64,000 nt of DNA from Beroe forskalii (lineage: Eukaryota > Ctenophora > Nuda > Beroida > Beroidae): contig WFMF01000044.1 of NCBI GenBank assembly GCA_011033025.1, positions 310,001-374,000 on the forward strand, given 5' to 3'. The translations under genes and the position numbers were made by a program. Under the pieces are notes generated by a model, which was given only the letters and a program-made list of their open reading frames with translations, searched no databases and had not been told where the DNA came from. Numbering within the stretch: position 1 is the stretch's first letter; every line of letters begins with the position of its first letter. This document shows, one piece after another, positions 1-64,000 of this stretch.

Positions 1-915
1 ACCCAAATTTACTTTGAATTCAATCCCCAAACTGGAGTTTCACGAAGCTTAGGTGATCTCCAGAGTTGTTTTAATGATATAAAGAACTGGATGGCATCTA
101 ACTTTCTTAAAATGAATGATGAAAAGACAGAAATAATGGAGTTTTATTCACCCTTTTCTCCATACCCACCTCAGCTGTCCTTCCTCCTCAATGAATGCGA
201 AATTAATCCCTCTGTTGAAACAAAGAACTTGGGGTTTTGGTTTGATGAGCATCTGTCGCTTGACTCTCAAATCAAAAAAGTGTCCCAGACATGCTATGAA
301 AACTTAAGAAAGCTGGGTCGTATTGGAAGTAAGCTGACTACAGATTTAAAAACACAGTTAGTGCATTCCTGCATCCACTCATTCATTGACAACTTTAATA
401 GCACCTACCTTGCTCTCTCACAAATCCAGTTAGCAAAGCTGCAAAAGATTCAGAATGCTGCAGTAAAATATATATTTGGTCTAAAAGGGAAAGAAAGATT
501 TCAGCCTATGTCACCCTTCTTGAAAAAGCTTCATTTCCTCCCAGTAGTATTTCGAATCAGGTATAAAGTGGCCCTACTGACCTTCAAATGTATAAATAAC
601 ATTGCTCCTGGCTATCTGTCAAACTTGTTGTCTATCAGACAAGTCAACTGCCACTCAATCAGAGCTGATAATGACTTTTTTCTTCTAGAACATCCCCCTG
701 CACCCAAACGTGTTAAGACAAGTGGGGCATTTAGCGTGGCAGCTCCCGTGGTATGGAACAATCTTCCCTATAACTTGCGCTCAATGTCAGAAATTGAACC
801 CTTCCGAATAGCATTAAAGACATATTTTTTCAGATGTGCATTCTCTGATAATGAATTTGAATTTGAATTTGAATATAATTTTACAGCACAATTACAATAT
901 ACATTTTTTCAATAA
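1..915 (+). pseudogene. LINE (CR1/L2-type) reverse transcriptase C-terminal fragment
   Basis: The frame is open from base 1, so the element enters from the left. It encodes the part of a non-LTR retrotransposon polyprotein that follows the RT catalytic core. A start-like block (IKNWMASNFLKMNDEKTE) is followed by the thumb region (LGFWFDEHLSLDSQI) and the typical C-terminal signature GAFSVAAPVVWNNLPYNLR. These are hallmarks of CR1/L2/Jockey-clade LINEs. The ORF ends at 915 beside a short (GAATTT)n run at about 850-877. No RT core is visible in the window, so this is a fragment here; whether the whole element is intact lies outside. It lies head-on to the second LINE (minus strand), and its protein differs from that one, so it is another family. 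Confidence 0.85.
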
Positions 916-1100
916 TTTATATAGAGGAACGTCTCGGTTGTGCTGAGGGACAGCACTTAGTCAATCATCAAGACTGTTAACAAGGCCACCCATTAAGGAA
1001 ATAATTATAATATATCAAATAATATGCTGAAAATAAATTGGTTAGTTAATTTCATAACACTCTCAATAAAGTGCATACTGTTAAGAATAAAATAAAAAGA
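916..1100. other. LINE 3' tail and spacer
   Basis: AT-rich sequence between the two convergent LINEs. It probably contains the 3' UTR of the plus-strand element. No gene is seen. Confidence 0.4.
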
Positions 1101-1514
1101 GTGTTTAACTTATTTACAGAAACATAAAGCTGTATTTTATTGACTTACCAAGGTCAGGCTGCATTTTAGTGACAATCCCAGGTCAATTCAAAATAATTTT
1201 AAGTTATAATTTAATTAAAAAGTCCCTCAGCAGCACAATAAATTCATTAAAATGAAAATGTAAAGAATGAGAAAATAAAAATTTAAAATCAATGGCAGTA
1301 CCTATTGTGATACTGGGGCAAGCAACAAAACATATAATAAAAATAGTTACTGTCAATTGAGAGGAAACTGCAACATTGTTATTCAGGGGGTATAAGAAAT
1401 TTATAGTATGAGCTAGTATCCAAAGCAAATAAATAACTTGATCCTTAGGACACTACACCTTAGGTTTATATATGTGGTCAAATGAATTGTTCAATGCATA
1501 GTTAGAGTCGCTAG

Positions 1515-2244
1515 TTACTGAGTCCAATAGATGAGTTTTGTATTTTTCCCAAAATCTTTTGGATCACTAATTCTTCTTAGTTCAAGTGGTATGCTATTCC
1601 ATGCCTTAGCACCTAAGTAATAAAAATTCTTCAGATTTTTTGATTTTGGAGTATAAAGATTACATTGGGCTCCATCCCTGCTTCCTCCAGATATGTAGTT
1701 GAATTTGTAGATAAAGTTAGATGGGCTATGTCCATTTAGTATTTTGAACATATAGGATGATAAGTGAACTTGGCGTCTTAAGTGTAGGGGGAGCCATTTC
1801 ATATCTCTATAAACGTTTATGCTGCTTTCAGTTTTTTCGACACCTAAGGCAATTTTAGCTACTTTCTTATATAGGATATCTAATTCTTGAAGCTTAGTCT
1901 TTGGAGCTCGGCCATATATAGTGTCTAAATAATCAAAGTGGGGTAACATTAGCAAACATTTTCCTATATTTTACAGGCAGTAGACTACTTCCTCTGTACA
2001 TAGCACCAATCCTCTTCTGGATCTTTTTCTTGATATAGTCAATATATCAAGTCTATCCTTACACTGAGATAACTTTTGCGACATATATTATCAAATAATA
2101 GTGCACCATCATCAGCAAACAGATATGGATGAGACAAGTTACATGCATTCACCAGATCATTGATATAGATACTAAATAGGAGTGGTCCAAGTAAACTACC
2201 TTGTGGAACCCCAAATTTAATACTGAGAAAGCTGCTTTCTTTAC
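1515..2244 (-). pseudogene. LINE ORF2, C-terminal RT part (broken)
   Basis: Continues ORF2 in another frame. The strand reads FGVPQGSLLGPLLFSIYIND (RT motif B) near 2205-2150 and FADDGALLFDN (motif C, the catalytic DD) near 2120-2090. A further junction follows, after which the frame from 1955 to 1515 gives the thumb and C-terminal region ending in AKAWNSIPLELR. Motif A, the segment holding the first catalytic Asp, is missing: the upstream ORF stops at 2245 after IIESK, and this part resumes at ATRFLGKESSF. About 50-70 residues are therefore gone. Sequence is also shortened around 2040-2090. The RT cannot be active. Confidence 0.85.
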
Positions 2245-4053
2245 CTAAAAATCTTGTGGCTTGCTTTCGATTATTGAGATTTTATCAAACATATCAAGAG
2301 TCAAATAAGTTGTTGAATGATTCTTCCTAAATCCATATTGACGGTCACTTAGAAGCTTGTTACTCTCAAAATAGTCTGTTAACTGTCCATTTACACAAAA
2401 TTCGATGCATTTTGATACAATTGGTAGAATAGAGATTGGCCTATAGTCATTAGGGTCATTGCTATCCCCACTTTTGAAAATTGGCGAGACAACAGCTAGT
2501 TTACAAGATTCTGGAAACTGACCTGTAGACAAGCTTAGATTAACAATGTGAGTAATACCATGAACAATGATAGGTAGGATGGATTTAATAACTTTTAATG
2601 GTAGCTTGTCATTTATAGCTTTATTCGATGACAATGATGATATGTAGGCTTTAATCGTGTCACTAGAAACTTCAGAGAAAGATGTGAAAGTAGAATCAGT
2701 GGCATTAGTTAAGAAATCTTTATAGCTTATGTTATTGTATATTGGAACTGTTGCATTTAACTTAGGGCCTATTTCACAGAAATGTTCATTCATAACTTCT
2801 GCTGTTAAAGAATTTTCATCTAACTGAGGTTGTGTGTTCGTTTTAGAGAGTAGATTTGTGGCTAGTTTAATTGATTTCCAAATCCCCTTCAGGTCATTTT
2901 TTGCACTTTTTGACTTAAGATCTTGAACTAGATTTTCTCGTTTGTTGTCCTTAGTTATTTTATTAGTTATGTTACGCTGTTTCCGATATTCATCCCATGC
3001 TAAGTGAGCATTCATACAATTATTGCAAACATTACAATTCCCACACCTAGATTCTTCTAACTTTTTAAGTTTTGCCTTAAATTTCCTGTGCAATTTCTTT
3101 TTGAGCCTAATGGCATCTAGACTTTTCTGAGAGGGTTTATAGATAAAACTTTCATGCTTCTTAATAGTTTTTAAGGGGAAGAAGTGGTCATGATATCTAT
3201 TCAGATGGGTCTCTAAGATAGCTACAGCTTTGTCAACTTGGTTACATTCGAAAAGTGGTTTCAGATTAATATTTGCTAGATATGTTTGGAAGGATTTAAT
3301 GTTGTTATTACTATAATCATGAAATGAAATCTTCTCAAACTTGGGAGGTTTTTCAACTTTGAAATTAAGTTCACACTTTATAGAAAAGTGATCACCAATT
3401 TTTTCTGGGAGTACTGTTGAAGTTTCAAAGTCAGCATAACAATTGGTTATTATTACATCAATAGTACTATAGGTGAACTTGTTACCTCTCTTAGCTATTC
3501 TGGTATAATTTTGAATCGTTTGGACCATATTAAAAGATTTAAGAGTGGAATCAAATTTCTTATAATCTGAATCATTAATCTTGTTTTGGTCTACATTGAT
3601 ATCTCCTATCCAAATAACCTTCTTGCCCTTAAGCTTTTTCATACATTCAGTAAAGTACTCTAAAAAGTCGTCTAGCTTACAATACCCACTAGAGCGGTAA
3701 AAACTGCATAAGTAATAGTTACTGCTTTTAATCCTTATCCATTTTGCTTCAATAGTAGGTGTATTAATGTTTACTTTCACTTTATCATCATAAGCAACTT
3801 TGTTACTAATTATCAAGCCACATCCACCCCTAGAGCCAGTACCCCTGTCCTGACGTAGAAAGGAATAGTTAGGAGGGATATTTAGAGTAGTATTAGCAAT
3901 AGTATCATTGAGATTTGTTTCATTTAAAGATAATATATCCATTTCATACTTTTTTATCATTTCTGAAATTTGAGTTGACTTTGATAAGCCAATAAGACCC
4001 CCCTGAATGTTGCAGTGACCTAAAATAAGGTTATGAGAGTTGATTGTAGTCAT
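2245..4053 (-). pseudogene. LINE ORF2, apurinic endonuclease and start of RT
   Basis: A 602-residue open frame. Residues 1-230 are an APE-like endonuclease: GHCNIQG (Asn), SLNETNL (Glu), IWIGDINVD (Asp/Asn) and GDHFSIK (Asp-His) are all present, so the nicking domain looks intact. A Cys-rich stretch, CGNCNVCNNCMNAH, lies around residue 340. The RT fingers begin near residue 500 with LAVVSPIFKSGD and DPNDYRPISIL, and the frame ends in FDKISIIESK at a deletion. The domain nicks target DNA to prime reverse transcription. It starts 75 bp after the ORF1 stop. Confidence 0.9.
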
Positions 4054-4127
4054 TTAACAATCAAGCAGGCAGAATAAAATGTGAATAATGTCATGCATGA
4101 AGGAGCAAGGTTGATTTAAGAAGTTAC

Positions 4128-4967
4128 TTAACAATCTTGATGAGAAAAATATTTCATGAATTTAGCTAGCCTAGCTACACCTTGATCATTTAAATGGACA
4201 TTATCAGAGCCATGACTGCTGAAAAAATCACTTTTCCTATACCCTGATTTGGTGCTAAAAAGGCTACGATCACATTCAGTTTTAATCATGTTAACATATG
4301 CACAATACTGACTTAAGTTTGATATATGCTTATTAAGTTCATTAATAACATAATTACGGCTTAAACTGACTCTTGGGAGAATGTTCAAAATATTGATACT
4401 TGCATTAGGGACCCATCCATGAATGAAGTTAGTAAGACTGATAATATCACGCTTTGTCTGATTGAGCTCAACTTCAGATATTGACAAATTCTGGACTCCG
4501 TTATAGTGGTCAACTTTCTGAACATTTAAGATCTGATCAACATTATTTGTTCCACATAACAGGTACACTTTGGATACACTATTGGGGTTGATTTGTCTAA
4601 TTCTGGCATCAGATTTAAGTCTGTTAAGGATAGATTTTGCAGATGCTCCTGGATAAGAAAATACATGAGCCTCTATTGAGCTTGAGGACATCTTGGCTTC
4701 TTTTATTCCTTTGAACATACTTGAACTGATGTACAACACAGTTTTCTTTTCAAGTAAGGGTTGATCCTCAGACAAATCTACAGATTCTGGTGGAGTCATG
4801 GGTAAAGATGAATGCATTTGTGTTATAGAGCTTAGTGATATATAGCCAGTAACTTGGCTATCAGTCCCTGGTTTTAGCATACGACATGTAATACTGATTC
4901 TAGGCTGGGTACTTGAATCAGGTGGCACACTATGCTCAAATACTGATTGTGATGCATGGCTCATCAC
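4128..4967 (-). pseudogene. LINE ORF1, C-terminal part: end of AlkB domain plus SGNH esterase
   Basis: The frame is open upstream to about 5030. It first completes the AlkB fold begun in the neighbouring frame: HHGELFVMSHASQ, then VFEHSVPP (second iron-binding His) and PRISITCR (2-oxoglutarate-binding Arg). A linker of about 40 residues follows. Next is an SGNH/GDSL-like hydrolase of about 190 residues: VLYISSSMFKG (nucleophile Ser block), FSYPGAS (Gly block), LLCGTNN (Asn block) and DNVHLNDQG (Asp-x-x-His). Esterases of this kind are known in CR1-type LINE ORF1 proteins, where their substrate is unclear. The split from the upstream frame looks like a one-base loss, not a real boundary, so the two entries are one original ORF1. 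Confidence 0.82.
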
Positions 4968-4990
4968 GAATAACTCTCCATGGTGTGGAG

Positions 4991-5677
4991 TTAGTTCAAC
5001 ATGTTCAGTGCTTCCAATTTTCTGAAATTAATAGTCCTAGATTGTCCCAAGGTTATTGTGCATATTTGTGAGCCTTCAACTATTTGAGCCTCATTGTCTG
5101 AATGATAGCCTAGGGAGTCATTTCCATTTTCGTACTTTGTGATTAGTGCACTATTAAACTGAAACTGAGGGAAATTATCACGCAAGTTGTCTAAGATAAG
5201 GCTTATTTGACTCTGCCCTATTGGCAGGGGACTTATTGGATGGGCCTGATTCCCATATTTGTAGGGATAGGGACTGTACAGGCAACTAGATCTATTACCA
5301 TGAAGCCTCAAGTAATTGGTTTCCTGGTCCAGAGCTTCAAATGAAAACTGTTCAAATGGATTCCCTTCCATACATTTAAATGGCTCTATGATACTACCTG
5401 ATAGATTGTCAGTGGGTGGTGGGGTGCTTGGTTCTGAGGTAACATTAGCTGCACAATAGATATCAAATAGTGTGTCTGACTGATCAACTTCAGGTGAAAC
5501 CTCTCCAGCATGATTTTCAACATTGAAATCAACCTGGGAAGCTTTATCAGCAGTCTCACGAAAAAATAGTTCAAATAGGTTGTCAAGTTTTTCTGTTAAC
5601 GCAGCAACTTCTGATTTGAGTTTGATACATTCTTCTTTCAAAACTGAACAATTAGAACAACTTGCTGATGAGTTCAT
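4991..5677 (-). pseudogene. LINE ORF1, N-terminal part: coiled coil and AlkB-like dioxygenase
   Basis: 228 residues. Residues 5-45 have a CSNC motif followed by a heptad-like helix (LKEECIKLKSEVAALTEKLDNL), the usual kind of oligomerisation segment in LINE ORF1. Residues 45-115 are acidic and disordered. From about residue 120 an AlkB/2OG-Fe(II) dioxygenase begins: FNSALITKYENGNDSLGYHS, then HSDNE giving the iron-binding H-x-D, then ICTITLGQSRTINFRK. The frame breaks at an A-run (plus-strand T-run 5018-5021). Reading one base back gives IGSTEHVEL and then the rest of the domain. AlkB enzymes remove alkyl lesions from DNA or RNA; the role here is inferred only. Confidence 0.8.
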
Positions 5678-5910
5678 TTAGAGGATATTTTGGTAGTTTA
5701 TGATCAAATACAAATACAAATACCACAGTGTTCAGAGTGAGTTGATGAGATGAGAGGATTCTAGATGAGGGAGGGCTCCTTTACTCTTCAACATAGCATG
5801 TCATTACTCCCCTTTGGGGGCATCATTCAACTCCATCTACCTGAATTAAGTTTCTTAATTATGGTTAAGCGGGTTATAAATGTGTGCTTTATTATTATTA
5901 TTATCAATAA
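5678..5910. other. LINE 5' UTR and a second LINE 3' end
   Basis: Just upstream of ORF1. On the plus strand, GCGGGTTATAAATGTGTGCT followed by (TTA)n near 5868-5905 looks like the 3' terminus of another CR1/L2-type LINE. No ORF is seen. Confidence 0.4.
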
Positions 5911-7289
5911 ACATGACAACACATATTGACATTTATAAAATATCCAATTTAGCCTCTTATAATATTTAAACAATTGAAATTTCTAGAAAGTAGGACAACA
6001 ATTGACAAATCACGGCTAACGTAAAAAGAAAAACGTAATTAGTTAATTGAGACTAGCTATACGTTTGAGCATCAACTGTTAAGTCTGTATAATAATACTT
6101 CAATCTTTCGATGGATATATAATTGCTTGCCCGGTGATTGGTAAATGAGTAAATGGTAAGCTATGTATAGAAATTTTACACACTATGGATAATCACAAAT
6201 TAACGTTCAACGAGATATTTCTGGCAGTCAAAGGATTAAAGGTTGAAGGCAAATAAGCCGCAATATAGCAATGGACAGCTGTAGTCGTCCCTTTCGTAAT
6301 GTTTGAATGTGGTTTACCTGTGTTTACATTAGTTCTGATTGGACAGTTCAATCTAAATCTTGGCTGTATAATCACATTCGTCGCAATAGCTATGTCCTAG
6401 CAAGTTTCAACACACAGGCAGAAGCAGTGAGTGGGTTAATATTACCCTTTACTTGACAAATCAGTTATCGAAACAACAGCATAGAAGTAATTTGTGGAAG
6501 TTTTGAACAGAGTCTCGGGCACAAACATTGGGAAAAATTGTCATTTCGACATTTCGGTAGGTCGGAATATAATTTCTAAATTATTGGAGGGGTTGAGGTC
6601 AAAATATTGGGGGGGTTATAAACCCCCCAACCCCCCGGCTTCCGCACCCCTGATTGTGTGTTATATTGTCTTGTGACTTTTCACAAATCATGTGAAGTGA
6701 GTTCTTGTTTGACATTGGTTTAACACCTGCTCATTCATATTTAAAGACATACTATAATCTGAAAAAATGCGTCTATGGCGCGTCACATCACGATTAGTTA
6801 CACCTTTATATTATAACAAGTGAACTAGTGAACATGAGATGACAAGTTACCCGTGACGTCACAATTAGCTGGGGTGACCTTGTACTTTTACAATTATCTA
6901 AGTATCTAACTCCAATTCGGTTCCCAGCAGAGCTCTCTGCAATGGAGAGCTGCCACCGTCACTCGCATAAGCGGTGGCGTGTGGTCTGTGGATTTTGCAC
7001 AAAAAAAATCTCTCTGAAAATCTGTAGTGGTTCCAGGAGTAAAAGATTCGGGACTGGTTCGGCTGCGATTGGGCTGCGTGCCAAGCTGGCAAGCTAACCT
7101 TGGTACTTTGGTAGTCCACCTTTTCTACTATATAATACTGATATTCAAGGACACATTTCATTGGGTGTAGCTCGTTAATGATGCTCTGATTCAAGGAAAT
7201 AAAACATATTCGGAAAGTATAGAATCAGTGAACTTAAGTCTTATGTGGGTTGTGGATCGTACAAAATATTATCTTAGTTTCTGTTTCAG
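5911..7289. other. Intergenic or intronic DNA upstream of the first visible MDM1 exon
   Basis: No convincing exon was found. A short palindrome of a G7 run, TTATA and a C6 run lies at about 6608-6630. The N-terminal MDM1 exons were searched for here and not found. They may lie left of the window, which would put the LINE cluster in an intron. Confidence 0.4.
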
Positions 7290-10200
7290 TTGATAAGAAA
7301 GTGGCGTCAGAGTACGATGCTCAGTTCGGTGACCCTACAGAAGCAATGCGGCACATCAGAGACCTTTACAAGGAGCAGATGAGAAGGAAGCAGCTTGAAT
7401 TAGGTGTGTGTTTGTGTAAATGAGTACAGTTTTTATAGCATTTAATGAATATTATTGGTATTAATTATGGTTATTATTGGTATCGCTTGTTGCACACGTT
7501 TAATTATAATCTAAAAGAGAGCCCTCAGCAGAATCTTTTCAGATAAACTTGAAAGCGAGAAGAAGGCTGCCAAATCAGCAGCATCCAAATCGCCAGCTAC
7601 CAAACTACCGACTCCCGATCTAGAGCCTGCTCCTGAACCTGATGACGAACCTGCTGAAGAATCTGAGGTGGTGGAACCGGAGAAACCTAAACCTATCTAC
7701 TGCTCTCCTATCAGAGCAGACAAACCCAAGGTAGAAACCTAAACCTAACTACTGCCCTCCTATTGTTTAAGTTTGAAGTCAGTAAGACTACAGGTTAGCT
7801 GGAAAGACATAAGGGACCTATAATAGGATCAGTAAACAGTAACAGTATAATAACATCAATATACTATTACAACACCTATCAGAGCAGGCAAACCCAAGGT
7901 AGAAACTTAAACCTATCTACTGCTCTCCTATCAGAGCAGACAAACCCAAGGTAGCAGGCAGTGAGAAGGGAATTGTTTGGTCGCTTAAACTTTCAAGTTT
8001 TACTCATTTATTAAATCAATGATTGATGCTAGATTGATGCTAGATTAACCAATATACAGACAGCTCATAATACAGACAGCTCATAATACAGACAGCTCAT
8101 GATACATATCACGTGACCTCGTGTTCAGTGTTCTACACACACTTCTCAGGTGCGAGGCTACGACCTGATAGCCCCCACCAAGCCCCCTAAGCTGTACTGG
8201 CAGTCCGAGTACAACTCGAGGTTTGGGAGTCCTGTCAAGAGCGAAGCTCCTGCTTCTGCGTACGGGAGACGCAGTCATCCTTACAAGCAGGCCAAGGTGC
8301 ATTTAGTTCATTGGAAGCTGAGTTTATATTAATTAAACTAATTAAGTATCGAGAAAGTCACTCATACCCCATACCTTGGTGAAAGAGACTTACCAAGTAA
8401 GAGAGAACAAATTGACCACCTATAAAGCTATTAGCATGGAAATTGTAGCTGCCTCAGCCTTCAAGTATAGCTGCGTTTGCTTGTGTGTATTTTAACCTCC
8501 TCCTCCTCCCCCCAACAGACGCCTGAGCGTGTTGGGGAGCTGATGAAACCCGATAAAAGTGTTGCTGTCATTACCCCATCCCCGCAGCCAGAGGTATGAT
8601 GTGCGTTAACTACGGTAGTACAGGGTAGTCGTCCTTATAATTTTGTTAATGCTATGATGTCTTGATGATTGATGATTGAATGTAGATTGTTTGATACTGG
8701 CTGAATGAGAGTTACAGAAGTTTTTAAGAAATTAAGAAGTGTCCAACCCTTGCCAGGTGAACTGGTACCAGGAGGTATTGGAACTGAGGAAGTTAGCTCA
8801 CCAGTTTAAAGCCAGGTCACATGGCACCCACTTCTCACCGCAGAAACTTGCAACCCTTGCTTTCTCCAATGCTCAGCTGCGCGAGCCTGAACCTGCCTTG
8901 CCTGCCACAGGTAACAGAGGTTTAGGAACTTTATTTAACTGGTATCACGTGGTTGAATTTCCAGCGTGAAGCAGTGTTTCCTGTAAGTCTGTATTCTAAT
9001 CAATGGCATTTCCTTGATAATGAATATCTGCCCCTATTTCTAGATATTAACATACTATGTTACAAGGAACAAACTGAAATCATTTTCCTTTTAATCAAAC
9101 AATAAGAAAACGTTTATATCAATAATCAACAAGTTAACAGCACCCTTTTCTCATTCATTGATAGCCCATTAAAAATTATATGGGGTAAGTGTATTAGCCA
9201 ATTTTGAGGGTACTTGTAGGCGTGTTTATTGCACTCCTCATCTAAATAGCATGGCAAATGGTCATGACGCTAATAAAATTATTGCACTCGGCTTCGCCTC
9301 GTGCAATAATTTGGTATTTACTCGGCCTGCTCCTCGTGCGACAATACATTATTGCACTCGGCTACGCCTCGTGCAATAATTTCTATTAGCGCATTCCCAG
9401 CCATGCTCTAAGCGTATATTAGCCAATTTTGAGGGTACTTGTAGGCGTGCAATAATAAGTAATATTGCACTCCTCACATTGGCTAATACACTAAGAGCAT
9501 GGCAAATGGTCATGACGCTAATAAAATTATTGCACTCGGCTTCGCCTCGTGCAATAATTTGATATTATTGCACTCGTCTTCGCCTCGTGCAATAATTTTT
9601 ATTAGCGCATTCCCAGCCATGCTCTAAGCGTATATTACCTACCCTCATCAAATAATAACACAAAAAAATGCGAAGGAATTAGAGTCCCTCTGGATCATCT
9701 GCACCCTCTGGAATCCTCAGCTCCTCTTTGAAAACCATGCTTTTGGGAACAAATGCTACTGGCTGACCGTCTCCGTCGTATTGTATTTCACCAATATGGT
9801 TCAACCCCAACTTCTCTTCTTTTTCGACAAATCTCTTGCATGCTTCACGGTTTTGTAGACATTCATCCTTATACATCTCGTTTACAATAGTTTCATCCAG
9901 ATTTTCATTTAATTCAAATCTTTCAAAATCAGAATCGAAATCTAGATCATCTTCGTCATCTTCAGCCTCATACCCTTCCCCATCTTCATTCCAAGAATCA
10001 GCGGCTTCTCGAACCTCTTTACTTGCACTTTCGTCAAAGAAATCTTCATCCTTTGCCTCGAATATTTCATCATAGTCATCGGTGTTATATTCATTGCTGG
10101 TGTCAATAACGCGTTGCCGGAGCTCCTCAAACAAATCTTCCAGACATTCTTCATCTCCTTCGCAGTGGTCGTCCACACTTTCCAGCAACACTGTCATCCT

Positions 10201-13110
10201 TGAAGCCCCACGGTCTCTATCACTTGGGTCGTAAGGGTCTTGGCTGATGTAATAAATGAGGTCATCAGTCACATCATTGATGCACATTTCCTCGCCGTCA
10301 CAGAAGTCGTCAATAAGATCTAGCAGTGTCAGGATGTTCCTCTTTTCCCTGATATCAGCACAGCGACTTAACGAAAAGATCATAGACAGCACTGCTGTGA
10401 GGAGTAAGCAAAGCTTCATTTTCAAATGTTTTGGAGACGATAGTCTTTTGAAAGGAATAAACGTAGTAGAAAACCGAAATCTGATGTTGGCAGGGAAATT
10501 TTCACGCTACTCCTTTATCAAAATTATCATGCTCTGTGCATTTGCTTTTATGATCAGGAACTTGAACCTTACAGGCGAGGATACATAGGGCCATAAATCT
10601 AATAAAGTAATAAAGGGATATTTCTTGTGGGTCACCCGAATCTCTTCTTACTTCCTACTTCAATTATATAATTTGAGGTATTATAGTATTATGTACACAA
10701 ATTATTTTGGCCAAGTTCTTGTTTCCTTGTAACCTTGTTAGTTGTAACGAATACCTTATGTATACATGTCGTTTTATTTCAGATTCAGAAGAATCAGTTG
10801 CTATAATTCCAAAAGAAAAACGGAGTCCTAAGAAAAAAGTAAGTCGTTAATGATATTGAATTGCAAAATAGAATCCATGTTGTCATGGAACCATTTTCAG
10901 TAGTAGACCAGTATGATTCAAATTTGTCCGGCACGCGCGAACGCCTAACGAAATTCTTTTTAAGCCTTTCATTTGTTGGCGCTGTCTGTAATAAAAACCC
11001 GGGAAAGACGCGCAACGAGTTCACAGTACAGACTGAGTCAGAGCCTCTATTGGGAATCTTTTTAACCAATTTAAGATTTTAGCAAATTTGAAATCATGAT
11101 TCAGAGCGACAACTTATTTAATACTACTCCTCGCAGGCTGAACCAAGTCCTAAAGCTGTTGCTATCAAGACTCCGGAACCAGTTGCAACCGAACCTGAGA
11201 CTGACCTAACGGTAACTGATCTCGAGGAAGACTGCCCGGATATCGAAAATCTCGTTATCAAGACTACATCACTTCCTGATGTACCAGAAAAGGCAACGCC
11301 ACCTCCATCAACATCGCCCAAGAATCCAGTAGAGAAGACCTCGACCACCAAATCGCCTAAGAAATCAACACCTGCCCCAAAATCAAAAGAACCAGCAGTG
11401 GAGAATGCAGCTTCAGAAGTTTCAACGCCGAGGACAGCAGATAGGACATGTACTCTCTTCGAAGGGAGAGTTGCCACCCCAAATCTAAGGAACATAGGAT
11501 CTCGACATCATCTCGATAGGACTACTCAGAAGCGGAAGGACGAGAGGTTTGGTTTTCGGCTGCAATTATCATGTTATCATGATTAAACTTGTGATCACTG
11601 GTGGGGACATGGGAGTTTTGTAAAGCCATTAAAGTGCCAGACATGCCCGCCGCAGGCGATTTTTTTGAAATTTAGATTTTTTATTGAATTTTGAGCATTT
11701 TCCAGCAATCTACCAAAAACTGAGGGGGACGTGTTCCCCATGTCCCCCAGGAATTGCGGGCTTGATGGGATATGGATGGAGTCGGTGGTGCTGTGGGTTG
11801 TTATTCGTTGTATCGAACTCCTTGCAGCAGAACGTTTCAATAATGGGCAGTGTGTCAGGGAGCCCGACTTATAACCTAGTCAGGCATTTCACCTCACGGC
11901 AATTTATCTCTCTCCTGACCCTAACCATATCCCTGACTAAACAAAACCCTTGATTCTTGCCCTAACCCTTACCAAGACCCTAACCTTTGCCTATAATTGA
12001 ATATGTGGTTAAGTGTCGTTCAGTACGCGGGGGGGGGGGCTGGGCGTTTTCGGTTCAGGCTTGATGGTTCATAATTTGGAAACCATGATGTTGGTATGAG
12101 TAAAGCTCTGAAGAACCTTTTAAGGGGCGGGGGAAACTTTTGAGGAAGGTCACAGTCAAGTTTCAGGTACACTTAATAATCAGACCCACTCGCTTATTTG
12201 GCAGCCCCCCTCTCAGAACGAAATATTGAATTGCCAAGCCAACCAAGTGGTGCGAGGACAAAACACCACCCGGACAAAGCGCCATCCGTAAAAAACACCA
12301 ACTCAGAGCACAAATTCCGCAAAGGAAACGTTCGTGACCCTGTGACACAATTTTACGGTTATGGTTAGAACGTATGGTCCGCACGAGTGTTCCCAACGCA
12401 CTCTGGGTGGCGTTTTGTCCGGGTGACATAGCTGAAATATTTGCATTTATGAGGACTACATAGCTAAACCATATCCTAATCTAGATTCAGCTAGAAAGTC
12501 CAAGCTTCTATTTTGTCCAGAAACTAATAATTTTGAAGCTCCTACTGATCATCAATATTCTTGAAGTTGTGATAAGGACCGCACGACCTCTTTCTCTTCA
12601 AGAATTATGATATTTCTGATTAGTGATTGTCGGATGTCCGTATACCTAACATTGACAAATTAGGATTTCCAGCAACATAGAAATGAAGACAGCCCTGCTA
12701 CCGGGACGGGCCGCAACCCCAGTCATCAAAGAGTCAAGACACCACCTCGACCCCACCACCCCAGTGGCCGCTGGAAAAGGAACTCAGCCATTCACTCCCC
12801 AGATGTCTGACAAGGTAATCTGTGTGGCAGGATCATCCATTACATTCATTGCGTTCAATTGAGAAAACGTTTGGTAGAATGCCTGAGTCTCTTTACCCAC
12901 TTCCTACCAATGTATAACCTTGTATTATCTATCTATTACTAGGTCCAGGAAAAGCTGGATTTTACGACTCCGACAAAGACTGCCGCCAAGGACGGCTGGA
13001 CGAAGGACCTGGACAAGTCGGTGCTGTCCCGGGCGTCGTCCTGCACGTCCCTGGCCAGTGCCACCCTGGATAAAGCGAAGCAGAGGAGCAATGACTTCTG
13101 GAAGAAGTAG
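7290..13110 (+). CDS. MDM1: MDM1 orthologue (microtubule/centriole-binding protein), partial 5'
   Basis: Nine exons with consistent phases: 7290-7403, 7543-7730, 8150-8296, 8519-8593, 8757-8910, 10783-10838, 11137-11546, 12673-12814 and 12943-13110 (stop TAG). Acceptors are all AG; donors are GT. Diagnostic features: two SEYxxxF motifs (SEYDAQF, exon 1; SEYNSRF, exon 3), the repeat type through which MDM1 binds microtubules; the segment VLELRKLAHQFKARSHGTHF in exon 5, matching the vertebrate LREKA...GTHFS block; SRHHLDPTTPV before the C-terminus; and the tail DKAKQRSNDFWKK, like the vertebrate KKRKENFW ending. Vertebrate MDM1 localises to centrioles and restrains their duplication; the same role here is inferred. 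N-terminal exons are missing from the window. The middle exons are Pro/Ser/Thr/Lys-rich and probably disordered. The 11546 donor (GTTTGG) is weak but gives the right phase. Confidence 0.87.
7870..7955 (+). repeat. Duplicated 3' end of MDM1 exon 2 with its splice donor
   Basis: The last 30-40 bases of exon 2 plus the donor (CCTATCAGAGCAGACAAACC, then CAAGGTAG) recur twice, around 7877-7905 and 7913-7953, inside the following intron. They create decoy donors. Neither copy has an obvious acceptor just upstream, so they are probably not exons. Confidence 0.7.
8911..9189. other. MDM1 intron sequence
   Basis: AT-rich intron 5 segment before the foldback repeats. No feature recognised. Confidence 0.5.
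9190..9645. repeat. Tandem pair of foldback (MITE-like) elements
   Basis: Two head-to-tail units (about 9198-9420 and 9418-9645) each start with GTATTAGCCAATTTTGAGGG or a related sequence. Each has outer inverted arms (GAGCATGGCAAATGGTCATG against the reverse of CCAGCCATGCTC) and an inner palindrome built on ATTATTGCACTCG...CGTGCAATAAT, which occurs several times. Each unit could fold into a long hairpin. There is no coding capacity. It lies in MDM1 intron 5. Confidence 0.8.
9679..10425 (-). CDS. Secreted or lumenal acidic protein with paired-Cys repeats, nested in MDM1 intron
   Basis: A single-exon, 248-residue ORF antisense in the MDM1 intron between exons 8757-8910 and 10783-10838. It starts with a clear signal peptide (MKMKLCLLLTAVLSMIFSLS, predicted cleavage near CADIR). 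The mature protein is strongly acidic, with Asp/Glu-rich stretches around residues 80-175. Two internal repeats are visible: DDFCDGEEMCINDVTDDL (about residues 40-57) and DDHCEGDEECLEDLFEEL (about 85-103). A third Cys pair, DECLQNREAC, lies near 190. There is no transmembrane segment after the signal and no ER-retention tail (it ends in DDPEGL). I do not recognise the family. An extracellular or secretory-pathway calcium-binding role would fit the charge but is a guess. Confidence 0.75.
   Translation of the reverse strand: MKMKLCLLLTAVLSMIFSLSRCADIREKRNILTLLDLIDDFCDGEEMCINDVTDDLIYYISQDPYDPSDRDRGASRMTVLLESVDDHCEGDEECLEDLFEELRQRVIDTSNEYNTDDYDEIFEAKDEDFFDESASKEVREAADSWNEDGEGYEAEDDEDDLDFDSDFERFELNENLDETIVNEMYKDECLQNREACKRFVEKEEKLGLNHIGEIQYDGDGQPVAFVPKSMVFKEELRIPEGADDPEGL
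10426..10782. other. MDM1 intron; upstream region of the nested acidic gene
   Basis: AT-rich intron sequence. It would hold the promoter of the antisense acidic gene, but no clear promoter motif was seen. Confidence 0.4.
11547..12672. other. MDM1 intron 7
   Basis: Non-coding. It contains degenerate CCCTAACC-like runs at about 11920-11985, a G-run at 12030-12039, and two oppositely oriented copies of a GGACAAAACGCCACCC-like sequence at about 12258-12290 and 12400-12427. No exon is recognised. Confidence 0.5.
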
Positions 13111-13535
13111 AGCTCATAATGCAGTGGAACTGGAACTGGAACTCAGCTCCCACCATTAATATCGAATATGTTAATATCATTAAAATTATCAGTAAAATGC
13201 ATATAATATTTTCAATTAACTGCATTGTTTGTCACCTGGCTTATTTCTTAAGAATAAAAATCCGACGTTATCACATAGATGAAATATCGCCTTTCAATGG
13301 TGATAAGACAAAATTTTTAGTGAAAGAAGTAGAGTGAAATTGGAACTGGAACTCAGCACTCACAATTTAATTTAATCAAATATGTTAATATCATCATAAT
13401 TATCAGTAAAATGCATATCATTTTTGCGATTATTATTAAGTGCATCATTTGTCACCTGACTTATTTCTTGAAAATGAAAATCAGAAATTATCACATAGAT
13501 TAAGTATCGCCTTTCAAGGGTGATAGCGCAAAACT
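13111..13535 (+). repeat. Tandem duplication in the MDM1 3' UTR
   Basis: A segment of about 205 bp beginning GGAACTGGAACTGGAACTCA (about 13125-13330) is repeated at about 13336-13535 with moderate divergence (shared TCAGTAAAATGCATAT, TTTGTCACCTG and TATCGCCTTTCAA blocks). It directly follows the MDM1 stop codon and is likely 3' UTR. No canonical AATAAA was fixed. Confidence 0.75.
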
Positions 13536-14830
13536 TTTGTTTCTACATGATGTTTTAAGATTGTTTTTAAGTCTAAACGACTCAATTTATTATTGTCCCA
13601 TTAAATTATTTTATCGTTTTACGCATAACCGTACTTGTAGCAAGTTGGAGTAATTTTATCACGTGTATTTCCATACCATGACGACGTGTGACGTATTATA
13701 ATGGCCTATCTGAGCTATGACGCATTCATATAGTTCCTGTTTCATCTCTCCTACGGTTATCATCGTTATCATTTCATGTAATATAGTGTATAGTAAATAG
13801 TTTAACGCATGTGTTGTATTTGAGTTGTGAAACTTTTTATGTATGGAGTATTTTCTCGTATGTTTAGACACTGTATTTGATTCGCGTCCTTTTTTATTTC
13901 AAAATAAGGCACCTTTCCGAATTACGGAAATTAAATACAAACAAACCGACTTACCTTATCTGACATAATTATCACGGACACGACAGTCTCGCTGATAGCA
14001 CCTCAGCTGATAGCACCTCAGCGTGATCTACGCCGTCTCTGACGTTAGCAAGCCGTAGATCTTGCACTTCCTGGACTCTGGAGTCTCCTTGTTCATGTTG
14101 GCTGTCACTGGGAGGCTAGGGGGTACCAGTCAATGTCATGAACAACCTCTCAAATTATGGCTTGTTAATGATAAGACTATCACTTGACCATTTGTTGTGT
14201 TAAAATTCCTTATCTGTTAGCCAAATATGATTATGTGCGTTTATCTGTTAAACTCAATATGTACGTTTCGGGGTGAACCGCAACGCACTCCGTTTTAAGA
14301 TTAGAGTGCTAATTTCTGTAGGTTTTTGCAATTCAGTATCTTAGTATATTGTGAGAGTGAAACTTGGTCTGAAAATGGATTGTTATGACGTCATTCTAGT
14401 ATTTGAGATGATTTTTGTAAGAATTATGAAGGATAAAGGAATTGACTCAGTCAGCCATACTTAAATTTATGATTTAAGGCTAAAAATAACCAAAAATGCC
14501 GATTAAAATTTCGACCGACCATATGCTCAGGCCCTTTGTGACTAAAATTTTACGGCTATAATTTTACCCGACTAAAATATTTGTATTTGTGCAATATGTA
14601 CATTGTATTTGTCATTGTGCAATGTGCAATATCAATATGCACCTTATATTTGTGCAATATGCACCGTTCAACTTTATTTGTGCTTCAAAAGTATTTTTCT
14701 TCCACATTTTTCCCACCAAATCAAATTTTTATGGTTTTGCTTCACTCGCGAAATGTCCATTGAGAGCAAATAATATCCATCATATTCAAGATATGAATGA
14801 TTCATGGACAAACCATGATGCTCTGTAGTA
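13536..14830. other. Intergenic, no gene seen
   Basis: AT-rich. A local direct repeat, GCTGATAGCACCTCAG, occurs at about 13992-14022, and TTTGTGCAATATG-type short repeats at about 14580-14670. No supported ORF. Confidence 0.5.
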
Positions 14831-15205
14831 ATCCAGACGTTTCAAGTAGATAGGAACATCGCTTTATTACGATTTTTGCTGCCAATTTTTAGGCTTATAG
14901 CATGGAGAACTGCATTGCATTTGCAAACGTAATTCCAACAGTTGTGAGCAGCGATCTGGGGGCTGCTGCTAGTAGTAGTAGATAGGAACATCGTCTTTCT
15001 AAGATTTATGCTTCCAATTTTGAGACTTTTAGCATGGTCGACTGATATAAGCGAAAGTTCAACTGAATTGTGGGCAGGGGTCCGGGGGTGGCAGCCCGCA
15101 GCGAGCCAGACGTTTCAAGTAGATAGAAACATCGTTATCGTAGGGTTTTTGCTGCCAATTTTGAGGCAACTAGCATTGTGAACTCCAAAATATATAATGA
15201 ACTTG
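14831..15205. repeat. Three tandem copies of a ~140-bp repeat
   Basis: CAGACGTTTCAAGTAGATAG, then ATCGT and TTTTTGCTGCCAATTTT, recurs at about 14832, 14977 and 15112. The second unit ends in a GGGGTCCGGGGGTGGCAGCC block. The same type of G-rich block is found in the repeats inside the hAT-like element near 51.6-52.5 kb, so the two are likely related. Confidence 0.7.
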
Positions 15206-15617
15206 CATCATAAGGTCTATTTAACTTAATATCTGGGGAAATTTTGTTGCCATTTGAAGTTAGGAAGATTCCTATAGTTTCTGGGAAGTTTAATGGCCAT
15301 TTTAGAGCAAAATATCCTTGGTCTGGTGACTACTAGAAAAATTTTTGTCCAAGGGGCCGGCTAAAACGGTTCAAAATTGATTCGATTTTTGTCCATAGTG
15401 CCGGTTGATTTTGAAAAAGGCCGGCTAAATAAATAAATAAAGGCCAATAAGGTATATTCGGTATGTACTTGATGATAACATTAGATATTTCCATAGCGTT
15501 GGAGTTGAGGTTTTCTGAAACCTGAGAAAGAACTGCTTGACGGACCTTACTCTGTAAATAAGAAGTGGGTGGTACTGAGTTTAAAGGGATTATTAGTAAT
15601 AGTGTTCATTCTACATC
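15206..15617. other. Upstream region of the MFS gene
   Basis: Non-coding. It contains two related GTCCA...GGGGCCGGCTAAAA-type segments near 15345-15430 and a short (AAAT)n run. No promoter element can be asserted. Confidence 0.4.
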
Positions 15618-16970
15618 ATGAATACAGAAGACAAGACGTTATGTATGGGAGCTGTTAAGGCAACCAAAAAGGGCGAAGATTTGACGGTAGAGATGAATTT
15701 ATCAGATAATGAAGCAGAGAAAGAGGATTTATCCAGTAAAAAGACAGGCCTGGCAGAGGTCGACTTCAGCAACCTGAAGTACACAAAGAGGGATATAACA
15801 CTCACTATAATGCTGACACTTATAACTCTAGGAGATGCAATAGAGATCTAATTCTACTTGCCGGGGGTAATCACACAGTCAGCATCAGCTGAACTTGGTG
15901 TGTCAGCTACTCAAGAAGGGATGCTGGGAATAACGCTGTACGTTAGTTTAGCCGTTTCCTGCTTCCTCCTTCCTGCTGTTGAACGTCTCATACATCCCAA
16001 AACAGGGCTTTTAGTTTCCCTCTACACATCAGTGCTGGCAACAACTCTGTGTGCTGTTGTGCCCAACTACTGGACCCTGCTAGCCTCCCGGGCTTTATTA
16101 GGATTATCTATCGGATTCAACTTTAGTACATGTGAGGCGTATTTTGCGAAGGAAGTTTCTAGTTACCATATGTACAACCTAGGTAACCTGGCGGGGCTAC
16201 TATCCTTTACTATAGGTGGGGGATGGGTTGCAGTGCTCGGATATTTGCTCCTTATACGTATAGGATGGAGATACTTCATTGTATGCACCTCTATACCTGT
16301 CTTCATTCCCCCCATCCTGATGCTACACATTGCACTACCAGACAAAACTGCCGACGACACTGAGCTCCTTTATCAAGATGAGGAGGAACAAATAGAAGTG
16401 ACAAACTTCTGGGCCAGGTTGATAAAGGGAAGTGTTGCAAACTTCATCAATACCCTGCAAGGCTGGGGCAGCATTCTGCTAATACCCGCCCTTCTTACCT
16501 ATCTAAACAGCAACAACAGCGCAAACAACCTCTCTCAAGACAAGCAGCTACTTATCCTAGCCTTGTTGTACGGCGGTGCTAAGCTCCTCGGCCGACTACT
16601 CAGCTTCTACCTCCTAAAGCAAGTAAAGTTCAGGGTTCTTCAGCCGATACTGTCAATACTCATAGCTGCTTCCTACTTAGCCTTGGTTCTTAAGAGGGAT
16701 AGTTTAGTGATTACTATCGTCGCTATGGGGGTCGCTAACATGGCTTTTTGTATAACTCGGAGTGAGCTGACGCTGATGGAGTTTGACAAGTATTTCTTTG
16801 GGACTGGGCGTCTGGCACTGGCAGGGGGGACCATGTCGGGCTGTGGAATGTTGGGCGCTTCAGTGGGTGCCGTTGTGGCCCAGTTTTCAAGCAGTTACAC
16901 GGCCGTCATCATTACCTTTGTGCTTAGCTGCATCCAGATTGTCACTTTCTTTTCTATAACAGAACGATAG
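15618..16970 (+). pseudogene. Intronless MFS transporter (SV2/SVOP/SLC22-like) with an in-frame stop
   Basis: One frame runs from ATG 15618 to TAG 16970 (about 450 residues), broken only by TAA at 15849-15851. Residues 1-60 are a charged cytosolic N-terminus. TM1 includes LTLITLGDAIEI, the acidic pattern typical of the SV2/SVOP branch, and the stop falls directly after it, before FYLPGVITQSA. Downstream, about ten further hydrophobic helices are visible with MFS signatures: GMLGITLYVS, LASRALLGLSIGFN and a central charged loop (DDTELLYQDEEEQIE). Motif A between TM2 and TM3 is poor (ERLIHPKTG). No introns, unlike the spliced transporter gene at 21-62 kb, so it could be a retrocopy. A single stop in an otherwise clean frame could be a real null allele, a young pseudogene or a base error. 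Confidence 0.75.
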
Positions 16971-17024
16971 TGAGTTCACCATATAATTATAGTAGTGATT
17001 TTATTTTTACTACACTGATTTTAA

Positions 17025-17997
17025 ATGTCTAATGAAGAACTGATTACATGTCGGCAGATAGTGGAAGTGGCAAGTAATTTGGCAAGAACACTCTCAAATC
17101 AGTGGCGAAGCAAGTTATTTGTGGAGGAAGAACTGAGTCGGAACGTGATGGTTCTTTGGACTTTCGGAGAGTGAAGAGGTGGATCTGTCAGCTTTACTTC
17201 AACTAACAACAAGTTTGTATTGGATCGGTCAAGCCAGTTTGGTGGCCTTCGGAAGAAGTTGTTGACCCTGTTGCAGAGCCTACTAAACAGATCAATAAGA
17301 TGAACAGTAGAGTACAATGGTAAGCGAGGTTTCCAGCACCTGTAGGAAAAACCAGTCATACGAGCGAATTACTGCGGGAAACTCCCGGGAGTTCTCCGAG
17401 TCCCACAAGAGTACAACGAGAGTCCCGTGGTACTCTTTTTAGGACTCCCGGGAGACTCCCGTGTTACTCCCATAGGACTCCAGGGGGACTCCCGTGGTAC
17501 TCCTAGGGGACTCCCAGTCCCAGGGTACTCCCGGGGGACTCCCGTCCCAGGGACTCCCGTAGGACTCCCAGTCTCAGGGTACTCCCGGGGGACTCCCGCG
17601 GTACTCCCTTAGGACTCCCGGGGGACTCCCGTGGGACTCTCAGGGTACTCCCGGGGGACTCCCGCGGTACTCCCTTAGGACTCCCGGGTGACTCCCGTGG
17701 TACTCCCAGGGGACTCCCAGTCTCAGGGTACTCCCGGGGGACTCCCGTGGTACTCCCGTAGGACTCCCAGGGGACTCCCCGCGGTACTCCCAGGGGACTC
17801 CCGGGGTACTCCCGTAGAAGAAGTGCAGGACTGTGTTCCTGTCACCAGATAGGACAGCTGAAGAGAGGGTGAAGCACCGGAAGTTTGTGCCGGTGCTTGA
17901 GATGATGCGGAGAACAGAAGCGGAACCAAGGAAGCAACACATCATCAAGACTTTAATAACTGATGCTATTTTGTTCTTCGCGGATCACTGTGATTAA
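17025..17997 (+). pseudogene. Unrecognised two-exon gene, damaged in exon 1
   Basis: Exon 1 starts at ATG 17025 (MSNEELITCRQIVEVASNLA), shifts frame near 17140, and continues as LDFRRVKRWICQLYF, a stop, then VKPVWWPSEEVVDPV up to donor TG|GTAAGC at 17319/17320. Exon 2 begins at 17829 after TGCAG and reads TVFLSPDRTAEERVKHRKFV and then VLEMMRRTEAEPRKQHI, ending with HCD and TAA at 17997. The junction codon (TG+G, Trp) keeps frame. Conserved-looking aromatic and basic motifs (VKxxWWP, KHRKFVPVLEMMRRT) suggest a real protein family, but I cannot name it. The frameshift and stop suggest decay or sequence error. The intron is almost wholly a minisatellite. Confidence 0.45.
17385..17815. repeat. 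GC-rich minisatellite (GGACTCCCG-type)
   Basis: Irregular tandem repeats of GACTCCCGGGG and GACTCCCGTGGTACTCC-like units, about 10-17 bp each, over some 430 bp. Both strands stay open by composition alone. It fills the intron of the preceding gene. Confidence 0.9.
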
Positions 17998-18185
17998 TTT
18001 TATCAATTTTGACGTTTTAGAAGGACTGGAGTAAGATATGGGTTTAAGATTATGGGATGTTTTGATTTTGGGAACTTTTGTACCCGTAATTGTCCCTTTG
18101 AATTTTTACCCAATACCCAAATCCTCATTGATTGCAATTTTTCTGACAGATTATATGGACCTTAATATATGTGAAGCTTAATTGA
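17998..18185. other. Spacer
   Basis: AT-rich. No feature recognised. Confidence 0.4.
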
Positions 18186-18745
18186 TGGAAGTTCTCAAAT
18201 GTGTTGAGTGATTAAATCATTTTAATGTGTACTACATATTTTCTTTGTCCACACAAAAAAGAGGTAACTCTTTAGGGGGGAGGTTCAATGAAAAAATGAA
18301 ATGTCTTTTGTCTATGGGATCATTCACATATTACGTTATCAATTTTTGGCCGATTTTAATTTCCCCAATCAAGTTTACAGCAGTTGATTGCAATAAAATG
18401 ACAGAAACCTGGCCCTTAATATAGGTGATAACGTAAAAAATATGGAAGTTCTCACATCTAAGAATTTTTAAATTTTTTATTTCTAGATATTTTTTCTTTT
18501 CACACAAAAAGGGGTAATCTTCAGGGGGAGGTTCAATGAAAAATGAAATGTCTTTGTCTATGGGATCGTTCAGACCCATTATTTAAAATTTTAAATTTAT
18601 TTAAAATATATAATCAAGTTTACGCTGACATTTGTAACAATAAATGTACTCATTTTGGATATGGCCTCCCCCTAGGTGATAACGTAAAAAATGAACGATC
18701 CCTATCTAAGAATTTTTTAAATTTTCTATTTCTAGATATTTGATC
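18186..18745. repeat. Imperfect direct repeat of ~270 bp
   Basis: Two copies (about 18186-18485 and 18486-18745) share CACACAAAAA.GGTAA, GGGGAGGTTCAATGAAAAA, GTCTATGGGATC and GGTGATAACGTAAAAAAT, and a common end CTAAGAATTTTT...TTTCTAGATATT. No coding potential. Confidence 0.75.
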
Positions 18746-19945
18746 AATTCACTTCAACGCTGATCATCAGCGCTGATCGGCATGATCGATTTCAATAAGG
18801 TGCTGATATGCCAAACATTGTACCGCTGCTTAACCCAGGAGTTGCGTCTATAGTAAACAGGTACTATAGGACCTTCATGTGAGTTTACACAATGTCACAA
18901 TAGGATCGTGTACACAGTGCTATACAACTCATCATGGAAACGACTGCAACAGAGTCAAACTGAGCTGTTTGTTATGGAGTCACACTTGGTCTTTTTATAC
19001 ACTATCTTGCCACTGCTATTGTTTGAGTTGTTACGGGAAAATTATTGATATTGAAACGATTGTCATTTCATTGTGCTTCATTGATCCGTTCTGGTGGTAA
19101 ATTTTCGTGAAATTTTATCCCCATTTTATCCAAGTGGCATTTTTTGGACTTCAAAAACAACATTGATCCCCACAAATTAAAATTAATGATCCCTAAGAAT
19201 GAGAGTAAGAATATCTATCGCCATCTCTTCCTCATCTCTGATCTCTACTTCTTCCTTATTCTTAAGTTCCTAATCTTAACCGAGCCTTCCAAAAATTCAA
19301 TTCACTCATTTATTTTGGTGAAACAACTGCAAGTTCAATCTGGTCAGATAGAACTCTAAACTCGCATTCTGTGCTGCATCTTAATGAACGTCAGTTTCTA
19401 AAGTACATAAAATGTTAAAATTATCCGATATGCAAATGCAATTAACGATTATAAATATAAGAAATAATTTAAGCCGCTGCTGATTGCAACATATTTCTCT
19501 TTCTGAACACATTAAAACCTCGCATGATCAAGTAACCTCACTACTCGCTGTTCTGTGCTACCTTAGTATCTGCACTGCCTTCTGCGCACCTCACTAAACC
19601 GAGATGATGACGGCTCACACAACCGCCTATTTCTCGATCTGCAGTCCTTATCCTCTAGAAGGTGTTTAAAAGTAGTCGCAGGTGTCTGTGTTTCTCTGCT
19701 GCAGTACAATGTATACGAGCAAGGTGTGCACTACTTACTTATTTTAATTTGTATTGAAGTCGCAATATTCTGCTATAGCATATTCGCATATTGGGCTATT
19801 GTACCCGTTAGTTTCTGATTGAGTTAGCTTCCCAAAGTGTTTTTGAAAACCGCTTTGTGAATGTGAGCTTACATCGCCCTGTAGTGTGTTTGTAGTTCAT
19901 TAACCTCTTCAAATTTTATTCTACCTACATGGAGAAAGATCGGTA
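18746..19945. other. Intergenic, no gene seen
   Basis: AT-rich with only short chance ORFs. A first exon of the SLC22-like gene could lie here, but none could be supported. Confidence 0.4.
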
Positions 19946-20045
19946 AAAGATCTGCAGAGATGGGAAGGAATTTGAAAGTGATTGCAAGGTGATAGGAAAG
20001 TGATTGGAAAGTGATAGGAAAGTGGTTTGAAAGTGATTGGATGTA
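19946..20045. repeat. Short tandem repeat (GTGATAGGAAA-like)
   Basis: About six degenerate copies of AAAGTGATTGGA/AAAGTGATAGGA in roughly 85 bp. Confidence 0.75.
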
Positions 20046-20134
20046 AAATGCACCAAAAAATTACTCCCTCCTCTGTTTCCCTCAATATTTTGGGGAGCTG
20101 TCGGGAACTTGTTCCCATCCACAGACCCCGGTGT

Positions 20135-20585
20135 GATGGGGCTTTGACGGCTCAGCCGCAGAGCCACTACGCTGGTGGGCTGGTTGTGTGGCTTGACGGC
20201 TCAGCTGCAGAACCACTACGCTGGGGGACTGGTTGTGTGGCTTGAAGGATCAGCTGCAGAGCCACTATGCTGGAGGACTAGATATTTGGCTTTACGGCTC
20301 AGCCGCAGAGCCACTACGCTGGGGGACTAGATATGTGGCTTTACGGCTCAGCCGCAGAGCCACTACGCTGGGGGACTAGATATGTGGCTTTACGGCTCAG
20401 CCGCAGAGCCACTACGCTGGGGGACTAGATATGTGGCTTTACGGCTCAGCCGCAGAGCCACTACGCTGGGGGACTAGATATGTGGCTTTACGGCTCAGCC
20501 GCAGAGCCACTACGCTGGGGGACTAGATATGTGGCTTTACGGCTCAAGCTCAGCTGCAGCGCCACTGCGCTGTGGGCTGCTGTAT
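20135..20585. repeat. 49-bp minisatellite
   Basis: About nine head-to-tail copies; the middle five are nearly identical with an exact 49-bp period. Each unit holds the palindrome GGCTCAGCCGCAGAGCC and the stretch GGACTAGATATGTGGC. The outer units are more diverged, as expected for an array that expands in the middle. Confidence 0.95.
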
Positions 20586-21302
20586 GGCTTGGTGCTCAGC
20601 GTGACAGTTATATCCGTGATAATTATATCTGATAAGGTAAGCTCTCCCAAGCTCCAACTTCACTGATATCACTCAATAATTGGGTTACGGACTAGCAAAC
20701 CTCAGGCAATGTGAATGAGCAATCTGGGTTTGTGTTCTAACTTAATTTTCGTCCAATGCTAGTGATGAAACTGAAATTTTAAAATATTCTAAGTTAGAAA
20801 CCTTATCAAGAAACAGAAATCTCATTATTTTAATTTTGAAATATACACAGCTTGATCATTATCAATACCACCCATGCCATGGCATATGAAATGAAATCCC
20901 ATTGTACAAGTACAAAATATTGGTTTGTTTAATAAACGAAACGATTTCATCAAGAGATAAGAATAAAACTTTATTACCTACTGTACCTATCTACCATACA
21001 ATTTTGATAATTATCAATGATTTTCTAGCGTTTTCTGATATGTTTTGAGTTGTGAGATGGATGTTGCGACTTGCACAGTCTCTGGTGAACATGAAGTAGA
21101 TGATTGAGGTATGATTCACGTGGGAGTAAATTTCTATCTGTTCAAGCAACAACAGTTCAACTAATGTAATAAAATTACACAAGTCCTGTCGAAGAATCGT
21201 TTATCCCTATACAATACAATACTTACATCAATTTGACATCTTTATTTGACTTGATACTTGATTTAACCAGTAAACCAAACACACATCCTCTCACCCCTAC
21301 AG
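20586..21302. other. Upstream/intron of SLC22-like gene
   Basis: AT-rich, no supported exon. The polypyrimidine tract and AG acceptor of the first visible exon lie at 21284-21302. Confidence 0.4.
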
Positions 21303-24300
21303 CCAGACCTACAATCACCTGGGCCTAGTATAAACGATCCCGGCCAGTCCCATGGTGCCCGACCTTCTAGTGGTCCTCCTAGAGTCACCTTGTCATTGAC
21401 CGAGGAGAGAGAAAACCTCCCAGCAACTCCCAACCTGCCCCTGACCGAGGACCGAGTCATCCGTCCTCTCCCCCGGGTATCTTCTCTTCCCAAAGTGAGC
21501 AGTGACACGACACCCTCCAGTGACACCCCCGTCATGTCCGAAGCAGGGGTGCCGATATCAGTATCCATAGACCACTTACTGGAGAGGATCAACATCAGAC
21601 ACAATGTGGTAAGTGGGTGGGGGCTTTGGGAGGAATAGCCAGTGAATGGTGTTCACGCAGAGCCACTGTGCGGTACAATTCTTGAAATTTGCCATGATTC
21701 AAAATTCTGAAAGCATTTTTTCATGGTTTGATCAAAATGTACTGGCATGAAAAATTTCACGAATGAACAACATAACTTGTAAAAAATCCAAAGAGGACCA
21801 CGTGGTCACGGGTCACTCTGGGAAGAATCATTTCAGAACTTCTTTGACATACTAGTGGGGCTTGTGGACAAATTTGTGCAATACTGCATGATTATTTGAT
21901 TTTAGTGGACTCTCTACAATGATGCTGAATGAGAAAGAGAAGTTTTTAGTCATATTTTTGGGTCATTTATGGTTTAAAAGTCCATTTTAGCCCCAAAATT
22001 GGTGTTCGAAAGGGGCCATATATAATACATATAATATCTCGATTGCAAATGCAGAGCCACTTTTTCTTTTTGTATTTTGTACCGAGTAGTGTTTTTTAAT
22101 ATTTTTTCAACTGAAGCAGTCTTCACCCATTGTACCTCCCATTGAGCCATTGCCCCATCACCTCTTGTTTTCGTAGTCTTATTGTCTGAATCCCCTCACT
22201 TCCACATGTAAGGTTCTGGTGACGGAATTGCTTCTCTGTCTGCTGATCCTCTACACCACGGACACTTTCTCCTACTACGGAAATGTTATCGACTACACCA
22301 AGTACAGGTTAGCCCGTAATTCACTAATTCGCATCTCAGACTGGTGAGGGGCTGGGCGAGCACTGTGAGCCCAATCCGTAGGAAGGAACACCCTCGGGGG
22401 TGTAGGGACGGAGCGCCCAAAAATTTTGGTTAGTTTTAATGGATAGTTTTAATCCCTGATACTGATATTTGAGCCATAAAATAGATTAAAAACAGCAGAT
22501 TATTTGTAAAGAAAGGATATAGATTCTAATAAAAACTCTTATGGCCCTGAGAACATTGTATTTCAGGTTATGTTGTGAGTTTGTGACTCCTTAAGAACAG
22601 GGTCATGAAAATTTATTTGCACTTTGTCTTGAGAGCTAATAAATTTTATGGTTTTTGCCTACCCTAAATATAGACTTAAAGATATGGTTCATGATCATAT
22701 TACAGCACCCCTGGACTTCTGTATGTCGATGAAAAAACTGCGTTCTAGTGACTTCGTGAGATGATTTTCAGAGAAAAAAGTGCTTCTGAAAGTCCTTTCT
22801 CAAACCGAACTCCAGTTAAAGGTCGGAACCGACCCCCAGTGCCGATTTGTTGGTTGATATATGAAGTTCTTGTTCCCTGATATCCGCTCCACCTGCTAAC
22901 TATCACCTCCCACAGTTGTGAAGATGGGGGGACCTGCCACACCCCAAACAGGAGCACATTCTGCTCCCTCCTACACAGTGATTCTAACTTTGCCTACAAC
23001 TGGACTCACGGCCCTCGTGCCTCCTTCTCCACAGAGGTGTGTTCCCACTTGTGTACCTCAGCCTATGTACCTTGCAACGGTACAAAAGTGTACCTTCTGT
23101 ACCTCGTACAAATTCTCTGGTATGACATGTCAGTTGAGCATGAGCCATGGTTCTACTGATTTCAAGGCTATGATATACCATTATCAACCCTTTTGATTGT
23201 TAACTTTAAGAATCCAGGGATTGTTTTCACTGACTTTATATGCCGAATAATGATAATTTTCAGTTCGGTTTGTTCTGTGGACGAGAGGAGGAATCTCAGG
23301 CTATCCTCGATATAGCCGGAATAGGAGCAGGTAAAAAGGAAGGGGTTCCTACTTTACCTGCAATCCAATCACTGTGCAGTGTCTCATGATTCACCATATT
23401 CAATGAGTTACCATGTCCCATGATTTACCAAACATCCCCTACCGCAGGACTGGGGGCAGCAGTCGGAGGGATTCTGGGGGACGTCTTTGGGAGGAAGTTC
23501 TCCCTGAGGATCAGCATCTTCATCTACTTCATTTCCCTAGCGTCCCTGACGTTCTCCAACAACATCCAGATCCTCACCCTAGGACTATTCTTACTCGGCA
23601 AGTTCACTTTGAATATCAAATATTTCACATGATCAAGAATTTAAGTTTTACAAGATGCAGGTACAGCCCGTACAGCCTTGTTGCCCTAACCAGAGCCCTG
23701 GTTTTGGTCAATGACTGCTCCGTCGACGCAAACGGGGGCATCGACGGAGCAGTTAATGACCGAGACTATAGCGGATATATATTATCACCAGAGATCTGTC
23801 AAGTGTGTCAGTGACACGTTCAGTCAGTCAAATCTCGAGTATTAGACTAAAATGTGTAAAAAAATTGTGTAAACGACGTAAAAAATACAGAGCATGGGAT
23901 TTTATAATAGTGATTCTTCGTTTTCCGACTGAGGCTACGGCTAATATCAATTCTTTGCAGGGTTTTCGCTGTATATGAACGTTACCAATATCGTAGTGCT
24001 CGTCACCGAGATACTACCGTGCAACTTTCACTACGCATTCATCATCATGAATGCTGCTTTAGCATGGTGAGTGCTGTAAGACAGACAGTTTGCTAAATTT
24101 GAAGTTTTAACCTCCAAGCTCTTAATCATAGATAAGTGCTCCTCTTTTAGTATAAAACGGAAAAGATGGGTTCCGTTTATAAGTTAATAAACCAAACCAT
24201 CTACAGCTCTATGCGTTCTCTGAAGTTTCAGCTATGGCGTGTAACTAGCTATCTAAGTTGCGGGTTATTTACTCCAATGGTTATGTAGCTGTGGCGTGTA

Positions 24301-24524
24301 ACTAGGTTGCGGGTAATTTACCCCTAATGTTTCAGTTCTGGAGTCTATCTGGGTTGCGGGTTGCGGCTTGCCATGAGGAGGTCGTGGCGGGCTCTGGTGT
24401 GGTGCCTGCTCGCTATGAACACCCTCCTTATTCCCCTGGTGGTGCACCTGCCCCTGTCTCCCCGCTACTGGGTCCTCAGAGGAGCCGAGCACGCCCTCAC
24501 CACCCTCCATCAAGTCAACATCGC
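21303..24524 (+). CDS. SLC22-like (organic ion) MFS transporter, 5' group of seven exons
   Basis: Exons: 21303-21608, 22213-22307, 22916-23119, 23264-23330, 23448-23597, 23961-24066 and 24336-24524. The first carries a Pro/Ser-rich cytosolic N-terminus. Exon 2 holds TM1 (LLLCLLILYTTDTFSYYG). Exon 3 is a Cys-rich, N-glycosylatable loop (NWT, NGT; six or more Cys), the large TM1-TM2 loop typical of SLC22. Exons 4-5 give FGLFCG and GAAVGGILGDVFGRK (MFS motif A). Exon 6 gives GFSLYMNVTNIVVLVTE. Exon 7 ends TM6 with PLSPRYWVLRG, the SLC22 signature position. Phases agree throughout except between exons 3 and 4. Exon 5 uses a GC donor (GCAAGT). Exon 7 ends in phase 2, matching exons found 26 kb and 36 kb downstream. 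The first coding exon is not seen. Confidence 0.82.
21609..22212. other. SLC22-like intron
   Basis: Non-coding, AT-rich. No repeat recognised. Confidence 0.5.
22308..22915. other. SLC22-like intron
   Basis: Contains a GGGGCTGGGCGAGC...GTGAGCCCA stretch (about 22350-22372) that resembles one at about 27487-27520, so a dispersed repeat. Confidence 0.5.
23706..23761. repeat. Stem-loop inside SLC22-like intron
   Basis: Arms of about 21 nt (GGTCAATGACTGCTCCGTCG and its near-complement ending in TTAATGACC) pair with two or three mismatches, separated by a 14-nt loop. It lies about 110 bp after exon 5, which has the GC donor. Confidence 0.7.
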
Positions 24525-25112
24525 GTGAGTTTTACTCTCAACGGCTGTATTGAATGTCACAGTCTTAGACCTTAGTCTATGATAGTGCTATAGTGTGGTA
24601 CTCTTTTAACTTGGTCTACCCTAAGTCGAAATCAAATGCATTTGTCTTACAATTTTAAATGAATGGCGACTTATGACTTGGATTGATCTTATCAGGGTAA
24701 CTCAATAAATCAAATAATTAAGTCCAATGTCATTATAAAGCGTTAAAAATTCACAAAATTTTAAATATCATTTCAATATGATTATCAAAATCCTCATAAC
24801 TAAGATTGAAATTATAACTACAATTGCGCTCGATTCTTACGTGAATTTTCGAGTGTTCAGATTTCTCTTCCCCCCCCCCCCATTCATCTCAGAAACCAAA
24901 TATGACGAATAATTACATTTTCTTGCACCGAATGAGTATGACTTTGTGGAGGTGCGTACGTTTCACGTGTGATCATCAGTTCACCAATTAACAACGCGCT
25001 TGTTTCGTTGGGGAGGGAAATATCTGATTGACACTATCAACTATAAAAATCGGATTTCACGTTATTGTCAATGACTAAACAATCAATCCAACTTAACGTT
25101 GAGTGGCACTTC
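24525..25112. other. Start of the 26-kb SLC22-like intron
   Basis: AT-rich with a C-run at 24871-24881. It lies downstream of the ApoL-like gene's stop (which is on the other strand). No exon is seen. Confidence 0.5.
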
Positions 25113-27110
25113 CTAATTGCTTACATTACATGATTGCAAGTACAACTGATAAGCATCATATCTTGCCTGTGTGTTATTGTAACGGTCGAGGCGTTTATTG
25201 GACGTCCGTCGTTTTGCTTGAGATCTGCCAGGTGGATGGGTAGGAACGATCAGGGGCTTCCCGGCAGAAGATGCATAATGTGGCGCTGAAGTGCTGGGCA
25301 CCAGAGCCTTTCCAGTGGGAGTATTGGAGCTTACAGGCAATGTAAGAGCTTTCCCAGTGCAAGAAAGGTCATGTTTCGCTGGAGTGATAGGAACGAGAGA
25401 TCTCTCAGTGTCAGCTAGTTCATGTGATCCCGATCCTTTTCCATCATCAAATGCTCTAAATTGGGAATTCTTGGTTTGATTTCTAAATCTATTCTGATTA
25501 TTTTTGGACGTAGTCTGATGCTTATCAACCCGGTGTTTCACTGAATGACCAGGAGTTGTAGGTAATGCAAAGGGCTTCCATTCGGAGTATCTGTGTTGCC
25601 TTCTATGACGTTGCGAATTGTTGCTGCATGAGAAATTGTTGCTGTGTGACTGTGAGACATTGTTGCTTTTGCTGTATTGCTGATTCCTTTTTTCAGCTTC
25701 TCGCTTCGTGCTCATTGAATCTGTCTCAGGTCTAGGTCCTTTCGTAGTGTTTATTACCGCTGTTCTCTTCACCACTTTAGTTTTGACGATTTTCCTGATC
25801 TTTTCCTTCACAATCTTTCCGTCTTCCACTCTTTCCCTTTCAGTGAAAATCTCTTTCATTTCTTCGGTCTCTGTTTCACTGTATTGATCTCTCCCAACCG
25901 CTCCGTGTGGATCAAAGAACTTCGGTTGTCTTGCACCTGCTTCTGGTCCATTATTACTAAAACCTAGATCACATTCACCTTCACCAGCTTGTTTAGACAG
26001 TACCAGAACTTCTGATTGGTTTTCGGACTGTTTTTCAAGCATTCTTTTGATGATTGAGCCATGCAGTTTGTGCAGCTTCTCTACTCCTTCCCTGCTATCT
26101 TGTGGGAGTTGTTGAACAGCTTCTGGCTGAAGAGTCCCGTATTCTTCCATAACATTGATAAGCAAGTCCGTTTGTTCTCCCCTACGGTTTTGGACACTTT
26201 CTGCTATGGCTGCACCGTGCTCATCATCGAATTCTCTGAGTTTTTCCCATTCATTCAGCATGAGTTCAGTGTTAGATTCGTATTCTTCATTGAATGCTTT
26301 GAAGCCATCCGCAGCTGCTGAACTATTGATGTCCCGTGCACCATCGTAAATGTCATAGATACTGAATGCCAAGCCGACACCAGCAAAAATCCCAGAGAAC
26401 ACCTTGGCTGTAGTGCTGGTCGTGGCTGCCAGGGTTTTAGCTGCTATGGCTGGAGCTAGTTCTGCTGTTTCTTCTACTATCCGAACTGTACGAAATATCG
26501 TCTTGCCCAGATCAAACCCGCCCCAAGCAAACGTCTTGACCATGCTCACCACCCTCGTCACTATGTTGAATACTTCCCAGTCAATTTTTGACGCCTTTTG
26601 GTCTCTCTCCATCTCAAGTTCCTTCAATCTGTCTAGCACTTCGTAGAGTTCCTGAAATAATTCGATCACGACCAGTTCCTGCTCTTCGAAGTTTTCGAGG
26701 AATTCTTTGAACTGATCCTTGGCCTTCTTCACCATCACGTTCTGAGCAATGGCTGAACCTACAGTGGTTGCTGCCCCTGCAATGCCCCCAGAGATGCCGG
26801 CAATAGATAGTCCTAGGGATGCTCCAAAGGTGAACGGGGCAAGTATCAGTCCCAGAATGGCACAAGTTCCCGACGCAATGCCCACTGTGCCCCCTGTAAC
26901 TTTAGCAATCCCTGTGTTTTTAACCGTTTCCCTGATATAAACTTCCAATTCTACACACATCTTGGAGAGATCCCGTCGCATTGCTATGTAACTATCAAAA
27001 GTGAATCCATATTTCTTTTCGAAGTATTTTTCGTCTGAAATAAGTTTTAAACACTCAATTAATTTCTCTAAGACTTCGATGGGTTTGTCTTTTATTTCAT
27101 CAGCTGACAT
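25113..27110 (-). CDS. Apolipoprotein L-like protein
   Basis: One long exon, 665 residues. Residues 1-75 are helical and charged. Residues 75-125 form a Gly/Ala-rich hydrophobic hairpin (GTCAILGLILAPFTFGASLG, then SIAGISGGIAGAATTVGSA), the hallmark of the ApoL family. Residues 130-180 are coiled coil (FEEQELVVIELFQELYEVLD). A second hydrophobic segment, VFSGIFAGVGLAFSIYDIYD (about 245-265), matches the conserved ApoL 'slyDi' end. The family acts in membrane remodelling, ion channels and, in some primates, parasite lysis; the role here is not known. Residues 400-665 are an added disordered, Lys/Arg/Asn/Ser-rich tail with three GKAL/GKPL repeats. An acceptor-like TTCTTGCAG lies about 17 bp upstream of ATG and the frame is open to it, so a 5' exon is possible. 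It would lie antisense inside the transporter intron. Confidence 0.8.
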   Translation of the reverse strand: MSADEIKDKPIEVLEKLIECLKLISDEKYFEKKYGFTFDSYIAMRRDLSKMCVELEVYIRETVKNTGIAKVTGGTVGIASGTCAILGLILAPFTFGASLGLSIAGISGGIAGAATTVGSAIAQNVMVKKAKDQFKEFLENFEEQELVVIELFQELYEVLDRLKELEMERDQKASKIDWEVFNIVTRVVSMVKTFAWGGFDLGKTIFRTVRIVEETAELAPAIAAKTLAATTSTTAKVFSGIFAGVGLAFSIYDIYDGARDINSSAAADGFKAFNEEYESNTELMLNEWEKLREFDDEHGAAIAESVQNRRGEQTDLLINVMEEYGTLQPEAVQQLPQDSREGVEKLHKLHGSIIKRMLEKQSENQSEVLVLSKQAGEGECDLGFSNNGPEAGARQPKFFDPHGAVGRDQYSETETEEMKEIFTERERVEDGKIVKEKIRKIVKTKVVKRTAVINTTKGPRPETDSMSTKREAEKRNQQYSKSNNVSQSHSNNFSCSNNSQRHRRQHRYSEWKPFALPTTPGHSVKHRVDKHQTTSKNNQNRFRNQTKNSQFRAFDDGKGSGSHELADTERSLVPITPAKHDLSCTGKALTLPVSSNTPTGKALVPSTSAPHYASSAGKPLIVPTHPPGRSQAKRRTSNKRLDRYNNTQARYDAYQLYLQSCNVSN

Positions 27111-27880
27111 TGCCTCAAATAGGGACCTGCAAGAATTTAAGTCTTAATTTCAAAAAAGTTCAGTATTATCTCACTTCGTTATTAGGTATCTTATTATCTT
27201 ATCTTAATGGGAAATATTTTGAAAGAAAATCCGAAATGGTAAATATGAAACGGTGTCATCAAAGCAAAGAGAATCTCATTGGCCAGTAATAGCATTTTCA
27301 CATAATATTTCGCAAAAGTAGAAACGCTTTCAAGGCAGTGATGAGCTCTCGCTATACATTTGTGTTGAAAGTATTTCACAATTCACATCTCATGTCAGGA
27401 TAGTACAGTACTATTTTGTGTTATTTATAGGTCAAAATAGATCAATGAAACGACAAGGCCGTAACTCCTAATCTTGAGTGCCTTGAGGGGGGGGGGGCTG
27501 GGCAAGCGAAGTGAGCCCAGAAAACGGGGTCGAGCGGCAGCGCCCCTACGGGGGTAAGAAAAAGTTTTATCGATGTCAATGAGTATTGGGATACAGAAAT
27601 GGGTAAGAATCATAAAAATTATAAGTCGCGTACTATAAAATGGTACTTTTACAAGTCTTGGTCGAATTTTCATGTTTATAAGAAACCGTGTGCGGTACAT
27701 ATTTTGTGCCTCATAATCACCCTTGCCCAACTGATGACCCATTGTTATTCCAGAGCACTTGTTGGTTTTGAGGCCTAACATTATTATTTTAACATCATTA
27801 ATCTTTTATGAATCCAGTTTGACACTTGCATAAATCTATGAGCATGGTATGAGCGTGATGTGAGCATGATATGAGCATGA
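27111..27880. other. Upstream of ApoL-like gene; dispersed repeat
   Basis: Non-coding. A G-run at 27487-27498 is followed by GCTGGGCAAGCGAAGTGAGC and a CGGCAGCGCCCC block, part of a dispersed family. GAGCATGATAT-type short repeats occur at 27840-27880. Confidence 0.5.
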
Positions 27881-27884
27881 TATT

Positions 27885-28190
27885 AAATTACTAGCAGGCC
27901 CGTTGGGCCTGCTAACACATCGCTCACTCGGCAGTCGGCGCTGCTACGCAGCTTCTCGTTTGCAAATTTTAAACACTTCCATTCAAATTTAGTCTATACT
28001 TTTTAACCGCATCAAATAATTCCAATCAGATAAAAAGTTATGAGCAACGAAGCAGAGTAGAAAATACCAATTAAAAAGATCAGTTAGGCTGGAAATTTTA
28101 ATAGGGAGTTAAAGAGTTTTTCGAGTCAGTTCACAAAATCTTTGGGGGGGGCTTCATTCCCCCCCCCCCCCATTAAATGAGGTACAATCT
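27885..28190. repeat. Dispersed repeat copy 1 (ACTAGC-GGCC...CGTTGGG)
   Basis: Starts ACTAGCAGGCCCGTTGGGCC and includes TTTTTAACCGCATCAAATAA and a TCAGATAAAAAGT block shared with a copy at 28550. It ends near G8/C13 homopolymer runs (28143-28172). Inferred to be a TE remnant. Confidence 0.6.
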
Positions 28191-28545
28191 AACTGCAACT
28201 CGACCAGGGAACCCGGCAGAACATGTCAAGGTTAAACTAAAGACTTACAAGCACGAATACACTCCAATATAACCTGATTGATAAGATGTATTGTATAAGT
28301 ATTATGCATGCTTATATGTATAGCTGTAACATGTATTGCTGTAGGTAATATCTTGCATCTCATACACAAAATCGCTGTGTTGAAACGTACACAATACACA
28401 AAACTAAGAAACTACGATGTTGAAGCAACTGCAATATAATGATATCAGATTTCTTTTATAAAGAAATAAAAATCAAAGGCTTCTATACTAAAAGTTCACA
28501 TGTTCTTATGTGTAAATTGCAATTTGATATCCGTCATATGATATG
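28191..28545. other. Intronic/intergenic, no gene seen
   Basis: AT-rich. No feature recognised. Confidence 0.4.
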
Positions 28546-28700
28546 TGCATACTAGCCGGTTCGTTGGGTCTGCAGCTAACTCGTACGCAAATTTCAATCC
28601 CCGTAATTCAAATTCATATGACACTTTTTACCGCAAAAAATACAATGATCAGATCAAAAGTAATGACAAAGAAATCAACAAGAATTGCGCCTGCACCGAC
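28546..28700. repeat. Dispersed repeat copy 2
   Basis: ACTAGCCGGTTCGTTGGGTC, then TTTTTACCGCAAAAAATACA and GATCAGATCAAAAGTAATGA; a diverged copy of the sequence at 27885. Confidence 0.6.
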
Positions 28701-29398
28701 ACGATTATTGTTGTTCCCGTAGGCCGTATGCAGGCGCTTAATTTCCCTCCCCCGCGGTGCTTGATGTGACCTAAGCATCATAATACAAAACGCAGTCGTT
28801 ATGAAGTCATATTGTTCCGATGCGCGTGCTGCACGCGACCACCGAGAACACGAATTGGCACGTGCCATTCTTCTAAAATTCGTGCGCGCGCGTTCGTTGT
28901 TGAACTCATGTCAGTTCGTTGTAGATTTCGCGCCATTTTGTTGAATTGGTTTACGTTTCGCATCAAATTGTGTCACCGTTTATTCACGCGATGTATTTTC
29001 TTGAATGTTTATACTAATTTGATATCACTTATTTTCATCTGATTTTCAAATTTCGTGCTTTTGTTTTCTGTTTCAATGCTGTCTCTTGTTCCAAATAGCA
29101 ATATTCGTCTTTCACAGCGAACAGTATTTGTCAAAATTAGTCGAATTCAGCAAAAAGTCTAATAGTTATGCAGTTTGGTACTAAAACTAGTACAAAACCG
29201 AAGCCTTTACCTCCAATCCACCGCCCAACTCATAACTAAGATTTTAACTTTTTAAGACACGAATTCTTGATCAACAGCCTAATTAAATTTAGAACTTATC
29301 ATAATTTAGGAGTTCGAGCATGCGGCACGGATGGGCCAATCAACCTATAAGATTTGAAAACCGATAGCTCCATGAATCAAGAAATTCTTTATTTTGAA
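28701..29398. other. Intronic/intergenic, no gene seen
   Basis: No supported gene. A locally GC- and CpG-rich patch (GCGCGTGCTGCACGCGACC, then CGTGCGCGCGCGTTCG) lies at 28820-28895. Confidence 0.4.
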
Positions 29399-29460
29399 TA
29401 TTTATGACATATGGGGACAGACGGAGGGACGGACGGACGGAGGGACGGACGGAGGGACAT
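29399..29460. repeat. (GACGGACG/GAGG)n simple repeat
   Basis: Tandem GGACGGACGGAGGGACGGAC-type units over about 50 bp. Confidence 0.9.
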
Positions 29461-30925
29461 TTTCGCGACTGATATTATAAAGGAGCAATCCGGGCACTTT
29501 CCAGAAATTACAGTAGTTGTATTGCAAAACTGGACCTGATATACACATATTCCATTTCTCACCCTCCCAGACCACGATCTCTGCCAACCCTCCTATTTGC
29601 CTTTTTGTTTTACAAAAAGGCCAATGGGGAGGGAAAAAAATTCAATTTGATGAAGGAGCAGAATGGAAAATAGAACTTCGTCGGTTAGTCTTCGTGCTAA
29701 ACCATGTGACTCTTGTTACGTTTTCGATAAAGAATAATTCTGAATTTAATGCGCAGCTTTTTTAAATGATTTGATATTTTCCGCGAGTGTGCGCCGCGCG
29801 CAGCACTATGAGTATGAAAGAAAAAGAAAATTTTGATTTTCAAATTTTTCTCTTTTCTTCTTATCTGCTTTGGGTGTATCCCAACGCCCATACGAGCCAT
29901 GACATGAACCAGAAACTGAAAGTGATGTCGGACGTTAATTTCTGACCCGCTGACGCCATCCAATCAAACTAAAATTTTCAATCAAACTAAAATTTTATTA
30001 TTTTCGACAGAATCAATTTATATTTTATATCCCACCCACCATTCATAGATTACACCTAGTTTACAAGTTCATAATTGTGTCAGACTCATGAATGGAGTAT
30101 AGATCAGGTTTTTGACATTTGTACACAAAGTTTAATTTCCATGTCACAGCCCGATCGATATCAGTTGCATGGAGACATGTGTCGAAGGTCACCCACTGTT
30201 TGGTACTTGGAGGGCAACCGTTGTCACATCTCCACCCAACCAACAGCAAAATGGCCGTGATTGTTTTGATAAAGAAGATTATAATTGTAATGGAAAAATC
30301 TTTAATCAAGTTTTTTAATAGAAATTTTAATATATTTGTAGTCAAAAATCAGCTTAATTAAGTTAGAACCTGAGTCTGCCACTGAGATTAGAGTCATGTT
30401 AATAATCGCTGTGGGGGTAATGCTTTCATGATTTTCTTTATACTCATAGGAATATAACATCTAGAATACCTACATCAGAAAGTAGATATGACATTGACTT
30501 CACTACATCTAAAATACAAAATAATATAATATAATTAAAAAATCGCATTGATTACCTATTCTAGGACATTTATGCTGGATTACCTACTATTCTACCATAT
30601 ATTACCTATGTCAGCATATCCTTTTACAGCACCAGTCTCGAAACTGCCATCATTTAGCCACATTCGTCATCATAACCCATGATATAATACTACAGAGACC
30701 TCCCAGGCATGTTACGTTAACATGGAATCTCATTAAATTGGATTTTACCAATTTTTAACTTTTATTTTAAAGTTTTGATAGGCTTAATATCCCAGAGCTC
30801 GACAGGTTTTACGTTCAATCATCTTAGACTTACAAAATACCATTTTCTTAATTTCTTAGGCCCACCTTATTTCGTCCCCAGAAGATTGCCTATTATAAAG
30901 GAGATATGATTTCAGTTTAGATTTT
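29461..30925. other. Intronic/intergenic, no gene seen
   Basis: AT-rich. A small palindrome, GCCTTTTTGTTTTACAAAAA followed by GGC, lies at about 29599-29621. No ORF can be supported. Confidence 0.4.
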
Positions 30926-31213
30926 ATGAAAAGGAGAGAAGCTGAAATGTCAGAGTTCGCTGCAGACCCTGGTATAATAAGCGGGTCGCGTCAGACTCGG
31001 CGGCTGGCGTCAGCGGCGCTGAATTCTCACGAGGGTCTGTCAACGGCCGACAACAGAAATTGTTGCCAGCTGCAATGGTTTGATACCAACATCAAAGAAA
31101 ACGTGCTGCGTAACAGAAGTGCGGGGCAGGGAGGGAAATATAGCGCTGCAAAACGAGGAAACGGGGGCAATTCTTGTTTGTTTGAGGGAGGTTTTGAAAT
31201 TGAACTGAAATAA
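30926..31213 (+). CDS. Short hypothetical ORF of higher GC than its surroundings
   Basis: 95 residues, MKRREAEMSEF to FEIELK. Base composition is closer to the coding exons than to the flanking AT-rich DNA. It is hydrophilic, without signal peptide, TM or known motif. It may be a small gene, an exon of something larger, or chance. I do not recognise it. Confidence 0.25.
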   Translation: MKRREAEMSEFAADPGIISGSRQTRRLASAALNSHEGLSTADNRNCCQLQWFDTNIKENVLRNRSAGQGGKYSAAKRGNGGNSCLFEGGFEIELK

Positions 31214-31845
31214 GAAAGTGCCTCGATAATTTGTTCAAACTTCTCCTATAATCTGACAATCTGTGGTTACCATGAATTTAACAACCAATCAGAGGGCAGT
31301 ATTCGTGTTGCACTTGCACGTGCGTTCGACGTCTGCATCCGGTCCGTGCCTCTCGCTCAGCTTCTTGAAATACGATAATTTATTATTCAAGTTGACCCTT
31401 ATAGCACCAGAGATCTGTCATGGGTGACAAAAATGGAAATCTGGTCATAAGCCATGCGGCTGATATCACTGCAGCAATTATAATCGCATAGTTTTAGAGT
31501 CCTAACCCCTTTAGTTTTCGAGTTTTGTTTCCAATTCCATAAAAAGAATGAGCACATTATGGGGGTAGAGCATTGTTTCAAAGTTGTAACCCCTTTTTTG
31601 AATTATGGAGGAAAAATCGAAATAATTTCTGTATATTTTGTGCATACTATGATTCTGTTTAAGCGCCAGAACTGAGCTTATTTCATGACAAGTCATTATT
31701 CTATTATTCATTAACAAATGCAAAGCAAATCAAATAGAATGGATTTGTAGATGTTTTGAAGCAAGAATAAATTTATAATCGACATGAAACAAAAAATATG
31801 ATTAAAGCAGTAATATTGTTATTAAAATTTACATTTGCAAGCACA
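31214..31845. other. Downstream of GPCR gene
   Basis: AT-rich region beyond the GPCR stop, probably including its 3' UTR. Nothing else seen. Confidence 0.4.
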
Positions 31846-34800
31846 TCAAGTCTGAAGATTATGAACCTTTGGTACTACAATTTTTTCCTCAAAATTTCTC
31901 GTTCCATTCGCTTCACTTTTCCGAGTTTCACTATCTCCTCGGGTCTCTGCAGGTGCAGCAGAATCCGCATTTTCATTCATCACCACAGAATTTAGCTTTG
32001 TCTCTGCAGTACCCGTAGCTGCAGCCTTCCGCACGACAGAACTGCTACTGAAAACCTGCTGTCTTGGAGTCCTGCGGCCGCAGCACCACCGAGCAGCACT
32101 TGTTACTCCCCTCTCCGCGCAGCACTGCGCCGCAGTAGTCTCGGTGTTCTTGCAGCTCACCAGGCTGTAAGACATGTCCCAGAGCTTGCCGGGCACCTGG
32201 CTGATGTAGGGGTCGTAGAGCAGGGGTTGATCACGGAGTTGATGGGTAGCACGAACACGGAGAAGAAGCCGTACCATTGCGCCGCGTCCACCACCCGGAA
32301 GTAGTGCAGCGTGGACATGGTGATGAAGGGCAGCCAGCACAACGAGTCCGTGAGGATGATCAGCGTGATCTTGCGCTGCAGCGCCGTGTTGCGCTGGTTG
32401 AGGTCGCTGTTCTTGCGGCCGCTCTGCTGCCGGAGTTTGCGCGACGAGGTGATCGACTCCGCGTTTATCAGGATGTACGAGGCGGAGATAAGTGCGAAGC
32501 AGACGAAGTTCGTCAGCAGCACACTCGCCGTGTAGAACGCTTGCGGGTCGTCCGGCGTCACGAAGTACTTGAACAAGCACACGCCGTCGTTCCCGTAGAA
32601 GTGGAGTTTGGTGCCCCTGACGCCGCCGTAGCTCTGCGAGAACATGTCGTTGACAAGGCGCCGCACGGTGCGCCACGGCAGGTCAGGGGTCCCTCGGAAG
32701 GGGGAGTAGTACTTCTCCAGGATGCCTAGGTGGGTCCGCTTTGAGGGGGCGCCGATAAAGAGCTTAATGTCTTTCCGGTAGTGCAGCCCGTTCACAAACC
32801 TGTCCTCCATGTAGTTAATGAGAGGGATGTAGGATATGAGGAAGGAGGCGAGAGTCAAGAGAATCGTCAGGACTACAATCCTCGACCCGTTCCTGAGGTT
32901 AGGTCTCCTCGGAGGAATGAACACCTTGATTGTAATTACCCGGTGCAGAGAAAGGACCACCATGGCAAATAGCGACATCTGCGAGCCCATGCTGCTGACG
33001 ACGCCCATCACGGCGCAGTAGCCGCTAGTGAGCCAGGTGAAGCGGTCCCGGCAGTAGGAGTCTCGGAAGAGGATGTTGACGACGGAGAGGACGATGAGGT
33101 ACACTCCGACACACAGATCACCCAGACAGATCATGAGCGTCATCGTGCGGTTCAGAAGCTTGGTGGAGGTGATGATTTTGCGGAACTCAGACAATGATTT
33201 GACCAGGATGAAGGAGTTGAAGATCGTTGCCAGACAACCGATGACCCATGATGATACCACCAGCCACGTTTTGGTTCAGAATCCGAAGCGAATCCTCTCC
33301 GAAGCACTCGTCGGAAAAGTCGGAACAATCAAATACGCCATCCGCGACACTACTGATCGGGATGTACCGACCGCTATTTTCACACCGGAAATGGTTGGTA
33401 CAATTCTCTTCATCCGAGTGGTCCCCGCAGTCATCCACCAAGTTGCACACATCCGCATACGACACGCAGTACCCGTTCTTACACGCGAACAGGTCGCTCG
33501 AGTAGGAGCCCTTGACTTGGGTTGCAATGGTGAGGTACCGGTCGTCACTCAACGTGAAGACCCTGTGCTTGTTGATGTTATGACACGAGGCGAAGTTGAC
33601 AGGATTGAGGATGCAAGGGGCGTCGCCACACATTCCGCTGCAGCTGAGGTAAACGTAGTACTCCCCGAACTCGTGCTGGCAATCCCGCGGCGGTCCGATA
33701 AACAGGGACAGGGCGGCAACCCCGAACGGTTTGTCAGGGGACACGAAGTCGAAATGGCTGTGTTTCGTCAGGGAAGGTTCCCGTTCCAGGTCCTCCAAAC
33801 CTGGCAGGTAATACCCGATGTAGAGACCCTCTTCCCTCCTCACTACCACTCGGGTCTGTACTCGCGGCAGGTTCCGGGACACTTCGCAAATGTCAGATTC
33901 CTTGTCACAAAGGGACGCCCTGGAGCACAGAGCGCTCAAAGCCATGTAGTGGTGGGTGACGTTGGAGCAGATGAAGACATCGGAGCAGGGCGTGGTCAGG
34001 TCGACATACCTCCTGAGCCACCCCTCCCCGCAGGCCTGCCACGCGTCCACATCCTCATCCACGCCACCCAGACAGTCCTCCACCCCGTCCACCACCCAGT
34101 CGAGGGGGATGTAGCTCCCCCTCCCCTCCTGCTGCATCCCCCTCCCCTCCTGCTGCATCCGCCTCTCGCAGCGCTGCGTGGTCAGGACCTCACACATGGC
34201 GTGACTCTCGTCGTTCCCCTCTTTACAGTCCCTGTGTCCGTCACAGAACAGGTGCTTGTGGAGGACGCAACCTCCCTCCGCTGCTTCGCACATCCCGTCC
34301 AACTTATCATCGCACAGAGTGGTGGACTTGCAGACCGCGTAGCGAGACACGTGCGTTTCGTAGCCGCCTACTTTACAAAGGAGCGGGGAGTGCAGCACGT
34401 GGGAGCAGTTCAACTGGTCGGAGTAGTCCTGACACACCAGGTACAGCTCGTTAGGGACCGAGCAACGGTTGTGAGGTGTCAGTGTCACCGGCTTGCTGCC
34501 AAGATTCTCAGAGTTAGTACACCGGGCGAACTGGGGAGCTAATGCCTCGTCGCCATGGCAACCCATCTCGTCTGAAGCGTCTGCGCAGTCCTGGACCCCG
34601 TCACACAGGACAGATGGCGGGATGTAGGCCGTGTGCCAGGTGTTGAAACCTATCCTGATGTGGAAGGTGTTGAGGGGGCACTCCAGGCCGTAGTTGTGCA
34701 CGGAGTCGTCACACCCCACTTCATCCTGACAGAGGTAGCACCTGCACTCGCCGTTACACACTTCCCACATGGGCACCTGGAGGGGAGATTACTGTCAGGT

Positions 34801-36609
34801 GGGCTGCATGTGGGCTGAAGGTAGGGTGAAGCGGGCAGCTGGGAGGGAAGATGAGAAGCTTGTAATCAGCGATCCGTGAGAGCTCATGCATCACATAAAT
34901 AAGCCGAGTGTTGAAACTAAGAAAATTCGTTGCGCTACAATACACCCATTGAGTCTTCGAACATCAATGATATGAAAGAGAGTGTCCACTGAATTGTCGA
35001 TATTTTCATAGGCAGTGACGATTGAATGTGACACCATTTTCATGACTTATAATGATGAGATAAGGACTCACACGAGGGATACACACGAGGGATACACACC
35101 AGGGATACACACCAGGGATACACACTAGGGATACACACGAGGGATACACACCAGGGATACACACCAGGGATACAAACCAGGGATACACTCCAGGGATACA
35201 CACCAGGGATAAACACCCGGGATACTCACCCGGGATACACACCAGGTATACACACCAGGGATACACACCAGGGATACACACCAGGGATACACACCAGGGA
35301 TACACACAAGAAAACACACAAGAAAACACACAAGAAAACACACAAGAAAACACACAAGAAAACACACAAGAAAACACACAAGAAAACACACAAGAAAACA
35401 CACACGAGGGTCGAGGGATACTCACGTGTTCCTCGTTGTTACACACGAATATTTCGTCAGAGCACCCCTCCTCGTCAACCTTCGTGTTCCGACACGAGTA
35501 CTCGCCGTCACACGAGAAGAAATACGTCATTTCGTTACCCCCTGGAAGGATAATGTGGATGGATTCGCCTTGTTCGAATACGGCAAAACTTCAGGCGGTT
35601 CTTTATTTAACTATTTAAGATTCATAAATCTTACGTATCTTGAATCTTTTGTTATTTTGACCACCGCTGCTCCTTTTTCACCATTTCCCCCATCGGAGGC
35701 CCACTTGACCATTCCAAAATCGATGGCCCAATCTCTACTCATTAACTCAACCACTCACCCTGTTTCACGTACGCAGGCTGGTACCTCTGCCACCACTCGC
35801 CCTCCTGGTTCTGGTACCAGGTGTTGTCAAGGTGGTAGTCGCACATGAAGGAGCCGCACAGCATGTTGCCATGGTGACGTTGGTACTGGTACTGCGGGCA
35901 GGTCACGTGACCACACACTTGGTAGAAGCCAGGATCGTTTTCACAGATTTCAGTGTGCTCCTGGGAATGGGTGGTTGATATGCACAGTAATTGGATTTGA
36001 ATCAAGATTCAGGAGAGGTATATTGCTCAGATGGAAATCGTGATTTTATTCCCCGGGAGTTTTGATTCTAACGTTTTTACCTGAAAGTCGCACATCTCAA
36101 TCCTGACTTGGTAGAAGACATCAGAGTGGGTACACTTGTAGTATCTCACTCCGTTCACCAGACACTCCATTTTGAGGTAGGATCTAACCTCTACGATCTG
36201 ACACCGAATCGAATCATCATTTTCAGTACCTGTGACAGAACTTAACAACATCATGTTTGTAAGTCCGTATTCTATTCTGTAGTTGGTGTATTCTATTCTG
36301 AATGTTGATTTCGAAAACCCCGGTTTTTAACTGGAGTTTTGAATCAGAATAACTGTATTAAATTACGATGAACTCTTTATAAGATGTGCTGATGTGAAGT
36401 TGTCATACGCAAATCCCATTGCGAAACAATGATGCTATCGCAGTGATCACTAATCGATCAACCATACACCCATTTGAAAACTGCTTCCAAAACGACGAGT
36501 TTATCTTACCTGGCTGAAGCTGCGCGTCTGCCATATAAAAGTCCAGAGTGATTGTCGTTAACAAGATCACAAGCAAGTGTACCATGCCATCTCCTCGTTC
36601 AGTTTTCAT
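31846..36609 (-). CDS. GPCR with LDLR class A repeats (GRL101/relaxin-receptor-like), frameshifted
   Basis: Five exons on the minus strand: 36609-36510 (signal peptide MVHLLVILLTTITL), 36229-36081, 35960-35759, 35541-35426 and 34776-31846. All phases match. The ectodomain of about 680 residues is Cys-rich with LDLR-A type Ca-binding repeats: LCDGVQDCADASDEMGC, FCDGHRDCKEGNDESH, VCNLVDDCGDHSDEENC and DGVFDCSDFSDEC. The 7TM part follows: TM1 VVSSWVIGCLATIFNSF, TM3 with SQMSLFAMVVLSLHR (in place of DRY), TM6 LCWLPFITMSTLHYF, and TM7 ending INSVINPLLYDPY (NPxxY). The tail is Ser/Thr/Ala-rich. Two one-base shifts interrupt it: near 33250-33264 just before TM1, and in the C-run (plus-strand G4, 32223-32226) at the NPxxY motif. 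Both sides remain well conserved, so sequence error or a very young pseudogene is likely. The ligand is unknown; domain order resembles Lymnaea GRL101. Confidence 0.88.
35066..35305. repeat. 13-bp minisatellite in GPCR intron 4
   Basis: About 18 tandem copies of AGGGATACACACC with minor variants. It lies between exons 34776 and 35426, close to the exon 4 donor. Confidence 0.95.
35305..35403. repeat. 12-bp minisatellite in GPCR intron 4
   Basis: Eight near-identical copies of ACACAAGAAAAC abut the 13-bp array and end about 20 bp from the exon 4 donor. Confidence 0.95.
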
Positions 36610-36954
36610 GCACCTAATGTCCACTGTGTCCGAAGTGAATGCTGGGCAGAAGTATAAAGTCGTGAAATTAACTTTTAATTTCAAATTTATTATTATCATT
36701 GATTGTCTGTACGAAATAATTAGTACAATTCTAATTTCGTGATTAGCTAGTAGTTCTATAAGTTCAATCAATCAACAAGCTCCTGTTCGCCTTATCAACG
36801 TGTTCGCCTTAAACCAACTTGATTTGCATTGTAAAGATAACCTTCAAACAACTCACTACTAATTACTATTTCTAGAAGTGGGCCTGCGAGGGCACAAGAA
36901 ACTACGTAATAACTTTGCTGGGGAAGTTGATATGTAGCAATAATTAATTAAGGG
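36610..36954. other. GPCR 5' flank
   Basis: Upstream of the GPCR start. AT-rich; likely 5' UTR and promoter, but no element is recognised. Confidence 0.4.
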
Positions 36955-37262
36955 TCAGTGGCGTAGTGGTATCGATATGAGCAAAGGATCGAAAGATCCT
37001 GGGTTCGAATCCCGGCCAGCGCCGCTGAACTAAGGGTGAGAGATTCATCTTGAGCCTATGCAGCCCGACGGTTCACTCAGCCGAGCGTGCAGGAAACTGT
37101 GCGGGAGGGTTAAATGAGGAGCTGCCCATTGCAGCGAAGTCTCGGGCGAAGAAAGTATGAATTACACTTCCTTAACCGTCACTGGCTTGATTACACTTGA
37201 ATCCTTCGATTCCTGTCATTGGCTGTACGGCTGTTGGAATAGAAGTAATAAAAAACCTTCAA
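36955..37262 (+). mobile_element. tRNA-derived SINE
   Basis: The tRNA-like head has box A (TGGCGTAGTGG, about 36967) and box B (GGTTCGAATCC, about 37001), typical of an internal Pol III promoter. The body contains CGGTTCACTCAGCCGAGCGT and GGGAGGGTTAAATGAGGAGC. The tail is TTGGAATAGAAGTAATAAAA. The body recurs almost unchanged at 53040-53240. It has no coding role. Confidence 0.88.
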
Positions 37263-37886
37263 TTAGCGGTAACCTCACCGAATTTTACAATACAAAGTGT
37301 CAATCTTAACTTCCGTGCCATCATATGATTAAGTGAAATAAACTTAAAGCGCTTACTAAGTTACAACTTAATTAACATTACAGTCAGAGAACAAACTATT
37401 GTAATCTATAAAACACAGTACAAAGTTGCAGTAATTCGACCAACTATTATCTGAAGGGCCGGATAGCGTTAGTAATTATACTAATTATAAGACAAAAAGC
37501 ACACTTACCAAGGACATTGTTCATAGTCGATTATGTATACTAGGTGTGTAACTTATGGAAGGCGCATTAGCTATTGGCCGGGCCACTGGTCTTTGAATGA
37601 TGATTCGAAACTTTCGCGAAAAAAGGGTTAGGTCTCCCACGCCCCTCAGGGTCACCCAATATCGCGGACAAAATTCACAACCTTTTTGTTCATCATAAGG
37701 AACTCGATGGCGAAAGAATTTTGAAAAACTTCGAAAATTCAATTTTTGCGAAAAAAGGCGTCATGGCCTCCTAGCCCCCCTGGGTGATCCAATATTGCAT
37801 TTCGTTTTCGCAGCTACTGAAAAGAATCCCTCGATATGGAAAATTGATAAACACAAAAATGGACAACTTTGTTTTGAAAATAGGCA
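37263..37886. other. Repeat-poor spacer
   Basis: AT-rich. Two related segments, TTTCGCGAAAAAAGG and TTTTGCGAAAAAAGGCGTCA, lie near 37612 and 37744. No gene. Confidence 0.4.
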
Positions 37887-38110
37887 CTTTCTTTTTCTAA
37901 AATTCCCTCCCTGGCCAGGGAGGTAACCCCCCGCGGAATAAAAAAAACTGGCCAGGGGTATAAGTTAGACATTTGAGTGTCACAGGGTGTATAATATTAA
38001 TAATATTCCCGCCCTGGCCAGGGCGGTAACCCCCCGCGGTAAAAAGAAAACTGGCCAGGGGTATAAGTTAGAGATTTGAGTGTCACAGGGTGATATAAGA
38101 TATAATATAC
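37887..38110. repeat. CCTGGCCAGGG palindromic repeat, two copies
   Basis: CCCTGGCCAGGG palindrome, then GGTAACCCCCCGCGG, an A-rich stretch, ACTGGCCAGGGGTATAAGTT and a GTGTCACAGGGTG end, at about 37905-37990 and 38008-38095. A third copy lies at 39727-39815. Confidence 0.8.
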
Positions 38111-38716
38111 ATGATAATTGGGAGCAAATTTGGAAAGCCGAGATGTCAAGAACGGGAAATGGTAGAGCCATGATCGAGGTCAGGTTTTGTTTATCTAAGA
38201 TGGGAAAATGTTATAGGCTATAAGAGAAGTTCTGGTGACGTCATTTTCACGTCATTATGACGTCATCAACTTAGCGAAATTTTATTTCTTTTTTAGGTCA
38301 TCTTTGTGCGCATTTTTCACCAAGAAGGAATGGAGATAGCTCAAAAATGTTGAAAAATCGTTAGTTGGAAATTTAAAGAGCTTTCAGAAAATCATACGGA
38401 TCATCGGGCTATCTCGATTTTTCATCGAGATATACGCGATTTTCTAAGGTACGGTGAAAAATCGATTTCCAAATTATAGGTCAAACCTTAAACGAGTGAG
38501 ATGTACAACGTATCTTGAGATGAGACCGGTCAAAGTATGTTGTACTAAGGCGGAATTGTCTTATAGACTATATGGGAAGTTGGTTTGAGCTTATTTGGGT
38601 GCTGTGATGACGTCATCAAAATCGCGTAAAACCACTATAATAGCGTATTTTGTGATAGAACGCTATTTTGCGCTACTTTTACATCTCCAACTCATAGAGT
38701 TTTCATCGGATTAACG
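38111..38716. repeat. Complex satellite, module A copy 1
   Basis: A block of about 600 bp from ATAATTGGGAGCAAATTTGG to GAGTTTTCATCGGATTA, including GTGACGTCATTTTCACGTCA. Copies at 39846-40446 and 41372-41987 are about 90% or more alike by eye. CRE-like TGACGTCA palindromes recur within it. No ORF. Confidence 0.85.
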
Positions 38717-38998
38717 GGGGTCCGAATAACGGGGTCCAAATAACTTGAATATCGGGGGTCCGAATAACGGGGGTCCGAATAACGGGGGTCCGAATAACGG
38801 GGGTCCGAATAACGGGGGTCCAAATAACGGGGGTCCGAATATCGGGGGTCCGAATAACGGGGGTCCGAATAACGGGGGTCCGAGTAACGGGGGTCCGAAT
38901 AACGGGGGTCCGAATAACGCGGGTCCGAATATCGGGGGTCCGAGTAACGGGGGTCCGAATAATGGGGGTCCGAATAGCGGGGGTCCAAATAACGGGGA
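38717..38998. repeat. 15-bp minisatellite array 1
   Basis: About 18 copies of ATAACGGGGGTCCGA with single-base variants. The period is a multiple of three, so it leaves repetitive open frames on both strands. It inserts exactly after module A copy 1. Confidence 0.95.
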
Positions 38999-39016
38999 AA
39001 TATTCGATGGACTAGT

Positions 39017-39265
39017 GAAGCACGTGAGTTCACGCGGACGTTTTGTAGAAATTAGGGGATTTGAAGAAATTGATATTTACACGGGATTTTCGACTTGATT
39101 ACGTTGAAATGAGTTCAAATACGACTAATGCACGTGAAATTAGATCTGGTTGCTATATTTCAGCACGTGAGTTCACGCGGGCCTTTTGTAGAAATTAGGG
39201 AATTTGAAGTGATTGATATTTACACATGGACTTTCGAATTGATTACGTTGTAATGAGTTCAAATA
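39017..39265. repeat. Satellite module C (142-bp CACGTG repeats), copy 1
   Basis: GCACGTGAGTTCACGCGG, then TTTTGTAGAAATTAGGG and GAGTTCAAATACGACTAATG, repeated with a period of about 142 bp. Other copies lie at 40690-41010 and 42225-42560. Confidence 0.85.
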
Positions 39266-39565
39266 CGACTAATGGGGTCTGAAATAATCTGGGTCTGAAT
39301 TTAAGGGGGTCCGAATGACGGGGGTCGAATAACGGGGGTCGAATAACGGGGTCCGAATAACAGGGGTCCGAATAACGGGGGCCCGAATGACGGGGGTCGA
39401 ATGACGGGGTCGAATAACGGGGGTCGAATAAGGGGGTCCGTATAACGGGGGGGTCCGAATTACGGGGTCCGAATAACGGGGTCCGAATAACGGGGGTCCG
39501 AATAACGGGGGTCCGAATAACGGGGATCCAAATAACGGGGGTCCGAATAACGGGGGTCCGAATAC
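39266..39565. repeat. 15-bp minisatellite array 2
   Basis: About 18 more irregular copies of the ATAACGGGGGTCCGA unit, with 12-16 bp length variants. Confidence 0.95.
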
Positions 39566-39579
39566 ATCTGTCAAGATAT

Positions 39580-39725
39580 CACCACCAAAACCGTTGGACG
39601 GTTGGTCTAGTAACCCCCCGCGGGTTCGGATGTGACAACGGAACCTGAAAAGAGACAAAATGGGCTGATCACATCCAAACCAGCGGGGGGTTACTAGACC
39701 AACCGTCCAACGGTTTTGGTGGTGT
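39580..39725. mobile_element. Hairpin MITE (ACCACCAAAACCGTTGG ends), copy 1
   Basis: Inverted arms of about 42 bp starting CACCACCAAAACCGTTGGAC, containing TCTAGTAACCCCCCGC, flank a core of about 58 bp with GATGTGACAACGGAACCTGA. Full copies lie at 39580 and 41196; a copy lacking its left arm lies at 42668. Confidence 0.85.
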
Positions 39726-40446
39726 ATTCCCGCCCTGGCCAGGGCGGTAACCCCCCGCGGTAAAAAGAAAACTGGCCAGGGGTATAAGTTAGAGATTTGA
39801 GTGTCACAGGGTGATATAATACTATATAATATATAAGATGTATCATGATAATTGGGAGCAAATTTGAAACGATGAGATCTCAAGAACGGGTAATGGTAGA
39901 GCCATGATCGAGATCAGGTTTTGTTGATCTAAGATGGGAAAATGTTATAGGCTATAAGAGAAGTTCTGGTGACGTCATTATCACGTCATTATGACGTCAT
40001 CAACTTAGCGAAATTTTATTTCTTTTTTAGGTCATCTTTGTGCGCATTTTTCACCAAGAAGGAATGGAGATAGCTCAAAAATGTTGAAAAATCGTTAGTT
40101 GGAAATTTAAAGAGCTTTCAGAAAATCATACGGATCATCGGGCTATCTCGATTTTTCATCGAGATATACGCGATTTTCTAAGGTACGGTGAAAAATCGAT
40201 TTCCAAATTATAGGTCAAAACTTAAACGAGTGAGATGTACAACGTATCTTGAGATGAGACCGGTCAAAGTATGTTGTACTAAGGCGGAATTGCTTAATAG
40301 GCTATATGGGAAGTTGGTTTGAGCCTATTTAGGTGCTGTGATGACGTCATCAAAATCGTGTAAAACCACTAAAATAGCGTATTTTGCGATAGAACGCTAT
40401 TTTGTGCTACTTTGGACATCTCCAACTCAAAGAGTTTTCATCGGAT
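39726..40446. repeat. CCTGGCCAGGG repeat plus module A copy 2
   Basis: The palindromic repeat (39727-39815) is followed by module A copy 2 in the same order as at 38008-38716, so the whole block has been duplicated. Confidence 0.85.
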
Positions 40447-40689
40447 TATGTTTTACTTTGATATGCTGCTTCTAGAACTTGTGATTTAGCTATAAAACGA
40501 GTTTCGGGGCGATCGGTCGAAGATTGTTGTCGTGGGAGGCTTCTAAAAATTGAACTGCAAATTGATTGAAATTACGTTTATGATGAAAAATTGTATTGTA
40601 GCCCTATTCTGTGATGCGATGGTGAACTGATAATGGTTTCTCCATGTCTCGCAGTGAATAGGGATGAGAAATATACGATGGAATAGTGA
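40447..40689. other. Non-repeated satellite spacer
   Basis: AT-rich; present where copies 1 and 3 carry the 15-bp array. No gene. Confidence 0.4.
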
Positions 40690-41195
40690 AGCACGTGAGT
40701 TCACGCGGACGTTTTGTAGAAATTAGGGGATTTGAAGAAAATGATATTTAAACGGGATTTTCGACTTGATTACGTTGAAATGAGTTTAAATACGACTAAT
40801 GCACATGAAATTAGATCTGGTTGCTATATTTCAGCACGTGAGTACACACGGACGTTTTGTAGAAATAAGGGATTTGAAGAAATTGATATTTAGACGGTAT
40901 TTTCGACTTGGTTACGTTGAAATGAGTTCAAATACGACTAATGCACGTGAAATTAGATCTGGTTGCTATATTTCAGCACGTGAGTTCACGTGGATGATTT
41001 GTAGAAATTAAGAAATATATCAATTCTTGTAATTCCGTGTTAGAATAACGTAGTTTCGGACTTCGTAAGGGTGAGTTACGTGGGTTAGACTTGCGTGAGG
41101 GCAAGTAACGTGGGTTTGGACTACGTGAGGGCAAGTTACGTGGGTTCAAACTGCGTTTGGGCAAGTTACATGGGTTCAAACAGAAATCTGTCAAG
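40690..41195. repeat. Module C copy 2 and ACGTGGGTT short repeats
   Basis: Three CACGTGAG units spaced about 142 bp apart, then a 25-30 bp repeat (GGGCAAGTTACGTGGGTT, five diverged units) at 41060-41180. Confidence 0.8.
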
Positions 41196-41345
41196 ATATC
41201 ACCACCAAAACCGTTGGACGGTTGGTCTAGTAACCCCCCGCGGGTTTGGATGTGACAACGGAACTTGAAAGAGACAAAATGGGCTGATCACATCCAAACC
41301 AGCGGGGGGTTACTAGACCAACCGTCCAACGGTTTTGGTGGTAAT
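41196..41345. mobile_element. Hairpin MITE copy 2
   Basis: A full copy with both arms, followed by an (AAT)n run at 41343-41365. Confidence 0.85.
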
Positions 41346-41369
41346 AATAATAATAATAATAATAAGAGC

Positions 41370-41987
41370 TGATAATTCGGGACCCAATTTATAAAGCCGA
41401 GATCTCAAGAACGGGAAATGGTAGAGCCATGATCGAGGTCAGGTTTTGTTGATCTAAGATAGGAAAGTGTTATAGGCTATAAGAGAAGTTCTGGTGACGT
41501 CATTTTCACGTCATTATGACGTCATCAACTCAGCGAAATTTTATTGCTTTTTAGCGAAAATAGGCCATTTTGAGCGCATTTTTCACCAAGAAGGAAAGGC
41601 GATAGCTCAAAAATTTTGAAAAATCGTTAGTTGGAAATTTAAAGAGCTTTCAGAAAATCATATGGATCATTGGGCTATCTCGATTTTTCATCGAGATATA
41701 CGCGATTTTCTAAGGTACGGTGAAAAATCAATTTCAAAATTTTAGGAGAAAAACTTAAACGAGTGATATGTCACGAACTGCAGCATATCTTGAGATGAGA
41801 CCGGTCAAAGTATGTTGTACTAAGGCGGAATTGTCTTATAGGCTATATGGGAAGTTGGTTTGAGCTTATTTGTGTGCTGTGATGACGTCATCAAAATCGC
41901 GTAAAACCACTAAAATAGCGTATTTTGTAATAGAACGCTATTTTGCGCTACTTTTACATCTCCAACTCATAGAGTTTTCATCGGATT
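41370..41987. repeat. Module A copy 3
   Basis: Starts GATAATTCGGGACCCAATTT and ends GAGTTTTCATCGGATTATG, joined directly to the third 15-bp array. Confidence 0.85.
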
Positions 41988-42206
41988 ATGTGGGTCCGAA
42001 TAACGGGGGTCCGAATAACGGGGTTCCGAATAACGGGGGTCCGAATATCGGGGGTCCGAATAACGGGGGTCCGAATAACGGGGGTCCGAATAATGGGGGT
42101 CCGAATAACGGGGGTCCGAATAATGGGGGGTCCGAATAACGGGGTTCCAAATAACCGGGGTCCGAATAACGGGGGTCCAAATAACGGGGGTCCGAATAAC
42201 GGGGAA
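41988..42206. repeat. 15-bp minisatellite array 3
   Basis: About 14 copies of the same 15-bp unit, placed after module A exactly as in copy 1. Confidence 0.95.
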
Positions 42207-42760
42207 ATATACGATGGACTAGTGAAGCACGTGAGTTCACGCGGACGTTTTGTAGAAATTAGGGGATTTGAAGAAATTGATATTTACGCAGGATTTTCGA
42301 CTTGATTATGTTGAAATGAGTTTAAATACGACTAATGCACATGAAATCAGATCTGGTTGCCATATTTATGCACGTGATTACACACAGACGTTTTGTAGAA
42401 ATTAGGGGATTTGAAGAAATTGATATTTACACGGGATTTTCGACTTGGTTACGTTGAAATGAGTTCAAATACGACTAATGCACGTGAAATTAGATCTAGT
42501 TGCTATATTCCAGCACGTGAGTTCACGTGGACGATTTGTAGAAATTAAGAAATATATCAATTCTAGTAATTCCAAGTTAGAATAACGTAGTTTTGGACTT
42601 CGTCAGGGTGAGTTATGTGGGTTAGACTTGCGTGTGGGCTAGTAACGTGGGCTCGGACTACGTGAGGCAACGGAACCTGAAAAGAGACAAAATGGGCTGA
42701 TCACATCCAAACCAGCGGGGGGTTACTAGACCAACCGTCCAACGGTTTTGGTGGTGATAA
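42207..42760. repeat. Module C copy 3 and partial hairpin MITE
   Basis: CACGTGAGTTCACGCGG units and ACGTGGGTT-like repeats, then the right part of the hairpin MITE (42668-42757). Confidence 0.8.
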
Positions 42761-44660
42761 AGATAGATAGAATAAAGATATATAGAACTCAAGTAATTTG
42801 ATGCATTTGTGTCTAAGGAGTTAGAAATATCTCAAAATTGCATATTTTAAAAAGCTTTTAGCATGTATCTAGGATGGCCAGGATAAAGTTTTTTTTCGTC
42901 TCATGTTTGGCAGCGTCTTAATTTAATAATTTTGGACAAAAATAAGGTTCACTGTAAAATGAGTTTCGCCACAAGATCAAGGCGTGGCTTATCGACGTCA
43001 TAAATTGGTCAAAGTTCGCTGATAATTTGGCTTTGGTAGATACTTCATTCAAATCACTAGGTATAATATAATTAACCAATAAATCATTAATCATGCTACT
43101 TTTGTGATGTACAGCTTGACATATTATATTGATGCTTTGCAAACCGATTTTATACTTCAAGGATCGAATCAGGAAGGGGAAGAGACTAAACTGCGAATCA
43201 TCAGCGGTTACCCTACAGGCTCTCCCTCGTCAACTGCGATGTGAATGTCTACATCAGCAGGTGGCAAGAGAGAACGAATAGGTTTCGGAGAGGTTTACTA
43301 CTTACATACGATTCAATGAAGCACTGAAATAACGACAATGAGAAAAAACGATTGACGCGAACATCTGGCCATTACTTTCTATGTGATTAAAGAGAAATAA
43401 AATAAGAAACTAAGTCACTAATTATAAAGTCGAATGAAAAACAATTATCATATTCTGTTGATTGAGACATCATTCAACTCTTTGAATTTGATTAAAAAGT
43501 TTTCTAATTAAAGAATTAATCAAATAGTGATAAATATAAGTTCTTTGATTTTCAAAATGGAGTAATAATAGATAGTTTTTGATTCAAAGTCCTAGAAAAA
43601 TACAACGTGTCAACGTTGCCCGAATTGAGAATCTAAAACTACTATTGACTCAAGTCGAACAGTAAGACTGAAGATCTCAGTAACGAGTTGAGGCTGCATT
43701 GTATCGAATATAGAATGACACAATCTGCATGTTTAGTATGAAGAAGAAAGGGTTCTACGTAAACAATTCACTACTATGATGAATGTGACAGGATGTGAGA
43801 GCGCCATAAGAAGGTGCTCAATGATCATTCGCCACAATCTGAGTGAGAAAACAACAACAATTCATCACTGGAAACCTTGACAATAACGTAATGTTCAGCC
43901 GACCATCATTACTAGATCAGCGCAATAGGCCGCATGAAGACAAACATTAGAGCTTTTTCACGCCTCCTTCCACTCATCGATTCTTTACTTAATTGGACCT
44001 GCTTCATGGATAGAAATAACTTGGTTGGTCAGCTGATCCAACTGCCTATTTATGATTTAACTACAGTAAACAGTTCTATTATTGAAACTTGTTCGAAGAC
44101 AAAAATAAGAAAGATCAACTCTTCAACCTTCACTGGTACGCGAATCGAATAAAACTGTACCTACCTTAAATAGAACAGGCACAACTCCTCGCTTTCTAGT
44201 GTGTGAGACCTGGAAACAGCTGGCGAGCGCGGAGGATTTTAATCATACAAGAAAACTGCTAATTTTACGAAACCCAACGTAATCAATTGCAAATTATTGT
44301 CTTCTACAGGGTTCTATAATATTCTGAAGTAACCCTTTGTTAAATTTACAATCCTCATTATATGTGAAACTTCCCCGGCACTATAATTATAGCTAAGTAA
44401 TTACTTCATGGTTATCTTTCTGGGGGGCAGATGTTCAATAACTCATTCATCGAAATGCTTCGTAACTTTTAACTGTGTAACGCCATGCATTATGCAACCC
44501 TCAGTCATTTCACAAAAAGGAGGCAGTGCGATTGACCTGTTATGACTATCAAGATTAGTGTTCAAATTACCTAAATTTAACATCTAATTATCAGGTTCCT
44601 TCACTTTTAACATGATGCATATTATGCACCTTGTAATGATTGTTATCAGGTATAGGAAAT
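42761..44660. other. Large intron segment, no gene seen
   Basis: About 1.9 kb of AT-rich DNA with only short chance ORFs. No repeat family, RNA gene or exon could be supported. Confidence 0.5.
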
Positions 44661-44664
44661 TATA

Positions 44665-46155
44665 TCGATGCGTATTAGTCCAACGGATTTTTGCATCGAA
44701 ATTAAAATCGAAAATAACAAGCTGATTTCAACTGGAAAAGTTCCCATTGGGTCCCCTGAGGTCACACAAAAAAGTTTACTAAAATCTGAGTGGGGCAAAT
44801 ACGATTTTTTTCAAATTCCCCTCAGGCGCATGGGCGCGTATGTTCAAAATAGGATATCTCAGCTTCTGAATGAGATACAGACCTCCATGAGCACCTCAAA
44901 ATGACCGCAATAGTCGAGTTATGTTGGGCGGACGAGGTTTTCAGGGTCCTAAAACCTTTACTTTCTGAGATATGGTCAAAAAACCAATATACGACCAGCA
45001 TATTTGAGCAATGCAGTAGAAAATGTGCATTTCAGTCTCCAAGAGATTGTTACCTTTACTCCCAAAAATAGAAAATGATAAGCTTATTCTACATCTATAG
45101 GTAACAATGGCCTTTAAAAGTTCAACAATCAATCAAGATAGGTAAAATGTGTTTTTACTATTTTCCCTAGAGCCCATGCATGCAATGCCATGTAAGTCCA
45201 AAGTGTGGAAAACTTGTATTTTAGCTTAGTAACTTAGTAAGATCATGCAGAATGCATTATTGCAGCTAATATTTTTGCCATGGTCACGATTTATTCACAT
45301 TGGGACACCATCACACTTAATATCTCAGCAGCAGAGGATTGAAGGGGTTTCCAAATGCTGACAGGAGGATAACTTCAGCAAAATTTCTGAGATTTTTGTG
45401 GCATTTTGTACACACTGATTGTGAAATAAAATGAAATATGATCGACATAGATATTGGTATCTATGAAGTTGGTATGCTCATTATCACAGCTGCTGAGATA
45501 CTAAGTGTGATGGTGTCCCAATGTGAATAAATCGTGACCATGGCAAAAATATTAGCTGCAATAATGCATTCTGCATGATCTTACTAAGTTACTAAGCTAA
45601 AATACAAGTTTTCCACACTTTGGACTTACATGGCATTGCATGCATGGGCTCTAGGGAAAATAGTAAAAACACATTTTACCTATCTTGATTGATTGTTGAA
45701 CTTTTAAAGGCCATTGTTACCTATAGATGTAGAATAAGCTTATCATTTTCTATTTTTGGGAGTAAAGGTAACAATCTCTTGGACTGAAATGCACATTTTC
45801 TACTGCATTGCTCAAATATGCTGGTCGTATATTGGTTTTTTTGACCATATCTCAGAAAGTAAAGGTTTGAGGACCCTGGAAACCTCGTCCGCCCAACATA
45901 ACTCGACTATTGCGGTCATTTTGAGGTGCTCATGGAGGTCTGTATCTCATTCAGAAGCTGAGATATCCTATTTTGAACATACGCTCACGCGCCTGAGGGG
46001 AATTTGAAAAAAATCGTATTTGCCCCACTCAGATTTTAGTAAACTTTTTTGTGTGACCTCAGGGGACGCATTTGGGAACTTTTCCAGTTGAAATCAGCTT
46101 GTTATTTTCGATTTTAATTTCAGCCCATTTTTATGCGAAAATCCGTTGGACTATA
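44665..46155. mobile_element. Large foldback (inverted repeat) element
   Basis: The left arm 44665-45333 and right arm 45490-46155 are inverted copies (670 bp, about 95% by eye) around a 156-bp spacer. The ends match: TAGTCCAACGGATTTT at the left, AAAATCCGTTGGACTA at the right. The spacer and right arm also occur at 54845-55655 as the start of the second duplication copy. No ORF. Confidence 0.88.
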
Positions 46156-46274
46156 TTGACATACTTTGTATAATATGAAACTCAGATTCTTCTTTTCTAT
46201 TCTCGTTGCATTTTAATAGTTCCGGCTTGGTCACGTGACACAAAACTTTGATCTGATCTTAAGCAGTAACTTGG

Positions 46275-46884
46275 GTTGTTAAATACGTGCTGAAGTCGTG
46301 AAAAAGTACAACCTATGGGCTCCTAGAGAAACTACGCATATTTGTTCAAAAATACGTGACAAAAATGGAAACACAGTGAAAATTGAAATATTTAGCCGGG
46401 AACTGGACCTCCGATCTCTAACAAAATATCGAATCATCATTGCATAACGCTTACGTAAAATGTTAATAAAGTCAGGAAACTATGAATGCCGAAAGTATGG
46501 ACAAGAACAGATGGGACCCGGTAAGCATAGTTAGCGTCCATGATATTACTAACCCGTCTATGCCATCACTGACATCTGTTCAACTAATGATTTAACAAAC
46601 AAAGAAACCATGGCAACACCAGGTCTGAATAGAGGTTGTTAACTTAAAGTTAAAAACGCGAAAAAGTATGCGTGTAGCGCACATGCTGCTACCGAACAAA
46701 ATTTGATTTCATCAACATTTTGGGTTTGCGCGACATTTTTGCCCACACGACAATATAAATTAATCATAAAGTTGAACGATGCATTTTGACTGATTATTGC
46801 ACTCCCAAAAAAATACGGCAATTTTCAGAGAAAAATACGTATCGTATTTTTTGCCGTACTTTTTGAAAATACGTATTTAACAAC
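46275..46884. mobile_element. MITE with GTTGTTAAATACGT terminal inverted repeats
   Basis: Perfect 14-bp inverted ends (GTTGTTAAATACGT / ACGTATTTAACAAC). The interior is rich in ACGTGAAAAAGTACG-like and AAAAATACGTAT motifs. The same family lies at 51303, 55765 and 61497. Confidence 0.85.
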
Positions 46885-48944
46885 TTTGCAGTAACTGAAA
46901 CACCAATTGGCATGAAACACTCAGTACATGGAGTGTCGCCTCCCACATTGCAGGACCTGGAACGGCTGGAAGTTTCAAGTCTGTTGGTTGGTGTTTCAGT
47001 TTCTGTAACAGAAAATTTGAATCTCAGACGATTTAGTACCTTAATAGCAACTAAGGAACTATGCACTAAGATGAACATGGGACTACACGCCCCTACCTAG
47101 GATTTTCTCAAAAATTTGAACATCAAAGGGTAGTTAAAATCAAGTTCAGTTCGACAGAAATCACTTTGAAAATTCGCCTTTTAGAGTTAAGTCAGTCAAT
47201 AAACCATGATTTTAGCTGTATATTTATTATTTATGCAAAATAGTGAATAAATCTAGGAGGGCCTTGGCCCCCACTAGCTCAAAAGTGTGTAATGGCATGG
47301 AAGATGAAGAAATCTAAAACTTTGTCTGTCTAACTCTTTGTTAAAGAGTTAAAGTGCTCAACCAAAGTCTTGGCCAATGCCCAATATGCATATGTACGTA
47401 CATATTCTCTCATGCTTAGCTATAATTAATAAATCTGCTAACCTTGGATATAAATTATCCGGGTTGAGTACTAAAAAGATAGCTTATAGCGATTGTCATA
47501 TTATAAATGGTCCAATATTTGGCCGTTATGAACCCTATCAGCTGTTAAAGTTGGCTGAGAGCGCAGCTACATGCTGTGGAAACTAGCAAATTGATGGTAA
47601 TTTATGATGAATTATGAGGTATTGCCGTGCTGCGAAATAAGGTTCGTTTAATAGGGCTTTCTGTACGCCATGTAGCAACCAATCCTTGTTCTTTGTGGGA
47701 TGAATTAGTTTGTACTGATAAGCAGCCTGGTGGAAGCAGCCAGGTAGTAGGGTACTGGGAACTGGTTTATTACCCATTGTCGGATACAGCTTGCATATAT
47801 TTGTCTACAATCCACGGCTAGACCGTCAACTATTCAACTCCGAACTCTGTAACAGCTTTACAGGTCAACAGACAAGATCTGTGGCAGGCTGACTACATAT
47901 CTTGGTCATTTTAAAGCTTGATAAGAATTAAAAAGGCCACCGGATGGACCTTACCCTATAAAACTAGAATGAAAACTAAGTAAGAAGGATGGAGGTGTGT
48001 TGCTGGAGATTCCTGTCAAATATGTGAGGAGTAAGGGTGTATATTTTGGCAATGAAAATACTGGAGGTTATTAAGGAGGCACCACTTCATTAGTCGTGCG
48101 AGAGTTTAATCACCGGTCAGGTTTAAATGATTGTTGTATTATGCAGTTTATTGACTAATAGAGGTTAGAGATTTTTATCAGAGACAGGAAAATACATTTA
48201 AGCGCATCTAGCGCTTTATTAAGTGTCGGGATCTGGATTAGGGTCAGGATTTGTTAGGTTTACTAGGGTAAGGAATAGGATTAAGGTTAGGGTTTTGGTT
48301 AGTGCTATTGAGAATCAGACTGTCGACGGTCCAGTATGATAGCTTAGAGGCGCAAGAGGCTCTGAGTGATCTTCTTTAAATTCGATTTCATTGACTTTTT
48401 TTAAGAATAAGATTTTGATGACGCGTAGAAAGAGAAATTAAACGTTCTGAACAGAATCCACCTTCAAGTGACCTTACTTAGCGCTTTCATCGAAGGCAGA
48501 CCCTGTCGACAAAAACGCTTTGCGGCTGGCATCCTTATTCCTTCGGGCCAGGTTACCATTAGAAACACCCATTGAAAACACAAAGGAGATGTCTATGAGC
48601 TCATTGAGTGAGTTGGAAACGTTTAATGTCACAAGAAAGAAAGTTTTGAAAGCTTTGAATATCATGGGATAATCGACGTCAGACAAGTATGCAGGTATTT
48701 TATGGATCTCTATTCTCTAGTTTACTACACAGCCTCCACGCCTTATAAGACGAATGAACAATTCTATATAAAAACGTACTAGATGATATTGTTTTCATGT
48801 TCATACTCGCGTGATAAAATGGCATCAAAATACTGGCAAACATCCTCAATACGAGCGTGAATCGAGCAGTATAATTTCTGCTCATTTTCTAGAGAGAATG
48901 AGAACGTTAAGAAATTATTATGGGAGATGCTTTTTGACTCATGC
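46885..48944. other. Duplicated non-coding DNA (copy 1)
   Basis: Matches 57422-59480. Short ORFs here are not shared by the second copy (for example, a stop replaces a sense codon at the position matching 47771), so they are not supported. Degenerate GGTTAGGGTTTTGG runs lie at about 48235-48300. Confidence 0.6.
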
Positions 48945-50105
48945 CATATAACCACGCGACTAGAGAAGTAGAGAGAGACTTTTGCAATTCGCCACGCGCA
49001 GCGTGGTGAATTACAATTAGGCGCGAACGCAGTGAGTGTCTAATTGCTCATATAGTACGAACGCCAGTGAGTGCTATATGTGAAGATCAAAAGTCTCTCT
49101 CTTGGCGCGTGGTTATATAGTATATACACGGCCGATTCGAAATAAGTTTAATTTGGACAGATTTAGACCCTAACAGGACACCTTATGAATTATTTATATT
49201 AGTATTTACATTTGTGCATTGACTTAAGTATTTTGAAGCATTTTTGAAGAGGCGGCGATCAGCATAAGAACATAGATTCCATCAAAACGTTCATTTCCAT
49301 AAACTTTTGCAAAATCAATGGTTCAAACAAATCGAAAAGATACAATCACGAAGTGAATATTAAAGACACACACATTCTCACATTCTCGAGAATCCATTCA
49401 CATTTGAATGATGATTGTACGAGTACAACATAATTGGTAATGTGTAAATCATCAGCAACAGACCAATACATCGGAATGTGAACACTGAAGGACCGACCAA
49501 ACAAAGTGTAATTGAGAACGAAAAATTGAGTACCTAGTTCTTTCGTTCTGAACAGGTACCACTCATGGTGTAGGTACATCGACATTTGCAATTGCAATTA
49601 CTCTCAAAAATGTATAGCAGCCACATTCCATTCTATACCTGTGTTACGAGCAGACGTCACGTGACATACTTGTCTAGCATATAACGGTGTGCAAATGTAC
49701 ACAGTAATTACAATGTGTTGTGTTGATTGGTATTTGGTGTTCGTTTTTGTGCATGTGTACATTTGCTAAATTCATTAAACGGGTTAGGTAAAACAGGGTA
49801 AATAAAGGTAAATAAACACTAAATAGGGTAAATAAACAGGGTAAATAAAAAGGGTAAATAAACAGTGTAAGCATGTTTAATTAACTTTTGTAACATTCGG
49901 TAATTCAGCGTGTCAGAATCCGAATATAAATCTAGAGATGGACTTTCGAAATCTACTGATGGAGTTTTGAAATCTACTGATGGAGTTTCTAGAGAGAGAC
50001 TTTCGCGCGTGTTTATATAACTCCATCTCTGGTTTCGTAACTCCATCAGTGATGGTTATACGTATGCAGCACGCGCGAAAACAACACGGCCGTGTATATC
50101 TAAAG
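48945..50105. mobile_element. Composite DNA-transposon block, only in copy 1
   Basis: Two nested-looking pieces. The first, 48948-49127, has ends ATATAACCACGCG / CGCGTGGTTATAT. The second, from about 49128 to 50100, has ends ATATACACGGCCG / CGGCCGTGTATAT. Copy 2 has about 360 bp of unrelated DNA here (59483-59845). A GGGTAAATAAA short repeat lies at 49795-49865. Confidence 0.6.
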
Positions 50106-50284
50106 GCATCTTATCCATGATACCGGAGAATGCTGATTAACAATGAAAATAACTTTCAAAAAATCGATCTTCTCATTTCAATGCAACAGCTAGGTAGTAG
50201 GTACTAAGCTCAAATAACAGGAGTATTGTAACTGTCGTGGTTGCCCAAACACCCAGTTATACCTTTCTCTGCAACACCCACCAC

Positions 50285-50640
50285 CCACATTCATCACATT
50301 CGACAGGGTGCCGGCCACATCTCTCCTAACACAGGGAGACCCCTCCCATCCACCACACACCAATCATCACATTCGACAGGGTGCCGGCCACATCCTCCTA
50401 ACACAGGAGACCCTCCCATCCACCACACACCAATCATCACATTCGACAGGGTGCCGGCCACATCCCTCCTAACACAGGGAGACCCCTCCCATCCACCACA
50501 CACCAATCATCACATTCGACAGGGTGCCGGCCACATCTCCCTAACACAGGGAGACCCCTCCCATCCACCACACACCAATCATCACATTCGACAGGGTGCC
50601 GGCCACATCTCCCTAACACAGGGAGACCCCTCCCATCCTT
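50285..50640. repeat. Minisatellite before transporter exon 8 (copy 1)
   Basis: Five units of about 70 bp containing ATTCGACAGGGTGCCGGCCA and CTAACACAGGGAGACC. Copy 2 has ten longer units. It lies about 200 bp upstream of the exon. Confidence 0.95.
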
Positions 50641-50734
50641 TATTAAAAGCATCGCACAAGGCTCAGCCATATGATGTGACTATAGTGACTACTGTAGACC
50701 TTGATAGCTTTGGTCGTATGAAAGTACACCAGTG

Positions 50735-50815
50735 ACCCCCTGCTGACCCCCTACTGACCCCCGGCTGACCCCCTTGGCGACCCCTTGCTGACCCCCTGCT
50801 GACTGCCTGCTTTAA
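50735..50815. repeat. CTGACCCCCTG short tandem repeat
   Basis: About seven units of TGACCCCCTGC/TGACCCCCTAC just before the exon's polypyrimidine tract; also at 60938-60998. Confidence 0.85.
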
Positions 50816-50845
50816 ATTCAATAACTGAATGACCTACTCCCCCAG

Positions 50846-50993
50846 GCTGTTCGAGGAAGAGTCGTTGCTTGTCCCGCCTGAGACCCAGATGAAATGGGAC
50901 TACCGAACCAGCAAACGGTTCATCTTCAAAGTCTTCGTGCTGCTTTACCTGAGAGCTGTGGTGGCTATTACCGACACCCCCAGTGCTGGCAAG
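50846..50993 (+). CDS. SLC22-like transporter exon 8, copy A (TM7)
   Basis: Acceptor CTCCCCCAG, donor AAG|GTACGT. It enters in phase 2, matching the exon ending at 24524 (GC+G, Ala), and leaves in phase 0. It encodes LFEEESLLVPPETQMKWDYR and then KRFIFKVFVLLYLRAVVAIT: the cytosolic loop end and TM7 of an SLC22-type transporter. Nearly identical to 61041-61188. Confidence 0.82.
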
Positions 50994-51519
50994 GTACGTT
51001 TTGCATTGCTTTATAAGTGTCATAAAATCAATACACCTGGATGATTTGATAATGTACCTACTTTTTCGTGACCAAAAGACTGAATTGAAAAAAAGGCAGA
51101 AACTCAGTTTTCTCGCAGCATGATTTGACTAGGCTATGTGCATTGTTAAAAATATATTTCTTGCTATTCGTGAACGTTTCGCTTACCAAAGGGGCAAACC
51201 CAACGGGGGTTTCAATCAATAAAATGAAAGCTTCGAACCTTAATTAATACAGCTGTGCTGCGGCTTTAATGTTTTGAATCACTCCGAGAAAAGGAGAGAT
51301 GTGTTGTGAAATACGTGCAAAAATCGTGAAAAAGTACGGCGTATTGGCTCCTGGAGAAAATACGCGAATTTTTTCAAAAGTACGTGACAACAAATGGCAA
51401 CACCAGGTCTGAATAGGCGTCGTTAAATACGTGAAAAAGTACGCGCGCGGTGCGCTACCGAACAAACTACCTGGCCATTTGTTGATGGCCAGGTAGCGCA
51501 GTGGTTAGGGCGTCGTACT

Positions 51520-52994
51520 CAGGCATGGATCCAGCCCAGAATTTTCGGGGGCGTGCAAATTTGAGCTCACTCGGCGCCGCTTCGCGGCGCCTCATTCGCA
51601 GTAAGTGCGGTTTTCGAAAATAAAGATAATTCAAGTATTTATTAGCACTAGCAGGGGCCTGGGGGCGTTAGCCCCCAGAAGCCAGAGGTCTGGAATGTAA
51701 AGAATTATCATCTCAATAGGGTTTTTGCATTGTTTTCATCTCAACAGCTTCATCGTTGTAGTCGTACTCAATTTCGCCAAATATATTCACAATCAAATGA
51801 AAGAAAGACAAGCAGGGGTCTGGGGGCGGCAGCCCCCAGAAGCCAGAGGTCTGGAATTCAAAGAAATATCATCTTAATAGTGTTTTTGCATTGTTTTCAT
51901 CTCAACAGCTCCAACGTTGTAGTCGTACTCAATTTCGCTAAATATATTCACAATCAAAAGAAAGAACAGCAGGGGTCTGGGGGCGGCAGCCCCCAGAAGG
52001 CAGATGTCTGGAATTCAAAGAAATGTCAAATCAATAGAGTTTTTGCATTGTTTTCATCTCAACAGCTTCATCGTTGTAATCTTACTCAATTTCGCCAAAT
52101 ATATTCACAATCAAAAGAAAGAAAGAACAGCAGGGGTCTGGGGGCGGCAGCCCCCATAAAACCAAAGGTCTTGAATTTAAAAGAAATGTCACCTCAATAG
52201 AGTTTTTGCATTGTTTTCATGTCAATTTTCAACAGCTCCGTCGTTTTTGTCGCACATTATTTCACTAAATATATCACTAATCACCAGGAATAAAGAACAG
52301 CAGGGGTTTGGGGTGGCAGCCCCCAGAAGCCATATGTCTGGAGTAAGACATGTCTGTTGTCACCTCAATAGCTCAATAGGGTTTTGCATTGTTTTCATTT
52401 CAACTGCTCGATCGATAATGTCGTACTCAATTTCAATAAATTAAATTTTGTAAATCAAATGAACAGCAGGGGTCTGAGCCCTCAGACTCTGAGGGCGGCA
52501 GCCCCAGAAAGCCAGAGTTTGGGAAGAAAAGTTTTGGAAGAAACAAGTGAAGAAGTGACAACAATAGCGTATTCCCATTCTATTGGCACTTTTATGTTGT
52601 CTCCAAACCAATACTCCAATAATTCAGTTCATGTAAAGCTTGTCCGTGGAGACAATTACTGCAGCATCTGATGTTTCATGTTCTCAGTGGTATCCATCAT
52701 TGAAGCATCCTTCAGGCCCACACTGAATGGAAGTCCATCGATTTCTGACGAATGCTATTCTAGATATAATACTTGACAGTTGACAAATAAGACTATTCAT
52801 GGAGCGGAATTTATAACCTTATGTTTAAAAAACTATTAATTTTCATAAAGTCTTCAGTCCTTTTTCGGACTTTATTTTAAATTCTCATGATGCTTTAGTT
52901 TGAAATCTTTGAATTGCACGCCCAAAGCACGCCCCCAAATTTTCGTTTGGGGGCGTGCGCACGCCCCCAGCACGCCCCCGTGGATCCATGCCTG
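51520..52994. mobile_element. Non-autonomous hAT-like transposon
   Basis: Perfect 14-bp terminal inverted repeats (CAGGCATGGATCCA / TGGATCCATGCCTG) and a perfect 8-bp target duplication GTCGTACT (51512-51519 and 52995-53002). Eight-bp duplications with CA...TG ends are the hAT hallmark. There is no transposase ORF. The interior is mostly a tandem array of six units of about 160-170 bp (51640-52510). Confidence 0.92.
51640..52510. repeat. ~165-bp tandem repeats inside the hAT-like element
   Basis: Six units, each with GCAGGGGTCTGGGGGCGGCA and then GCCCCCAGAAGCC, TTTTTGCATTGTTTTCAT and AATTTCGC.AAATATATTC. Start points are near 51651, 51812, 51969, 52129, 52299 and 52467. Confidence 0.9.
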
Positions 52995-53580
52995 GTCGTA
53001 CTTTCAATCGCGAGGTTGGTGGTTCGATTCCCGGCCTTGCCTACCGTGCTAAGGGTGAGAACTCTCACCTAAGCAGCCACACGGTTCACTCAGCCGAGCG
53101 TACAGGAAACTGTACGGGAGGGTTAAATGAGGAGCTGCCCATTGCAGCGAAGTCCTTAACCGTCACTGGCCTGTTTACTTGAATCCTTCGATTCCTGTCA
53201 TTGGCTGTTACAGCTGTTGGAATAGAAGTAAAACCTTCGAAATAAAAAAAATTGTCAACATTTAGGGTATGCGTGACGTTTTTGCACACAGCAATACAAA
53301 TTAATCATTAAAGTTTAACGATGTATTCTGACTGATTATTGAACTCCCAAAAAGTAAGGCAATTTTCAGAAAAATACGTATTATTTTTTGCCGTACTTTT
53401 CTAAAATACGTATTTTACAACCTTGAAGGAGAAGAGGAAAGGCTGCACGCCAAGGGCGCACAAACGAAAGCGATAAGTATATAAAGAATGTTTAAAGCAA
53501 CCATTGCACAATGCACATCCACAGGGATGCATTAACCATTGTTAGCAGAATACTTTGAGACAAATCCAAATGATTTCCAG

Positions 53581-53711
53581 GTTTGGGACTTGGTTGCAGA
53601 CAAGAACTACCAATACGTAGTGATGGCATCGCTGGAGCTTGTAGCCATCCCCATTACGAGTTACTTGTGTTACAGGAACGTCAAGCAACGCTTCACCATT
53701 CTCCTCTTCGG
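53581..53711 (+). CDS. SLC22-like transporter exon 9, copy A (TM8)
   Basis: Acceptor GATTTCCAG, donor GG|GTACGTAAT. It enters in phase 0 and leaves in phase 2. It encodes VWDLVADKNYQYVVMASLEL and then VAIPITSYLCYRNVKQRFTI: the TM8 'E-x-x-A-I-P' pattern and following basic loop of SLC22/MFS proteins. The protein is identical to the one from 62009-62139. Confidence 0.82.
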
Positions 53712-53822
53712 GTACGTAATAATTGGTACGTAACACTGTGTACGTAACACAAGGCACATAATAAAAGGTACGTAAAAATGGGTACGTAGCAATGGGTACT
53801 GGGTACGTTATAATGAGTAACA
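53712..53822 (+). repeat. GGTACGTAA array starting at the splice donor
   Basis: The donor GTACGTAAT is followed by at least five more GTACGTA/GTACGTT copies in 100 bp. The same array follows copy B at 62140-62245. Confidence 0.85.
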
Positions 53823-54841
53823 CTGGGTATAAGGACGTAATATTTGAAAATGCCTACGATAATTTTATATGGCCTCCAATTGCGGTGTTGGTTTTGGTTG
53901 GGTGAAAAAGCGAAGATTTTCTCAAATACGTACGTAGTGGAGACATCTTCGAAAAACCCGGGTGGACATGAAAAACAGCAAACAGGGGTTAAATTTTTTC
54001 CGGGTTTGAGGAGGTTTAACCAATTGGGAAATTTCAGGACCAATTAAGCAATGAAATATTATCATTTTCCTGGTAATTTTGGCCTTTCCGAAATGCTACC
54101 ATTTTTAGAAAACATGATTCTAAAATGATTACCATTTTATCAACATATATAAAAATATAGGATTTTAGAGATATCCCCAATAATGCATCGTATTGATATT
54201 CCTCGTAGAATAATCGTAGCTTAATGAATAATTAATCTGAGTTGAGGCTGCGGGATATAATTATAATTGCCTTAGTCTATAGATACCCCTCTCTTCTTTT
54301 CTTTTGGGCAGAATATAATTAAAATTGCCTTATATATTATAGATACCCCTCTCTACTCTTCTTTTGTGCCTAGTCAGTGCCCACTTTTTAATATTGTGAA
54401 CACTTTGTGTAGTTTAGCCCATTTGTCAATCCGTCCTTTATCCGCTAATGGTAAGTGGAGGTATTTCCCTTACATTATGTAAAAAATCATGGAAATCGAT
54501 GCGCTCTATGCAGGGAGGAGAGACTTGATTCATAATCATGGTAAACGGTTCCGCCAAAGTGAGGCGTTTCACGGAGTGTGCTAACCGAAACTTCCCCGTC
54601 CTCGACCCAGTGGTATATTTTTGAAAATTGGCTGGGAATCGGCTCATTAGAGCAAAAAATTGCTTTTTCAGCTTGGGGTAAAGCCCAGCTGGTTTTGGCT
54701 CGTTCTCACTAAAATACTAAAATGACCGAAAATTTTTAAAATTACAGGCTCATATATCGCTAGCTGGACAAACAATAGAAGCACCACAGTGTTTTTCATT
54801 GAATAAGGTTATGAATTTGAAATGTTTATGTTGGAAATTTA
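53823..54841. other. Intron after exon 9 copy A
   Basis: Non-coding, matched by 62246-63213. Ends at the duplication junction. Confidence 0.6.
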
Positions 54842-55764
54842 AAAATATCTCAGCAGAAAGAGGATTAAAGGGGTTTTCCCAAAAATGCTGACAGGGGGAT
54901 AATTTAAGAAAATTTCGAATTTTTTTGGCATTTTTTTGGGTTTGTGAAAAAAAATGAAATATGATCAACATAGATATTGGTATCTAAAGTTGGTTTTCTC
55001 ATTATCACAGCTGCTGAGATACTAAGTGTGATTTGCCCCAATGTGAATAAATCATGACCATGGCAAAAACTCATTATTTAATAATGCATTCTGCATGATC
55101 TACTAAGTTACTAGCTAAATACAAATTTTCCACTTTGGACTTATGGCATTCATGCATGGGCTCTAGGGAAAATAGTAAACATTTACCTATCTGATTGATT
55201 GTTGAACTTTTAAAATACGGCTAGTACCTATAGATGTAGAATAAGCTTATCATTTTCTATTTTGGGGTAAAGGTAACAATCTTGGACTGAAATGCACATT
55301 TTCTACTGCATTGCTCAAATATGCTGGTCGCATATTGGTTTTTTGACCATATCTCAGAAAGTAAGGTTTGAGGACTGAAAACCTCGTCCACTTAACATAA
55401 CTTGACTATTGCGGTCATTTTGAGGTGCTCATGAGGTCTGTATCTCATTCAGAAGCTGAGATATCCTATTTTGAACATATCGCCCATAAGCCTGAAATTT
55501 GAAAAAAATCGTATTTGCCCCACTCATATTTTAGTAAACTTTTTGTGTGACCTCAGGGGGACGCAATGGGAACTTTCAGTTGAAATCAGCTTGTTATTTT
55601 CGATTTTAATTTCAGCCCATTTTATGCGAAAATCGTTGGACTATATTGACATATACTTTGTATGTACAAACTCAGATTCTTCTTTTCTATTCTCGTTGCA
55701 TTTAATAGTTCCGGCTTGGTCACATTGACACAAAACTTTGATCTGATCTTAAGCAGTAACTTGG

Positions 55765-57421
55765 GTTGTTAAATACGTGCTGAAGTCGTGAAAAAGTACA
55801 ACCTATGGGCTCCTAGAGAAAAATACGCATATTTGTTCAAAATACGTGACAAAAAATGGAAACACAGTGAAAATTGAAATATTTAGCCGGGAACTGGACC
55901 TCCGATCTCTAACAAAATATCGAATCATCATTGCATAACGCTTACGAATTAGAATTAGAATTAGAATTAGAATTAGAATATTATTTACAGTCTTGTCACT
56001 TCAAAAACTTAAATATAGCAACGTCAGACCAAACAAAAAAATTAAAAAGTGTATATGGAAGGAAAAGAAACGTTTAGAAAAAGCCCTTAAAAACCCAAAT
56101 GATCAAATGTATGCAATGTTGAAAAAGAAAAAAGCGTTAAAAAGATAAGCTAAAACCGAACAAGGCCAAAGGATAAAATGATTTAGTTGCCGTAAAAATT
56201 ATATAATGATCACTTGGAAACCTGTTAAGAAGGATCTCTAAAGTCTAAGAAAAACTAGAATGTCCATGCTAATATGAGGAACCGTAATAATGCTGGTGCT
56301 TGTTGGGTGGTGTTGAGGAGTGCTTATGTTGCCTAGGGCTGAAGAATGCTGATGCCAAGATCCAGGCTAATCTGCAGAACCGGTCTTTAGTTTCTTTTCT
56401 CTGTCTGTTCTTTAGTGCCTTGTCCATCAGAGGAAGGTCGGGGAAGCGGATGCTCATCAGTGTGTGCACAAATTTCCCGAAAGGTACCATGGATGGTTTT
56501 GAAATAACTTCTGAAGTCGACTGGGTTCCCAAGACAGTAATGCAGACTTTGGAGTCTCTTCCAAATCTAGTCTTTGCGGGTGGTAGGCAGGGCAGCTCAC
56601 TAGGAAATGCTGCTCGTCTTCAACGATGGGGTCGAAGAACGGCAGCTGGGCTAATCCCTCTGCAGCTGGTCCAGAGCAGACTTTGCAACATTTCCTCCAA
56701 ACGTTGGGGGAGCACTACGGAAGCTGGGTCAACTTTAGAATCTCCAGAGGATGCTTTCTTTGGCTGAATAAGGTATCGACCTGTCTCACAGTTGAGGTTG
56801 TGGTTGCTAGCTCTGAGCCTGCACAGAGACTTTCTCCTCTCGTATTGTTGCATGGTGAGGTATTCTTCAAAAGCTAGCTTGTCCTTGACCATGGCATAAA
56901 ACTTCAGCTTGCTATAAAGCGGCAGTGCAGCTTCCCACAATGTGACAAACTGGTTTTGAAGTGTCTGTCTGCCCTCTATGTAAAATGTTACGTAAAATGT
57001 TAATAAAGTCAGGAAACTATGAATGCCGAAAGTATGGACAAGAACAGATGGGACCCGGTAAGCATAGTTAGCGTCCATGATATTACTAACCCGTCTATGC
57101 CATCACTGACATCTGTTCAACTAATGATTTAACAAACAAAGAAACCATGGCAACACCAGGTCTGAATAGAGGTTGTTAACTTAAAGTTAAAAACGCGAAA
57201 AAGTATGCGTGCAGCGCGCTACGCCGCTACCGAACAAAATTTGATTTCATCAACATTTTGGGTTTGCGCGACATTTTTGCCCACACGACAATATAAATTA
57301 ATCATGAAAGTTGAACGATGCATTTTGACGGATCATTGCACTCCTAAAAAATACGGCAATTTTCAGAAAAAATACGTATTATATTTTTTGCCGTACTTTT
57401 TGAAAATACGTATTTAACAAC
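55765..57421. mobile_element. GTTGTTAAATACGT MITE, copy 2, interrupted by LINE fragment
   Basis: Same ends as 46275-46884; length is increased by the LINE insertion. Confidence 0.85.
55947..56991 (-). mobile_element. 5'-truncated LINE fragment (RT C-terminal/CCHC)
   Basis: Absent from the matching site in copy 1. On the minus strand it encodes FVTLWEAALPLYSKLKFYAM, then SLCRLRASNHNLNCETGRYL, and after a frameshift CCKVCSGP...VEDEQHFLVSCPAY, the C-terminal zinc-knuckle-like C-C-H-C motif of LINE ORF2. It ends with (TAATTC)n, seen as GAATTA repeats at 55947-55980. TTACG flanks both sides as a short target duplication. Confidence 0.85.
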
Positions 57422-59159
57422 TTTGGCAGTAACTGAAACACCAATTGGCATGAAACACTCAGTACATGGAGTGTCGCCTCCACATTGCAGGACCTGGAAC
57501 GGCTGGAAGTTTCAAGTCTGTTGGTTGGTGTTTCAGTTTCTGTAACAGAAAATTTGAATCTCAGACGATTTAGTTCCTTAATAGCAACTAAGGAACTATG
57601 CACTAAGATGAACATGGGACTACACGCCCCTACCTAGGATTTTCTCAAAAATTTGAACATCAAAGGGTAGTTAAAATCAAGTTCAGTTCGACAGAAATCA
57701 CTTTGAAAATTCGCCTTTTAGAGTTAAGTCAGTCAATAAACCATGATTTTAGCTGTATATTTATTATTTATGCAAAATAGTGAATAAATCTAGGAGGGCC
57801 TTGGCCCCCACTAGCTCAAAAAGTGTGTAATGGCATGAAGATGAAGAAATCTAAAACTCTTGTCTGTCTAACGCTTTGTTAAAGAGTTAAAGTGCCTCAA
57901 CCAAAGTCTTGGCCAATGCCCAATATGCATATGTACGTACATATTCTCTCATGCTTAGCTATAATTAATAAATCTGCTAACCTTGATATAAATTATCCGG
58001 GTTGAGTACTAAAAGATAGCTTATAGCGATTGTCATATTATAAATGGTCCAATATTTGGCCGTTATGAACCCTATCAGCTGTTAAAGTTGGCTGAGAGCG
58101 CAGCTACATGCTGTGGAAACTAGCAAATTGATGGTAATTTATGATGAATTATGAGAGGCATTGCCGTGCTGCGAAATAAGGTTCGTTTAATAGGGCTTTC
58201 TGTACGCCATGTAGCAACCAATCCTTGTTCTTTGTGGGATGAATTAGTTTGTACTGCTAAGCAGCCTGGTGGAAGCAGCCAGGTAGTAGGGTACTGGGAA
58301 CTGGTTTATTAGCCATTGTCGGATACAGCTTGCATATATTTGTCTACAATCCACGGCTAGACCGTCAACTATTCAACTCCGAACTCTGTAACAGCTTTAC
58401 AGGTCAACAGACAAGACCTGTGGCAGGCTGACTTCATATCTTGGTCATTTTAAAGCTTGATAAGAAGGCCACCGGATAGACCTTACCCTAAAACTAGAAT
58501 GAAAACTAAGTAAGAAGGATGCAGGTGTGTTGCTGGAGATTCCTGTCAAATATGTGAGGAGTAGAGTGTATATTTTGGCAATGAAATACTGGAGGTTATT
58601 AAGGAGGCACCACTTCATTAGTCGTGCGAGAGTTAATCACCTGTCAGGTTCAAATGATTGTTGTATTATGCAGTTAATTGACTAATAGAGGTTAGAGATT
58701 TTTATCAGAGACAGGAAAATACATTTAAGCGCATCTAGCGCTTTATTAAGTGTCGGGATCTGGATTAGGGTCAGGATTTGTTAGGTTTAGGGTAAGGAAT
58801 AGGATTAAGGTTAGGGTTTTGGTTAGTGCTATTGAGAATCAGACTGTCGACGGTCCAGTATGATAGCTTAGAGGCGCAAGAGGCTCTGAGTGATCTTCTT
58901 TAAATTCGATTTCATTGACTGTTTGTTAAGAATAAGATTTTAATAAGGATGTAGAAAGAGAGATAAAACTTTCTGAACAGAATGAACCTTCAAGTGTCTT
59001 AAGTCTTTACTTAGCGCTTTCATCGAAGGCAGACCCTGTCGACAAAAACGCTTTGCGGCTGGCATCCTTATTCCTTCGGGCCAGGTTACCATTAGAAACA
59101 CCCATTGAAAACACAAAGGAGATGTCTATGAGCTCATTGAGTGAGTTGAAAACGTAGAA
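57422..59159. other. Duplicated non-coding DNA (copy 2)
   Basis: Matches 46885-48660. No ORF is shared by both copies. Confidence 0.6.
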
Positions 59160-59540
59160 TGTCACAAGAAAGAAAGTTTAAAGTCGAAAGCTTTGAATAT
59201 CATGGGATAATCGACGTCAGACAAGTATGCAGGTATTTTATGGATCTCTATTCTCTAGTTTACTACACAGCCTCCACGCCTTATAAGACGAATGAACAAT
59301 TCTATATAGTACTAGATGATGCTATTTTCATGTTCATACTCGCGTGATAAAATGGCATCAAAATACTGGAAAACATCCTCAATACGAGCGTGAATCGGGC
59401 CGTATATTTTCTGCTCATTTTCTAGGAGAAGAGAAGGGAACGTTTTGAGAATTGTTAAGGGAGATGCTTTTTGACTCATGCCGTTATGGCTGATGTCCAC
59501 TATTCCATGAAAATAAAATTCTCCCATTTGCACAGCCATT
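59160..59540 (-). pseudogene. Possible protein remnant, unrecognised
   Basis: The minus strand reads MAVQMGEFYFHGIVDISHNG and then PSLLLENEQKIYGPIHARIE, VFQYFDAILSREYEHEN from 59539 to 59312. The copy-1 equivalent is truncated at 48945 and degenerate. It looks more protein-like than most short frames here, but no family is recognised. Confidence 0.25.
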
Positions 59541-60014
59541 TTAGCGTTGGAGAATGATGCTATAGAAATACGACCCTGGTAATAGTAATATGAACAACTT
59601 ATTCTTCAAATAGTCAATACTCAATAGTGCGTCCAATTTTATAATGACCAACGATCTGCCCTGAAGTGGCATTGAGGAGGAACACTTATTACCAGCTAAT
59701 TCTTGATGAGTTCCTTCGTAATGAGATAATAACCGACCATCGAGGCACCAGGAGTTATGTGGCAATAAGATTGTTCATGTTCATTAATCGTTAATGTTCA
59801 TAAATCGCCAATGACTGCAGGACTAAAAGCCCATGCTGGCAATCAAATCCATGATACCAGAGAATGCTGATTAACGATGAAAATAACTTTCAAAAAATCG
59901 ATCTTCACATTTCAATTAAACAGGTAGGTAGTAGGCACTAAGCTCAAATAACAGGAGTATTTTAACTGTCGCGGTTGCCCAAACACCCAGTTATACCTTT
60001 CTCTGCAACACCCA

Positions 60015-60790
60015 CCAATCACCAATCACTACATTCGACAGGGTGCCGGCCACATCTCCCCTAACACAGGGAGACCCCTCCCATCATCTGCAACACCCAC
60101 CACTCACCAATCAGTACATTCGACAGGGTGCCGGCCACATCTCCCCTAACACAGGGAGACCCCTCCCATCATCTGCAACACCCACCACCCACCAATCAGT
60201 ACATTCGACAGGGTGCCGGCCACATCTCCCCTAACACAGGGAGACCCTCCCATCATCATCTGCAACACCCACCACCCACCAATCAGTACATTCGACAGGG
60301 TGCCGGCCACATCTCCCCTAACACAGGGAGACCCCTCCATCATCTGCAACACCCACCACCCACCAATCAGTACATTCGACAGGGTGCCGGCCACATCTCC
60401 CCTAACACAGGGAGACCCCTCCCATCATCTGCAACACCCACCACCCACCAATCAGTACATTCGACAGGGTGCCGGCCACATCTCCCCTAACACAGGGAGA
60501 CCCCTCCCATCATCTGCAACACCCACCACCCACCAATCAGTACATTCGACAGGGTGCCGGCCACATCTCCCTAACACAGGGAGACCCCTCCCATCATCTG
60601 CAACACCCACCACCCACCAATCAGTACATTCGACAGGGTGCCGGCCACATCTCCCTAACACAGGGAGACCCCTCCCATCATCTGCAACACCCACCACCCA
60701 CCAATCAGTACATTCGACAGGGTGCCGGCCACATCTCCCCTAACACAGGGAGACCCCTCCCATCCTCGGCAAACCAATCATTATATTCGA
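60015..60790. repeat. 85-bp minisatellite before transporter exon 8 (copy 2)
   Basis: Ten units of 83-85 bp with CAGTACATTCGACAGGGTGC, CACATCTCCCCTAACACAGG and CATCATCTGCAACACCCACC. The period is not a multiple of three, so overlapping open frames arise by chance. Confidence 0.95.
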
Positions 60791-61040
60791 GAGGGTGCAG
60801 GCCACATCTCTCCTAACGCTGAGCGTCCCCTCCCATCCTTAATTAAGATCATTACACAAGGCTCAGCCATATGATGTGACTATAGTGACTACTGTAGACC
60901 TTGATAGCTTTGGTCGTATGAAAGTACACCGATGACCCCCTGCTGACCTCCTACTGACCCTCTACTGACCCCCTGCTGACCCCCTGCTGGCTCCCTGCTT
61001 TAAATGCAATATAGTGAATGACCTACATATACTCCCCCAG

Positions 61041-61188
61041 GCTGTTCGAGGAAGAGTCGTTGCTTGTCCCGGCTGAGACACAGATGAAATGGGACTACCG
61101 GACCAGCAAACGGTTCATCTTCAAAGTCTTCGTGCTGCTTTACCTGAGAGCTGTGGTGGCTATTACCGACACACCCAGTGCTGGGAAG
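61041..61188 (+). CDS. SLC22-like transporter exon 8, copy B (TM7)
   Basis: Same boundaries, phases and length as 50846-50993. One amino-acid change (LVPPET to LVPAET) and about four silent changes. Acceptor CTCCCCCAG, donor AAG|GTACGT intact. Confidence 0.82.
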
Positions 61189-61496
61189 GTACGTTTTGCA
61201 TTGATTTATAATTAGTGTCATAAAATTAATACACCTGGATGATTTGATAATGTACCTACTTTTTCATGACCAAAAGACCGAATTTAAAGTGACAGAAACT
61301 AAGTTTTTCTTGCAGCATGATTTGACTTGGCTATGTGTATTGTTGAAAATATATTTCTTGCTATTCGTGAACGTTTTGCCTACAAAAGTGGCAAACCCAA
61401 CGGGGGTTTCAATCAATAAAAATGAAAGCTTCGAACCTTAATACAGCTGTGCTGCGGCTTTAATGTTTTGAATCGCACCGAGAAAAGGAGAACTGT

Positions 61497-61847
61497 GTTG
61501 GTAAATACGTGCAAAAAACGTGAAGAGTACGGCGTATTGGCTCCTGGAGAAAATACGCGATTTTTTTCTAAAGTACGTGACAACAAATGGCAACACCAGG
61601 TCTGAATAGAGGTTGTTAAATACGTGAAAAAGTACGCGCGCGGTGCGCTACCGAACAAGCTTTTGATATTGTCAATATTTAGGGTGCGCGTGACTTTTTT
61701 GCACACATGGCAATAAAAATTAATCATTAAAGTTGAACGATGCCTTCTGACTGATTATTGCACTCCCAAAAAGTACGGCAATTTTCAGAAAAATACGCAT
61801 CGTATTTCTTGCCGTACTTTTCTAAAATACGTATTTTACAAATACAA
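61497..61847. mobile_element. GTTGGTAAATACGT MITE, uninterrupted copy
   Basis: Matches the outer parts of 51303-53421 without the SINE/hAT insert. Confidence 0.75.
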
Positions 61848-62008
61848 CCTTGAAGGAGAGGAGGAAAGGCTGCACGCTAAGGGCGCACAAACGAAAGCGA
61901 TAAGTATTTAAAGAATGTTTAAAGCAACCATTGCACCCCTAATCCCCATATGGATGCATTAACCATTGTGAGCAGAATACTTGGGAGACAGATCCTAATG
62001 ATTTCCAG

Positions 62009-62139
62009 GTTTGGGACTTGGTTGCAGACAAGAACTACCAATACGTAGTGATGGCATCGCTGGAGCTTGTAGCCATCCCCATTACGAGCTACTTGTGCTA
62101 CAGGAATGTCAAGCAACGCTTCACAATTCTCCTCTTCGG
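62009..62139 (+). CDS. SLC22-like transporter exon 9, copy B (TM8)
   Basis: Same boundaries and phases as 53581-53711. Four base differences, all silent. Leaves in phase 2, so the gene must continue right of the window. Confidence 0.82.
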
Positions 62140-62245
62140 GTACGTAATAATTGGTACGTAACACTGTGTACGTAACACAAGGCACATAATAAAAGGTACG
62201 TAAAAATGGGTACGTAGCAATGGGTACTGGGTACGTTATAATGAG
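62140..62245 (+). repeat. GGTACGTAA array after exon 9 copy B
   Basis: Same donor-like repeats as at 53712-53822. Confidence 0.85.
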
Positions 62246-63213
62246 TAACACTGGGTATAAGGACGTAATATTTGAAAATGCCTACGATAATTTTTATATG
62301 GCCTCCAATTGCGGTGTTGGTTTTGGTTGGGTGAAAAAGCGAAGATTTTTCTCAAATACGTACGTAGTGGAGACATCTTCGAAAAACCCCGGGTGGACAT
62401 GAAAAACAGCAAACAGGGGTTAAATTTTTTCGGGTTTGAGGAGGTTTAACCAATTTGGGAAATTTCCAGGACCAATTAAGCAATGAAATATTACCATTTT
62501 CCTGGTAATTTTGGCCTTTCCGAAATGCTACCATTTTTATTGAGAAAATATTTCATGATTCTAAAATGATACCATTTTTATCAACATATAAAAATATAGG
62601 GATTTTAGAGATATCCCCCAATAATGCATCGTATTGATATTCCTCGTAGAATAATCGTAGCTTAATGAATAAGTAATCTGAGTTGAGGCTGCGGGATATA
62701 ATTATAATTGCCTTATATTATAGATACCCCTCTCTACTCTTCTTTTGTGCCTAGTCAGTGCCCACTTTTTAATATTGTGAACACTTTGTGTAGTTTAGCC
62801 CATTTGTCAATCCGTCCTTTATCCGCTAATGGTAAGTGGAGGTATTTCCCTTACATTATGTAAAAATCATGGAAATCGATGCGCTCTATGCAGGGAGGAG
62901 AGACTTGATTCATAATTATGGTAAACGGTTCCGCCAAAGTGAGGCGTTTCACGGAGTGTGCCAACTGAAACTTCCCCGTCCTCGGCCCAGTGGAATATTT
63001 TTGAAAATTGGCTAGGAATCGGCTCATTAGAGCAAAAAATTGCTTTTTCAGCTAGGGGTAAAGCCCAGCTGGTTTTGGCATGTTTTCACTAAAATAACCA
63101 AAAATTTAAAAAAATATAGGCTCATATATCGCTAGCTGGACAAACAATAGAAGCACCACAGTGTTTTTCATTGAATAAGGTTATGAATTTGAAATGTTTA
63201 TATGTTGGAAATT
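62246..63213. other. Intron after exon 9 copy B
   Basis: Duplicated non-coding DNA. No further transporter exon seen. Confidence 0.6.
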
Positions 63214-63247
63214 TAAATATTTTTTACTGAATAATTTTTACCAAACG

Positions 63248-63360
63248 GAACATGTTCTAACTAATCGGCACATACCGCGGTACGTACCGCGGTATTTGCC
63301 GACTAGTTAGGACATGTTACACGGTACGTACTGCGATACGTACCGCGGTATGTGACGACT
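63248..63360. repeat. Palindrome with TACCGCGGTA cores
   Basis: 63248-63319 is a near-perfect inverted repeat: AACATGTTCTAACTAATCGG at the left, CCGACTAGTTAGGACATGTT at the right, with CCGCGGTACGTACCGCGG at the centre. A diverged half (GGTACGTACTGCGATACGTA) follows to 63360. Confidence 0.9.
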
Positions 63361-64000
63361 AGTTGAGGTCTTATGCATCAGTTAGAAAACTAAATTCCTC
63401 AGAAAAATATGGAGCCGGATTTTTGACCTCCAAAAATTTTTGAGCCCATTTTACGCAAATTTTTGGCCCAAGATAAAAGTATAAGCAGAACCCAATCGTT
63501 TAAAATGGATGCTAGTTAGACGAATGGGAAAGACGAAAAAAATGGAAGTACAGAAAGCAAACAATTTAACACATAACTACATATAACTACATTTAACACA
63601 CATGTCTACATATAAAGTTTTAAAGTGTCACTGTCATTCAGTTTGGGTAAATGTGTTTTTTTGTTATGAGACGTTGTTCAAAAAGGCGTCTATCGTGAGT
63701 TTTTTAGAGAAATTTAGACATGCCTCTCATTTTAGGAGCATCAGTAAATTATATGCTTCTGAGATCGTTGTTGATGGCTACCCTTAAAGCTTTTAAGGAT
63801 GTCTTTCACAGGTTGTCTCTAAAGTTTCCGTAGGCTGGGTATGACATGAGTCTCATTTTCTATGATGTGCTTCTAGACATGGTCTAATACGTCTTCTAAA
63901 CGTATTAGTTAACCTAAACATCTAAAAAACGTCTATTTTCGTCCTGAAATAAACCATTTCTAGGAAACCTTAAATAAACGTTTATTTTTTGCAAACGTTT
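63361..64000. other. Terminal AT-rich DNA, no gene seen
   Basis: Short repeats such as TAACACATAACTACATATAA and an inverted CTAATACG...CGTATTAG pair (about 63886-63908). No exon of the transporter is recognised. Confidence 0.5.

What the first reader, a model, noticed from the sequence alone, without database searches (positions are those of the whole stretch)
4128..5677. LINE ORF1 that fuses a coiled coil, an AlkB-type dioxygenase and an SGNH esterase
Seen: H-x-D (HSDNE), the distal His (VFEHSVPP) and the 2OG-binding Arg (PRISITCR) in AlkB order, directly followed by an SGNH block set, all in the ORF upstream of an endonuclease-RT ORF. Known: esterases occur in CR1-type ORF1, and AlkB domains repair alkylated nucleic acids. 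Inference: the element may have carried its own demethylase, to repair its RNA/cDNA or to erase host RNA/DNA methyl marks that silence it. I am not certain whether AlkB-bearing LINEs have been described.
Basis: partly seen in the sequence, partly recalled or inferred. Interest (0 to 1): 0.8.

Follow-up and report, generated by a model that had tools for sequence, protein, structure and literature searches.

The report
LINE ORF1 with demethylase and esterase
This is the decayed copy of a jumping gene whose helper protein joins a nucleic-acid demethylase of the ALKBH2/3 type to a lipid-type esterase; relatives keep both active sites, so these elements appear to carry their own repair or mark-erasing enzyme.

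Summary
Observation confirmed and strengthened. The window copy (minus strand, about 854-5842) is a dead LINE: ORF1 is split by a frame break near 4991-5027 and its RT lacks two pieces. Other copies in the same genome have one open ORF1 of about 500-600 aa (long helix, AlkB, SGNH) with an endonuclease-RT ORF next. AlkB passes Pfam's cut-off. The AlkB catalytic residues (HxD, H, RxxxxxR) are kept in 26 of 26 ORF1 frames examined here and in 162 of 174 database homologs (9 gapped, 3 changed); the SGNH residues in 20 of 26 (six frames end or shift early) and 154 of 174 (15 gapped, 5 changed). Both domains show purifying selection. Predicted structures match ALKBH2/ALKBH3 and SGNH esterases. The AlkB part is ALKBH2/3-like rather than ALKBH5-like, which favours removal of RT-blocking m1A/m3C from the element's RNA or cDNA over erasing m6A. 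The pair recurs in several ORF1 designs, and in swapped order in a protein not shown to be a LINE. Ten library searches showed me no LINE-borne AlkB; an ALKBH5-like AlkB in an orchid LTR element and AlkB in plant RNA viruses are known. Activity and substrate are untested.

The parts
854..5842 (-). whole decayed LINE copy (3' end at about 854; 5' end somewhere between 5678 and 5842)
   Evidence: Other copies match up to about window 852-855; an unrelated contig (L077) shares the flank at 672-853 and again from 5843. Not a clean empty site: L077 has about 209 other bases between.
4991..5677 (-). ORF1, first frame: long helix and N-terminal part of the AlkB domain
   Evidence: open frame of 228 aa
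5552..5656 (-). predicted long helix (read as coiled coil), beginning at a CxxC motif
   Evidence: helix 7-41 in the model of homolog P0001, mapped by eye onto the window frame
5018..5359 (-). AlkB domain, N-terminal part (PF13532 positions 26-139), with HxD (HSDNE 5104-5090)
   Evidence: Pfam 38.3 bits, cut-off 31.2; motif places
4991..5027 (-). frame break inside the AlkB domain (two frames overlap)
   Evidence: relatives are continuous here
4128..5027 (-). ORF1, second frame: rest of AlkB, linker, SGNH domain
   Evidence: open frame of 299 aa
4881..4997 (-). AlkB domain, C-terminal part: distal His (4943-4920) and RxxxxxR (4904-4881)
   Evidence: Pfam positions 148-194, 16.1 bits; motifs
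4131..4742 (-). SGNH hydrolase domain: Ser motif 4733-4713, CGTNN 4556-4542, DNVHLN 4205-4188
   Evidence: fold from the model of homolog P0001
2245..4053 (-). ORF2: APE-type endonuclease and start of reverse transcriptase
   Evidence: PF03372 30.6 bits (cut-off 24.5), RVT_1 24.2 bits (cut-off 29.6)
2039..2281 (-). ORF2 continued: RT palm, in another frame; about 146 nt that copy L078 has are missing at about 2279 and about 193 nt at about 2045-2052
   Evidence: RVT_1 33.2 bits; alignment to L078, reading of L063; matches of other copies break at the same two points
1515..1970 (-). ORF2 C-terminal region after the RT
   Evidence: alike to L063 by eye
854..880 (-). 3' tail of short repeats (ATTCAA)n
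   Evidence: sequence; also at the end of another copy (L078)

Best explanation
A non-LTR retrotransposon (LINE) family whose ORF1 protein is a two-enzyme protein: an N-terminal helix, probably a coiled coil for multimerisation, an ALKBH2/ALKBH3-like Fe(II)/2-oxoglutarate demethylase, and an SGNH esterase, followed by an endonuclease-RT ORF2. The most likely working: ORF1p accompanies the element RNA; its AlkB domain removes Watson-Crick-face methyl lesions or marks (m1A, m3C) from the RNA template, or from single-stranded cDNA, that would otherwise stall the element's RT; the SGNH domain serves membrane or lipid contact as proposed for esterase ORF1s. Shown by computation: domain identities and order, conserved catalytic residues, purifying selection, linkage to EN-RT, many copies and several families. 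Inferred: catalysis, substrate, and the benefit to retrotransposition. The window copy itself is dead.
Against: No activity, substrate or RNA-binding data. ALKBH2/3 likeness is by profile and fold; in the tree the element domains lie apart from host ALKBH2/3 (support 94, not starred), so the substrate could have shifted. Three homologs have changed AlkB residues and five changed SGNH residues. The position that I recall as N120 of E. coli AlkB, a 2-oxoglutarate contact, reads T in the window family by eye. Whether the element RNA carries m1A or m3C in this host is unknown.
Confidence: 0.55

Rival explanations
1. The AlkB domain erases regulatory methyl marks (m6A in RNA or 6mA in DNA) placed by the host, to escape silencing or degradation.
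For: An orchid Ty3/Gypsy element carries an ALKBH5-like protein shown to demethylate m6A RNA in vitro (PMC9289625, abstract and passages). Loss of the host demethylase Alkbh1 in mouse stem cells raised N6-mA on young L1s, with silencing (PMC4982230, passage).
Confidence: 0.2
2. The AlkB domain works mainly as the nucleic-acid-binding module of ORF1p, in place of RRM or CCHC domains, with catalysis minor.
For: No RRM or CCHC family was listed for the ORF1s scanned at E up to 0.1; the ZfL2-1 esterase alone did not bind oligo-A RNA (PMC3905857 abstract).
Against: Metal ligands and both Arg are complete in 162 of 174 homologs and changed in only 3, more than binding alone should need.
Confidence: 0.15
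3. The domain oxidises another substrate (host protein, tRNA or lipid), unrelated to the element's nucleic acid.
For: AlkB homologs have varied substrates (general knowledge); the PHD-like profile also matches ALKBH8 (47.6 bits).
Against: Closest relatives ALKBH2/3 act on nucleic acid.
Confidence: 0.08
4. A chance insertion or captured host exon without function in the element.
For: The window copy is broken.
Against: 150 of 150 scored loci (189 candidates) of this genome pass the AlkB cut-off, a few being host genes; selection and residue conservation; of 30 SGNH-found loci 24 hold AlkB too, and the six without it also lack the N-terminal segment, as 5' truncation would give.
Confidence: 0.02

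Closest known systems
Type IV (esterase) ORF1 of CR1/L2-type LINEs, e.g. zebrafish ZfL2-1 (PMC3905857, PMC4120745)
   Same: Coiled coil plus SGNH esterase upstream of EN-RT; catalytic Ser, Asn, Asp, His kept; the profile of the larger ORF1 type finds the ZfL2-1 esterase 4c1b (23.5 bits, E 1.8e-4); the window-type profile only weakly (12.0 bits, E 0.58).
   Different: An AlkB domain sits between helix and esterase. The 448-element survey lists no AlkB in Table 1 and the word is absent from its main text; it is also absent from the main text of the ZfL2-1 paper. By spacing from the catalytic Asn, the transposon-specific His of ZfL2-1 is L, M, F or N in the window type.
Orchid Ty3/Gypsy element with ALKBH5-like ORF (PMC9289625)
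   Same: A retrotransposon that encodes an AlkB-family demethylase.
   Different: LTR element of Phalaenopsis orchids, separate ORF, ALKBH5-like, activity shown in vitro; here a LINE, fused in ORF1, ALKBH2/3-like, in many copies and families, activity not shown.
AlkB domains of plant Flexiviridae RNA viruses (PMC544882)
   Same: A replicating RNA carries its own AlkB, argued to repair methylated RNA.
   Different: Positive-strand RNA virus polyprotein; no RT, no esterase.
Host ALKBH3 / ALKBH2
   Same: Best sequence and fold matches of the AlkB domain.
   Different: Host repair enzymes without this fusion; element domains lie apart in the tree.

Membership tests
AlkB family (2OG-FeII_Oxy_2) | Pfam PF13532 above curated cut-off | tested here: met
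   38.3 bits in the window piece; 60-80 bits in 9 of 9 proteins, 58-68 in 6 of 6
AlkB family (2OG-FeII_Oxy_2) | HxD...H metal triad and RxxxxxR | tested here: met
   26 of 26 own ORF1 frames; complete in 162 of 174 homologs, 9 gapped, 3 changed; the window pieces together hold all five
AlkB family (2OG-FeII_Oxy_2) | fold like AlkB homologs | tested here: met
AlkB family (2OG-FeII_Oxy_2) | oxidative demethylase activity | not testable with these tools
   needs protein
ALKBH2/ALKBH3 subgroup | best match among AlkB homologs of known structure | tested here: met
ALKBH2/ALKBH3 subgroup | branches inside host ALKBH2/3 in a tree | tested here: inconclusive
   72 rows (of 134 extracted domains): host and element rows on two sides of one branch (support 94), some long branches; other AlkB homologs not included
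SGNH hydrolase | catalytic Ser, Asn, Asp-x-x-His | tested here: met
   20 of 26 own frames, the other six ending or shifting early; complete in 154 of 174 homologs, 15 gapped, 5 changed
SGNH hydrolase | a Pfam GDSL family above cut-off | tested here: inconclusive
   window piece 17.6 bits against 32.9; above a cut-off in L067 and L068 (Lipase_GDSL 24.9 against 23.6) and precomputed PF13472 in 4 of 85 homologs and 2 of 51; below in the other proteins; the predicted fold matches
Type IV (esterase) LINE ORF1 | N-terminal coiled coil + SGNH esterase upstream of EN-RT | tested here: met
   helix 7-41 in the model; EN beside ORF1 in 56 of 72 locus rows
Type IV (esterase) LINE ORF1 | transposon-specific His (H191 of ZfL2-1) | tested here: inconclusive
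   by spacing only, no structural superposition: L/M/F/N in 62 of 62 window-type rows; H in 25 of 41 rows with a letter in the larger type. S228 not tested
CR1/L2/Jockey superfamily | RT phylogeny | not tested
   no reference RT set at hand; APE-type EN and RT found; the C-terminal part of ORF2 looks Jockey-superfamily-like from recall
Orchid Gypsy ALKBH5-like | ALKBH5-like sequence in an LTR element | tested here: not met
   ALKBH5 19.1 bits against ALKBH3 102.9; EN-RT of non-LTR type

The most novel reading that the evidence does not exclude
AlkB plus SGNH is an old, widely shared two-enzyme core of LINE ORF1 proteins, perhaps of early-branching or marine animals, carried through several ORF1 designs (plain helix, PHD-like Cys-rich front, repeat coiled coil, perhaps even swapped order), and it gives LINEs their own RNA/cDNA repair enzyme that clears RT-blocking methylations.
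Probability: 0.5. Interest if true: 0.9.

Novelty: new variant of a known kind. Interest (0 to 1): 0.78.

Why it matters
It would be a LINE that brings its own nucleic-acid demethylase in the protein that goes with its RNA. That makes it directly testable whether methyl lesions or marks on template RNA limit retrotransposition, and gives a natural test bed for what ORF1 enzymes do. It also offers natural pairings of an AlkB domain with a non-LTR RT, a kind of enzyme whose use on tRNA is affected by m1A (PMC12140624).

Tried and rejected
Chance insertion: rejected (many copies, selection, conserved residues). Introns in ORF2: one search showed copies with extra sequence at two fixed points of the window RT; reading L063 and L078 showed coding RT sequence there, and by eye the junctions do not look like GT-AG splice sites, so the window copy has two deletions. 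Clean empty site and target-site duplication: not obtained. Organism: not identified; probably not Mnemiopsis leidyi, since Mnemiopsis protein P0041 matches this genome at 31-47% only. RT clade: not tested. Solved-structure search with window ORF2 gave only weak, irrelevant hits.

Results against or beside my reading. Of the 16 of 72 locus rows without an EN match, three are host genes with little flank, but others had 0.9-1.6 kb of room downstream (L005, L007, L017, L021, L026, L028, L030, L031, L060; probably broken copies), and L032 and L068 (over 1.3 kb of room) and L067 and L076 (over 2.3 kb) gave none, so those four are not shown to be LINEs; in L068 a short downstream frame looks like an EN start by eye and recall. 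The PHD label is weak: below Pfam's cut-off in L064 (15.0 against 30.6), unlisted in L066 and L071, with weak profile matches to PHD-bearing chains. Mnemiopsis P0084 keeps the AlkB residues and the SGNH Ser and Asn motifs, but its C-terminal part looks unlike the others; in the larger alignment it counts as complete.

Choices before counts. Alignment A1 holds 62 of the 85 homologs and A3 42 of the 51; dropped were mostly shorter ones, and P0041, P0084, P0070, P0075 and P0080 as well. therefore counts all 174. A1, A3 and A4 share rows. Own-genome residue counts use 26 frames of 416 aa or more; shorter frames (such as L029, L037, L039) are left out there but enter dN/dS. Of 24 pairs I quote six; younger pairs are noisier (AlkB 0.08-0.68), one pair is the same locus twice, and one is near saturation. 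The tree used 72 of 134 domains.

Papers: ten searches; some lists were cut (25 of 85, 12 of 16, 13 of 14). Most listed papers were seen as listings only. Passages were opened in ten: PMC9289625, PMC4120745, PMC3905857, PMC544882, PMC12140624, PMC4982230, PMC7873242, PMC6015446, PMC12786077 and PMC9406493; the last three name only host ALKBHs or the orchid element.

Full report
What is there. The segment lies on the minus strand of the window (contig C514 of an unnamed 216 Mb assembly). ORF1 is in two overlapping frames, 4991-5677 and 4128-5027; ORF2 follows at 2245-4053 and continues in other frames at 2039-2281 and 1515-1970. Pfam finds 2OG-FeII_Oxy_2 in the first ORF1 frame (38.3 bits, cut-off 31.2), its end in the second (16.1 bits), Lipase_GDSL_2 below cut-off (17.6 against 32.9), and endonuclease and RT families in ORF2. 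The copy is dead: the frame breaks inside AlkB, and the RT lacks about 146 and about 193 nt that copy L078 has. Its 3' end, at about 854, carries (ATTCAA)n, as does another copy.

Relatives in the same genome. Searching the two ORF1 pieces gave 153 and 53 matches, among them frames of 500-600 aa that hold helix, AlkB and SGNH without a break. Of the 30 loci fetched by the SGNH piece, 24 also hold AlkB; the six that do not also lack the N-terminal segment, as 5' truncation would give. An endonuclease match lies on the same strand beside ORF1, from 34 nt overlap to 249 nt gap, in 56 of 72 locus rows, which are about 36 distinct elements since many were fetched twice; 16 rows have none, some with over 1 kb of room (listed under Tried and rejected). 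The AlkB family profile passes its cut-off at 150 of 150 scored loci (189 candidates); a few are host ALKBH genes by tree and look.

Several designs. Remoter families share the pair: a PHD-like Cys-rich front, then AlkB and SGNH (L064, L066, L071), repeat coiled coil - AlkB - SGNH (L069, L070), a short form (L068), and L032. The PHD label is below Pfam's cut-off and rests on weak profile matches. In L064, L066, L069, L070 and L071 the next ORF begins with a Cys-rich stretch before the endonuclease, by eye. Two loci show the reverse order, SGNH then AlkB, ahead of Pro-rich repeats (L067, L076), with few other copies and no EN found.

Both enzymes look active. H, D, H, R, R of AlkB are kept in 26 of 26 own-genome ORF1 frames, and S, N, D, H of SGNH in 20 of 26; the other six end or shift before the last motif. 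In the 62-row alignment all nine are invariant, likewise in a 22-row set of divergent ORF1s. Over all 174 homologs the AlkB set is complete in 162, gapped in 9 and changed in 3 (P0124, P0131, P0168); the SGNH set is complete in 154, gapped in 15 and changed in 5 (P0080, P0105, P0156, P0161, P0168). In six pairs (three subfamilies) with AlkB dS of 0.48-0.73, dN/dS is 0.12-0.19 in AlkB and 0.08-0.13 in SGNH, against 0.35-0.64 in the N-terminal part (three pairs).

How it may work. ALKBH2/3 repair m1A and m3C (general knowledge). These block common reverse transcriptases; tRNA cloning with an R2 RT is affected by m1A, and AlkB treatment removed m1A and m3C and raised 3' tRNA fragments, with modest change for intact tRNAs (PMC12140624, passages). 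So an ORF1p with this domain could clear the template RNA or single-stranded cDNA. The plant-virus AlkB domains were likewise read as RNA repair (PMC544882, abstract and one section). Erasing m6A is less likely on sequence grounds, and in human cells ALKBH5 lowers L1 activity (PMC7873242, passages). The SGNH part probably acts as in ZfL2-1, where it hydrolyses acetyl esters and binds liposomes (PMC3905857, abstract and passages). The application to this element is inference.

Known or new. The survey of 448 Jockey-superfamily elements lists RRM, CCHC, PHD, esterase and Tnp22 ORF1 domains, no AlkB (PMC4120745, abstract, first part of Results, passages). The esterase paper does not use the word AlkB; it reports esterases in CR1, RTEX and Penelope elements over many phyla. 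An AlkB in a retrotransposon is known from an orchid Ty3/Gypsy element, ALKBH5-like (PMC9289625; also PMC12786077). Ten searches of the library showed me no LINE-borne AlkB, with most hits seen as listings only; earlier notice in Repbase or elsewhere is possible. The 174 distinct homologs are nearly all from unnamed records; the two that name a species are Mnemiopsis leidyi, and two more carry the source name alkylated DNA repair dioxygenase AlkB.

Noticed in passing
L067 755-2200 (+) and L076 1377-2800 (+): SGNH and AlkB in reversed order in one frame, followed by long Pro-rich repeats; two long copies and a few fragments in the genome, no EN found nearby. Nature unknown.
   Followed up: partly
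window 2045-2281: The RT of this copy lacks two pieces (about 146 and 193 nt) at points where matches to other copies also break; junctions do not look like splice sites.
   Followed up: yes
window 1-853: Another repeat, 99% alike at C1058 and 74-81% at several other contigs, into which the LINE appears to have landed.
   Followed up: partly
window 32157-34788 (-): Frames with LDL-receptor-class-A-like Cys-rich repeats followed by a seven-helix receptor-like frame; looks like a host GPCR with LDLa repeats (by eye).
   Followed up: no
window 9679-10506 (-): 275-aa acidic frame with a signal-peptide-like start and repeated Cys-containing acidic motifs (by eye).
   Followed up: no
window 9240-9640: Repeated short palindrome-like stretches (TGCACTCGGCTTCGCCTCGTGCAATAAT-like), perhaps a small mobile element (by eye).
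   Followed up: no
window 60002-60772 and 50278-50638: Two tandem arrays of closely related 72-85 bp units, about 10 kb apart.
   Followed up: no
window about 5659-5648 (-), N-terminus of ORF1: A CxxC motif at the start of the helix is at least 90% conserved in 62 homologs; possibly a metal site shared between chains.
   Followed up: no
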